Source: Candidatus Zhuqueibacterota bacterium (GTDB lineage Bacteria; Zhuqueibacterota; Zhuqueibacteria; Residuimicrobiales; Oceaniaggregativiventaceae). From it: a stretch of 35,075 bases of DNA. The notes under the pieces were generated by a model that was not told the origin of the DNA, did no database searches, and worked only from the letters and a program-made list of their open reading frames with translations. Where the stretch lies: assembly GCA_016929055.1 (NCBI GenBank), contig JAFGJN010000133.1, positions 1-35,075 on the forward strand. Direction: 5' to 3'. Position numbers and translations under genes: made by a program. Below, piece by piece: positions 1 to 35,075 of the stretch. Each line of letters begins with the position of its first letter. Position 1 is the stretch's first letter.

Positions 1-1491
1 ATGTACGATATCCGTATTCGGATTTTTTCCCACCTGCAGGAATTGCCGCTCTCATTTTTCGATCGCAATCCGGTGGGACGGCTGGTCACCCGCGCCACCA
101 ACGATGTGGAAACCCTGAATACGCTCTTGTCGAGCGGAGTGGTTTCGATTTTTGGCGACGTCTTTGTACTGATCGGCATCATCGCCGTCATGCTCAAGTT
201 AAACTGGCAATTGGCTTTGCTTACCTTTACCATTCTGCCGCTCATTGTTTACGCCACTTCGCTGTTTCGTGTCCGGGTACGCGATTCTTATCGCAAAGTG
301 CGCACCCGAATCGCTCGCATCAACAGCTATTTACAGGAAAACATTGTCGGCATGTCAGTCGTCCAGATCTTTAACCGCCAGGAACGCAACCATCAGCATT
401 TCGACCGACTCAATGCCAGCCATCTGCGCGCCTATCTGCAAACCATCAAGTATTATGCGATCTTTTATCCGGTCATCGAATTGCTCGGGGCCGTTTCTCT
501 GGCACTGATTCTCTGGTACGGCGGGCTGAAGACTCTGCAAGGCGCGCTGACACTCGGCGTTGTGGTGGCTTTTATCCAGTATACTGAGCGTTTCTTTCAC
601 CCGATCCGAGACTTGTCGGAAAAATACAATATCCTGCAAAGCGCCATGGCCTCCAGCGAGCGCATCTTTAAGCTCCTCGACGAAAGCCCGCAGATTCGAA
701 TGCCGGAAAATCCGCTGACACTCGGTGCTATTCGTGGCGAAATCGAATTTCGCAATGTTTCTTTTTCCTACAACGGAACGGACTGGGTGTTGAACAATCT
801 TTGCTTTACCATCCAGCCGGGAGAAAAAGTGGCGATCGTGGGTGCCACCGGAGCTGGCAAGACCTCGATCATCAGCCTGATTTCTCGAATGTACGAACCA
901 ACCCAAGGCGAAATTCTGATCGACGGCATCGATATCCGCCGCCTCGAGATCGATGATCTTCGACGGGCGATTCGCCTGGTTTCACAAAATATTTTTATCT
1001 TTTCCGGCACGGTCGATTACAATATCCGTCTTGCGGACGAGACCATTCAGCCGGAACGGGTCGAAAAAGCGGCCCGCGATGTCAATGCTCATCTGTTTAT
1101 CGCACGAATGAAAGACGGTTATCAAAGCGAGCTTTTGGAAAACGGCAGCAATCTCTCGGTCGGGCAAAAACAATTGCTCTCTTTCGCCCGGGCCCTGGTC
1201 TTTGACCCGCGCATTCTCATACTCGACGAAGCGACTTCCAGCGTCGATACCGAGACCGAATTTCTCATCCGCGACGCCATCAACAAACTGATGGACGGTC
1301 GCACATCGTTGATTATCGCGCATCGGCTGTCGACCATACAAAGCGTCGATCGAATCATTGTTCTGCACAAGGGAAAAATCCGCGAGATAGGAAAACACGA
1401 AGAATTGCTGGCGAAACGGGGAATCTACCATCGCCTCTATCAGCTGCAATACGCCGGAGAAATCAGCACTGACTCGGTGCAATCGTCCTGA
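1..1491 (+). CDS. ABC exporter, fused membrane and ATPase domains (5' end cut by window)
   Basis: This is the C-terminal 496 residues of a type IV (MsbA/MdlB-like) ABC exporter half-transporter. Full-length members have about 580-600 residues, so roughly 90-100 N-terminal residues, including the first membrane helix, should lie outside the window; the ATG at base 1 is probably internal. Residues 1-200 are the rest of the transmembrane domain, with hydrophobic helices near 45-85 and 150-195. The ATPase domain follows: A-loop Tyr in FSYNGTDW, Walker A GATGAGKT at 281-288, signature LSVGQ at 385-389 (Val for the usual first Gly, which is tolerated), Walker B ILILDEA ending near 410, and switch His441. 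Such proteins export lipids, peptides or drugs across the inner membrane as homo- or heterodimers. The substrate cannot be told from sequence, and the partner gene, if any, would be upstream. The GH13 gene follows closely on the same strand. Confidence 0.95.
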   Translation: MYDIRIRIFSHLQELPLSFFDRNPVGRLVTRATNDVETLNTLLSSGVVSIFGDVFVLIGIIAVMLKLNWQLALLTFTILPLIVYATSLFRVRVRDSYRKVRTRIARINSYLQENIVGMSVVQIFNRQERNHQHFDRLNASHLRAYLQTIKYYAIFYPVIELLGAVSLALILWYGGLKTLQGALTLGVVVAFIQYTERFFHPIRDLSEKYNILQSAMASSERIFKLLDESPQIRMPENPLTLGAIRGEIEFRNVSFSYNGTDWVLNNLCFTIQPGEKVAIVGATGAGKTSIISLISRMYEPTQGEILIDGIDIRRLEIDDLRRAIRLVSQNIFIFSGTVDYNIRLADETIQPERVEKAARDVNAHLFIARMKDGYQSELLENGSNLSVGQKQLLSFARALVFDPRILILDEATSSVDTETEFLIRDAINKLMDGRTSLIIAHRLSTIQSVDRIIVLHKGKIREIGKHEELLAKRGIYHRLYQLQYAGEISTDSVQSS

Positions 1492-1555
1492 CCAGTCCAA
1501 CCACCCACAGGTGAATTACGGGTATTCGAAGCCTTTGACCGCTTTGAGGGGAAAA

Positions 1556-3190
1556 ATGAAAACCTTGTATTCGCGTTACACCTTGTTTTTATTGCTTCTT
1601 TTTGTTGTGATTTCCGGTTGTCGTTCGTATGGACCGGTTCCGCCAGTGCAGATCACCGCTCAACAAAGCGCCCAACCGATCAAATTTCGCGACCACGACG
1701 ATCAGGTTATCTATTTGATCATGATCGACCGATTTGCTGACGGCGATCCAACAAACAACAGCGGTAACAATTCGGACAGCCATATTCTTTTTGACCCGGA
1801 ATCAACCGACGCCCGGGCGCTCAAAACCTATCAAGGCGGTGACCTGCGCGGAATCATCGACAAGTTGGATTACCTGGCCGGGTTTGGGGTCACAACGCTG
1901 TGGCTGACACCGGTTATGGACAACAGCGACCGGGATTATCGCGGCTGGTGGCCTTATCATGGTTATCATCCCATCGACCATTATCGGATCGAAGAACATT
2001 TCGGCGATATCGGCGACCTCCGGGAATTGATCGCCGGCGCTCATAGCCGGGGCATGCACATCCTTCTCGACATGGTTCTCAACCATGTCGCTTACGATCA
2101 TCCCTGGGTAGTCGATTCTGAATTGTGGGAAAATCAAGGCTACAAACACTGGTTTCATCCACACAGTTTGACCGATGAAAGCACCATGATCACCAACTGG
2201 GAAGACCCAAAAGAGTTGGAGCGCAAAGAGATCGCTCGTCTGCCTGACCTTGCTCAGGAAAATCCACACGTCGCTGATTTTCTCATCGATATGTCGAAAG
2301 AGTGGATCGAGCGGACCGGTTGCGACGGCTTTCGGCTCGATGCCGTACGCCACGTCCCCAAATCCTTTTGGCGCCGCTATACCCGAGAGATCCATGATTT
2401 TGCCGGCCCGGGCTTTTTTCTCGTCGGAGAGGTTTTTTCCGGCGACATGGATTATCTCGCCGAATACGGGGATCTCGGTTTTGATGCGCTTTTTGATTTC
2501 AGTCTGCATTACGGACTGATCGAAACGGTGGCTACGGGCGGATCACCGCAAAGATTGCGCGATATCCTGACCAAAGCAGAGGAGACCTTTTCGCATCGGA
2601 CCTGTCTTCTCGTTCCCTTTGTCGACAATCACGATGTCGAACGCTTGATTTCCAATTGTACGGAACCGCTTCGCCCGCGTATCGAGAGTGCTTTGGTGCT
2701 CTTGTTCGCCCAACCCGGCATCCCGAGTCTCTATTACGGCACCGAATTGATGCTGCCAGGCGCCACACCGCAGGACACCGTAGAAGGCGATTTCCTCAAT
2801 CGTCGTAACATGCCCTGGCACCTGCTGGGGAATGACCAACGCGATCTGCGCTCCTTGATCCGAACCCTGGCAGATTGGCGCAAGTCGCCGGCACTGCGCC
2901 GGGGAAAACGGCACGATTTGATCGTCGATGATGCGGTTTATGCCTTTAGCCGCAGCGATGCGGCTGAATCGTTCATCATTGCTGTCAACACAGCGAACCG
3001 CACAACCCTGCGCAAAATCGAATTGCAGGGTATTCCGGACGACACGCCTATCGCCGATTGTTTTACAGCCGATACAAGCAGGGTCGAACAAGGCACGCTG
3101 ACTCTGACGATTCCGGCCAACGGTTGGCGGATGCTGCATCTGGAAAAAGTCCATACGAGCGGGGGAAAAAAGGCATGGCAAGAAGGATAG
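1556..3190 (+). CDS. GH13 alpha-amylase-family glycoside hydrolase, lipoprotein
   Basis: A retaining alpha-glucan hydrolase or transglycosylase of family GH13, 544 residues. The frame is open from a GTG at 1511, but the ATG at 1556 is preferred: it follows GAGGGG at 5-nt spacing and opens a lipoprotein signal (MKTLYSR, a Leu/Phe-rich core, lipobox ISGC). The mature protein should therefore be lipid-anchored outside the cytoplasm. All four GH13 regions are present: region I DMVLNH (172-177), region II GFRLDAV with nucleophile Asp262, region III GEVF with acid/base Glu292, and region IV DNHD with Asp360. The N-terminal IYLIMIDRFADGD and the GGDLRGI segment resemble maltogenic amylases, neopullulanases and outer-membrane amylases. 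Activity on starch, maltodextrin or cyclodextrin is inferred; the subfamily is not resolved. A C-terminal beta domain (about 460-535) is typical. The preceding ABC exporter gene may or may not be functionally linked. Confidence 0.93.
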   Translation: MKTLYSRYTLFLLLLFVVISGCRSYGPVPPVQITAQQSAQPIKFRDHDDQVIYLIMIDRFADGDPTNNSGNNSDSHILFDPESTDARALKTYQGGDLRGIIDKLDYLAGFGVTTLWLTPVMDNSDRDYRGWWPYHGYHPIDHYRIEEHFGDIGDLRELIAGAHSRGMHILLDMVLNHVAYDHPWVVDSELWENQGYKHWFHPHSLTDESTMITNWEDPKELERKEIARLPDLAQENPHVADFLIDMSKEWIERTGCDGFRLDAVRHVPKSFWRRYTREIHDFAGPGFFLVGEVFSGDMDYLAEYGDLGFDALFDFSLHYGLIETVATGGSPQRLRDILTKAEETFSHRTCLLVPFVDNHDVERLISNCTEPLRPRIESALVLLFAQPGIPSLYYGTELMLPGATPQDTVEGDFLNRRNMPWHLLGNDQRDLRSLIRTLADWRKSPALRRGKRHDLIVDDAVYAFSRSDAAESFIIAVNTANRTTLRKIELQGIPDDTPIADCFTADTSRVEQGTLTLTIPANGWRMLHLEKVHTSGGKKAWQEG

Positions 3191-3220
3191 AGTGTCCCGA
3201 CTGCTGACAAGGAGGCCGAA

Positions 3221-3931
3221 ATGTTTGATCATAAAACAGCATTGATAACCGGAGCAACAGGTGGAGCGGGGCAGCATGTAGTGGAAGCCTTTTTGCGAGC
3301 CGGCGCTCGAGTCGTCGCCAATGCGCGAAATGAGTCAAGCCTTCAGGAGATGAGACTTTCGCTCGCAGCCTTTGGCGATCGCTTGTTTACCCATGCCGCC
3401 GACGTAACCGATGAACAAGCGGTCAAAAAGTTGTTTGCGCGTATCGACACCGATTTCCACAGCCTGGATATCCTGATCCATCTTGCCGGAGGCTTTCAAG
3501 CCGGCAAAAGTGTTGCCGAAACCGGATTCGTTGAATGGCGCCACATGATGAGTCTGAACCTCGAATCCGCTTTTCTCTGCACCCGCGAAGCGATGTCCCG
3601 TATGACAGCGCAGGGTTACGGTAAAATCGTTCTCACCGCCGCTCTGGCTGCTATGTCTCCCAAAGCCAAACGCGCCGCCTATGCGGTCTCCAAGGCAGGG
3701 GTCATAACCCTGATGCAGATGCTGGCTGTTGAAGGCAAGCCGCATGGAATACAGGTCAATTGCATCGCTCCGAGCATTATTCGCACCGATGCCAATGCAC
3801 AAGCCATGCCGAATGCCGATCATTCTTCCTGGGTGGCCCCCGAAAGGCTGGCGCGCACGCTGCTGTTTTTGTGTACAGCCGACGCCGACGATGTCAGCGG
3901 CAGCATCGTGGAACTGCCCGGCCGTATTTAA
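3221..3931 (+). CDS. Short-chain dehydrogenase, QDPR (dihydropteridine reductase)-like
   Basis: A 236-residue NAD(P)-dependent Rossmann-fold oxidoreductase. The start is well set by AAGGAGG 7 nt before the ATG. The cofactor loop TGATGGAG occupies 10-17 and the catalytic pair is Tyr154/Lys158 in YAVSK. The usual catalytic Ser, 13 residues before the Tyr, is Ala141 here. The usual NAG after beta-4 reads LAGG, and the C-terminal third carries MPNADHSSW followed by a PE-x-LA pattern. From memory, animal quinoid dihydropteridine reductase has the same three traits (AGG, Ala for Ser, MPEADFSSW), so this belongs to the QDPR-like branch and not the FabG-like one. Whether the substrate is a pterin is unknown. 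It is the last plus-strand gene before a strand switch. Confidence 0.9.
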   Translation: MFDHKTALITGATGGAGQHVVEAFLRAGARVVANARNESSLQEMRLSLAAFGDRLFTHAADVTDEQAVKKLFARIDTDFHSLDILIHLAGGFQAGKSVAETGFVEWRHMMSLNLESAFLCTREAMSRMTAQGYGKIVLTAALAAMSPKAKRAAYAVSKAGVITLMQMLAVEGKPHGIQVNCIAPSIIRTDANAQAMPNADHSSWVAPERLARTLLFLCTADADDVSGSIVELPGRI

Positions 3932-4219
3932 TCAAGGTCATCGAGCTCGGGACGTCGAGCGCGTGATTCAGTCCAAGCCTGGTATAATATCTGGATTTTT
4001 TGCACTGGGCAGGCAAACCGGGTGATCCGCGATGCTTCTTTGTCTTCCAGAGTGTGATCAGCCATTTTCTGCAGAATCAGACCAAAACCGCTCGCATTTA
4101 GATCAACACTCTTCCAAGCCAACCCCCTGTTGCAAATCAACCGACCCTTTCGCCCGGATTGGCGAACCGTTGCTCTGCAACAGGGGGTTGGCTCCGCTGT
4201 TTAGGGAATGAAATCCGGT
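3932..4219. other. Gene-free stretch between converging gene groups
   Basis: It lies between the SDR stop codon (plus strand) and the end of the lexA operon (minus strand). No convincing gene was found. The only clear structure is the long inverted repeat at 4117-4193, listed separately. A minus-strand frame of 70 codons (3928-4140) has reasonable composition but starts inside the repeat and has no ribosome site. Confidence 0.6.
4117..4193. repeat. 18-bp perfect inverted repeat with structured 41-nt loop
   Basis: The arms 4117-4134 and 4176-4193 are exact reverse complements (AGCCAACCCCCTGTTGCA and its complement). The 41-nt loop can form a further hairpin, TTCGCC/GGCGAA, flanked by a CAAC/GTTG match. 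No T-tract follows on either strand, so this is not a standard intrinsic terminator. It begins 27 bases downstream of the last gene of the lexA operon. It could be a palindromic repeat, a small structured RNA or the scar of a mobile element. No flanking target duplication is visible. Confidence 0.85.
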
Positions 4220-4450
4220 TTAGAGATTGGATTTCGGCCGCCGTTTGCCAAACAAAACGGCACACGGTGCGTTCTTGGTTACCAATTCATTGAGCTGCGC
4301 GCAATAGAGCGCAGCAAAGGTGCGACAACTGTTGGCGCCATCCAGGTGCTCCTCCTGGGGAAAAGAAGCATGTTCGCATCGCAAATCGCAAAACTTGATG
4401 CGCGACGTTGTGACACCTGCATTGCCGGCGTTCTCGGTCTTGTTGGTCAT
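4220..4450 (-). CDS. Small Cys-rich protein, last gene of lexA operon
   Basis: A 76-residue protein of no function known to me. The ATG at 4450 lies 10 nt after the stop of the preceding gene with a GAGAG ribosome site. The frame stays open further upstream into that gene, but this start is the better one. It has five Cys: 21, 25, 42, 50 and 63, arranged as C-x3-C, then SCRTF, LYC and NAPC. The run CRTFAALYC followed by KNAPC looks like a conserved small-protein motif, and the Cys spacing would suit zinc or iron-sulfur binding. No signal peptide or membrane segment is seen, so it is probably cytoplasmic. Co-transcription with lexA would place it under SOS control. Confidence is moderate, because short genes with no recognised family are easily mistaken. 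Confidence 0.65.
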   Translation of the reverse strand: MTNKTENAGNAGVTTSRIKFCDLRCEHASFPQEEHLDGANSCRTFAALYCAQLNELVTKNAPCAVLFGKRRPKSNL

Positions 4451-4460
4451 AGATGCTCTC

Positions 4461-4700
4461 TTAAAACAATTCTCCCTGCACATCGACCGGATTGGTGCGA
4501 CGTGCGTTTTCCAGCTCTTCGATCCGTTCTTCCAGTGCATCGATAATCATCAGATGATCGCCCGACAAGAGCTTGCAGTTGAATTCCGCCTCTATACGAC
4601 GCAAAGTATCGTCCATATCCGAAGACATTTTCTGCAGCAAATCAGCGTCATTGTACCGACTCCAGTAGACCGACCACTCGGGAAGTTTGTTCTGCGTCAC
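4461..4700 (-). CDS. Small helical protein of lexA operon
   Basis: A 79-residue, highly charged protein that I do not recognise. The GTG at 4700 is chosen as start because AGGAGG lies 8 nt before it. The frame is open back to an ATG at 4736, but that start would put the ribosome site inside the gene. The sequence starts MTQNKLPEW and is rich in Glu, Asp and Leu. The stretch from about 22 to 66 (LLQKMSSDMDD through ALEERIEELEN) is predicted by eye to be helical, with a short coiled-coil-like heptad pattern. It is followed at 10 nt by the Cys-rich gene, so the two are surely co-transcribed. A 180-base gap separates it from the gene before, where no clear promoter was found. Confidence 0.65.
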   Translation of the reverse strand: MTQNKLPEWSVYWSRYNDADLLQKMSSDMDDTLRRIEAEFNCKLLSGDHLMIIDALEERIEELENARRTNPVDVQGELF

Positions 4701-4880
4701 CTGTTGTTCCTCCTGTTTATCCATGAAACACGACACGGGTTTGGCGATAATTGTGATCCGGTCGCTTTAAAAACTATGTCGATAGTTGATCGAGTATTCG
4801 CACCCCACCAGACTGTCCGAAAATGCACGCGCTGCGAATCGATCAAGATCTAATTTACGACAAATAAAAGTTTTCCATTT

Positions 4881-5273
4881 TCAATTGGCCGGGTTTTTGA
4901 CCAGAATTTCTTCGCCAAAATGTGAAATTTCATAAAGGCGCAGAGCCGACAACAAAAGCTCTTTCCAGGCGAACACCCGTTCCCGCCAGGTCTGAAGCTC
5001 GCCATCATGCGCCTGCCCGTTCTGACAGCGACCGGCAATGTCGGAATCGATACCTGCTTCCAGCAGTTCGAGGCGGCGGGCAATATGTGGTTCTCTTTCC
5101 TGCAAATCGCCGTAAAAATCGGCGGCCTCCATCCCATATTGGCTTTTAAATTTCACAAACACTTGTGATATCTGGGCGGCGGTACGTTCAAACAGCTGCA
5201 GTGGCGAGTCGGTCGACCCGTCCGTCTTATCGACAGCAAGAACCGACGGCACTTTACAAAGCGTTGCAGACAT
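4881..5273 (-). CDS. Hypothetical protein directly downstream of lexA
   Basis: A 130-residue protein that I do not recognise. The ATG at 5273 is 10 nt after the lexA stop and its GAGAGG ribosome site overlaps the lexA end, so it is translated from the lexA transcript. The frame is open upstream into lexA, but that part is not used. It is mostly helical and charged (TAAQISQVFVKFKSQYGM, then REPHIARRLELLEAG and WRERVFAWKELLLSALRLYE), with no signal peptide or membrane span and only two Cys. Its place as second gene of an SOS-regulated operon suggests a role in, or linked to, the DNA damage response, but nothing in the sequence itself shows a function. Confidence 0.7.
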   Translation of the reverse strand: MSATLCKVPSVLAVDKTDGSTDSPLQLFERTAAQISQVFVKFKSQYGMEAADFYGDLQEREPHIARRLELLEAGIDSDIAGRCQNGQAHDGELQTWRERVFAWKELLLSALRLYEISHFGEEILVKNPAN

Positions 5274-5283
5274 GGTTGGCCTC

Positions 5284-5913
5284 TCAAAATTTGCGCAACA
5301 ATCCGCGCACCTTGCCGATAATGCGCAATGTCGGATCATCGCGGTTCACATAGATCGGTTGCATCGTCTGATTTTCAGGCTGCAGCCGAATTCGTTCTTT
5401 TTCCCGATAGATGCGCTTGACCGTGGCTTCATCCTCAAGCAGCGCGATAATGATCTCGCCGTTGCGAATATTCACACCGGGTTCGACCACCAAAAGATCG
5501 CCTGGATAAATCCCCGCATCGACCATGCTGTGCCCCTGAACCCGCAGCAAATAGGTGTTTTTATTGCCGACCCAATCCGAATCGATGAAAAAATCACCCT
5601 CTTTCTCTTCGACCGCGAGCACAGGTTCGCCCGCGCGAACCTCTCCGACCAAAGGCAGCGCTTTTGCCCTTGCCCCTGCTGTCAACCGATCCTGCGCCAA
5701 TCCCAAAGAACGCGATTTGCCGCGGCTCAGTTGCGTCAGATAACCCTTGGCCTGGAGAATCTTGAGAATCTTGTGTACGCCAGCCGTCGACGATAGCCCG
5801 ACTTCGTCGGCCAGTTCGCGTACTGTCGGCGGAAAACCGTGCACTTGCGCATAGTCCACGAACAAATCATAGACCTTTTGTTGCCGCGCCGTCAATCGCT
5901 CGAGTCCGGCCAT
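5284..5913 (-). CDS. lexA: LexA SOS repressor
   Basis: A 209-residue repressor/autoprotease. The ATG at 5913 follows AGAGGAGA; the frame is open back to 6015, but that part covers the promoter and operator. Residues 1-65 form the winged helix-turn-helix domain, with TVRELADEVGLSSTAGVHK as the recognition segment. The C-terminal peptidase S24 domain has the cleavage bond Ala94-Gly95 and the catalytic pair Ser129 (GHSM) and Lys166 (ATVKR). RecA filaments on single-stranded DNA trigger self-cleavage and derepress SOS genes. Its own promoter carries a perfect GAAC-N4-GTTC operator, so it is self-regulated. Three small genes follow in the same direction. The expected length (about 200 residues) and all key residues are present. 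Confidence 0.97.
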   Translation of the reverse strand: MAGLERLTARQQKVYDLFVDYAQVHGFPPTVRELADEVGLSSTAGVHKILKILQAKGYLTQLSRGKSRSLGLAQDRLTAGARAKALPLVGEVRAGEPVLAVEEKEGDFFIDSDWVGNKNTYLLRVQGHSMVDAGIYPGDLLVVEPGVNIRNGEIIIALLEDEATVKRIYREKERIRLQPENQTMQPIYVNRDDPTLRIIGKVRGLLRKF

Positions 5914-5956
5914 TCTCCTCTTTCCGATAGTTGCGATTATTTGTTTCTTTTTAGGT

Positions 5957-5968
5957 GAACATCTGTTC
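5957..5968 (-). promoter_or_regulatory. LexA operator (SOS box, Gram-positive type)
   Basis: Read on the minus strand this is GAACAGATGTTC, a perfect match to the GAAC-N4-GTTC dyad bound by Bacillus/Actinobacteria-type LexA and unlike the Enterobacteria CTGT-N8-ACAG box. It covers the expected transcription start, about 7 nt beyond the -10 hexamer, so bound LexA would block initiation. It is the only perfect copy noticed in the window. Confidence 0.93.
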
Positions 5969-5973
5969 TCCTT

Positions 5974-6002
5974 ATTATACATAAAAAGTGTATTTTTGTC
6001 AA
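5974..6002 (-). promoter_or_regulatory. Consensus sigma-70 promoter of lexA operon
   Basis: On the minus strand, TTGACA (6002-5997) and TATAAT (5979-5974) are separated by exactly 17 nt, matching the housekeeping consensus at all 12 positions. Transcription should start near 5967, inside the SOS box, giving a leader of about 54 nt before the lexA ATG. Such a strong promoter fits a gene that is held down by its own repressor. Confidence 0.92.
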
Positions 6003-6173
6003 GTATTTTTTTCAATCCTGAATCTGGTTCCCCGGCTTTTATGTTTCAAAGCGCATGCCGCGTATAGCACAGCAGAAATTTGACCCATGTGCGGCCACCA
6101 ATCAGTACTGGCGCAGGGATCGATTCAAACCTGTAGCAGAAACAAAAAAAAAGTGCTCGGTCTGGAGGGGAGG

Positions 6174-6830
6174 TCAGTAGGAGATGCGATAGCGATTTTT
6201 TTCAAAATAGCGGATAAACAGCAATCCGGCGATAAATCCGCCCACATGGGCGAACCAGGCCACGCCGCCCTGGCCAGGCGTCGTGGTGAAACCGCTAAAC
6301 AGCTGCATAAAAAACCAGAATCCGAGGACAAAAACGGCAGGAATGCGGATAATGTCATAAAAAATAAAAAAGAACCAGATAAACACATGAACGCGGGCGC
6401 GCGGAAAGCGCAGCGCATAGGCACCCAGGACCCCGGAAATGGCGCCGCTGGCACCGACCATGGGAATCGATGAGGTCGGATCAAAGATGAAATGCGACAA
6501 AAAAGCAAAGACGCCACACAACAGGTAAAAAAAGACGAAACGCAGACGTCCGCAAATCTGTTCGATATTGTCCCCAAATATCCACAGATAGAGCATATTA
6601 CCGAGCAAATGGAGCAGGCCGCCATGTAAAAACATGCTGGTTAACACGCTCCACAAATGTTGACCGCGAATGAGCAAAGCCGGCACGGCACCGTAGCGTT
6701 CGATAAAAACTTGTGCCTCCGGGCCTGACAGAAAAAGCTGATGCCCAAAAACAATGACATTGACGGCGATCAATGTCGCGGTAACGAACGGAAACTGCTG
6801 CGTCGGGTTGTCATCTTTGATGGGAATCAT
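6174..6830 (-). CDS. Rhomboid-family intramembrane serine protease
   Basis: A 218-residue inner-membrane protein with about six hydrophobic helices. It cleaves substrate membrane helices within the bilayer. The active-site Ser128 lies in GASGAISG and His195 in AWFAHVGG; the HLLGN motif (His74, Asn78) and LRFVFFYLLCG complete the rhomboid signature. The start at 6830 lies 3 nt after the M23 peptidase stop, with GGAG about 8 nt upstream, so translation is probably coupled. Two of the last helices are unusually Phe-rich (FIWFFFIFYD, GFWFFM). The substrate is unknown; rhomboids in such bacteria may mature secreted or surface proteins. It is the last gene of its operon, 260 bases before lexA. Confidence 0.95.
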   Translation of the reverse strand: MIPIKDDNPTQQFPFVTATLIAVNVIVFGHQLFLSGPEAQVFIERYGAVPALLIRGQHLWSVLTSMFLHGGLLHLLGNMLYLWIFGDNIEQICGRLRFVFFYLLCGVFAFLSHFIFDPTSSIPMVGASGAISGVLGAYALRFPRARVHVFIWFFFIFYDIIRIPAVFVLGFWFFMQLFSGFTTTPGQGGVAWFAHVGGFIAGLLFIRYFEKNRYRISY

Positions 6831-6833
6831 GCT

Positions 6834-8954
6834 CTATTCTCCGGAAGCATTTGGCGGCAGCACCCAAAAGTTCCGTTCGGCGCTGCTCGAGTTGCCACAA
6901 CGATCTTCGATGACGATGCGAACCCGATGGTGCCCGGGGTCCAGAGACAGACGCGGGCGGTATGATAGACGTTTGGCTTCCGGATCGAATTCGGCCACAA
7001 CCCGTTCCCCGTCTACAAACATCGCCATCGACGGCTCGTCTTTTAATCCGGACAACCGGTCCCAAACACGGGACTGCAAAAGAGGCCGGGGGTCGCCGAG
7101 TTGGGCACCTTCGGCTGGCAGAAAATCGCTGATTTCCGGTGCTTCGTCGTCGCGTATGAGGCTAAATTCGCCTAAACCGCGAATACGGGTGGAAATCGTG
7201 TTTTTTTTGTCCCCAAGGCGGTTACCGAGAAAGACCCAACGATCGTCTCCGACCCGAGTATAGATGCCGAGCTGTTGTGGCCGGGATTCATTTATCGGAC
7301 ATTCAAATGTCAAATCGACGCCCTGATCCATGGGCACATCCATCGGCTCGAAGTAATAGACACGCCCGACAAAGCCGTAGGGCAGAGCGGTATCGGCATC
7401 GACGGTCTGCATACGGAGAAACAAATCGCGATACAGGGAACCTGCGGTAAATCTGAGATCCACTCTATCGTCTTCGCTGCTCACTTTTTTATCCCTGCCC
7501 TGGGCAATCGGAATCACCGGAAGAATCCAGGACTGCAGGTTCCGGGTTCCAGCAGGATCCCGATAGAGCAATTCGAAGGAAATGGGATAAGCGATCTCCT
7601 GACTCAAGTCCCAGGCGCCAACAAACGTGCATGCGCCAGTGGCTAAAAGTGGCACCTCCTGCCGATCACCGAGGGTATTCCAGCCGGTCAAGACCGGCAG
7701 GACGCAAAGGTCTGAATCCGCCTGCAATTCAAAGCGTACAAATGTGTCGTAATACTCGCTTTTTACCGAAAATCGAATATCAGAATCTCCTGCCTGCAGT
7801 GGATTCGGCAGTTCCATCGCAGGTTTGGATTCCGGTGGAGCGGCGATCAGCCGTCCATGGACCGTCGCTTCGTTTCCCCAATAATCGATCGAAACGATAC
7901 GAAAGCGATACTCGCCGGGCGACAACCGGGTCAGACTGCCGGCGGATAGGCCCGTAGACTGGTGGGCGTCTCGTCTCTGATCGAGCGAATCGGCGATCCA
8001 CAGCGCACCATAACCGGGTTCGCGAGAAGAATAAAACCAGAGCTGATTGCCGATATCTCGCCAGAGTTTGTAAAAATTGCCAAGATTATTGACCCGCAAG
8101 CGGTAATCGCGATCCAAATCAGCTTGACGGTTCAACGAATAGGGAAAACGATCATAAGTGGCCTGAAACACCAATCGATCGTCGATCCAGAGCTGATTCG
8201 TGTAGGTGCTGAATTTGTTGGTGATACCGTCCATGGTATCGAAAGCGGACAGGCCAAAGGCGATTTTTCCGTAGGCGATGATGGGTCGATCGAGTCGATA
8301 TAGCCCCCGGCCTTCGGCTATCGGTGTATAGACAACCGGACGCCAGTCGTTGTCGACAGTCGAAAAGGCATCCAGCGGCTGAACCGATATGCCGCGCACA
8401 GTGGGCGGCAAAGAATCGTCCACCTGATAGCCTTTATGCAACGGATTGATCGGATGGCCGTGCGGATCGCGCATTTCGAAATGAAGATGGGGGTAACCGA
8501 CGCCACTCTGACCGGTATAGCCCAACAAATCTCCCTGTTTGACCGGAAAGCGATTGCGATCGAGCCAGAGATCGATGCTGTAGCGTTTTCGCCGATCTTG
8601 CTCGGCCCAAACGACATCAGCAATCGAGTCGATAAACCGTTTGAGGTGGCCATACACGGCAACTTCCCCCGTATCCAGGGTCAGATAGAGAGCCAGACCA
8701 TAACCGTAAGGCGAGATTCGAATACGCGAAACATAACCATCCCGCACGGCATAAATCGGATAGCCCTCGCGTCCCCAGGTTTTGACGTCGATTCCGGCAT
8801 GAAACCGACCAGGACGAGATTCGGCAAAAGAGGAGGTCAAAGCACGGCTGGCGTTGGTCGGCCAGATGTAGTCCTGAGCCACGGCGTTTGCAGCCGGGTT
8901 GAGCAAAATCCAAAACGAGCAGACAAGCGAATAGCGTTTACAGCGTTTTTTCAT
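6834..8954 (-). CDS. M23-family metallopeptidase with C-terminal beta domains
   Basis: A secreted protein of 706 residues. The ATG at 8954 is preferred to the first in-frame start (9011) because it opens a signal peptide (MKKRCKRYS, hydrophobic core, ANAVAQ) and has AGGA upstream. The LytM/M23 domain comes first: zinc ligands His52 and Asp56 in HAGID, catalytic His103 region (YGHL) and His156-x-His158 in HLHFE. This is the zinc-dependent peptidoglycan endopeptidase fold, with all ligands present. An insertion of some 35 residues separates YGHL from the HLH motif. The remaining 500 residues are beta-rich, ending in an Ig-like segment (DDEAPEISDFLP, then RPLLQSRVWDRLSGL). The family's usual role is cell-wall remodelling in the periplasm or at the surface. 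It lies between a GT4 glycosyltransferase and a rhomboid protease. Confidence 0.92.
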   Translation of the reverse strand: MKKRCKRYSLVCSFWILLNPAANAVAQDYIWPTNASRALTSSFAESRPGRFHAGIDVKTWGREGYPIYAVRDGYVSRIRISPYGYGLALYLTLDTGEVAVYGHLKRFIDSIADVVWAEQDRRKRYSIDLWLDRNRFPVKQGDLLGYTGQSGVGYPHLHFEMRDPHGHPINPLHKGYQVDDSLPPTVRGISVQPLDAFSTVDNDWRPVVYTPIAEGRGLYRLDRPIIAYGKIAFGLSAFDTMDGITNKFSTYTNQLWIDDRLVFQATYDRFPYSLNRQADLDRDYRLRVNNLGNFYKLWRDIGNQLWFYSSREPGYGALWIADSLDQRRDAHQSTGLSAGSLTRLSPGEYRFRIVSIDYWGNEATVHGRLIAAPPESKPAMELPNPLQAGDSDIRFSVKSEYYDTFVRFELQADSDLCVLPVLTGWNTLGDRQEVPLLATGACTFVGAWDLSQEIAYPISFELLYRDPAGTRNLQSWILPVIPIAQGRDKKVSSEDDRVDLRFTAGSLYRDLFLRMQTVDADTALPYGFVGRVYYFEPMDVPMDQGVDLTFECPINESRPQQLGIYTRVGDDRWVFLGNRLGDKKNTISTRIRGLGEFSLIRDDEAPEISDFLPAEGAQLGDPRPLLQSRVWDRLSGLKDEPSMAMFVDGERVVAEFDPEAKRLSYRPRLSLDPGHHRVRIVIEDRCGNSSSAERNFWVLPPNASGE

Positions 8955-9007
8955 CGGTCGGTTCCTGTTTCTGGTGCGATCCGGTTCTATTATTCCTGCC
9001 GGTGCGG

Positions 9008-10273
9008 TCATGGAGCATCGGAACAGCGATCGAACACTCGGGCGAGTTCCTGTGTTTGATAACGCCGTTCATACCGGGAGAGATCTGCGGCATCATCGAC
9101 CCGAACTTTAGCGGCCAGCAGCTCACCGAGCAATCGGACAATGTTTTCCACATCTCCGGTTGCAGCGCTGCGGACATGCGGCAATCCGTTCAGCAAATCC
9201 AGTGTGTCCGGCACATCGCTAATCACCAAAATCGGTTTTTTACTTCCGAGGTATTCAAAAGTCTTACCCGGCACAAAAGCGGCGTCGGCGCGACCGCGAG
9301 CGATGAGTAAAAGCGCGTCGGCATCGACCAATTCCTGCAGCGCCTGTCGGTGTGGCAGATACCCGCATCGTTTGACCTGGCTGTGCAATCCGTTTTCAGC
9401 GATCCATTCGTTCAGTTTTCCCGTCAGGTCATGACCGACAAAGCGAAGCACGAGACGCGCCGCCGTATCTGGCCGGAGCTGTTTCAATCGTTTGACCGCC
9501 TGAAGCAGCGTATCCGGTCGACTGAATTCTGTGATTGTACCGCAATGGCAGAGAACGAATCGGTTATCGACGCGCCGTCGTGGAACAGGGAAATCGGCCG
9601 AGTCGAAACCGTTGGGCAGATAGAGACACTGTCGGGCACCCAGCGCCTGCATTTGCCGTTGGATAGTCGGTGTAACGGCGATGACCGCATCGGCCAGACG
9701 CGCCACACGGCGCTGGTTGCGCAGATTAACGCGCCGGTGCCAGGGGGTCGGTTCACGTACCACGGCGCTCCCGCTCCAGCTGTCGCGAAAATCGGCCACC
9801 CAGGGCAAAGCTGTGCGCCGTTTGATCTCGGCAGCGATCAGTTGGGCCGAATGGGGCGGCGAAGTCGAAAAAAGCGCATCGAACGATTCTTCCCGCATCA
9901 GGCGGTTGACAGTCCGAAGCACCGCTCCTTTCCAGCCGATTTTGGCATCGGGCTGAACAATTAAAGGCAGAAGATGCTCATTCACAAATGAGAGCACACC
10001 GGTTGAAGAACCCGCGACCGGCCCCGCTGGTTGGCTCGGCCGCAGCCGAGCCAACCAGCGCTGCGGATCCCAGGATTCCGTTCGAATGACCCGGGTTGTT
10101 GCTGTTTCCTGCAACAGTGTCGGATCCTGAGCCCAATAGGCGATGGGTTTGACGGTAACAACGGTCGGCTGCCAGCCGAACTCGGGCAGATAACGAGCGA
10201 ATTTGGCCGCGCGCTGGGTCCCGGCCAGCCCGAGAGGCGGAAAATAATAGCACAGCATCAGCACCTTTTTCAC
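9008..10273 (-). CDS. GT4-family glycosyltransferase
   Basis: A 421-residue GT-B-fold glycosyltransferase. The N-terminal domain begins MKKVLMLCYYFPPLGLAGTQR, the pattern of wbu-type family 4 enzymes. The C-terminal nucleotide-sugar domain has GTITEFSRPDTLLQAV and the E-x7-E-like region in KTFEYLGSKKPILVI. The start is a GTG at 10273 with GGGAG 6-7 nt upstream; it overlaps the stop of the previous gene (GTGA), so the two are translationally coupled. It would transfer a sugar from a nucleotide donor to a growing polysaccharide or lipid-linked chain on the cytoplasmic side. The donor is unknown. A perfect 16-bp palindrome lies within the coding sequence, in a linker-like stretch (residues about 72-83). 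Confidence 0.92.
   Translation of the reverse strand: MKKVLMLCYYFPPLGLAGTQRAAKFARYLPEFGWQPTVVTVKPIAYWAQDPTLLQETATTRVIRTESWDPQRWLARLRPSQPAGPVAGSSTGVLSFVNEHLLPLIVQPDAKIGWKGAVLRTVNRLMREESFDALFSTSPPHSAQLIAAEIKRRTALPWVADFRDSWSGSAVVREPTPWHRRVNLRNQRRVARLADAVIAVTPTIQRQMQALGARQCLYLPNGFDSADFPVPRRRVDNRFVLCHCGTITEFSRPDTLLQAVKRLKQLRPDTAARLVLRFVGHDLTGKLNEWIAENGLHSQVKRCGYLPHRQALQELVDADALLLIARGRADAAFVPGKTFEYLGSKKPILVISDVPDTLDLLNGLPHVRSAATGDVENIVRLLGELLAAKVRVDDAADLSRYERRYQTQELARVFDRCSDAP
10025..10060. repeat. 16-bp perfect palindrome inside the GT4 gene
   Basis: The arms 10025-10040 and 10045-10060 are exact reverse complements around the 4-nt loop CGCA. In the gene's frame it encodes a Trp-Leu-Ala-Arg-Leu-Arg-Pro-Ser-Gln-Pro-Ala stretch, a likely linker. 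A hairpin this strong within a coding sequence is unusual. Confidence 0.9.
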
Positions 10274-11175
10274 CGTTTTCTCCCGAGCAGGCGAATTTTT
10301 TCAACAGCTTTGCCGGCCCACATGCGAACGATGCAGGAACGCTGGTGCTGCATCGATTTCCAGAGCAGCGCGACGCGCTGAAACAGAGGATTTCGGGACA
10401 GCAGCGCCAGCCGCTGCATCTGCCGAATATGCAGTTCGTGGTACATGGGTGAAGCCAGACGCCGAGTAGGGTGCAGATCGTATCGGCTCCAGAACCCGGC
10501 ATTCCACAGCTGCCAGTTGCGCTCAAGCGTCCCGATTGCCCGACGGCACAGGGCGTGTGCCGCATCGTCTTTAAAAAAGCGCGCGTAATTGTCGAGTCCA
10601 AAAAGGGCAAAAACAAATCCATTCAGCACATGCGAAGCGGGCAGAGTGGGATATTCTTCGAAAAGGATGTCGCCGCCCGACAGGCGATCCACCACTCCCT
10701 TCTCATCCACAGAATAAAAAAACGGCGTCACGGCTCGTTTAGCCGTTTCCAGGCAAAGCTTCGATGAACCCGCCTGGTAAAGCCGCAGCAGCAAAGCGAT
10801 TCCCTCACCCTGGGCCATTGCCGAAATCCATGGCGCCCGGGGGCCGTAAAAGTCGAGATCATAGCGATAAATCCAGGCGAATTGTCCTTCCGCCCAGGGT
10901 TCGAGATGATCGATCAGCCACTCGCCACAGCGTTCGGCAGCTTGCCGATCAGACTGCCCTCCCCCATTTCGCCACTTTTGCAGATGGGCGAGTCCGTATT
11001 GGGCGATGGTAATCGGGTTGTGTCGCATGCCGATTCGGCGATTGAAAAAGGCGAGGGGAATACCGCGTTGATCCAGCGGATAGTCAAAGGCGTCCAAGCC
11101 TGTCCAGTCAAAAAACGGCTCGAGTTCGAGCGTGTCTGCAGTCATTCCCGATCGTTTTTTCTTATCCGTTTTCAT
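10270..11175 (-). CDS. D-glucuronyl C5-epimerase-family protein
   Basis: A 301-residue protein resembling the C-terminal catalytic domain of D-glucuronyl C5-epimerases, which turn D-glucuronate into L-iduronate within a polymer chain. Diagnostic segments are DWTGLDAFDYPLDQRGIP, HNPITIAQYGL and, near the C-terminus, SPMYHELHIRQMQRL, which matches the epimerase SPxYHxLHIxQ pattern. The start is uncertain: the frame opens with TTG at 11202, ATG follows at 11175 (used here) and again at 11145, and none has a good ribosome site. No signal peptide is seen, so it would act in the cytoplasm unless exported otherwise. It overlaps the GT4 start by 4 nt. The family also includes proteins of unproven activity in bacterial polysaccharide clusters. 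Confidence 0.85.
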   Translation of the reverse strand: MKTDKKKRSGMTADTLELEPFFDWTGLDAFDYPLDQRGIPLAFFNRRIGMRHNPITIAQYGLAHLQKWRNGGGQSDRQAAERCGEWLIDHLEPWAEGQFAWIYRYDLDFYGPRAPWISAMAQGEGIALLLRLYQAGSSKLCLETAKRAVTPFFYSVDEKGVVDRLSGGDILFEEYPTLPASHVLNGFVFALFGLDNYARFFKDDAAHALCRRAIGTLERNWQLWNAGFWSRYDLHPTRRLASPMYHELHIRQMQRLALLSRNPLFQRVALLWKSMQHQRSCIVRMWAGKAVEKIRLLGRKR

Positions 11176-11271
11176 TCGACTTGAACATACACACTTTTTC
11201 AACCAAAAGCAAGTTTGGCATCCGGAGAGATAAAAGAGCGCGGCTAAAAGTCTGACCGTACCGAAACCGCT

Positions 11272-12018
11272 TCATTCGGCGTTTTGCAGCAAATAATCGC
11301 TCTTGACGTGGAGCAGGCTTTTAAAAAGATTTTCGCGGGCTCCGGGATAATCCCGTTCCAGACCGTCGACGAGGTTTTTAACAGTTTGGCGCTGTGAATT
11401 GCCGTCGGTGGGACATTCCTGGTCGATAACAGCAAGTTGTTTTTGAAGGACAAAGCGTTTGATCAGTTTTTCTTCGGTATAATAAAAGGGGCGAACCAGG
11501 GAATAGCGTCCGCCCAGAACACGCAGATGGGGTATCATGCTGCTGATTTCCCGGCTGAAAATCATGTTGAGCAGCAGGGTTTCTACCACATCGTCTTTAT
11601 GGTGTCCAAAAACGATTCGTTGCACATCGAGTCGTTCGGCGGTTTCGAATACTTTTTTGCGGCGGATACGGGAGCATAAAAAACAGGGTGAGACGCAATT
11701 TGAAGGTTGGTGCGCAATCGGACCGATAGTGGTGGTGACGATCTGCCCAGGAATCTCGAGGTCATCGAAATAAGCCTGCATGGTGCGACAGCGGTTTTGT
11801 ACCGAATGGCCGAAACCGAGGTCGACATAGACCGCATAGAGTTTCAGGTCTTGTCCATAGATCGATAATCGGTGTTTGAGCAGGTAGAGCAGAGCCGTTG
11901 AATCAGCACCACCAGAGACAGCGACCAGAATCCGGTCTCCATCGGAAAACATATGGTGTTGCCAGATCGCCTTGTCGAGGCGGGAATTGAGTTTTTTATG
12001 TAAACCGGTCGCTTTCAT
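11272..12018 (-). CDS. TtcA-like tRNA thiolation / PP-loop ATPase
   Basis: A 248-residue member of the TtcA/TilS superfamily. The ATP-binding PP-loop SGGADS is at 35-40. Cys112 and Cys115 (CFLC) plus Cys202 (QECP) match the three cluster-binding cysteines of TtcA, which uses a [4Fe-4S] cluster to make 2-thiocytidine at tRNA position 32. The GHHKDDVVETLLLN segment (138-151) is also typical. TilS (lysidine synthase) lacks the Cys triad, so TtcA-like is the better call, though the exact tRNA base modified is inferred. The ATG at 12018 has no clear ribosome site. The neighbours (TPR protein, epimerase) are unrelated in function. Length is somewhat shorter than E. coli TtcA (about 310). Confidence 0.88.
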   Translation of the reverse strand: MKATGLHKKLNSRLDKAIWQHHMFSDGDRILVAVSGGADSTALLYLLKHRLSIYGQDLKLYAVYVDLGFGHSVQNRCRTMQAYFDDLEIPGQIVTTTIGPIAHQPSNCVSPCFLCSRIRRKKVFETAERLDVQRIVFGHHKDDVVETLLLNMIFSREISSMIPHLRVLGGRYSLVRPFYYTEEKLIKRFVLQKQLAVIDQECPTDGNSQRQTVKNLVDGLERDYPGARENLFKSLLHVKSDYLLQNAE

Positions 12019-12080
12019 CGGATCAAAACCCGGGACGATCTGTCTTTCCCGGAACCATGAGGTCAGGCAAGTTCATTGGA

Positions 12081-13886
12081 TCACTGGTTTCCATGCAATA
12101 AAGATTCGAGTTTGCGCAAAAATGCCTGCTCGTCAGCTGGTGCATTCTGTACCGATCCGTTGCTCCATTCCAGAGCCCGGCGGATTTCGGCATAGGCCAA
12201 ATCGACCATTCCTTCCCTGATGTGGGCCATTCCTTTGGCATAAGAGACAGTCGATAACCATCCAGGGTCACCGAGGCTTTGAGCCAGAGCCAGGGCGCGG
12301 TCGTAATCGCCCTGGGCTTCAGACCAGCTTTGCTCTTCAGCATAGAGATCTCCGAGATTGACTAGGCTGCGAATTTGTGTCTCTACATCGCGGCACTGTC
12401 GGGCCAGATTCAAAGCAGACCGATAAAGTCCAGCAGCTTTGACTCGATCACCGCTCTGATGATAGACGGCACCGATGTTGTTGTCTACTTTGGCCAATCC
12501 GCAGGTGTCGCCGAGCATTTCCAAATAGTCGGCAGCGTGGTGAAAATTGTCGATAGCCTGAGAAAAGCGGTTGAGCTGGAAATAGATCGTGCCGAGTTGA
12601 AAATAACCGCGAGAGACTGCAGGTTCGCTGCGCAGTTGTTTGGCTTGCTGCAAAAAGGTTTGCATGTGTTCAAGGGCTTGCAGCAAGTCGCCAGCCTCCA
12701 TACCCGACTTGGCCAGACGGTAAAGGCGTTCGGCCTCTTCATAGGGACTGGTTGGTGGGGATGCCGGCTCGACAGGTGACGCCGCATCCGCGACCGGTGC
12801 GGCCGGCTTTTGTGCATCAGTCTGCCCAACGCGGTTACTGAGGCGCCCCAGCAGCGATTCAAATATCGGCTTGAGCGGATGAGGACGGTCGGCCGGAAGC
12901 CAGCGAAAAGCATCGGCCAGGGCGAGATGGGCCTGGGTCAGATTTTGTCGATCCTGCCAGAACAAACCCCGCAGCAAAGCACCGATTACCAGTCCAGTGC
13001 TGTCTGCGGCGTTATGCATCAGATTATCGGCTTTGGTCATAGCCTGAATGGCCGAATCTGCATCGCCATGAACCAATTCCCATGCGGCCTGATTGAGCAC
13101 CACCCAGGCGTGGGCGCGGGGGAAATCGCGGCTCAGCTGAAGCGCATGCCGATAGACCCGGCGCACGGGTTGCTGAGCGCAGGGAGTGGTGCTTTGATCG
13201 CACAGACGGTGCTGTTCCAGCGCTACCGTGAATACAGCTGCCAGCGCATCGATATCGAATTTGTACAGGGCTTCACCCAGATCGACATCGATTCGATCCG
13301 AACCCAATCCACCCCAGCGAGCAGAAATGAGTGCGGCAAGAGAGCGAAGCGTATGCAGGGGAAGCGCCACACGGGTGCGGCACAATTCCGGCACTGCCGG
13401 CCGCAGCGGCAATAAAGAACCGAGATCTGTATCGGTCAGAAAGGAATCCGGAGGAAATGAAAGATAATAACCGGTCGGAGCGACGCGACAAAACAAGGCC
13501 GAGGCAACATCCGGCAGGTAAGTTTCCGATACAGCTAACCATACCACCAGATGCAAAGGCGGCGGCTGTCGCTGGCCGGCGACGGCGCTCACACCTTCGA
13601 TAACCGCAGCCAGCGCCTGAAGTGTACGGCCGTTGGCTGAATCATCGTAAAAAAAATCGAATCGCAGAACCGAATCCGGCAATGAGGGTTCGATCGAAAT
13701 CGTTTCGATCCGCAAACCACCCCATTCGTCCGGTAATTGCATTCGCAACTGCTCGGCCCAACCGGCAGTGTCCGCATGCGCAACGGAATCGGCCGGCTGA
13801 CAGATCCAGAGAACCGGACTCGCTGCGTAAACGGTGGACAAACCCCAAAAACCCACACAAAAGATCAGGCGGATTGATCGAATCAT
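12081..13886 (-). CDS. Secreted TPR-repeat protein
   Basis: A 601-residue protein with a signal peptide (MIRSIRLIFCVGFWGL, cleavage near YAA) and a ribosome site GAGGAAAG before the ATG. The N-terminal half (about 25-250) is a globular region I do not recognise, beginning SPVLWICQPADS. Residues about 385-580 contain at least four tetratricopeptide repeats, for example GYFQLGTIYFQLNRFSQAI and NIGAVYHQSGDRVKAAGLY. A Pro/Ala-rich linker (about 360-375) separates the two. TPR proteins act as protein-binding scaffolds; the partner here is unknown. It follows the degenerate LytS-like gene by 60 nt. TPR domains are often fused or adjacent to LytS-type kinases, so the pair may have been one sensory unit. 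Confidence 0.9.
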   Translation of the reverse strand: MIRSIRLIFCVGFWGLSTVYAASPVLWICQPADSVAHADTAGWAEQLRMQLPDEWGGLRIETISIEPSLPDSVLRFDFFYDDSANGRTLQALAAVIEGVSAVAGQRQPPPLHLVVWLAVSETYLPDVASALFCRVAPTGYYLSFPPDSFLTDTDLGSLLPLRPAVPELCRTRVALPLHTLRSLAALISARWGGLGSDRIDVDLGEALYKFDIDALAAVFTVALEQHRLCDQSTTPCAQQPVRRVYRHALQLSRDFPRAHAWVVLNQAAWELVHGDADSAIQAMTKADNLMHNAADSTGLVIGALLRGLFWQDRQNLTQAHLALADAFRWLPADRPHPLKPIFESLLGRLSNRVGQTDAQKPAAPVADAASPVEPASPPTSPYEEAERLYRLAKSGMEAGDLLQALEHMQTFLQQAKQLRSEPAVSRGYFQLGTIYFQLNRFSQAIDNFHHAADYLEMLGDTCGLAKVDNNIGAVYHQSGDRVKAAGLYRSALNLARQCRDVETQIRSLVNLGDLYAEEQSWSEAQGDYDRALALAQSLGDPGWLSTVSYAKGMAHIREGMVDLAYAEIRRALEWSNGSVQNAPADEQAFLRKLESLLHGNQ

Positions 13887-13946
13887 ACGCTTTCCTCAGA
13901 AATCAAGCCGCAGACGCTATGGTCGTTCCTTTGCGTCTGCATAAAT

Positions 13947-14732
13947 TCAGGCTGCTGGTTGGAACGGGAGCAAAAGCCTGACCCGGCAACCGATTGGAAC
14001 CACAGCGGCAGATTTAAATTCGGCGGCGGAGCCGAAGGCGTTTTGCAGGCGATCCTTCACTCGCTCATAGAGGAGCCGCCGTTTTTCCATACACATCTCT
14101 GGCTGTGAATCGAACCCCTCCCCCATGTCAAGAAGCTCGATCGCCAGGCGATTCTTTTCTTTATGAACAGAGATCGATACTCGGGTTTTGCCCTCAAAGG
14201 CTTCCACCCCATGGCGGAGGGCGGTCTCAACCAGAGGTTGAAGGAGACAAGAAGGAATCATGACCTCCCGGCAATCGTCATCGATCTTTAGCGATCGCTC
14301 CAGCCTGTCCCCAAAACGCGCACCCTCGATCTGCAAATAGAGGTCGATGCATTTGAGTTCATTCGAGAGATAGACCCACTCCTGTCCCTCTACCTGCATC
14401 ACGGCTCGGACATAGTCGGCGAGTTGTTCCAGCGTTCGACTCGCTCGGGGTGCGTCGAAATGAATAAGAGCCTGAATATTGTGCAGGGTGTTAAAAAGAA
14501 AGAGCTGACTGATCGGAACGGTTTTTTCTGGACCGGAGCCTTTGTTCGCCATCACCTTTTCTCGGCGTGGCGCCCAACATGTCTTGCTTGCGATCATCGC
14601 CGCACCACCGCCGACACCTGCTAGCGCTAAAAGTACGGCGGCTAACCGCAGCGGCTCGGGAAAAACACTGCATGAGACGGCGATCAAGATCCCGGTGAAG
14701 AGGATCCAGCAGACGATCCAGGCGATGCGCAT
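13947..14732 (-). CDS. Degenerate LytS/YpdA-type histidine kinase
   Basis: A 261-residue membrane protein with two helices (about 3-22 and 28-48) followed by a His_kinase (LytS-type) domain. The family motif PHFLFN reads QLFLFN at 76-81, so the phospho-accepting His is Leu77. The ATPase N-box, normally VEN, is VET (Thr170), and the G1 box DNGxG is DMGEG (202-206). The overall fold signatures (LADYVRAVMQ, LSNELKCIDLYLQIE, LLQPLVETALRHG) are intact. It therefore looks like a pseudokinase and not a broken gene: the frame is uninterrupted and has AGGA before the ATG. No response regulator is adjacent. The start lies 49 nt inside the preceding heparinase-like gene. It may sense or scaffold without phosphotransfer. 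Confidence 0.87.
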   Translation of the reverse strand: MRIAWIVCWILFTGILIAVSCSVFPEPLRLAAVLLALAGVGGGAAMIASKTCWAPRREKVMANKGSGPEKTVPISQLFLFNTLHNIQALIHFDAPRASRTLEQLADYVRAVMQVEGQEWVYLSNELKCIDLYLQIEGARFGDRLERSLKIDDDCREVMIPSCLLQPLVETALRHGVEAFEGKTRVSISVHKEKNRLAIELLDMGEGFDSQPEMCMEKRRLLYERVKDRLQNAFGSAAEFKSAAVVPIGCRVRLLLPFQPAA

Positions 14733-16744
14733 AGTTTATCCTTTGCATTCCATCGAGTAATCAGGGCAATCGGCAAGGGAGCGGTGATTTCGAAAACCAG
14801 GGCATATCGGGGAACGGATCGACCAAAAGCAGGCGATATCCAACCGGGCGATCCATGCGGACCGCCTTTTTCCAATCGCGCTTCGACCGACGCCCTTGAC
14901 TTCCAATGTACAGTTAAATCAGCACTTTTAAAAGAAAATAATAATCGCTGATCCTGGGGTTTTTCTGTGCTTTGGCAGTCACCGAGATGAAAAAACCAGG
15001 TGACACGGTGCAAACCATGACCTTCGATCACGTCAACCACGCTCCAGACACCGGAGCGATAGCGCAACCGTCTTTGCACCGAGATGCCGTATCGCCGATA
15101 CCCATCGTGGCAAGCGATTGCTTCTGCGTCCTTGTAATCGCATCGGCCGCCGACACAGGTCGCCCGCGGTGTTGCCAGCCACTGAAAAGGCCCGCCGGAA
15201 CGTGCGAATTCCTGTCCATCGACCACAAAAGTGTTGTGAGCCCGGCATCCCCTGAAATACGATCGCTGCGACTGGGCGCCCAGATAGAGATAGGTCCCGC
15301 CGTCGGTGAGCAGGGCTTCCTTTTCGTTGCTAAGCCAAAAGCTCAGGGTATCCGCATGCCCATGGGCCACCAGAGGCGACAGCCCCATGGGACCGCCGTC
15401 CAGCCAGCCGAACTGGCGCAGGGTGCGATCGTCTGTTTCGATCGTCGCCAGACCACCATTGTCGAACCGGCGCAGACGGACCATCTCTGAGGGCCGCGAT
15501 AAAGCCGGCGGCCGGTCGAGGTTACCGTTCAACCAAAAAGCCCATTCGCCTGCCCGAGCTGTTTCGCCCGTCCCGGTAGCCGGCGCTAATCCGGCCTGCC
15601 AGGCGGCGAGCAGCAGACTCGTCGCACAAGCAGGATAGAGGCCGGGGCGCAGCGCTTCACCGCCATCATCGTCGCCGATCGGCCAGAGCGCATCTTCCGG
15701 AGGCCAGGCGGCGATGAAATCCACCATTGCCCGAACGCGTTGTTTAAATCCATTCGGCAGCGAACGTCCGCAGGATCGAGCGGCCAGGCCAACCATCAGC
15801 GCATAGACGAAAACATAGCGCTGATAGCAGAGACTCTGCTCCTTGAGAACACCGTCCGGGTAGACCTGACGTTCGATTTCGCGAAAAACGATGGCAAACC
15901 CGGTATCCCTCCAAGTGCTGCTGTTCCGAAATTCAGGGAACCAGCAGCCGACCAGCGCCAATCCGGTGGCTTCGCCGATCAAATGGTTGTTGGCACCGGC
16001 GCCAGCGGAGAGAAAGGCGCAAATCGCATCGGCCTGCCAGGCAATTGCAAAGCGAATGGCGGAACACAGCTTTTCGTCCAACTCGCTGTTTTTGCCGACA
16101 ATTGCCAGCGTCCAGGTCCAGCTGATCAGGCGCAAGGCCATTTCCAGGCTGCTGACGGCGTTGACACCGCAAAAAGGCGCATTGGTTTCCAGCCAGCTGC
16201 GCCATTGATTGCACAGCTCTTGCAGATATCGAGCCTCACCGCTCAGACGATAAGCTTTGGCCAGAACCAAAAAATGCTGATGGCGGTTGAGCTCCCAGAC
16301 ATAGCGCACTTCACGCACGCTAGCGGGAGACCAGACATGGCGAGGTCTCATCGCTCTTAATGGAATTGTCCGGTCGCCCAACCAGTCATAATGCCAATCG
16401 ATTTTGCCGGAAAATCGATGCCGGCAGTTAAGAATTTCGAATTCATGTTGGCAGAACCGATCAGCATGGCGAAGAATTTCCGTTTTGTAATCCGAAAAGC
16501 GGTCGGCATAAAGAGAGCATAAATCATGCCGAGTGTATTTCTGCCACGCAAACAGCTTTTTTTTCCAGAGGTCAAAATCGGCAGGATGGGTATCGGGAAA
16601 GAGATCCCGCGATCGGAAATCGTCCTGGGTTCGTCGTCTCCAGCGGCGTTGCAATCGGTAACGCCGAACAACGCCGCCCAGACGATCCTTAAGTTCGGTT
16701 ATACCGGCGGCGCGCAATCGATTCCATAACACTCGGCCCTTCAT
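14684..16744 (-). CDS. Heparinase II/III-family polysaccharide lyase-like protein
   Basis: A 686-residue protein of the heparinase II/III (alginate lyase-type) family. The N-terminal (alpha/alpha) toroid domain (about 60-390) has NNHLIGE (252-258) and KEQSLCYQRY (301-310), the region holding the Asn/His and Tyr of the family's active site. The C-terminal beta-sandwich (about 410-650) includes VAHGHADTLSFWL and GCRAHNTFVVDG. Such enzymes cleave uronic-acid-containing polysaccharides by beta-elimination. Many members in exopolysaccharide clusters lack a signal peptide, as here, and have unproven activity. The start overlaps the dinB stop as ATGA, so it is translationally coupled to dinB. The C-terminal end overlaps the LytS-like gene by 49 nt. 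The C5-epimerase-like and GT4 genes nearby fit a uronic-acid polymer. Confidence 0.9.
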   Translation of the reverse strand: MKGRVLWNRLRAAGITELKDRLGGVVRRYRLQRRWRRRTQDDFRSRDLFPDTHPADFDLWKKKLFAWQKYTRHDLCSLYADRFSDYKTEILRHADRFCQHEFEILNCRHRFSGKIDWHYDWLGDRTIPLRAMRPRHVWSPASVREVRYVWELNRHQHFLVLAKAYRLSGEARYLQELCNQWRSWLETNAPFCGVNAVSSLEMALRLISWTWTLAIVGKNSELDEKLCSAIRFAIAWQADAICAFLSAGAGANNHLIGEATGLALVGCWFPEFRNSSTWRDTGFAIVFREIERQVYPDGVLKEQSLCYQRYVFVYALMVGLAARSCGRSLPNGFKQRVRAMVDFIAAWPPEDALWPIGDDDGGEALRPGLYPACATSLLLAAWQAGLAPATGTGETARAGEWAFWLNGNLDRPPALSRPSEMVRLRRFDNGGLATIETDDRTLRQFGWLDGGPMGLSPLVAHGHADTLSFWLSNEKEALLTDGGTYLYLGAQSQRSYFRGCRAHNTFVVDGQEFARSGGPFQWLATPRATCVGGRCDYKDAEAIACHDGYRRYGISVQRRLRYRSGVWSVVDVIEGHGLHRVTWFFHLGDCQSTEKPQDQRLLFSFKSADLTVHWKSRASVEARLEKGGPHGSPGWISPAFGRSVPRYALVFEITAPLPIALITRWNAKDKLCASPGSSAGSSSPGS

Positions 16745-17955
16745 ATCTCGTCCAGATTTGACCGCTCGGATGGAGAATGCGGTTGTCGCGGCGATCGGCT
16801 GGCACTGGCGCGGCGGATGGCGTCTTGACCGAATTGCTCCTTGACGCGATCCATGAGGCGATCGATCGTGTCCACCTCTGACCGGCCGGATTGAAACAAA
16901 TCGAGCTGAGACGCTTCATCCTCGAAATGAGAAACCCCGACGCCGATGAGTCGAACCGCCTGACCGCCGCGATCGAAAGCCTGAAACAAGTCGCGCGCAG
17001 TATTATAGAGTTCGCCCGAATTGATCGCCGGATGCGACAGGGTGCGAGCGCGGGTAAAGGTGGAAAAATCAGACAGCCGGATCTTGATCGTTATGGTGCG
17101 ACCGCGATAATATTTGCGGCGCAGTTCATGGGCCAGTTCATCGCACAATGTGCGCAAAGTCGTGAGCAATTCATCGGTGTCATTTCGGTCGTGAGAAAAA
17201 GTTACTTCTTTGCTCATCGATTTGACCTGTCCAGCGGCCCCTACCACACGGTCGTCTATGCCGTTGGCTAACCGCTGGAAATGAAGCCCGTGGTCTCCAA
17301 AAAACCGGACCACCTCCCGCTCGCTCATTCGAGCCAAATCGCCGATGCGGAAAATGCCCTGTCGATGCATCAACGGCAATGTGCGCCTTCCCACACCCCA
17401 CAGCCGCTCGATCTCAAGCGGCGCGAGAAACGCTTTTTCGGTACCGGGCATCACAATGACCAAACCGTTCGGTTTTTGCAGATCCGAAGCGATCTTGGCA
17501 ACAAATTTGTTGCCGGCGACACCAACCGAAGCGGTTAAACCAATCTCCTGTCGGATTCGATCTTTGATGGTTTTGGCGGTCATTTCAGTGGAACCGAAAA
17601 ACTTAAAAGTCGAGGTTATATCGAGAAAAGCTTCGTCGATACTGAGCGGTTCGACCAGCGGGGTAAAATCATGCAGAATTGCCATGATCCGCTGCGATAT
17701 TCCGGCATAGCGTTCGCCGCGCGGCCTGACAAACAGCGCATGGGGACAGAGTTTCCAGGCACGGGTAATCGGCATGGCCGAATGAATGCCGTAGCGCCGT
17801 GCTTCATAACTGCAGGTGGAGACGACGCCGCGACCTTTGCCGCCTTTTGGGTCGGCCCCGACTATAACCGGTTTGCCGCGCATTTCAGGATGATCCAGCT
17901 GCTCCACGGCAGCAAAAAATGCATCCATATCGATATGTAAAATAACCCGGGGCAT
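16741..17955 (-). CDS. dinB: DNA polymerase IV (Y-family)
   Basis: A 404-residue translesion DNA polymerase. Catalytic metal ligands are Asp9 (HIDMDAFF) and Asp107/Glu108 in SIDEAFLD. The polymerase palm/finger motifs (CSYEARRYGIHSAMPI), the thumb helix-hairpin-helix (LWGVGRRTLPLMHRQGI) and the little-finger domain are all present. QLDLF at 350-354 matches the beta-clamp-binding motif. The ATG at 17955 has AAGGA upstream. It copies past damaged bases in the SOS response and would be expected under LexA control. Only a degenerate operator-like half-site lies upstream (see rejected). Its coupling to a polysaccharide-lyase gene by ATGA overlap is odd. Confidence 0.97.
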   Translation of the reverse strand: MPRVILHIDMDAFFAAVEQLDHPEMRGKPVIVGADPKGGKGRGVVSTCSYEARRYGIHSAMPITRAWKLCPHALFVRPRGERYAGISQRIMAILHDFTPLVEPLSIDEAFLDITSTFKFFGSTEMTAKTIKDRIRQEIGLTASVGVAGNKFVAKIASDLQKPNGLVIVMPGTEKAFLAPLEIERLWGVGRRTLPLMHRQGIFRIGDLARMSEREVVRFFGDHGLHFQRLANGIDDRVVGAAGQVKSMSKEVTFSHDRNDTDELLTTLRTLCDELAHELRRKYYRGRTITIKIRLSDFSTFTRARTLSHPAINSGELYNTARDLFQAFDRGGQAVRLIGVGVSHFEDEASQLDLFQSGRSEVDTIDRLMDRVKEQFGQDAIRRASASRSPRQPHSPSERSNLDEI

Positions 17956-18231
17956 TATTCCTTTCCAAAACCGGTTTTTTATGGTTTCACTGGTGTTCCA
18001 ATTGAGGACATAGACCAGCCTAAACCATTTAAAAACATATATTCCGATTTTACCGCAAATGAGTCGAGTTGAGTCCCGTGATCGGAGACCTGAGGCGGAT
18101 CATTTGTATTCGGTCTAGAATTCCTGCAACCATTGTCGCGGTGTCTGGCCGGAAAACCGCATAGCGGTTGTAACAAGGGTAAAATAAAAAGAAAAATAGA
18201 CGGGCGCAAGCGTTTCGGCGGCAGGTGAGGG
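17956..18231. other. Gap upstream of dinB
   Basis: A 276-base gap between dinB and the DNPH1-like gene, both on the minus strand, so it should hold the dinB promoter. No good -35/-10 pair was identified. Minus-strand frames of about 110 codons here have no recognisable protein and no ribosome site. Confidence 0.5.
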
Positions 18232-18654
18232 TCAAACAGAGAGGGGGAGCATAAAATGCTCGATATGCGTTTGCCAATCGATCGCCTCTTTCCAGGTTTG
18301 AACAACCAGGCCGGAGCGGTTGTTGCCGGTCAACATTCTCGACACAAAGAGTCCGTGGTGATAGAGACAGAGTGTGGGTTTGTTCAAGTTCAGCGCCGCG
18401 CACACTTCATAGCCGACACCGAGTGAAGGGTTGGAAATTTCGGCAATCAGACAATCGCATTGCGCCAACCAGGCCATATCCCGTTCATAGATCTGCAGAG
18501 CGGTCAATCGCTCTTCGTGCTGCAGAACGTGTGGATCGACGATATGCTCGGTATAGATCAAATGGCCGCTCGATTTGAGAAAGCGAACCATCTCTTGATA
18601 GGTTTGCAGATAGCGCCGTCCGCCGGAAATCGAACCGGCAAAATAGATGTTCAT
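18232..18654 (-). CDS. DNPH1/RCL-like 2'-deoxynucleoside 5'-phosphate N-hydrolase
   Basis: A 140-residue enzyme of the nucleoside 2-deoxyribosyltransferase superfamily, close to mammalian RCL (DNPH1), which splits the base from deoxynucleoside monophosphates. It starts MNIYFAGSISGGR, the RCL phosphate-loop pattern, at the ATG at 18654. The frame is open to 18837, but that part overlaps the methyltransferase. RCL Asp69 and Glu93 correspond to Asp59 (YERDMAWL) and the nucleophile Glu83 in PSLGVGYE. It overlaps the preceding methyltransferase stop as ATGA. A role in clearing damaged or modified nucleotides would fit the dinB gene downstream, but the gap between them argues against a single transcript. 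Confidence 0.88.
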   Translation of the reverse strand: MNIYFAGSISGGRRYLQTYQEMVRFLKSSGHLIYTEHIVDPHVLQHEERLTALQIYERDMAWLAQCDCLIAEISNPSLGVGYEVCAALNLNKPTLCLYHHGLFVSRMLTGNNRSGLVVQTWKEAIDWQTHIEHFMLPLSV

Positions 18655-19559
18655 CGGCTCTTCCCTTGTTCTTGTTGGGGGCGCAGGCAGGCGGATGGCG
18701 CCTCCACATTCGGCTTTTTGCTGCCGAATTCGGCCCGGGGTTTTTGCACCAGGATTCGCGAGCGCACACCTTCGCGAATCAAAGGCAAAACGAGTTTTTC
18801 CAGTCGTGTGACTTGCATGAAACGGTATATGATCCAACTTGAATGCTGAAAAGCGGCTTCATTGGCACGCTCCCAACGCTCGGAGCGCAGGAAACGATTC
18901 ATAAAGCGGCCCAAAAGTAAAAGCGCAGCGGGCAGTTTGGCTGCGTATTTGATCTGTTTTTCCAGCGTGCCGGTTTCAAGGACGATCAATCCGCTTTCTT
19001 CCGCAAGTCGTCGCAACTCGTCCGGCCTGTAGGCGGTGTGGAAATAGCCCTGTGGGCAATCGCAATCCACTCCATAGTGCTCAAGTGTACCGAGACCGAT
19101 CCACTCGGGCCGTTTCCGGCTGTAATTGGGTGTGGTTACCAGAGCGGTGCCGCCGGGGCGAAGCACATGGCGGATAGCGGCGAAAACCGCATGCGGCTGC
19201 AGGCAGTGCTCCAGCACTTCGCTGCACAAAACATGGTCAAAGCTGTCGCCGCGAAAGCAATAGAGATTTTCCGCATCGGCGGCAACCAACCGCAAATCGG
19301 CGTCCCGCGGAATCCGGCGCAAAACCGGCACGCTGATATCCACTCCGAACCTCTCGCCGCCGGTATAGTGCATCAGGTACATGCCACCGTTACAACCGAC
19401 ATCGAGCAGACGGCCGGAAAAGGTTTGCAGAACGGACAGGACATATGCCTTGCGCAGACGGCCGCGCAAGGTTCGGTAAACAACGCTTTCTTCGGGATAC
19501 TTTTCGCCGACCTCTTGATAAAAACGCGTCAGGGCTGTTCGAGCCGGGTCATCGCCCAT
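18651..19559 (-). CDS. Class I SAM-dependent methyltransferase
   Basis: A 302-residue methyltransferase. Motif I is LLDVGCNGG (51-59); the acidic loop after beta-2 reads FGVDIS, and VLCSEVLEH plus LRPGGTALVTTPNYS place it in the Methyltransf_11 group. The C-terminal part (about 200-302) is basic and carries a hydrophobic stretch (AALLLLGRFM), perhaps for membrane contact. The start has GAGGTGA 8 nt upstream and lies 12 nt after the flippase gene. Such enzymes beside a Wzx flippase often methylate sugars or lipid carriers of a surface glycan; the substrate is inferred only from context. Confidence 0.9.
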   Translation of the reverse strand: MGDDPARTALTRFYQEVGEKYPEESVVYRTLRGRLRKAYVLSVLQTFSGRLLDVGCNGGMYLMHYTGGERFGVDISVPVLRRIPRDADLRLVAADAENLYCFRGDSFDHVLCSEVLEHCLQPHAVFAAIRHVLRPGGTALVTTPNYSRKRPEWIGLGTLEHYGVDCDCPQGYFHTAYRPDELRRLAEESGLIVLETGTLEKQIKYAAKLPAALLLLGRFMNRFLRSERWERANEAAFQHSSWIIYRFMQVTRLEKLVLPLIREGVRSRILVQKPRAEFGSKKPNVEAPSACLRPQQEQGKSR

Positions 19560-19571
19560 GAGAAAATCACC

Positions 19572-21074
19572 TCATAAAGATGGGGGTTTTGGCCTTCTGA
19601 TGCGCAGGCGCAGTGTTTTGAAGCGCTGCAGTTCAGATTTTTCAAAAAATCCGATGAGCACCAGGAAGAGTGCCGCACCCAAGACAACACCGATCTTGAG
19701 TACTGCATGGCTTTGAACGGCCTGGAGCTGCCCGGCAAAAAATGCGACAGCCACAACCACAACCAGTTTGATCAGCCGCCCCCATTCGTAATCAACCGGA
19801 TAGAGTTTGCACTGAACACGATAAAGAGAAATGGCCATGATCAGATAAGCGATGAGTCTGGCCCACGCGGCTCCTATAATGCCGAGCAGTGGAATGAGGG
19901 TGAAATTAGCCGCCAGATTGCCGACCATGCCGGCCAGAGTGATTGGCGGCAGATATTTCGTTTTTTTATAGAGATAGACACCGATTAAAAAATTGAGATA
20001 GGCGGCATAGAAAACATAAGCGAGGAGCACGACCGGAACGATCGAGAGGCCGTCCCAATAGTCCCGTCCGATCAACGAAAAACCGCCGATACTTAGCCGG
20101 GCCAGATCGTTCAGAAAGATCGACAACAGCAAAAAGACCCCGAGACAGGCTAAAATCACATAGGTAAAGACCCGGCTAAAGACCTGTCGGGCGTTCTCCT
20201 GTTTGCTGGTGGCAAGAAAAAAGGGGTGCCAGGCAAACCGAAAAGCGGCCACAAAGAGCGACATAAACATACCCAATTTGACCCCGGCGTTATAGAGACC
20301 GGATGCCTCGAGTCCAACCAGCCGTTCCACCAGAGGCCGGTCGATGGTGTCCATGATCACCACAGCCAGTGTGGAAGGGATATAGGGCAAGGCGAACTGA
20401 AAGAGATCGTGTAGCAGAGGGCGCGAAAAAACGGCTCCGGCATGGCGAAAGATCAATGGCAGCATGAGCAAAAAAGTCAATCCGGAAGCACAGAGATTGG
20501 CGAAAAAGACGCCCTGGACGCCGCGTTTGAGGATGACGAGGAAAAGGATGTTGCCCCCGACATTGAACAGCACATTGAGGAATTTGAGAATCACGAATGG
20601 AATCGGCCGTTGTTCGGCACGCAATATCAGAAAAGGCAAAAATGACAGCGCATCGAAAAAAAGGATGCCGGCCGACATGACGATCAGTCGCGGAATCGGT
20701 ATGCCGAGTTGTAGAGATTCGGTGGAAAAGAGCAGACGCGCCAGGGGTTCCGAGGCGACGATCAGACCTGTTGTAAAGAGAATCGAGGAAAAAAGGATGG
20801 TATAGAAAGCGGTGGAAAAAATCTCTTTCCGATCGCCGCCCTCCTCTTCTAGAATGTAGAAACGAAAAAAGGCCGCGTCCAGACCATAGGTATAGATAAT
20901 GGTGAGGATGGCGATATAGGTAAATAGGATACCCACAACTCCGAATTCCTCACGGGGGAAAACATTGGTATAGAGTGGCAGGAGTAGAAAGTTGATGGAA
21001 CGAGTGACGATATGGCCGATACCATAGACCGCGGAATGCTGCAAGAGTTTTTTGATGCTGTAAAAAACGGACAT
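19572..21074 (-). CDS. Polysaccharide flippase, Wzx/MOP family
   Basis: A 500-residue membrane protein with about 12-14 hydrophobic helices and the PolySacc_synt start (LLQHSAVYGIGHIVTRSINFLL in outline, residues about 9-30). Members move lipid-linked oligosaccharide units across the inner membrane for polymerisation into capsule, exopolysaccharide or O-antigen. The ATG at 21074 follows AAGAAGGT. The C-terminus is basic (LRIRRPKPP). The gene lies between the nitrilase-family and methyltransferase genes with short gaps (24 and 12 nt). No Wzy polymerase is recognised in the window, so the rest of the pathway must be elsewhere. Confidence 0.92.
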   Translation of the reverse strand: MSVFYSIKKLLQHSAVYGIGHIVTRSINFLLLPLYTNVFPREEFGVVGILFTYIAILTIIYTYGLDAAFFRFYILEEEGGDRKEIFSTAFYTILFSSILFTTGLIVASEPLARLLFSTESLQLGIPIPRLIVMSAGILFFDALSFLPFLILRAEQRPIPFVILKFLNVLFNVGGNILFLVILKRGVQGVFFANLCASGLTFLLMLPLIFRHAGAVFSRPLLHDLFQFALPYIPSTLAVVIMDTIDRPLVERLVGLEASGLYNAGVKLGMFMSLFVAAFRFAWHPFFLATSKQENARQVFSRVFTYVILACLGVFLLLSIFLNDLARLSIGGFSLIGRDYWDGLSIVPVVLLAYVFYAAYLNFLIGVYLYKKTKYLPPITLAGMVGNLAANFTLIPLLGIIGAAWARLIAYLIMAISLYRVQCKLYPVDYEWGRLIKLVVVVAVAFFAGQLQAVQSHAVLKIGVVLGAALFLVLIGFFEKSELQRFKTLRLRIRRPKPPSL

Positions 21075-21098
21075 GATACCTTCTTTTCGCTTTTGAGG

Positions 21099-21896
21099 TC
21101 AGGGAACCGAGAGTGTATAGAGATCCGGCCGGCGATCCTCCAGGAGTCGGTTATGCGGCGCGATCTGCTTCTTCAAGGCGTCTTGTGGATCGATATCGAC
21201 GCTATAGACCCCGACGGCTGTAGCTGGTGCGCGGAACAGTATTTCACCCCGGGGTCCGGTGATCTGGCTCTTGCCGGTAAACGAAAGATTTTGTCCGCCT
21301 CGGTTTTCGCCGCCAGTGCGGTTAGCGGTCAGGGCAAAAACGCCGTTTTCGAGACACCGAGTGATCATGGCTTGCTGGCAATAGGGCAGAACCAGATTGG
21401 CGGGATGACAGAGAATCTGCGCTCCCTGCAGAGCCAGCGACCGTGCGGCTTCGGGAAAAATCCAGTCGAAACAGATCATTGCGCCGACACGAATCCCGCC
21501 GGCCGACCAGATCTGAAATGGGCGGTCGCCCGGTGAAAACCACTCTTTTTCCCGGTCAAAGAGATGGATTTTTCGATAGGTGCCGATCCATCCCGTGGGA
21601 TCAAAGAGAGCGGCGGAGTTGAAAATCACATCGCCGCTGCGCTCGGCAATACCGGCGATGATGATCGCTTCGAGTTTACGAGCAGCTGCAGCCAATTGAC
21701 TGGAAACCGGACCTTCAGGAATCGCTTCGGAGAGCGCCCACACCTCGTCGCGACAGGCAAAGGCATACCCCGAATGAAAGAGTTCAGGCAATACATAAAG
21801 ATCGGCCTGATGGCGATGCATCAACTCGATTGCCTTGCGGGTATTTCCTACCGAATCGCCGAAACGGGGGTTCAGTTGAACGATAGCTACTCGCAT
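21099..21896 (-). CDS. Carbon-nitrogen hydrolase (nitrilase superfamily)
   Basis: A 265-residue amidase of the nitrilase superfamily. The catalytic triad is complete: Glu38 (PELF), Lys109 (YRKIHLF) and Cys142 (MICFDW). It hydrolyses C-N bonds of amides, typically omega-amides, N-carbamoyl compounds or deaminated glutathione; the substrate is not resolved. Length is normal for the Nit/omega-amidase branches. The ATG at 21896 is preceded by a weak GAGTGATGG site. It follows the URO-D-family gene at 58 nt and precedes the flippase at 24 nt. No signal peptide is present, so it is cytoplasmic. Confidence 0.93.
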   Translation of the reverse strand: MRVAIVQLNPRFGDSVGNTRKAIELMHRHQADLYVLPELFHSGYAFACRDEVWALSEAIPEGPVSSQLAAAARKLEAIIIAGIAERSGDVIFNSAALFDPTGWIGTYRKIHLFDREKEWFSPGDRPFQIWSAGGIRVGAMICFDWIFPEAARSLALQGAQILCHPANLVLPYCQQAMITRCLENGVFALTANRTGGENRGGQNLSFTGKSQITGPRGEILFRAPATAVGVYSVDIDPQDALKKQIAPHNRLLEDRRPDLYTLSVP

Positions 21897-21954
21897 ACCA
21901 TCACTCGACCGGCCAAGTCAGCCGGCCCGAAAAAAGGTTCATCGTTCGGGATCA

Positions 21955-23004
21955 TCAATAGGCGCCGTTCTCCCAAACCGTTTCGAGCATGGCGCGATAA
22001 TTATCAAACCGCACATAGTCGGGCACGGTGTTGCCGGAACCAACACAATAGCCGCCGCCAGGAGCCACCTCGCGCAACAGCCGGCTCACTTCGGCCGCCA
22101 CCTCTTCCGGTTTTCCTCGAGCCAGCAGATCCACGTCGATGTTGCCGATCAGACAAAAACGATCACCGTAGCGATCTTTGACCTCCCGGATGTCCCAGGC
22201 CTGCGGTTCGATCGGCTGCAAAGCATCGATACCGATGTCGACGAGTTCGTCCATCACATCCCACATCTTGCCATCGGAATGGTAGATGAACGGGATATCG
22301 CGATCGCGGCAGATGCGACCGATTTGGCGCATATAGGGGAAAAGATAGGTGCGCAGCGCTTGCGGCGAGATCATCAGTCCGGATTGATAGGCGATATCGT
22401 CGCTGTAAAAGAGCGCGCCGACACAATCGTATTGCGCCATGCGAGCAAAGAGCTCGACAATGATGCCGCCGACGCGTTCAAAGATGTTTTGCACCAATCC
22501 GGGATTTTCAACCAGTGCAAAAGAAAAGGTCTCGAATCCCATGAATTCCCAGGTAAAGGTAAAAATATCGCCATATTGGCCCACCACCTGCATGCCCGGC
22601 GGCAAAAGTGCTGCCGCGGCATCAAAGTCGCGAAACATCTCGTCCTCGACTTTAGCCCAGACAAAGCGATCGAATTCTTTATCCGATGTAATGATCCCCT
22701 TTCCTTCGGTTCCCCAGGTGCTGCGGTCGAGATCGCCGTCTTCTGCCCGCTGCACCTTGCTTTCGCTTTGAAAACCACCGGGATTCATGTCGATGACAGG
22801 AGAAAGTTTGATGTAATCGTATCCGGCCAGGCGATAAAACTCGATGCGGTCGGTCAGGGTTTCAATCGGCCGGCCGATAAAATCGGCCATGATCCGGGGA
22901 TGAATACCCAATTCCATCAGAGGAACGCGATCGGCCTGACCACGCTTGAGCGTTCGACGCAAACGATCGAAATCGGGTTGGTAAGGAGCGGTCTTTGTAT
23001 GCAT
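21955..23004 (-). CDS. Uroporphyrinogen decarboxylase-family protein (not HemE)
   Basis: A 349-residue protein with the URO-D/MtaA-type TIM-barrel fold. The ATG at 23004 is preferred to the GTG at 23010, because AGGAG lies 5 nt before the ATG. Family features include the N-terminal RVPLMELGIHP, FYRLAGYDYIKLSP, and the C-terminal YHSDGKMWDVMDELVDIG followed by LQPIEP, typical of the methyltransferase-like branch found beside carbohydrate genes. The HemE N-terminal substrate motif is not seen, so heme synthesis is unlikely. Relatives in the MtaA/CmuA group transfer methyl groups to or from corrinoid cofactors; this one's reaction is unknown. A pseudoknot-capable segment lies 36 nt upstream of the start. 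Confidence 0.88.
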   Translation of the reverse strand: MHTKTAPYQPDFDRLRRTLKRGQADRVPLMELGIHPRIMADFIGRPIETLTDRIEFYRLAGYDYIKLSPVIDMNPGGFQSESKVQRAEDGDLDRSTWGTEGKGIITSDKEFDRFVWAKVEDEMFRDFDAAAALLPPGMQVVGQYGDIFTFTWEFMGFETFSFALVENPGLVQNIFERVGGIIVELFARMAQYDCVGALFYSDDIAYQSGLMISPQALRTYLFPYMRQIGRICRDRDIPFIYHSDGKMWDVMDELVDIGIDALQPIEPQAWDIREVKDRYGDRFCLIGNIDVDLLARGKPEEVAAEVSRLLREVAPGGGYCVGSGNTVPDYVRFDNYRAMLETVWENGAY

Positions 23005-23039
23005 AAGCACTCCTGCATCAAGATCAGGTCTTGCGATTT

Positions 23040-23083
23040 AATCGAGTTGTCGGATCGACTCGATTGATGGTGCGCCGATCCGA
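23040..23083 (-). repeat. Two interlocked 8-bp stems upstream of URO-D-family gene
   Basis: Arms 23040-23047 and 23058-23065 are exact reverse complements (AATCGAGT/ACTCGATT). The intervening loop holds TCGGATCG (23050-23057), which is the exact reverse complement of 23076-23083. The order of arms is that of an H-type pseudoknot. It sits in the 166-base gap between the GH20 stop and the URO-D-family start. GATCG-like words are common in this genome, so chance pairing is possible. Confidence 0.55.
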
Positions 23084-23170
23084 TTCATCTCTAAAGCACT
23101 GCCTCGCGGTTCAGTTCAAATGAGCCAACCCGGGGGAGAAATGAAATACAATTATCGACGCCAGTCATCT

Positions 23171-25207
23171 TTATTTTGCTGCGGCCTCGACCAGCGCCCT
23201 GACGGCCGAGACCACCATCAATTCGCATTCCGCAGCCGGTTTCGTCGCCTCTTCCAGATCTGCCATCGCTTTGTCCAGCCATTTCTTTTGCTCGCGTTTA
23301 CCGCGCGACAGCCGATCGAGCGCCTGCAGACCATGCTCGGAGATGAGGGCCAGGTTTTTCGACAGGGGCTGAACGTCGCGAATGATGGGTGAACGGCCAA
23401 AGGTTTCCTGCAGTGCTGCATCGTTGTCGTGCCAGAGTTGCAGATGGGAACGAATTTCAGCCGCTTGCGCGGCATCGCCTTGTTCGAGAAAATCCGCGAC
23501 CAGGCGGCGGAATTTCCGCGCTGTCGGCTGATCGGGTCGCGCCGCATCTGCCGCGCGAGTGTAAGGAGAATAAGAGGTAAAGGTTTTTCCCTGGCGATGG
23601 CGGGTATAGATCTTGACCGGCTCCAGGACGTCGATCAGCGTGCGCAGTGCACGGATATCGCCGCCATCGGCCAGTCGGCGCAGCATCATGTCGCTGTTCT
23701 TCAAATGGGTAAGCCCGGCGGATTCCAGCAGATAGCTGATGCGCTCGAGTCGTCGATACATATTATCCACATCGGTCACCTCGCGCGGTGACCAGAGACG
23801 TTCGGCGATTGCCGCGGTACGCGGCCAGATGCGCGAATCCACTGTTTCGGGCGTGACCAGTTCAGCCCAGCTCGTGGCTTCGCCGCCAAGAATGCGCTCG
23901 GCTTGTTCGGCTGTCAACGGCGCATCCGCTGGCAGCGGGTCGTTCGAATAGTGAAAATCGGTCGGCTGAATCAAGTCGATGTAATAGCCGTTGGAGAGTA
24001 TCGATCGATACCCTTCCTGCGCAGCCCGAATCAAAGCCTCCTTGCCACGCCAGGACTGAATGACGATGGTTTTCGGCATGCCGGGATGGAGAATCTCGTC
24101 CCAGCCGACCATCTTTTTGCCGTACTTGTTCAGCATTTCGAGAACACGGTTATTAAAATACATTTGCAGAGCGTGGTTGTCGGCTATGCCCTGTTCTTGC
24201 ATATAGGCCTGGATCTCGAGGTTGGCGTCCCACTGTTTGCCGTTGTTCTCGTCGCCACCGATATGAAAATAATCATCGGGGAAAAGGTCGGTCATTTCGG
24301 CCAAAAAACGGTCGAGAAACTCGTAGGTCTCTTCGCGCATCGGATTCATCACCGGATCCATAATGCCCCAGGTACGGATGATCTCATAAGGGCCGGGAGC
24401 GCTGGCGAGTTCGGGATAGCCGACAAACCAGCTGGTGGCATGCCCGGGCATATCGAACTCGGGAATCACACGAATGCCACGGTCGGCTGCATAAGCGATG
24501 ACCTCCTTTACCTGTTCATGGGTAAAGTAAAAACCGTCGGAACCCATCTCGTGTAGTTTGGGAAATGTTTTGGATTCGATGCGGAATCCCTGGTCTTCGG
24601 ACAGATGCCAGTGAAAGACATTCATCTTGATCATGGCCATGCCGTCGAGGTTGCGTTTGATAACCTCCAAGGGCATAAAGTGGCGGCAAACATCGAGCAT
24701 CAGACCACGCCAGGGAAACCGGGGGGCATCGTGAATGCGCAGAGCAGGCAGATAATAGCCTTGCTCGTCAGCGGCAACGCATTGCAGCAGAGTCTCCAGT
24801 CCGCGCAGAATGCCAATATCCGTAACGGCGTTCAGCTCGACGCCAGCCGGGCTGATGATAAGGCGATAGCTCTCATCTTCAAACAGTTCGAGTTGGCCTG
24901 TGCGGTCGCAGATCAAACGAACGGCAGCGCTTGAATCCCGGCTGTCGGGGGTGATCACATCCTGAGCAAAAAAGAGGCCGGTGCGGTCGTCGAGCCGCCG
25001 GAGAAACCGGGTTGCGGCGCGCGCCAATCGCCCGCTGACCTCGCCGTCCACAGCCACCAGCAGGTCGGAATCGATGCGATAGCGTCCGGAATGCATCTCG
25101 ATTTTCTCCGGCCAGGGCATGAGAACCGGCTCAGCTTCCTGCGCATCGAGCCGCACGGCTGAAAAGAGCAGAACAACGAGCAAAAAAACAGCGCTGTAAT
25201 GGATCAT
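23171..25207 (-). CDS. GH20 beta-N-acetylhexosaminidase, secreted
   Basis: A 678-residue enzyme that removes terminal beta-linked GlcNAc or GalNAc. The ATG at 25207 follows GGGAGAG and opens a signal peptide (MIHYSAVFLLVVLLF, cleavage near LDAQ); the longer frame to 25291 overlaps the symporter gene. The N-terminal GH20b domain (about 25-160) begins VLMPWPEKIE. The catalytic barrel has FPWRGLMLDVCRHF, NVFHWHLSEDQGFR, VIPEFDMPGH and the catalytic pair Asp319-Glu320 in HIGGDENN, used in substrate-assisted catalysis. A helical C-terminal extension of about 150 residues follows. With the symporter just upstream, it suggests use of chitin- or glycan-derived amino sugars released outside the cytoplasm. 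Confidence 0.95.
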   Translation of the reverse strand: MIHYSAVFLLVVLLFSAVRLDAQEAEPVLMPWPEKIEMHSGRYRIDSDLLVAVDGEVSGRLARAATRFLRRLDDRTGLFFAQDVITPDSRDSSAAVRLICDRTGQLELFEDESYRLIISPAGVELNAVTDIGILRGLETLLQCVAADEQGYYLPALRIHDAPRFPWRGLMLDVCRHFMPLEVIKRNLDGMAMIKMNVFHWHLSEDQGFRIESKTFPKLHEMGSDGFYFTHEQVKEVIAYAADRGIRVIPEFDMPGHATSWFVGYPELASAPGPYEIIRTWGIMDPVMNPMREETYEFLDRFLAEMTDLFPDDYFHIGGDENNGKQWDANLEIQAYMQEQGIADNHALQMYFNNRVLEMLNKYGKKMVGWDEILHPGMPKTIVIQSWRGKEALIRAAQEGYRSILSNGYYIDLIQPTDFHYSNDPLPADAPLTAEQAERILGGEATSWAELVTPETVDSRIWPRTAAIAERLWSPREVTDVDNMYRRLERISYLLESAGLTHLKNSDMMLRRLADGGDIRALRTLIDVLEPVKIYTRHRQGKTFTSYSPYTRAADAARPDQPTARKFRRLVADFLEQGDAAQAAEIRSHLQLWHDNDAALQETFGRSPIIRDVQPLSKNLALISEHGLQALDRLSRGKREQKKWLDKAMADLEEATKPAAECELMVVSAVRALVEAAAK

Positions 25208-25269
25208 GGTCTCTCCCTTTCGCTTTGGATAACGAATCCGGGGGAAACGAAAGCAGTCGGCCGGATCCC

Positions 25270-27174
25270 TCAGCGGGCGAGTTCTTTCCACCCGCGTTTT
25301 TGCAGATCGAAATAGATAATCGCCGCGGCCGCTGCTCCAACCACAAGATAGGCAGCAGCTTTGAGATAGTCGGCAAAGATTAGTTCACCGATGCCGAACA
25401 AAGCGGCATAGACAACCACAACGCCGCAAAACCAATCGAGAAACAGGCGGCCGAATCCCGAATCCGATTCGACCTCAGGCAGTTCAGCGGCGATCGGTTT
25501 CCATCCGATTCCGCCGGGATGGGTTTTGCGGTAAAACGCGTGCAAAACATCGCGGGTAACCGGCCGGGTGATAAACGTCACGATCAACCAGACCGCTGTT
25601 GTGCCGAGCACGGTGGGATAAAGGGTGATAGGCGACTGCATACCGAAGCCGTAGCGAGCGATCGGATAGATGATCAGCGGTGCGATCATGGCGGAAATTT
25701 CGGACCAGGCGTTGATTCGCCACCAGAACCAACGCAAGATCAGCACCAGCCCCATACCGGCACTGGCATTGATAATAAACTCCCATGCTCCGGAGATGCT
25801 GTTGAGAAAATACCGGGTGAGAAGGAGAGAAAAGAGCATCAACAACAGGATGCCGATACGGGAGATGAGCACAAAGTGTTTTTCGTCTGCTTGACGTCGT
25901 ACAAAACGTTTATAAAAATCGTTGATCAGATAGGATGTACCCCAGTTGAGTTGTGAGGCGATGGTCGACATGTAGGCAGCAAGAAAAACCGCGATCAGCA
26001 GACCGAGCAATCCGGTGGGCAGATAACGCAGCATCAGTTTGGGATACATGACGCCGGGATCCACCGTATTTTCGTATTTTTCATAAAAAGCGATAAACTC
26101 GGGAGTTTCGTAGAGGGGATCGCCTGACTTTTGCAGATCCGGTTGGCTATAGGCAGCGGCAACCTGGTCAAAGAGCACCGGATTTTCCTGCTGCAGGATT
26201 TCAGGCGATTCGGCCCGCGGCAGGATGACCAGAGCGGCCAGCGCCACCAGTATCCAGGGCCAGGGCCGCAAGGTATAATGGGCGATGGTGAACCACAAGG
26301 TAGCGAAAAAGCTGTGTTTTTCGTCCTTGGCAGACATCATGCGCTGCGCCACGTATCCTCCGCCTCCCGGATCGGCGCCCGGATACCAACTCGACCACCA
26401 TTGCAGCCCGACATGGGCGAAAAAGGCGCCCACCGAAAGAGCCAATGCGCCGCCGGTTATGCCGCCAATCGATGCTCGGCCGATGCGCGGAAAAAAATCG
26501 AGGATCTGGGGGGCGAGCTGGGCTTTGAGGTTGGCGGAGCCGCCGATCTGCGGCAGCTGCACCACGATGATCGCCAGAATGATACAGCCCATCATGGCAA
26601 AGACGAACTGAAAACTGTCGGTGCGGGCTGTTCCCAACAATCCCGAGGCCGAGGAATAGACAGCGATAATCAGCGCGGCGATTACCACCAGCCAAAAAGA
26701 ATCGAATTCGGGCAGAACCACGTGAAAAATTTTTTGCATCGCTTTGTGCACCCACCCCATAACGATAGCGTTCATAAATAAGCCGAGATAGAGGGCACGA
26801 AACCCACGCAGAGCGGCGGCCGCTTTGCCGGAATAGCGGATTTCGGCAAATTCGACATCGGTCATAATGCCGGCACGGCGCCACAGACGGGCGAAAAAGA
26901 AAACCGTCAACATGCCGCCGATGGCCAGATTCCACCACAGCCAATTGCCGGCCACACCGTTGCGCGCCACCAGTTCCGTTACCGCCAAAGGTGTATCAGC
27001 CGCAAAGGTCGTGGCGACCATGGCCGTTCCGGCCAGATACCAGGGCAGATTGCGCCCCGAGAGAAAAAAAGCCTGGGTATCTTTGCCGGCGCGACGGGAA
27101 TAATAAGCAGCGATCGAAAAAATCGTTGCAAAAAAAAGCAGCACCACAGCGATATCGAACCAGTGGATCTGCAT
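25270..27174 (-). CDS. Sodium:solute symporter (SSS family)
   Basis: A 634-residue inner-membrane transporter with about 13-14 helices. The ATG at 27174 follows GGAGG at 5-nt spacing and is preferred to the TTG at 27186. Family segments include FFLSGRNLPWYLAGTAMVATTFAADTP in outline (residues about 37-63), AYYSRRAGKD, and LAAYMSTIASQLNWGTSYLINDFYKRF near 390-415. It couples sodium influx to uptake of a solute; the adjacent GH20 gene suggests an amino sugar or its oligomer. A long loop (about 310-360) and an extended C-terminal tail of three helices are present. It lies 35 nt after the FAH-family gene and 62 nt before the GH20 gene, consistent with one operon. Confidence 0.93.
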   Translation of the reverse strand: MQIHWFDIAVVLLFFATIFSIAAYYSRRAGKDTQAFFLSGRNLPWYLAGTAMVATTFAADTPLAVTELVARNGVAGNWLWWNLAIGGMLTVFFFARLWRRAGIMTDVEFAEIRYSGKAAAALRGFRALYLGLFMNAIVMGWVHKAMQKIFHVVLPEFDSFWLVVIAALIIAVYSSASGLLGTARTDSFQFVFAMMGCIILAIIVVQLPQIGGSANLKAQLAPQILDFFPRIGRASIGGITGGALALSVGAFFAHVGLQWWSSWYPGADPGGGGYVAQRMMSAKDEKHSFFATLWFTIAHYTLRPWPWILVALAALVILPRAESPEILQQENPVLFDQVAAAYSQPDLQKSGDPLYETPEFIAFYEKYENTVDPGVMYPKLMLRYLPTGLLGLLIAVFLAAYMSTIASQLNWGTSYLINDFYKRFVRRQADEKHFVLISRIGILLLMLFSLLLTRYFLNSISGAWEFIINASAGMGLVLILRWFWWRINAWSEISAMIAPLIIYPIARYGFGMQSPITLYPTVLGTTAVWLIVTFITRPVTRDVLHAFYRKTHPGGIGWKPIAAELPEVESDSGFGRLFLDWFCGVVVVYAALFGIGELIFADYLKAAAYLVVGAAAAAIIYFDLQKRGWKELAR

Positions 27175-27209
27175 GGTTTCCTCCAAAGGTAGGGTGCAAC
27201 GAAAGGGGT

Positions 27210-28109
27210 TCAGGCAGCGGCCACGGGATTGCGCAGAACACCCATGCCGTCGATCGTTGCTTCGATCGTGTCGCCGGGGCGAATCGGAAGCGTTCCTTCC
27301 GGCGTGCCGGTGCAGATGATGTCACCAGGGACCAGCGTGATATGACGGGAAATATAGGCGATAATCTCGGGGATGGGCACCACCATATCGCGGGTATTGG
27401 CGCGCTGGCGAGACTCGCCGTTGACCTGCAATTCCATTTGCAGAGCGTGAGGATCGGCTACCGACTCGGCGGGGATCAGATAGGGCCCCAGGGGACAAAA
27501 GCTATCGAATCCTTTGCTCAGCGTCCAGGGATGGCGCTTTTTCATGTCGCTCAGCTGCAAATCGCGGGCGGTAACATCGTTGACGATGGTATAGCCGGCA
27601 ACCGATTCCATGGCTTTGGCAGCGGAAACGCGCGAGGTCTGCTTGCCAATGATTACCGCCAGCTCGAGCTCGTGATCGACGCGGCCAATGCCGTCGGGTA
27701 TGCGCACCACACCCTCGTGCGGCAACAAGCTGGAAGCAAGTTTGCTAAAGACAATCGGTTCATCCGGCACTTGGCTCCCCCACTCTTCTGCATGGGCGCG
27801 ATAATTGCGGCCAAGGCAGAGGATCTTTTGCGGCCGGCTGATAGGCACGTCATAACGCACCGGTTTGCGCAGGCGCACATCGTCCAACGAACGAAAATCG
27901 CGCACCGTTTGCAGCACCTCCTCAAAGGTGTCGATAGCAAAATACTCCAACTCCACCATCACCTGAAGAAAATTCAGGCTCGGGGCATGGCGAAAATTCT
28001 TAAACTCTTTGAAAAACTCCCAGATACGTGTGAAATCATAACGCCCATTGTCGGTGTCGATTCCGATTCGGGGTTCTCCTTTTTCGGTATAGAAGGAAAA
28101 TGCCTTCAT
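27210..28109 (-). CDS. Fumarylacetoacetate hydrolase-family protein
   Basis: A 299-residue enzyme of the FAH superfamily, which includes hydrolases, hydratases and decarboxylases of 2-keto acids. The ATG at 28109 follows AGGAGA. Metal ligands are Glu147 and Glu149 (DHELEL) and Asp178 (NDVTARD); His107 in GRNYRAHAEEWG and Lys199 in SKGFD are also family features, as is GDIICTGTPEG. It contains an N-terminal extension of about 90 residues typical of the bacterial branch. In sugar operons, relatives act on 2-keto-3-deoxy sugar acids, so a role in uronic or amino-sugar breakdown is possible but not shown. It is the first gene of the set with the symporter and GH20. Confidence 0.92.
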   Translation of the reverse strand: MKAFSFYTEKGEPRIGIDTDNGRYDFTRIWEFFKEFKNFRHAPSLNFLQVMVELEYFAIDTFEEVLQTVRDFRSLDDVRLRKPVRYDVPISRPQKILCLGRNYRAHAEEWGSQVPDEPIVFSKLASSLLPHEGVVRIPDGIGRVDHELELAVIIGKQTSRVSAAKAMESVAGYTIVNDVTARDLQLSDMKKRHPWTLSKGFDSFCPLGPYLIPAESVADPHALQMELQVNGESRQRANTRDMVVPIPEIIAYISRHITLVPGDIICTGTPEGTLPIRPGDTIEATIDGMGVLRNPVAAA

Positions 28110-28290
28110 GTGTTCTCCTATCCATAGGCGGTTGACGCTTCAAGTATAGGAAAGCGTATAAAAAAAAACAAGCAAAAAAGATCGCTACAAACAATCGTAT
28201 CCTGAGACAACCTATTTAGAAACAGTTTATTGCAACTTTCGTCCTCAGATGCTAACATCCTAAATATCTGCCGAAATCGGGCGCTCCTCT

Positions 28291-29676
28291 TTATAGCTGA
28301 CCGGCATCACCCTCCTCTTGTGCCTTGCGCCGGTCGATGCGATCGGTAATCCAGCGAAAAAGGAACAGGCTGGCAAAGGCCAGCACGCCGACGCCGGCAA
28401 AGACGTACCAGATATAATGGGCATGGGCATAGACCTCGGGCATGGGCGCCTGCCCCGCCAGAGCAGCCTGGTACTGCTTTTGCACCGCCAGCGGCAGCAA
28501 AGTGGGTTCCGGACAAAAAGCGTTGAGGAGATAACCGGAAGCAATAAAACCGATCAGCCAGGCAAAAAAGATGTTCAAATGGGAAAACCCCATATAGAGA
28601 CCTTCCTTGCCGTCCGGAGCTTGTTTGGAAGCGAATTCAAGATAACGGGGCGACAGGAAACACTCGGCCAGGCCTTGCAGAGCAATTCCCAGACCGAGCA
28701 TGAGGGTGATGGGATGCAGTGCTATCGCACCGATCGGTACCGCGGTTCCGAAAATGCTTTCAAGCAGTGGACTGGCGCTGATCATCAGCGCCGAAAACGG
28801 GATCAGCAGCAGAGCGATGGCGATAGAGCTCACCGGTCTGATCCTGCGCACGAGGTGGGTGATCGGCACGACAAAAAGCACCACCATCAGAGGATTGATA
28901 TTGGCCAGCCATTCCGGTGCGGCGTGTTCGCCGATCATACGCAGGGCGTATTTGGGCATGCTGGCATAGAGCTGCCCCTGGATGAGCCAGAATCCGGCGG
29001 TGATGAGAATCAGCAGCATAAAACGGGTATTCGACAACACCTGGAGAAATCCCTGCCAGGTTTCGCGCAAATTGGTACGCTTTTGCACGGCATCCACGTT
29101 GCGGTAAAAAAGCAGGACCAGAAGCAAGGCGATCAATGCCATGCTGGCGGAATAGAAATTGATATATTTGAGTCCCAGCTCGGTGCGCAGCGGTTTGGCC
29201 GCCGTCTTGCCGAGAAAGGCACCAATGTTGACCACCTGATAAAAGAGCGAATAGGCGCGGGCGCGATTGAGACCATCGGAGGCTTTTGCCACCGTACCCG
29301 TGATGACCGGCTTGACAAAAGATCCGCCCAGCAGAATGAGAAAAAGCGCCAAAATCGCGGTCGCCTTGATTTGCAGCAGCCCGAGCAAAAAATAACCGCC
29401 GGTCAACAGGGTAAAAGCAGCGATCAGTGCCCGGCGAAACCCAATGCGGTCAGCAAGCGCACCGGTAAAGGTCGGCGCCAGGTAGATCAAAGCGGCGAAA
29501 AAGGCCGAGATCCAACCGGTTTCGATATCGCTGAATCCAACTTCGCGGGTGAGATAGAGGGTCAAAGCGATGAACATGCCGTAATAAGCCGCTCGTTCGA
29601 ATAACTCGACGCCGTTGGCGATCCAAAAAAAACGCGGAAAGCGCCAGGTCAGTACCGGTGTGGATTGCTTGTCCAT
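28291..29676 (-). CDS. MFS transporter, POT (oligopeptide)-like
   Basis: A 461-residue membrane transporter with about 12 helices. The ATG at 29676 follows GGAGG at 5 nt; the frame open to 29832 upstream is not coding. Helix 1 carries ELFERAAYY (24-32), matching the ExxER-x-x-YY signature of proton-dependent oligopeptide transporters. GALADRIGFRRALI, after helix 2, is the MFS motif. The rest is more divergent than classical PTR/POT proteins, so di- or tripeptide uptake is a reasonable guess only. It is 181 bases upstream of the FAH-family gene, so it may be a separate transcript. A GTCCGG-type palindrome lies 33 bases before its start. Confidence 0.9.
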   Translation of the reverse strand: MDKQSTPVLTWRFPRFFWIANGVELFERAAYYGMFIALTLYLTREVGFSDIETGWISAFFAALIYLAPTFTGALADRIGFRRALIAAFTLLTGGYFLLGLLQIKATAILALFLILLGGSFVKPVITGTVAKASDGLNRARAYSLFYQVVNIGAFLGKTAAKPLRTELGLKYINFYSASMALIALLLVLLFYRNVDAVQKRTNLRETWQGFLQVLSNTRFMLLILITAGFWLIQGQLYASMPKYALRMIGEHAAPEWLANINPLMVVLFVVPITHLVRRIRPVSSIAIALLLIPFSALMISASPLLESIFGTAVPIGAIALHPITLMLGLGIALQGLAECFLSPRYLEFASKQAPDGKEGLYMGFSHLNIFFAWLIGFIASGYLLNAFCPEPTLLPLAVQKQYQAALAGQAPMPEVYAHAHYIWYVFAGVGVLAFASLFLFRWITDRIDRRKAQEEGDAGQL

Positions 29677-29997
29677 TTTTCCTCCAAGTGAATCGCTTGT
29701 CAACACTATTGTCCGGGCGTCAGCCCGAACAACCCTATATAACCAATTGATTGATAATGCGTTATGATCTAAATAAAAAATGCCAGTAGCCGGGATTTCC
29801 AGGTAAAACCCGAATTCAGTGCTTTGCACCAAATTCGTCTAACAGACAAGAAAGGTAAATTTGGGCAAAGATACCAGAAAAAGCTGACACAACACTGCCG
29901 CGCGAACGATTTTTTCGACTCCTGCTCTTTGCACCGAATCAGGATTCTATCCACAGCGAAATACAACCCTGCTTTTTTGCGGCTCAGAATTGAGGTT
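29677..29997. other. Intergenic region between YgcG-type operon and MFS gene
   Basis: About 320 bases with no gene. It should contain the end of the TPM operon and the promoter of the MFS gene, both on the minus strand. One palindrome (29709-29732) is present. No consensus promoter or T-tract terminator was identified. Confidence 0.6.
29709..29732. repeat. GTCCGG-type intergenic palindrome, copy 1
   Basis: TTGTCCGGGC and GCCCGAACAA form a 10-bp stem with one mismatch on the plus strand; on the minus-strand RNA the mismatch is a G-U wobble. The loop is GTCA. The outer flank ACACTA resembles that of the copy at 31642-31675 read in reverse complement, so they are related. Confidence 0.75.
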
Positions 29998-30936
29998 TCA
30001 CCAGCTTCCGGAAGCACCCCCGCCGCCCGAAGAACCACCACCTCCCGAAAAACCGGAACTGCTGGAAAATCCGGAGCGGCCAAAAGAACTGGAACCACCG
30101 GACCTCAGAGTAAAACCACCGATAGAGGCCTTGCCTTTGGTTCGCAGATCCTTGTACGCTTTTTGATACCAATTTGTTTTTTTCAACAACACTTTTAAAA
30201 TCGGAAACACAACAAGATAGACAACAAGGCAGGCAAACGCCCCTCGAGTGCCGATGACCATGATTGGAAACGTGGCCCAAAAAGGGATGAGAAAAAAATA
30301 GAGAAACCAGCCGACACCGGGCGTTACCACACCAATAGCAGTGAACACCCCAATAATACCAAAAATGAAAGCGCCGATGAGAATGCGTTCCATCAGGGGG
30401 ATATTCGGCGTGTCAAACAAGGCTTCAGTGGATACCGGTTCCGGTTCCGGCTCCGGCACGTCACCTCCCTCCAACACATCGATAAGCGCTCGAGCGCCGT
30501 CGATGATGCCTCCCTCATAGTCACCGCTTTTGAATCTTGGCGTCATCGCCGAACGGATGATCCGACCTGCAGTCGCATCGGTAAGCGTTCCTTCCAATCC
30601 ATATCCTACCTCGATACGCAATCGGCGATCGTTTGGAGCGACAACAATCAAAATACCATTGTCCTTGCCCTTTTGTCCGAGTTTCCACTCTTCAAAAACC
30701 TTGACGGCATAATCTTCAATATTTTCATCGCCAAGCGTCGGAATAGTCAGGACAGCAATCTGGTTGCCAGTCCGATTTTCGTGTTCTTTGAGGCTTTGAC
30801 TCAGGGATTGAATCACCTCTGGAGAAAGTATTTGTGCCGTGTCGTTGACCCGGCCGGTCAAATAGGGGATATCGATCTCGGCCAAAACCATCGTTACCAA
30901 ACCCTGCAGCAACAACAAAACAAGCCTTCTCTTCAT
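29998..30936 (-). CDS. YgcG-type TPM-domain membrane protein
   Basis: A 312-residue protein with a signal peptide (MKRRLVLLLLQGLVTMVLA), a TPM domain (about 22-160: IDIPYLTGRVNDTAQILS, FEEWKLGQKGKDNGILIVVAP, RIEVGYGLEGTLTDA), a Pro-Glu linker (about 158-168), two or three membrane helices and a Gly/Ser-rich C-terminus ending in SGSW. This is the classic YgcG/TPM_phosphatase architecture; the TPM domain would face the periplasm. The function is poorly known (linked to membrane protein repair and phosphatase activity in plants). The start overlaps the previous gene by ATGA. YgcG usually pairs with LemA, which is absent here. Confidence 0.93.
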   Translation of the reverse strand: MKRRLVLLLLQGLVTMVLAEIDIPYLTGRVNDTAQILSPEVIQSLSQSLKEHENRTGNQIAVLTIPTLGDENIEDYAVKVFEEWKLGQKGKDNGILIVVAPNDRRLRIEVGYGLEGTLTDATAGRIIRSAMTPRFKSGDYEGGIIDGARALIDVLEGGDVPEPEPEPVSTEALFDTPNIPLMERILIGAFIFGIIGVFTAIGVVTPGVGWFLYFFLIPFWATFPIMVIGTRGAFACLVVYLVVFPILKVLLKKTNWYQKAYKDLRTKGKASIGGFTLRSGGSSSFGRSGFSSSSGFSGGGGSSGGGGASGSW

Positions 30937-31574
30937 GCGCCTTTCTCCTCGATGATTTGATCCGGCAGTTCATTCTCTTCGCTACCCGCTGCTGCGGGTT
31001 CCATCAACCCGCCCAGTTGTTCCAAACCAACCTCAAAGGCGAGGTAAATTTTCGCTCGCTTGAGCAAAGGAATCATCTCATCGAGAACACCTCGCAGGTT
31101 TTGATCCGTTAATTGGTGACCCAGACCCCGATCCGGGAGAATTTCAATCCTTCGCTCGAAAAGAGTGACCAAAAGCAGGATACCTTTGCGACTGCGGGTG
31201 GCGAACAGTTCGTGCTCCAAAAAAAGAGCTTGTGCATATTGCTTCACCTCGCTTTCAATGCGATGGGCGGATAAAAACCACCTGGCGAATTGGGGCAGCA
31301 GTATCGTCAGGAGGGCAAAAACTGCACCACCGGCCAGGGTGACCATGATGGCCAACAGAACCGGGGCTGCTCGGTAAGAAAACAAGAGTTGCAGAAAAAG
31401 AAACAAAAAACCGGACAAAGCAGCACCAAAGGCAAAGGCCTTCCAGGGCAGTTCAGGATAGCTGTCACAACGATCGACACATGCGAGAACCATCTGTGCC
31501 CCGGTGCGCTTTTCAGTTTGAGCGATAAGCTCATTCAAATGAGCATGTTCGCTGTCGGAAAAATTTTTTTTCAT
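30933..31574 (-). CDS. Second TPM-domain membrane protein
   Basis: A 213-residue partner of the YgcG-type gene. The TPM domain is split by a pair of membrane helices (about 46-95), in the pattern of short TPM proteins encoded beside YgcG: FSDSEHAHLNELIAQTEKRT, then SEVKQYAQALFLEHELF, FERRIEILPDRGL and LLKRAKIYLAFEVGLEQLGGL. No signal peptide is present. The ATG at 31574 has AGGAAAG about 8 nt upstream. It is translationally coupled to the next gene (ATGA overlap). Its C-terminus is acidic. A palindrome-rich intergenic stretch lies upstream. Confidence 0.9.
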   Translation of the reverse strand: MKKNFSDSEHAHLNELIAQTEKRTGAQMVLACVDRCDSYPELPWKAFAFGAALSGFLFLFLQLLFSYRAAPVLLAIMVTLAGGAVFALLTILLPQFARWFLSAHRIESEVKQYAQALFLEHELFATRSRKGILLLVTLFERRIEILPDRGLGHQLTDQNLRGVLDEMIPLLKRAKIYLAFEVGLEQLGGLMEPAAAGSEENELPDQIIEEKGA

Positions 31575-31641
31575 TTTTGCACTTTCCTATTATTTGGATT
31601 CAATCAGTCGACAACGCAAAGACTTTTTGACTCTTGAATAT

Positions 31642-31675
31642 CACTGGTGTCCGGTCGAACGACCGGACGCTAGTG
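31642..31675. repeat. GTCCGG-type intergenic palindrome, copy 2
   Basis: A 16-bp stem (31642-31657 with 31660-31675) around AA, all positions paired if two G-T wobbles are allowed. The inner nine pairs GTCCGGTCG/CGACCGGAC are perfect. This is the best-preserved member of the repeat family. Confidence 0.9.
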
Positions 31676-31726
31676 TTTGAATATATCATTTTTTTATTGG
31701 CATTTCATTATTTATTTATTCTCAGT

Positions 31727-31747
31727 GGTGTCCCGCGTTGGGACACC
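31727..31747. repeat. Related intergenic palindrome (GGTGTCCC arms)
   Basis: GGTGTCCC and GGGACACC form a perfect 8-bp stem around GCGTT. The outer CAGTGGTGTCC resembles CACTGGTGTCC of the copy at 31642, suggesting a divergent member of the same family. Confidence 0.7.
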
Positions 31748-31774
31748 TGTGAATTATTTGATTGGTTGGTTGGG

Positions 31775-31800
31775 GCTGTCCGGGTTTTCGCTCGGGCAGC
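31775..31800. repeat. Weak related palindrome (GCTGTCCG arms)
   Basis: GCTGTCCG (31775-31782) pairs with CGGGCAGC (31793-31800) with one G-T wobble. It shares the GTCCGG core with the other copies, but similarity is limited. Confidence 0.5.
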
Positions 31801-31970
31801 AGTGATTTATTCCACATCCGCGCTCCATGGCCAAAACGTCGAACATTATAGACTCTCGATTCAATTCGAACAACAGAGAACAAGTCCGATTAAACCCTTT
31901 GCGTTTGATTCATTTTTTATTAGGTTAGAAGAAAAGTATCGTGATCTCTGATCATCGAAAGGGTTTGTTT

Positions 31971-33914
31971 GTGGCGCATCTCATCATCGGCACAGCCGGG
32001 CATATCGATCATGGCAAATCCACCTTGGTTCGAGCACTCACCGGCACCGATCCAGATCGGCTGAGGGAGGAAAAAGAGCGCGGTATGACTATCGACCTCG
32101 GCTTTGCTTTCCTCGACGAGGGGATCGCTTTTATAGATGTTCCCGGACATGAAAGATTTATCAAAAACATGGTTGCCGGCGTCAGCACCGTCGATGCCGC
32201 TATAATGGTTGTCGCAGCCGACGATGGCATGATGCCACAGACCCGCGAACACCTGGACATCCTGTCACTTTTAAATGTACGCCTCGGCTGTCTGGTGATC
32301 AACAAGATCGATCTGGCGGAACCGGAATTTGTCGATCTGGTGGAAGAAGAACTGCGAGGAGCGGTGCGCGAGACTTTTTTACAGCAAGCTCCGGTCTTTC
32401 GCCTCTCGGCTTTGACCGGCGAGGGTATCGAACCGTTGCGCCGCTACTTGCAGGAACTCGGGCAAAAGAGCGAACCGAGGCCGGATCGAGGGCTGTTTTG
32501 GATGCCGGTAGACCGGGCCTTTACCGTCAAAGGTTTCGGTACAGTGGTGACCGGCTCGGTTGTTTCCGGTAAAGCTCGGGCTGGCGATGCTCTGGAGCTG
32601 TTGCCGGATCGCCTGTCGGTTCGAGTGCGCGGCGTACAGTCACACGGCAAACCCGCGATAGAGGTGGGTGTGGGCGAACGCGCCGCGCTAAATATCAACC
32701 TGGCGCTCGACCAGGTGGAACGCGGAAAAACCCTGGCTGCACCCGGCACCTTTTCTCCGTCCACCCGCTTCGATGCCAGGCTGGTGCTGCTCAAATCGTC
32801 GCGCAAACCACTCAAAAACCGCAGCCGGGTTCGCCTGCACATCGGCACGCGGGAAATCCTCGCCCGTGTCAAGCTGCTCGATTGCGATCAAATCGATCCC
32901 GGACAGCAGGCTTTTGCGCAATTGATACTGGAAGAGCCAGCCGTGGCCATGCGCCGCGAACCCTTTGTCATCCGCCGCTACTCGCCCATGTCGACCATAG
33001 GCGGCGGCCAGATCCTCGATGGCGATCCACCCCGGCACAAACGCTTTCGGGCCGAAGTGATCGAACGCCTGGAAGCGTTGATGGACCCGGAACCGCAGGA
33101 GAGCTGCGAATTGTTTTTGCTGCGCAGCGAGGATCGCGAACTCGGATTTGATCACCTGCAGAAACTGACCGGTTTTCCATCTACCCTATTGCACTCGGTT
33201 CTCGACTCTTTGATCAACGACGGACAGGTGCTCAAATTCGATTCAGGGGCCAAGAGTCTCTATTACCACCAGCGCCATGTCGAACGAATGCAGCAGCGCA
33301 TCGTCACCGAACTCGACGCTTTTCATCACCGCGAGCCGCTGCGACCCGGCATGAGTAAAGCGGAAGTCAAGAAAAAGACAGCGCCCGAGATGAATTCCCG
33401 AGTCTTTGACAGCCTTTTGAACCGATGCGTTGAAACAGGCGATGTGGAAATTCGGACGGCTGGCATCAAACTCGCCAGACATGTCATCCGATTGTCGGCA
33501 GCTGAAGAGGAATGGGCCCAGCATATTGAACGGCTGTTAGCCGATTCCCTTTTTTCGCCTCCATCCGAAAAAGAGATCGCTGCTGCGTTGGGACAACCAG
33601 TGGAAGCGATGGTGCGGCTGGTGGGTGCATTACAGGAGTTGGGTCGAGTGGTGCGAGCCGAAGGCCAATTGATTTTCAGTAGACAAGCGGTGGAAAAAGC
33701 CGAAAAGCTTCTTCTCGACCATGCAGCGGGGTCGAAGGAAATCAGCGTCAGTGAATTCCGGGACTCTCTCGGCACGACGCGCAAATACGCCCTGGCCCTG
33801 CTCGCCTATTTCGACGATGTTGGTCGAACCGAACGAGTCGGAGAAATCCGGCAGATTCGTTTGAATCGAACAGATTTATCGACGACCGCACCTCCAGCCG
33901 CTTCGGAACCTTGA
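31971..33914 (+). CDS. selB: Selenocysteine-specific elongation factor SelB
   Basis: A 647-residue GTPase that carries selenocysteyl-tRNA to the ribosome at UGA codons marked by a SECIS element. The GTG at 31971 is preferred to that at 31941, because it gives the canonical start MAHLIIGTAGHIDHGKST and has AAAGGG 7 nt upstream. GTPase motifs: G1 GHIDHGKST (10-18), G3 DVPGH (56-60), G4 NKID (111-114). Domains II and III follow (FTVKGFGTVVTGSVVSG, about 180-196; YSPMSTIGGGQILD near 340), then the C-terminal winged-helix repeats that bind SECIS RNA (about 370-640). Length matches bacterial SelB. No selA, selD or tRNA-Sec gene is in the window. Presence of selB implies that the genome encodes selenoproteins. 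Confidence 0.96.
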   Translation: MAHLIIGTAGHIDHGKSTLVRALTGTDPDRLREEKERGMTIDLGFAFLDEGIAFIDVPGHERFIKNMVAGVSTVDAAIMVVAADDGMMPQTREHLDILSLLNVRLGCLVINKIDLAEPEFVDLVEEELRGAVRETFLQQAPVFRLSALTGEGIEPLRRYLQELGQKSEPRPDRGLFWMPVDRAFTVKGFGTVVTGSVVSGKARAGDALELLPDRLSVRVRGVQSHGKPAIEVGVGERAALNINLALDQVERGKTLAAPGTFSPSTRFDARLVLLKSSRKPLKNRSRVRLHIGTREILARVKLLDCDQIDPGQQAFAQLILEEPAVAMRREPFVIRRYSPMSTIGGGQILDGDPPRHKRFRAEVIERLEALMDPEPQESCELFLLRSEDRELGFDHLQKLTGFPSTLLHSVLDSLINDGQVLKFDSGAKSLYYHQRHVERMQQRIVTELDAFHHREPLRPGMSKAEVKKKTAPEMNSRVFDSLLNRCVETGDVEIRTAGIKLARHVIRLSAAEEEWAQHIERLLADSLFSPPSEKEIAAALGQPVEAMVRLVGALQELGRVVRAEGQLIFSRQAVEKAEKLLLDHAAGSKEISVSEFRDSLGTTRKYALALLAYFDDVGRTERVGEIRQIRLNRTDLSTTAPPAASEP

Positions 33915-33991
33915 AAAAATTGCACCGTTCAATCGGCAAAGAAATTAAAAACCACTCAAATCGTTCAATCATTTAAAAAAGCGGGGAGCTT

Positions 33992-34582
33992 ATGAAGAAA
34001 TCCATTCTTTTTTTGGTGACCGTTCTTTTTCTGTTCGCGGGATCGGCCTGTCAGCAGGAAAACGAAACCTCGGCACCCCCCCAATCCAAAACCGAACAAA
34101 AGGCTGTGGTCGATCCTCAGGAGACCCGACTCCAATCCTGGCAAGGAGAATTGGACAGTCTGGCGATGGAACTGAACCGCCGCCGAGTCGAGCTCGAGCG
34201 CAAAGCGGTTGCCTTGCAGGAACGAGAAGCGGAACTCGACGCTCAAGCCGACTCGCTGCACCAGACGGCCGAATCGGTTCGGCGGCTGCGCAGCAGTGGA
34301 ATCCTGTCGTTGGTTGTCGGTATCGGTTTGACCGTTTTGGGACTGATCCTGATCGGCCGCAAATGGTTCGAAAAAATCCCCTCCAAAGCAAAAACAAGAA
34401 CAACCGCTGTGTCCGAGAAAAAAGTGGAGCAAGTTTCCGAGACTCGTGTAAAATCCCCCAAAGAGTCTCAATCCGCCCAAGCAAAACCCGCAAAGTCAAC
34501 CGCACCCGGCGCCCGTGCGCCGCGCAAAAGAACGCCCAAACCAAAATCGACCAAAGGCGGGGAGACACCCGGTGAGTCGTAA
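33992..34582 (+). CDS. Coiled-coil lipoprotein with membrane helix and basic tail
   Basis: A 196-residue protein with a lipoprotein signal (MKKSILFLVTVLFLF, lipobox AGSAC), preceded by GGGGAG. Residues about 45-95 are a charged coiled coil (QGELDSLAMELNRRRVELE and on). A hydrophobic helix (about 104-122, ILSLVVGIGLTVLGLILIG) follows, then a Lys/Pro/Ser-rich tail of about 70 residues. The order of lipid anchor, coiled coil, transmembrane helix and basic tail is unusual: the anchor puts the N-terminus outside, so the tail would reach the cytoplasm. I do not recognise the family. It lies 77 nt after selB and ends at a strong hairpin. Confidence 0.85.
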   Translation: MKKSILFLVTVLFLFAGSACQQENETSAPPQSKTEQKAVVDPQETRLQSWQGELDSLAMELNRRRVELERKAVALQEREAELDAQADSLHQTAESVRRLRSSGILSLVVGIGLTVLGLILIGRKWFEKIPSKAKTRTTAVSEKKVEQVSETRVKSPKESQSAQAKPAKSTAPGARAPRKRTPKPKSTKGGETPGES

Positions 34583-34589
34583 TCGCGCT

Positions 34590-34629
34590 AACAAACAAGC
34601 CCGCCGTAGTCGATACGGGCTTGTTTGTT
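34590..34629 (+). terminator. Hairpin downstream of the lipoprotein gene
   Basis: Perfect 14-bp stem (34590-34603 with 34616-34629) around a 12-nt loop, 7 nt after the stop codon. The 3' arm is T-rich (TTGTTTGTT) but no separate T-tract follows. It is a probable intrinsic terminator. Confidence 0.8.
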
Positions 34630-34681
34630 CGGACACAAGACAATCCAACCCATTATTCGCCTCCAAAGCATCGATCGCCCA

Positions 34682-34703
34682 TGTCCTGTCGCACGACCGG
34701 ACA
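34682..34703. repeat. GTCCGG-type intergenic palindrome, copy 3
   Basis: TGTCCTGTCG and CGACCGGACA form a 10-bp stem with one mismatch around CA. The following CCCTAGCGCTGACA matches the flank of the copies at 29709 and 31642 (reverse complement TGTCAnCnCTA). It lies between two terminators, in a gap between converging genes. Confidence 0.8.
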
Positions 34704-34716
34704 CCCTAGCGCTGAC

Positions 34717-34751
34717 AAAAAAACCCGGAAAAACAGAGGTTTTTCCGGGTT
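34717..34751 (-). terminator. Intrinsic terminator of the collagen-like gene
   Basis: On the minus strand, a perfect 12-bp stem AACCCGGAAAAA/TTTTTCCGGGTT (34751-34740 with 34733-34722) around a 6-nt loop runs directly into T7 (34723-34717). It lies 20 nt after the stop codon of the gene at 34772. Confidence 0.93.
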
Positions 34752-34771
34752 GATCATCGAGAAAAACTGTA

Positions 34772-35075
34772 CTATTCCAACTGTATAATAACTTCTTTGC
34801 CACGAAGAATGAGGTCCTGTATACCGGTGGTGTTTCGGCTATAGATGGTTCCATCGCCGGTGGTGCTGCTGTAGCTGATCTGCAAAAAGGCGTTTGTGCC
34901 TGTTCCCACCTGAACAGTCCCGGCGCGGCGAATGATGTCGGTGGTATTGACACCGCTGCCCGAGACATTCATCCAGTAATGAACCAACGGACCCGTTGCA
35001 CCGGTTGCCCCGGTCGGACCCGTGAGGCCCGTTGCGCCCGTCGCGCCGCGCAAACCTGTCGCGCCCGTCGCACCG
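34772..35075 (-). CDS. Collagen-like Gly-X-Thr repeat protein, C-terminal end (cut by window)
   Basis: The last 101 codons of a larger protein that runs off the right edge. The first part is collagen-like, with triplets GAT, GLT, GPT and GLR repeated to the window boundary. It is followed by about 65 residues of non-repetitive, Thr/Ser/Gly-rich sequence (VHYWMNVSGSGVNTTDI, then TGTNAFLQISYSSTTGDG, ending VIIQLE) that looks like a beta-structured cap. Bacterial collagen-like proteins with Gly-X-Thr runs form triple helices on cell surfaces, exosporium or phage tail fibres. Its nature cannot be settled from the visible part. A terminator follows it. Confidence 0.85.
   Translation of the reverse strand, partial: GATGATGLRGATGATGLTGPTGATGATGPLVHYWMNVSGSGVNTTDIIRRAGTVQVGTGTNAFLQISYSSTTGDGTIYSRNTTGIQDLILRGKEVIIQLE

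Follow-up and report, generated by a model that had tools for sequence, protein, structure and literature searches.

The gene that stays linked to lexA across this bacterial class is a short one encoding a 79-residue protein, o79, and not the five-cysteine gene o76 that lies next to it in the operon described here. On its sequence, o79 is most likely a LexA-linked, predicted ligand of the beta sliding clamp, belonging to a family that is unnamed and undescribed. The window, meaning the whole stretch of 35,075 nucleotides that was analysed, is contig C201 of a 4.05 Mb draft genome from Candidatus Zhuqueibacterota, whose named relatives are MAGs labelled candidate division KSB1 or Calditrichota. 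On the minus strand of the window lexA, o130, o79 and o76 lie in a row, with intergenic spacings of 10, 180 and 10 nt, and the locus has the following features.

5974..6002, minus strand: lexA promoter, TTGACA and TATAAT with a 17-nt spacer, agreeing with the sigma-70 consensus at 12/12 positions.
5955..5970, unstranded: putative LexA box GAGAACAGATGTTCAC, immediately downstream of the -10 element, PWM score 22.0.
5284..5913, minus strand: lexA (LexA1), canonical repressor; TIGR00498 at E=7.6e-56 (188.9 bits), with PF01726 and PF00717.
4881..5273, minus strand: o130, 130 residues, uncharacterised and all-helical, second gene of the lexA operon in its own order; profile matches adjoining lexA in 5 families.
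4709..4714, minus strand: AGGAGG ribosome-binding site of o79, 8 nt 5' of the GTG, read from the sequence.
4461..4700, minus strand: o79, 79 residues, GTG start, predicted helical, with a C-terminal predicted clamp motif; one homologue per genome, 8 families.
4464..4478, minus strand: QGELF codons, the C-terminal predicted beta-clamp-binding motif of o79; Q, L and F invariant in 17/17 sequences.
4220..4450, minus strand: o76, 76 residues, five-Cys protein with Cys at 21, 25, 42, 50 and 63; all five invariant in a 43-sequence alignment.

A preliminary description of this DNA had proposed lexA and three small genes at these coordinates and spacings, all of which were confirmed on the minus strand; it mentioned neither the LexA box in front of lexA nor the QGELF with which o79 ends. 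All four are real, conserved genes. Measured against the nearest relative, from the same genus, pN/pS was 0.24 for lexA, 0.55 for o130, 0.26 for o79 and 0.15 for o76, indicating purifying selection at the protein level on all four, weakest on o130. Profile searches of Pfam, NCBIfam, PHROGs and PDB with o130, o79 and o76 gave no relative above the cut-off.

The arrangement lexA-o130-o79 is present in all five families (f1-f5) of the window's order, and in three further families of the same class (f8, f12 and f13) o79 accompanies lexA without a recognised o130. With a profile of o79, most members of these eight families yielded a single homologue each and the remainder of the phylum yielded none; the LexA of families f6, f7 and f9-f11 is of another kind, with the C-terminus ...GKVVALIRE, and o79 was not found there. 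Of the 29 o79 loci, 25 have lexA on the same strand no more than 1.5 kb upstream. The other four comprise one locus at a contig end, the locus of genome G002, where a 332-residue gene on the opposite strand sits between o130 and o79 (L051, G002:C115, between 8201 and 9338) and places lexA 1.6 kb upstream, and those of G010 and G014, two genomes with no LexA match at E<=1e-30. In both of the latter o79 is retained, motif included, and is flanked by a peptidase gene and a valS-like gene (L099 in G010, L097 in G014). The adjacency of o79 and o76, by comparison, was seen in the window's family, where the two genes lie 10-52 nt apart in 4/4 genomes examined and all four genes are contiguous in three, the exception being G002. 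Whereas the preliminary description treated the three small genes as one set beside lexA, a survey of gene neighbourhoods found the linkage conserved for o79 (8 families) and for o130 (own order), and lacking for o76 outside a single family.

It is very probable that LexA controls the operon, and we infer that it does so by binding the box at the lexA promoter. That box scored 22.0 with the PWM against 9.7 for the second-best site in the window; since the PWM was built from these same lexA promoters, it is the contrast between the scores, not the value itself, that counts as evidence. Every own-order relative with available DNA has a box matching GTGAACAnnTGTTCAC (at most 3 mismatches in 14) in front of lexA, in the same promoter layout. 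Co-expression of the small genes under LexA, as originally put forward, is further supported by the 180-base gap 5' of o79: no promoter-like or terminator-like site is present there on the minus strand, and the gap is only about 25 nt in relative G003.

In f8 and f12 the GAAC-N4-GTTC type box of the lexA promoter is replaced by a different palindrome, GGGTACATTAnTACCC (L113-L117, L120), so that the link between lexA and o79 has outlived a change of putative operator. A switch of LexA operator inside one class is the probable interpretation. When sites with up to 2 mismatches were sought across the genome, the lexA2-imuB promoter alone was plausible besides that of lexA1; the remaining matches lay inside or at unrelated ORFs and were rejected. 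No good LexA box was found within 450 bp upstream of recA, except one at -244 in G001. Because the imuB cassettes of relatives mostly lack a LexA1 box, we do not claim a broad LexA1 regulon.

Alignment of 17 own-order o79 sequences revealed a conserved core (W9, Y12, W13, L22, D30, T32, E37, KL(L/M)SGD, L56 and R59) separated by a variable linker from a tail, Q-x-[S/D/E/N]-L-F, that stands at or near the C-terminus of every one of them; its Q, L and F never vary. Family members were also recognised by their SGD motif in a second, independent set of ORFs, and there 12/13 had the pattern within their last 16 residues, compared with 1/839 background proteins. The bacterial clamp-binding consensus is QL(S/D)LF (PMC9690074). 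The o79 tail differs from this at position 2, which is variable and not Leu. In the DnaE1 proteins encoded by these genomes, Q-x-[S/T/N]-[M/L/I/F]-F stands near residue 910 (for example QTSMFD, QYSIFD, QTTLFD, QYSMFD, QFSIFG and QESLFD), the place occupied in E. coli DnaE by its clamp motif. Given these matching motifs, o79 and the DnaE of the same cells share one clamp grammar, and binding of o79 to the beta sliding clamp through its tail is likely. Other clamp motifs in the window's genome are QLDLF in DinB and QLSLF in an ImuB-like protein. The form Q-x-x-[LMI]-F is common to o79, DinB (Pol IV) and DnaE; the latter two are polymerases, however, whereas o79 has 79 residues and no catalytic domain. 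The gene for DinB lies within the window (16741-17955), with no LexA1 box nearby. In G017 a DnaE match is split by internal stop codons (G017:C2:1097915-1100177) in an otherwise good assembly, which may reflect either a sequencing error or a genuine break in the gene.

The context of o79 in G040 (f13) associates it with damage tolerance. One strand of this genome carries, in this order, lexA, o79, a gene for an ImuB-like Y-family protein that has a QLSFF motif and substitutions at its catalytic aspartates, an unrelated small gene, and a gene for a DnaE2-like polymerase. In the window's genome a lexA2-ImuB-like-DnaE2 cluster lies apart, on contig C275 (L166, 2370-8680), with a weaker LexA box, GTGTAAATTTGTTCAC; its ImuB-like protein, which bears the QLSLF motif, has also lost the catalytic Asp. 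Instead of acting as a brake on DnaE1, o79 could be a translesion accessory that replaces ImuA in the ImuB-DnaE2 mutasome, which would suit the gene order of G040, the presence of an ImuB-like protein and a second DnaE in most o79 genomes, and the fact that ImuA was not noticed in the cassettes examined. We regard this as unlikely. Genomes G010, G014 and G016 have o79 with its motif, yet ImuB and DnaE2 were not found in them; the imuB cassette of own-order genomes lies at another site, in several of them with a second LexA; and the ImuB-like proteins possess a clamp motif of their own. Where the mutasome is modelled with ImuB as its hub, ImuB alone binds the clamp (PMC3901139, PMC10421592). 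Taking the G040 cassette together with the genomes in which o79 occurs without ImuB or DnaE2, we consider o79 to be associated with SOS and translesion functions and not bound to the mutasome. The retention of the motif in G010 and G014, without lexA, ImuB or DnaE2, means in turn that its role is not only one in the SOS response or the mutasome.

The locus invites comparison with the lexA-imuA-imuB-dnaE2 (ImuABC) system, which is likewise linked to LexA and contains a clamp-binding protein; the o79 of G040 is found in a lexA-o79-ImuB-like-DnaE2 cassette. The differences are that o79 has no similarity to the RecA-like ImuA and matches no curated family, and that in the own order it stands with lexA1, apart from imuB-dnaE2, and has a clamp motif of its own. 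Neither o79 nor o130 showed similarity to ImuA in Pfam, NCBIfam or PDB.

Another reading takes the Q-x-x-L-F tail to be a conserved end serving folding, or contact with some other partner, and not a clamp motif. Consistent with this, position 2 is not Leu, and the homologues of f8, f12 and f13, which still adjoin lexA, lack the canonical Q motif, those of f8 and f12 terminating instead in VAA, IAA, KAA or AAA. The pattern of conservation makes this reading improbable: Q, L and F are invariant, the third position is acidic, Ser or Asn, the linker before the tail is variable, and DnaE1 in the same genomes follows the same grammar. What the homologues of f8, f12 and f13 without the motif do imply is a role of the o79 core that is independent of the tail.

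The product of o130 is modelled by AF2 as a helical bundle (pLDDT 78), with no Foldseek match at E<=0.001. The best PDB score among the small proteins, that of o130 to 8fjg (H12; 3.8e-5), was set aside as probably due to helix composition. The protein ends in AA in 8/17 sequences against 2 % of background proteins, although the sequences are related and the count is accordingly not a probability. This end resembles a ClpXP recognition end, and o130 may therefore be unstable.

Two small neighbouring genes, one with a clamp motif and the other with degron-like AA ends among its relatives, might also form a clamp-targeting toxin-antitoxin or adaptor pair resembling SocA-SocB, in which o79 would block elongation and o130 would control o79. 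SocB acts through such a motif (PMC9690074). We think this quite improbable, as pairing is not obligate, o79 being found without o130 in f8, f12, f13, G010 and G014, and as the inheritance of the pair looks vertical, with a single copy per genome adjoining lexA. The likeness to SocB, a replication inhibitor of Caulobacter crescentus, is that of a small protein seizing the clamp cleft by means of a motif, which for o79 is predicted. A difference is that o79 is linked to LexA and often has no partner gene.

An alignment of 43 proteins from KSB1-type genomes and Desulfobacterota shows no variation at the five Cys of o76, and a metal or Fe-S site is plausible on this basis; in two distant relatives the Cys spacing is kept while most other residues are lost. 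The AF2 model of o76 (pLDDT 73) gave no Foldseek match at E<=0.001, and the protein matched no family. Most genomes of the window's order encode it, as do members of several other families of the class, with identities mostly of 54-84 %, and 27/247 Desulfobacterota genomes have a match. Linkage to lexA is confined to the window's family, where it was seen in four genomes; in the others o76 has different neighbours, with lexA never among them. When the 400 bp upstream of o76 were searched for an exact GAACN4GTTC, only two relatives outside that family had one. In several Desulfobacterota genomes the relatives of o76 adjoin LemA-type and DUF2207/TPM-type genes (L046-L050, L185, L188, L189), and three large viral IMG/VR contigs of 86-162 kb encode relatives as well (L211-L213); none was found in plasmids. 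We conclude that o76 represents a separate, highly conserved family that entered the operon in the window's family alone. A damage module built from the three small genes around o76 as a redox or Fe-S sensor, the form in which the idea was first put forward, draws on the invariant Cys and on the o79-o76 adjacency in four genomes of one family, but is very improbable given that o76 stands at other sites, away from lexA, in every family but this one and in Desulfobacterota. The broader idea of an undescribed damage-response module is supported, with o79 and not o76 as the gene of note.

Small proteins encoded beside lexA under a GAAC-N4-GTTC type box are known from Bacillus subtilis, in the lexA / yneA-yneB-ynzC locus. 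The present locus differs in that o130 and o79 lie behind lexA in an operon on the same strand, and in that no match to DUF896 (YnzC) or LysM (YneA) was obtained; for the Pfam family DUF896, none of the 26 o79 members gave a match at E<=0.1. A search of a literature library found no paper on the SOS response in this phylum.

We favour, with some reserve, a model in which this is an SOS operon and o79 a clamp ligand that alters polymerase access. LexA1 would repress its own promoter through the GTGAACAnnTGTTCAC box, and DNA damage would lift this repression, leading to co-induction of o130 and o79, and of o76 as well in the window's family. The small helical protein o79 would then dock on the beta sliding clamp via its Q-x-x-L-F tail, occupying the cleft used by the replicative DnaE with its very similar motif. 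The polymerase holding the clamp at damaged forks would change as a result, with o79 braking DnaE, helping translesion polymerases, or both; alternatively, the conserved core of o79 might recruit a partner. On balance an effect of o79 on polymerase access seems somewhat the better expectation. In this model o130 would be a helical, possibly unstable partner, and o76 a passenger whose separate function probably involves metal. A more specific proposal, which we offer tentatively and consider doubtful, is that the LexA-controlled o79 family, as a mimic of the clamp-binding tag of the replicative polymerase, evicts DnaE from the clamp after damage, LexA1 being mainly the dedicated switch of this one operon while the second LexA runs imuB-dnaE2.

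Clamp competitors induced in the SOS response help to decide between stalling, bypass and mutation at lesions, and most of those known are polymerases or resemble polymerases. With its 79 residues, its link to LexA and a near-copy of the tag by which DnaE grips the clamp, o79 would amount to a minimal regulator of the clamp.
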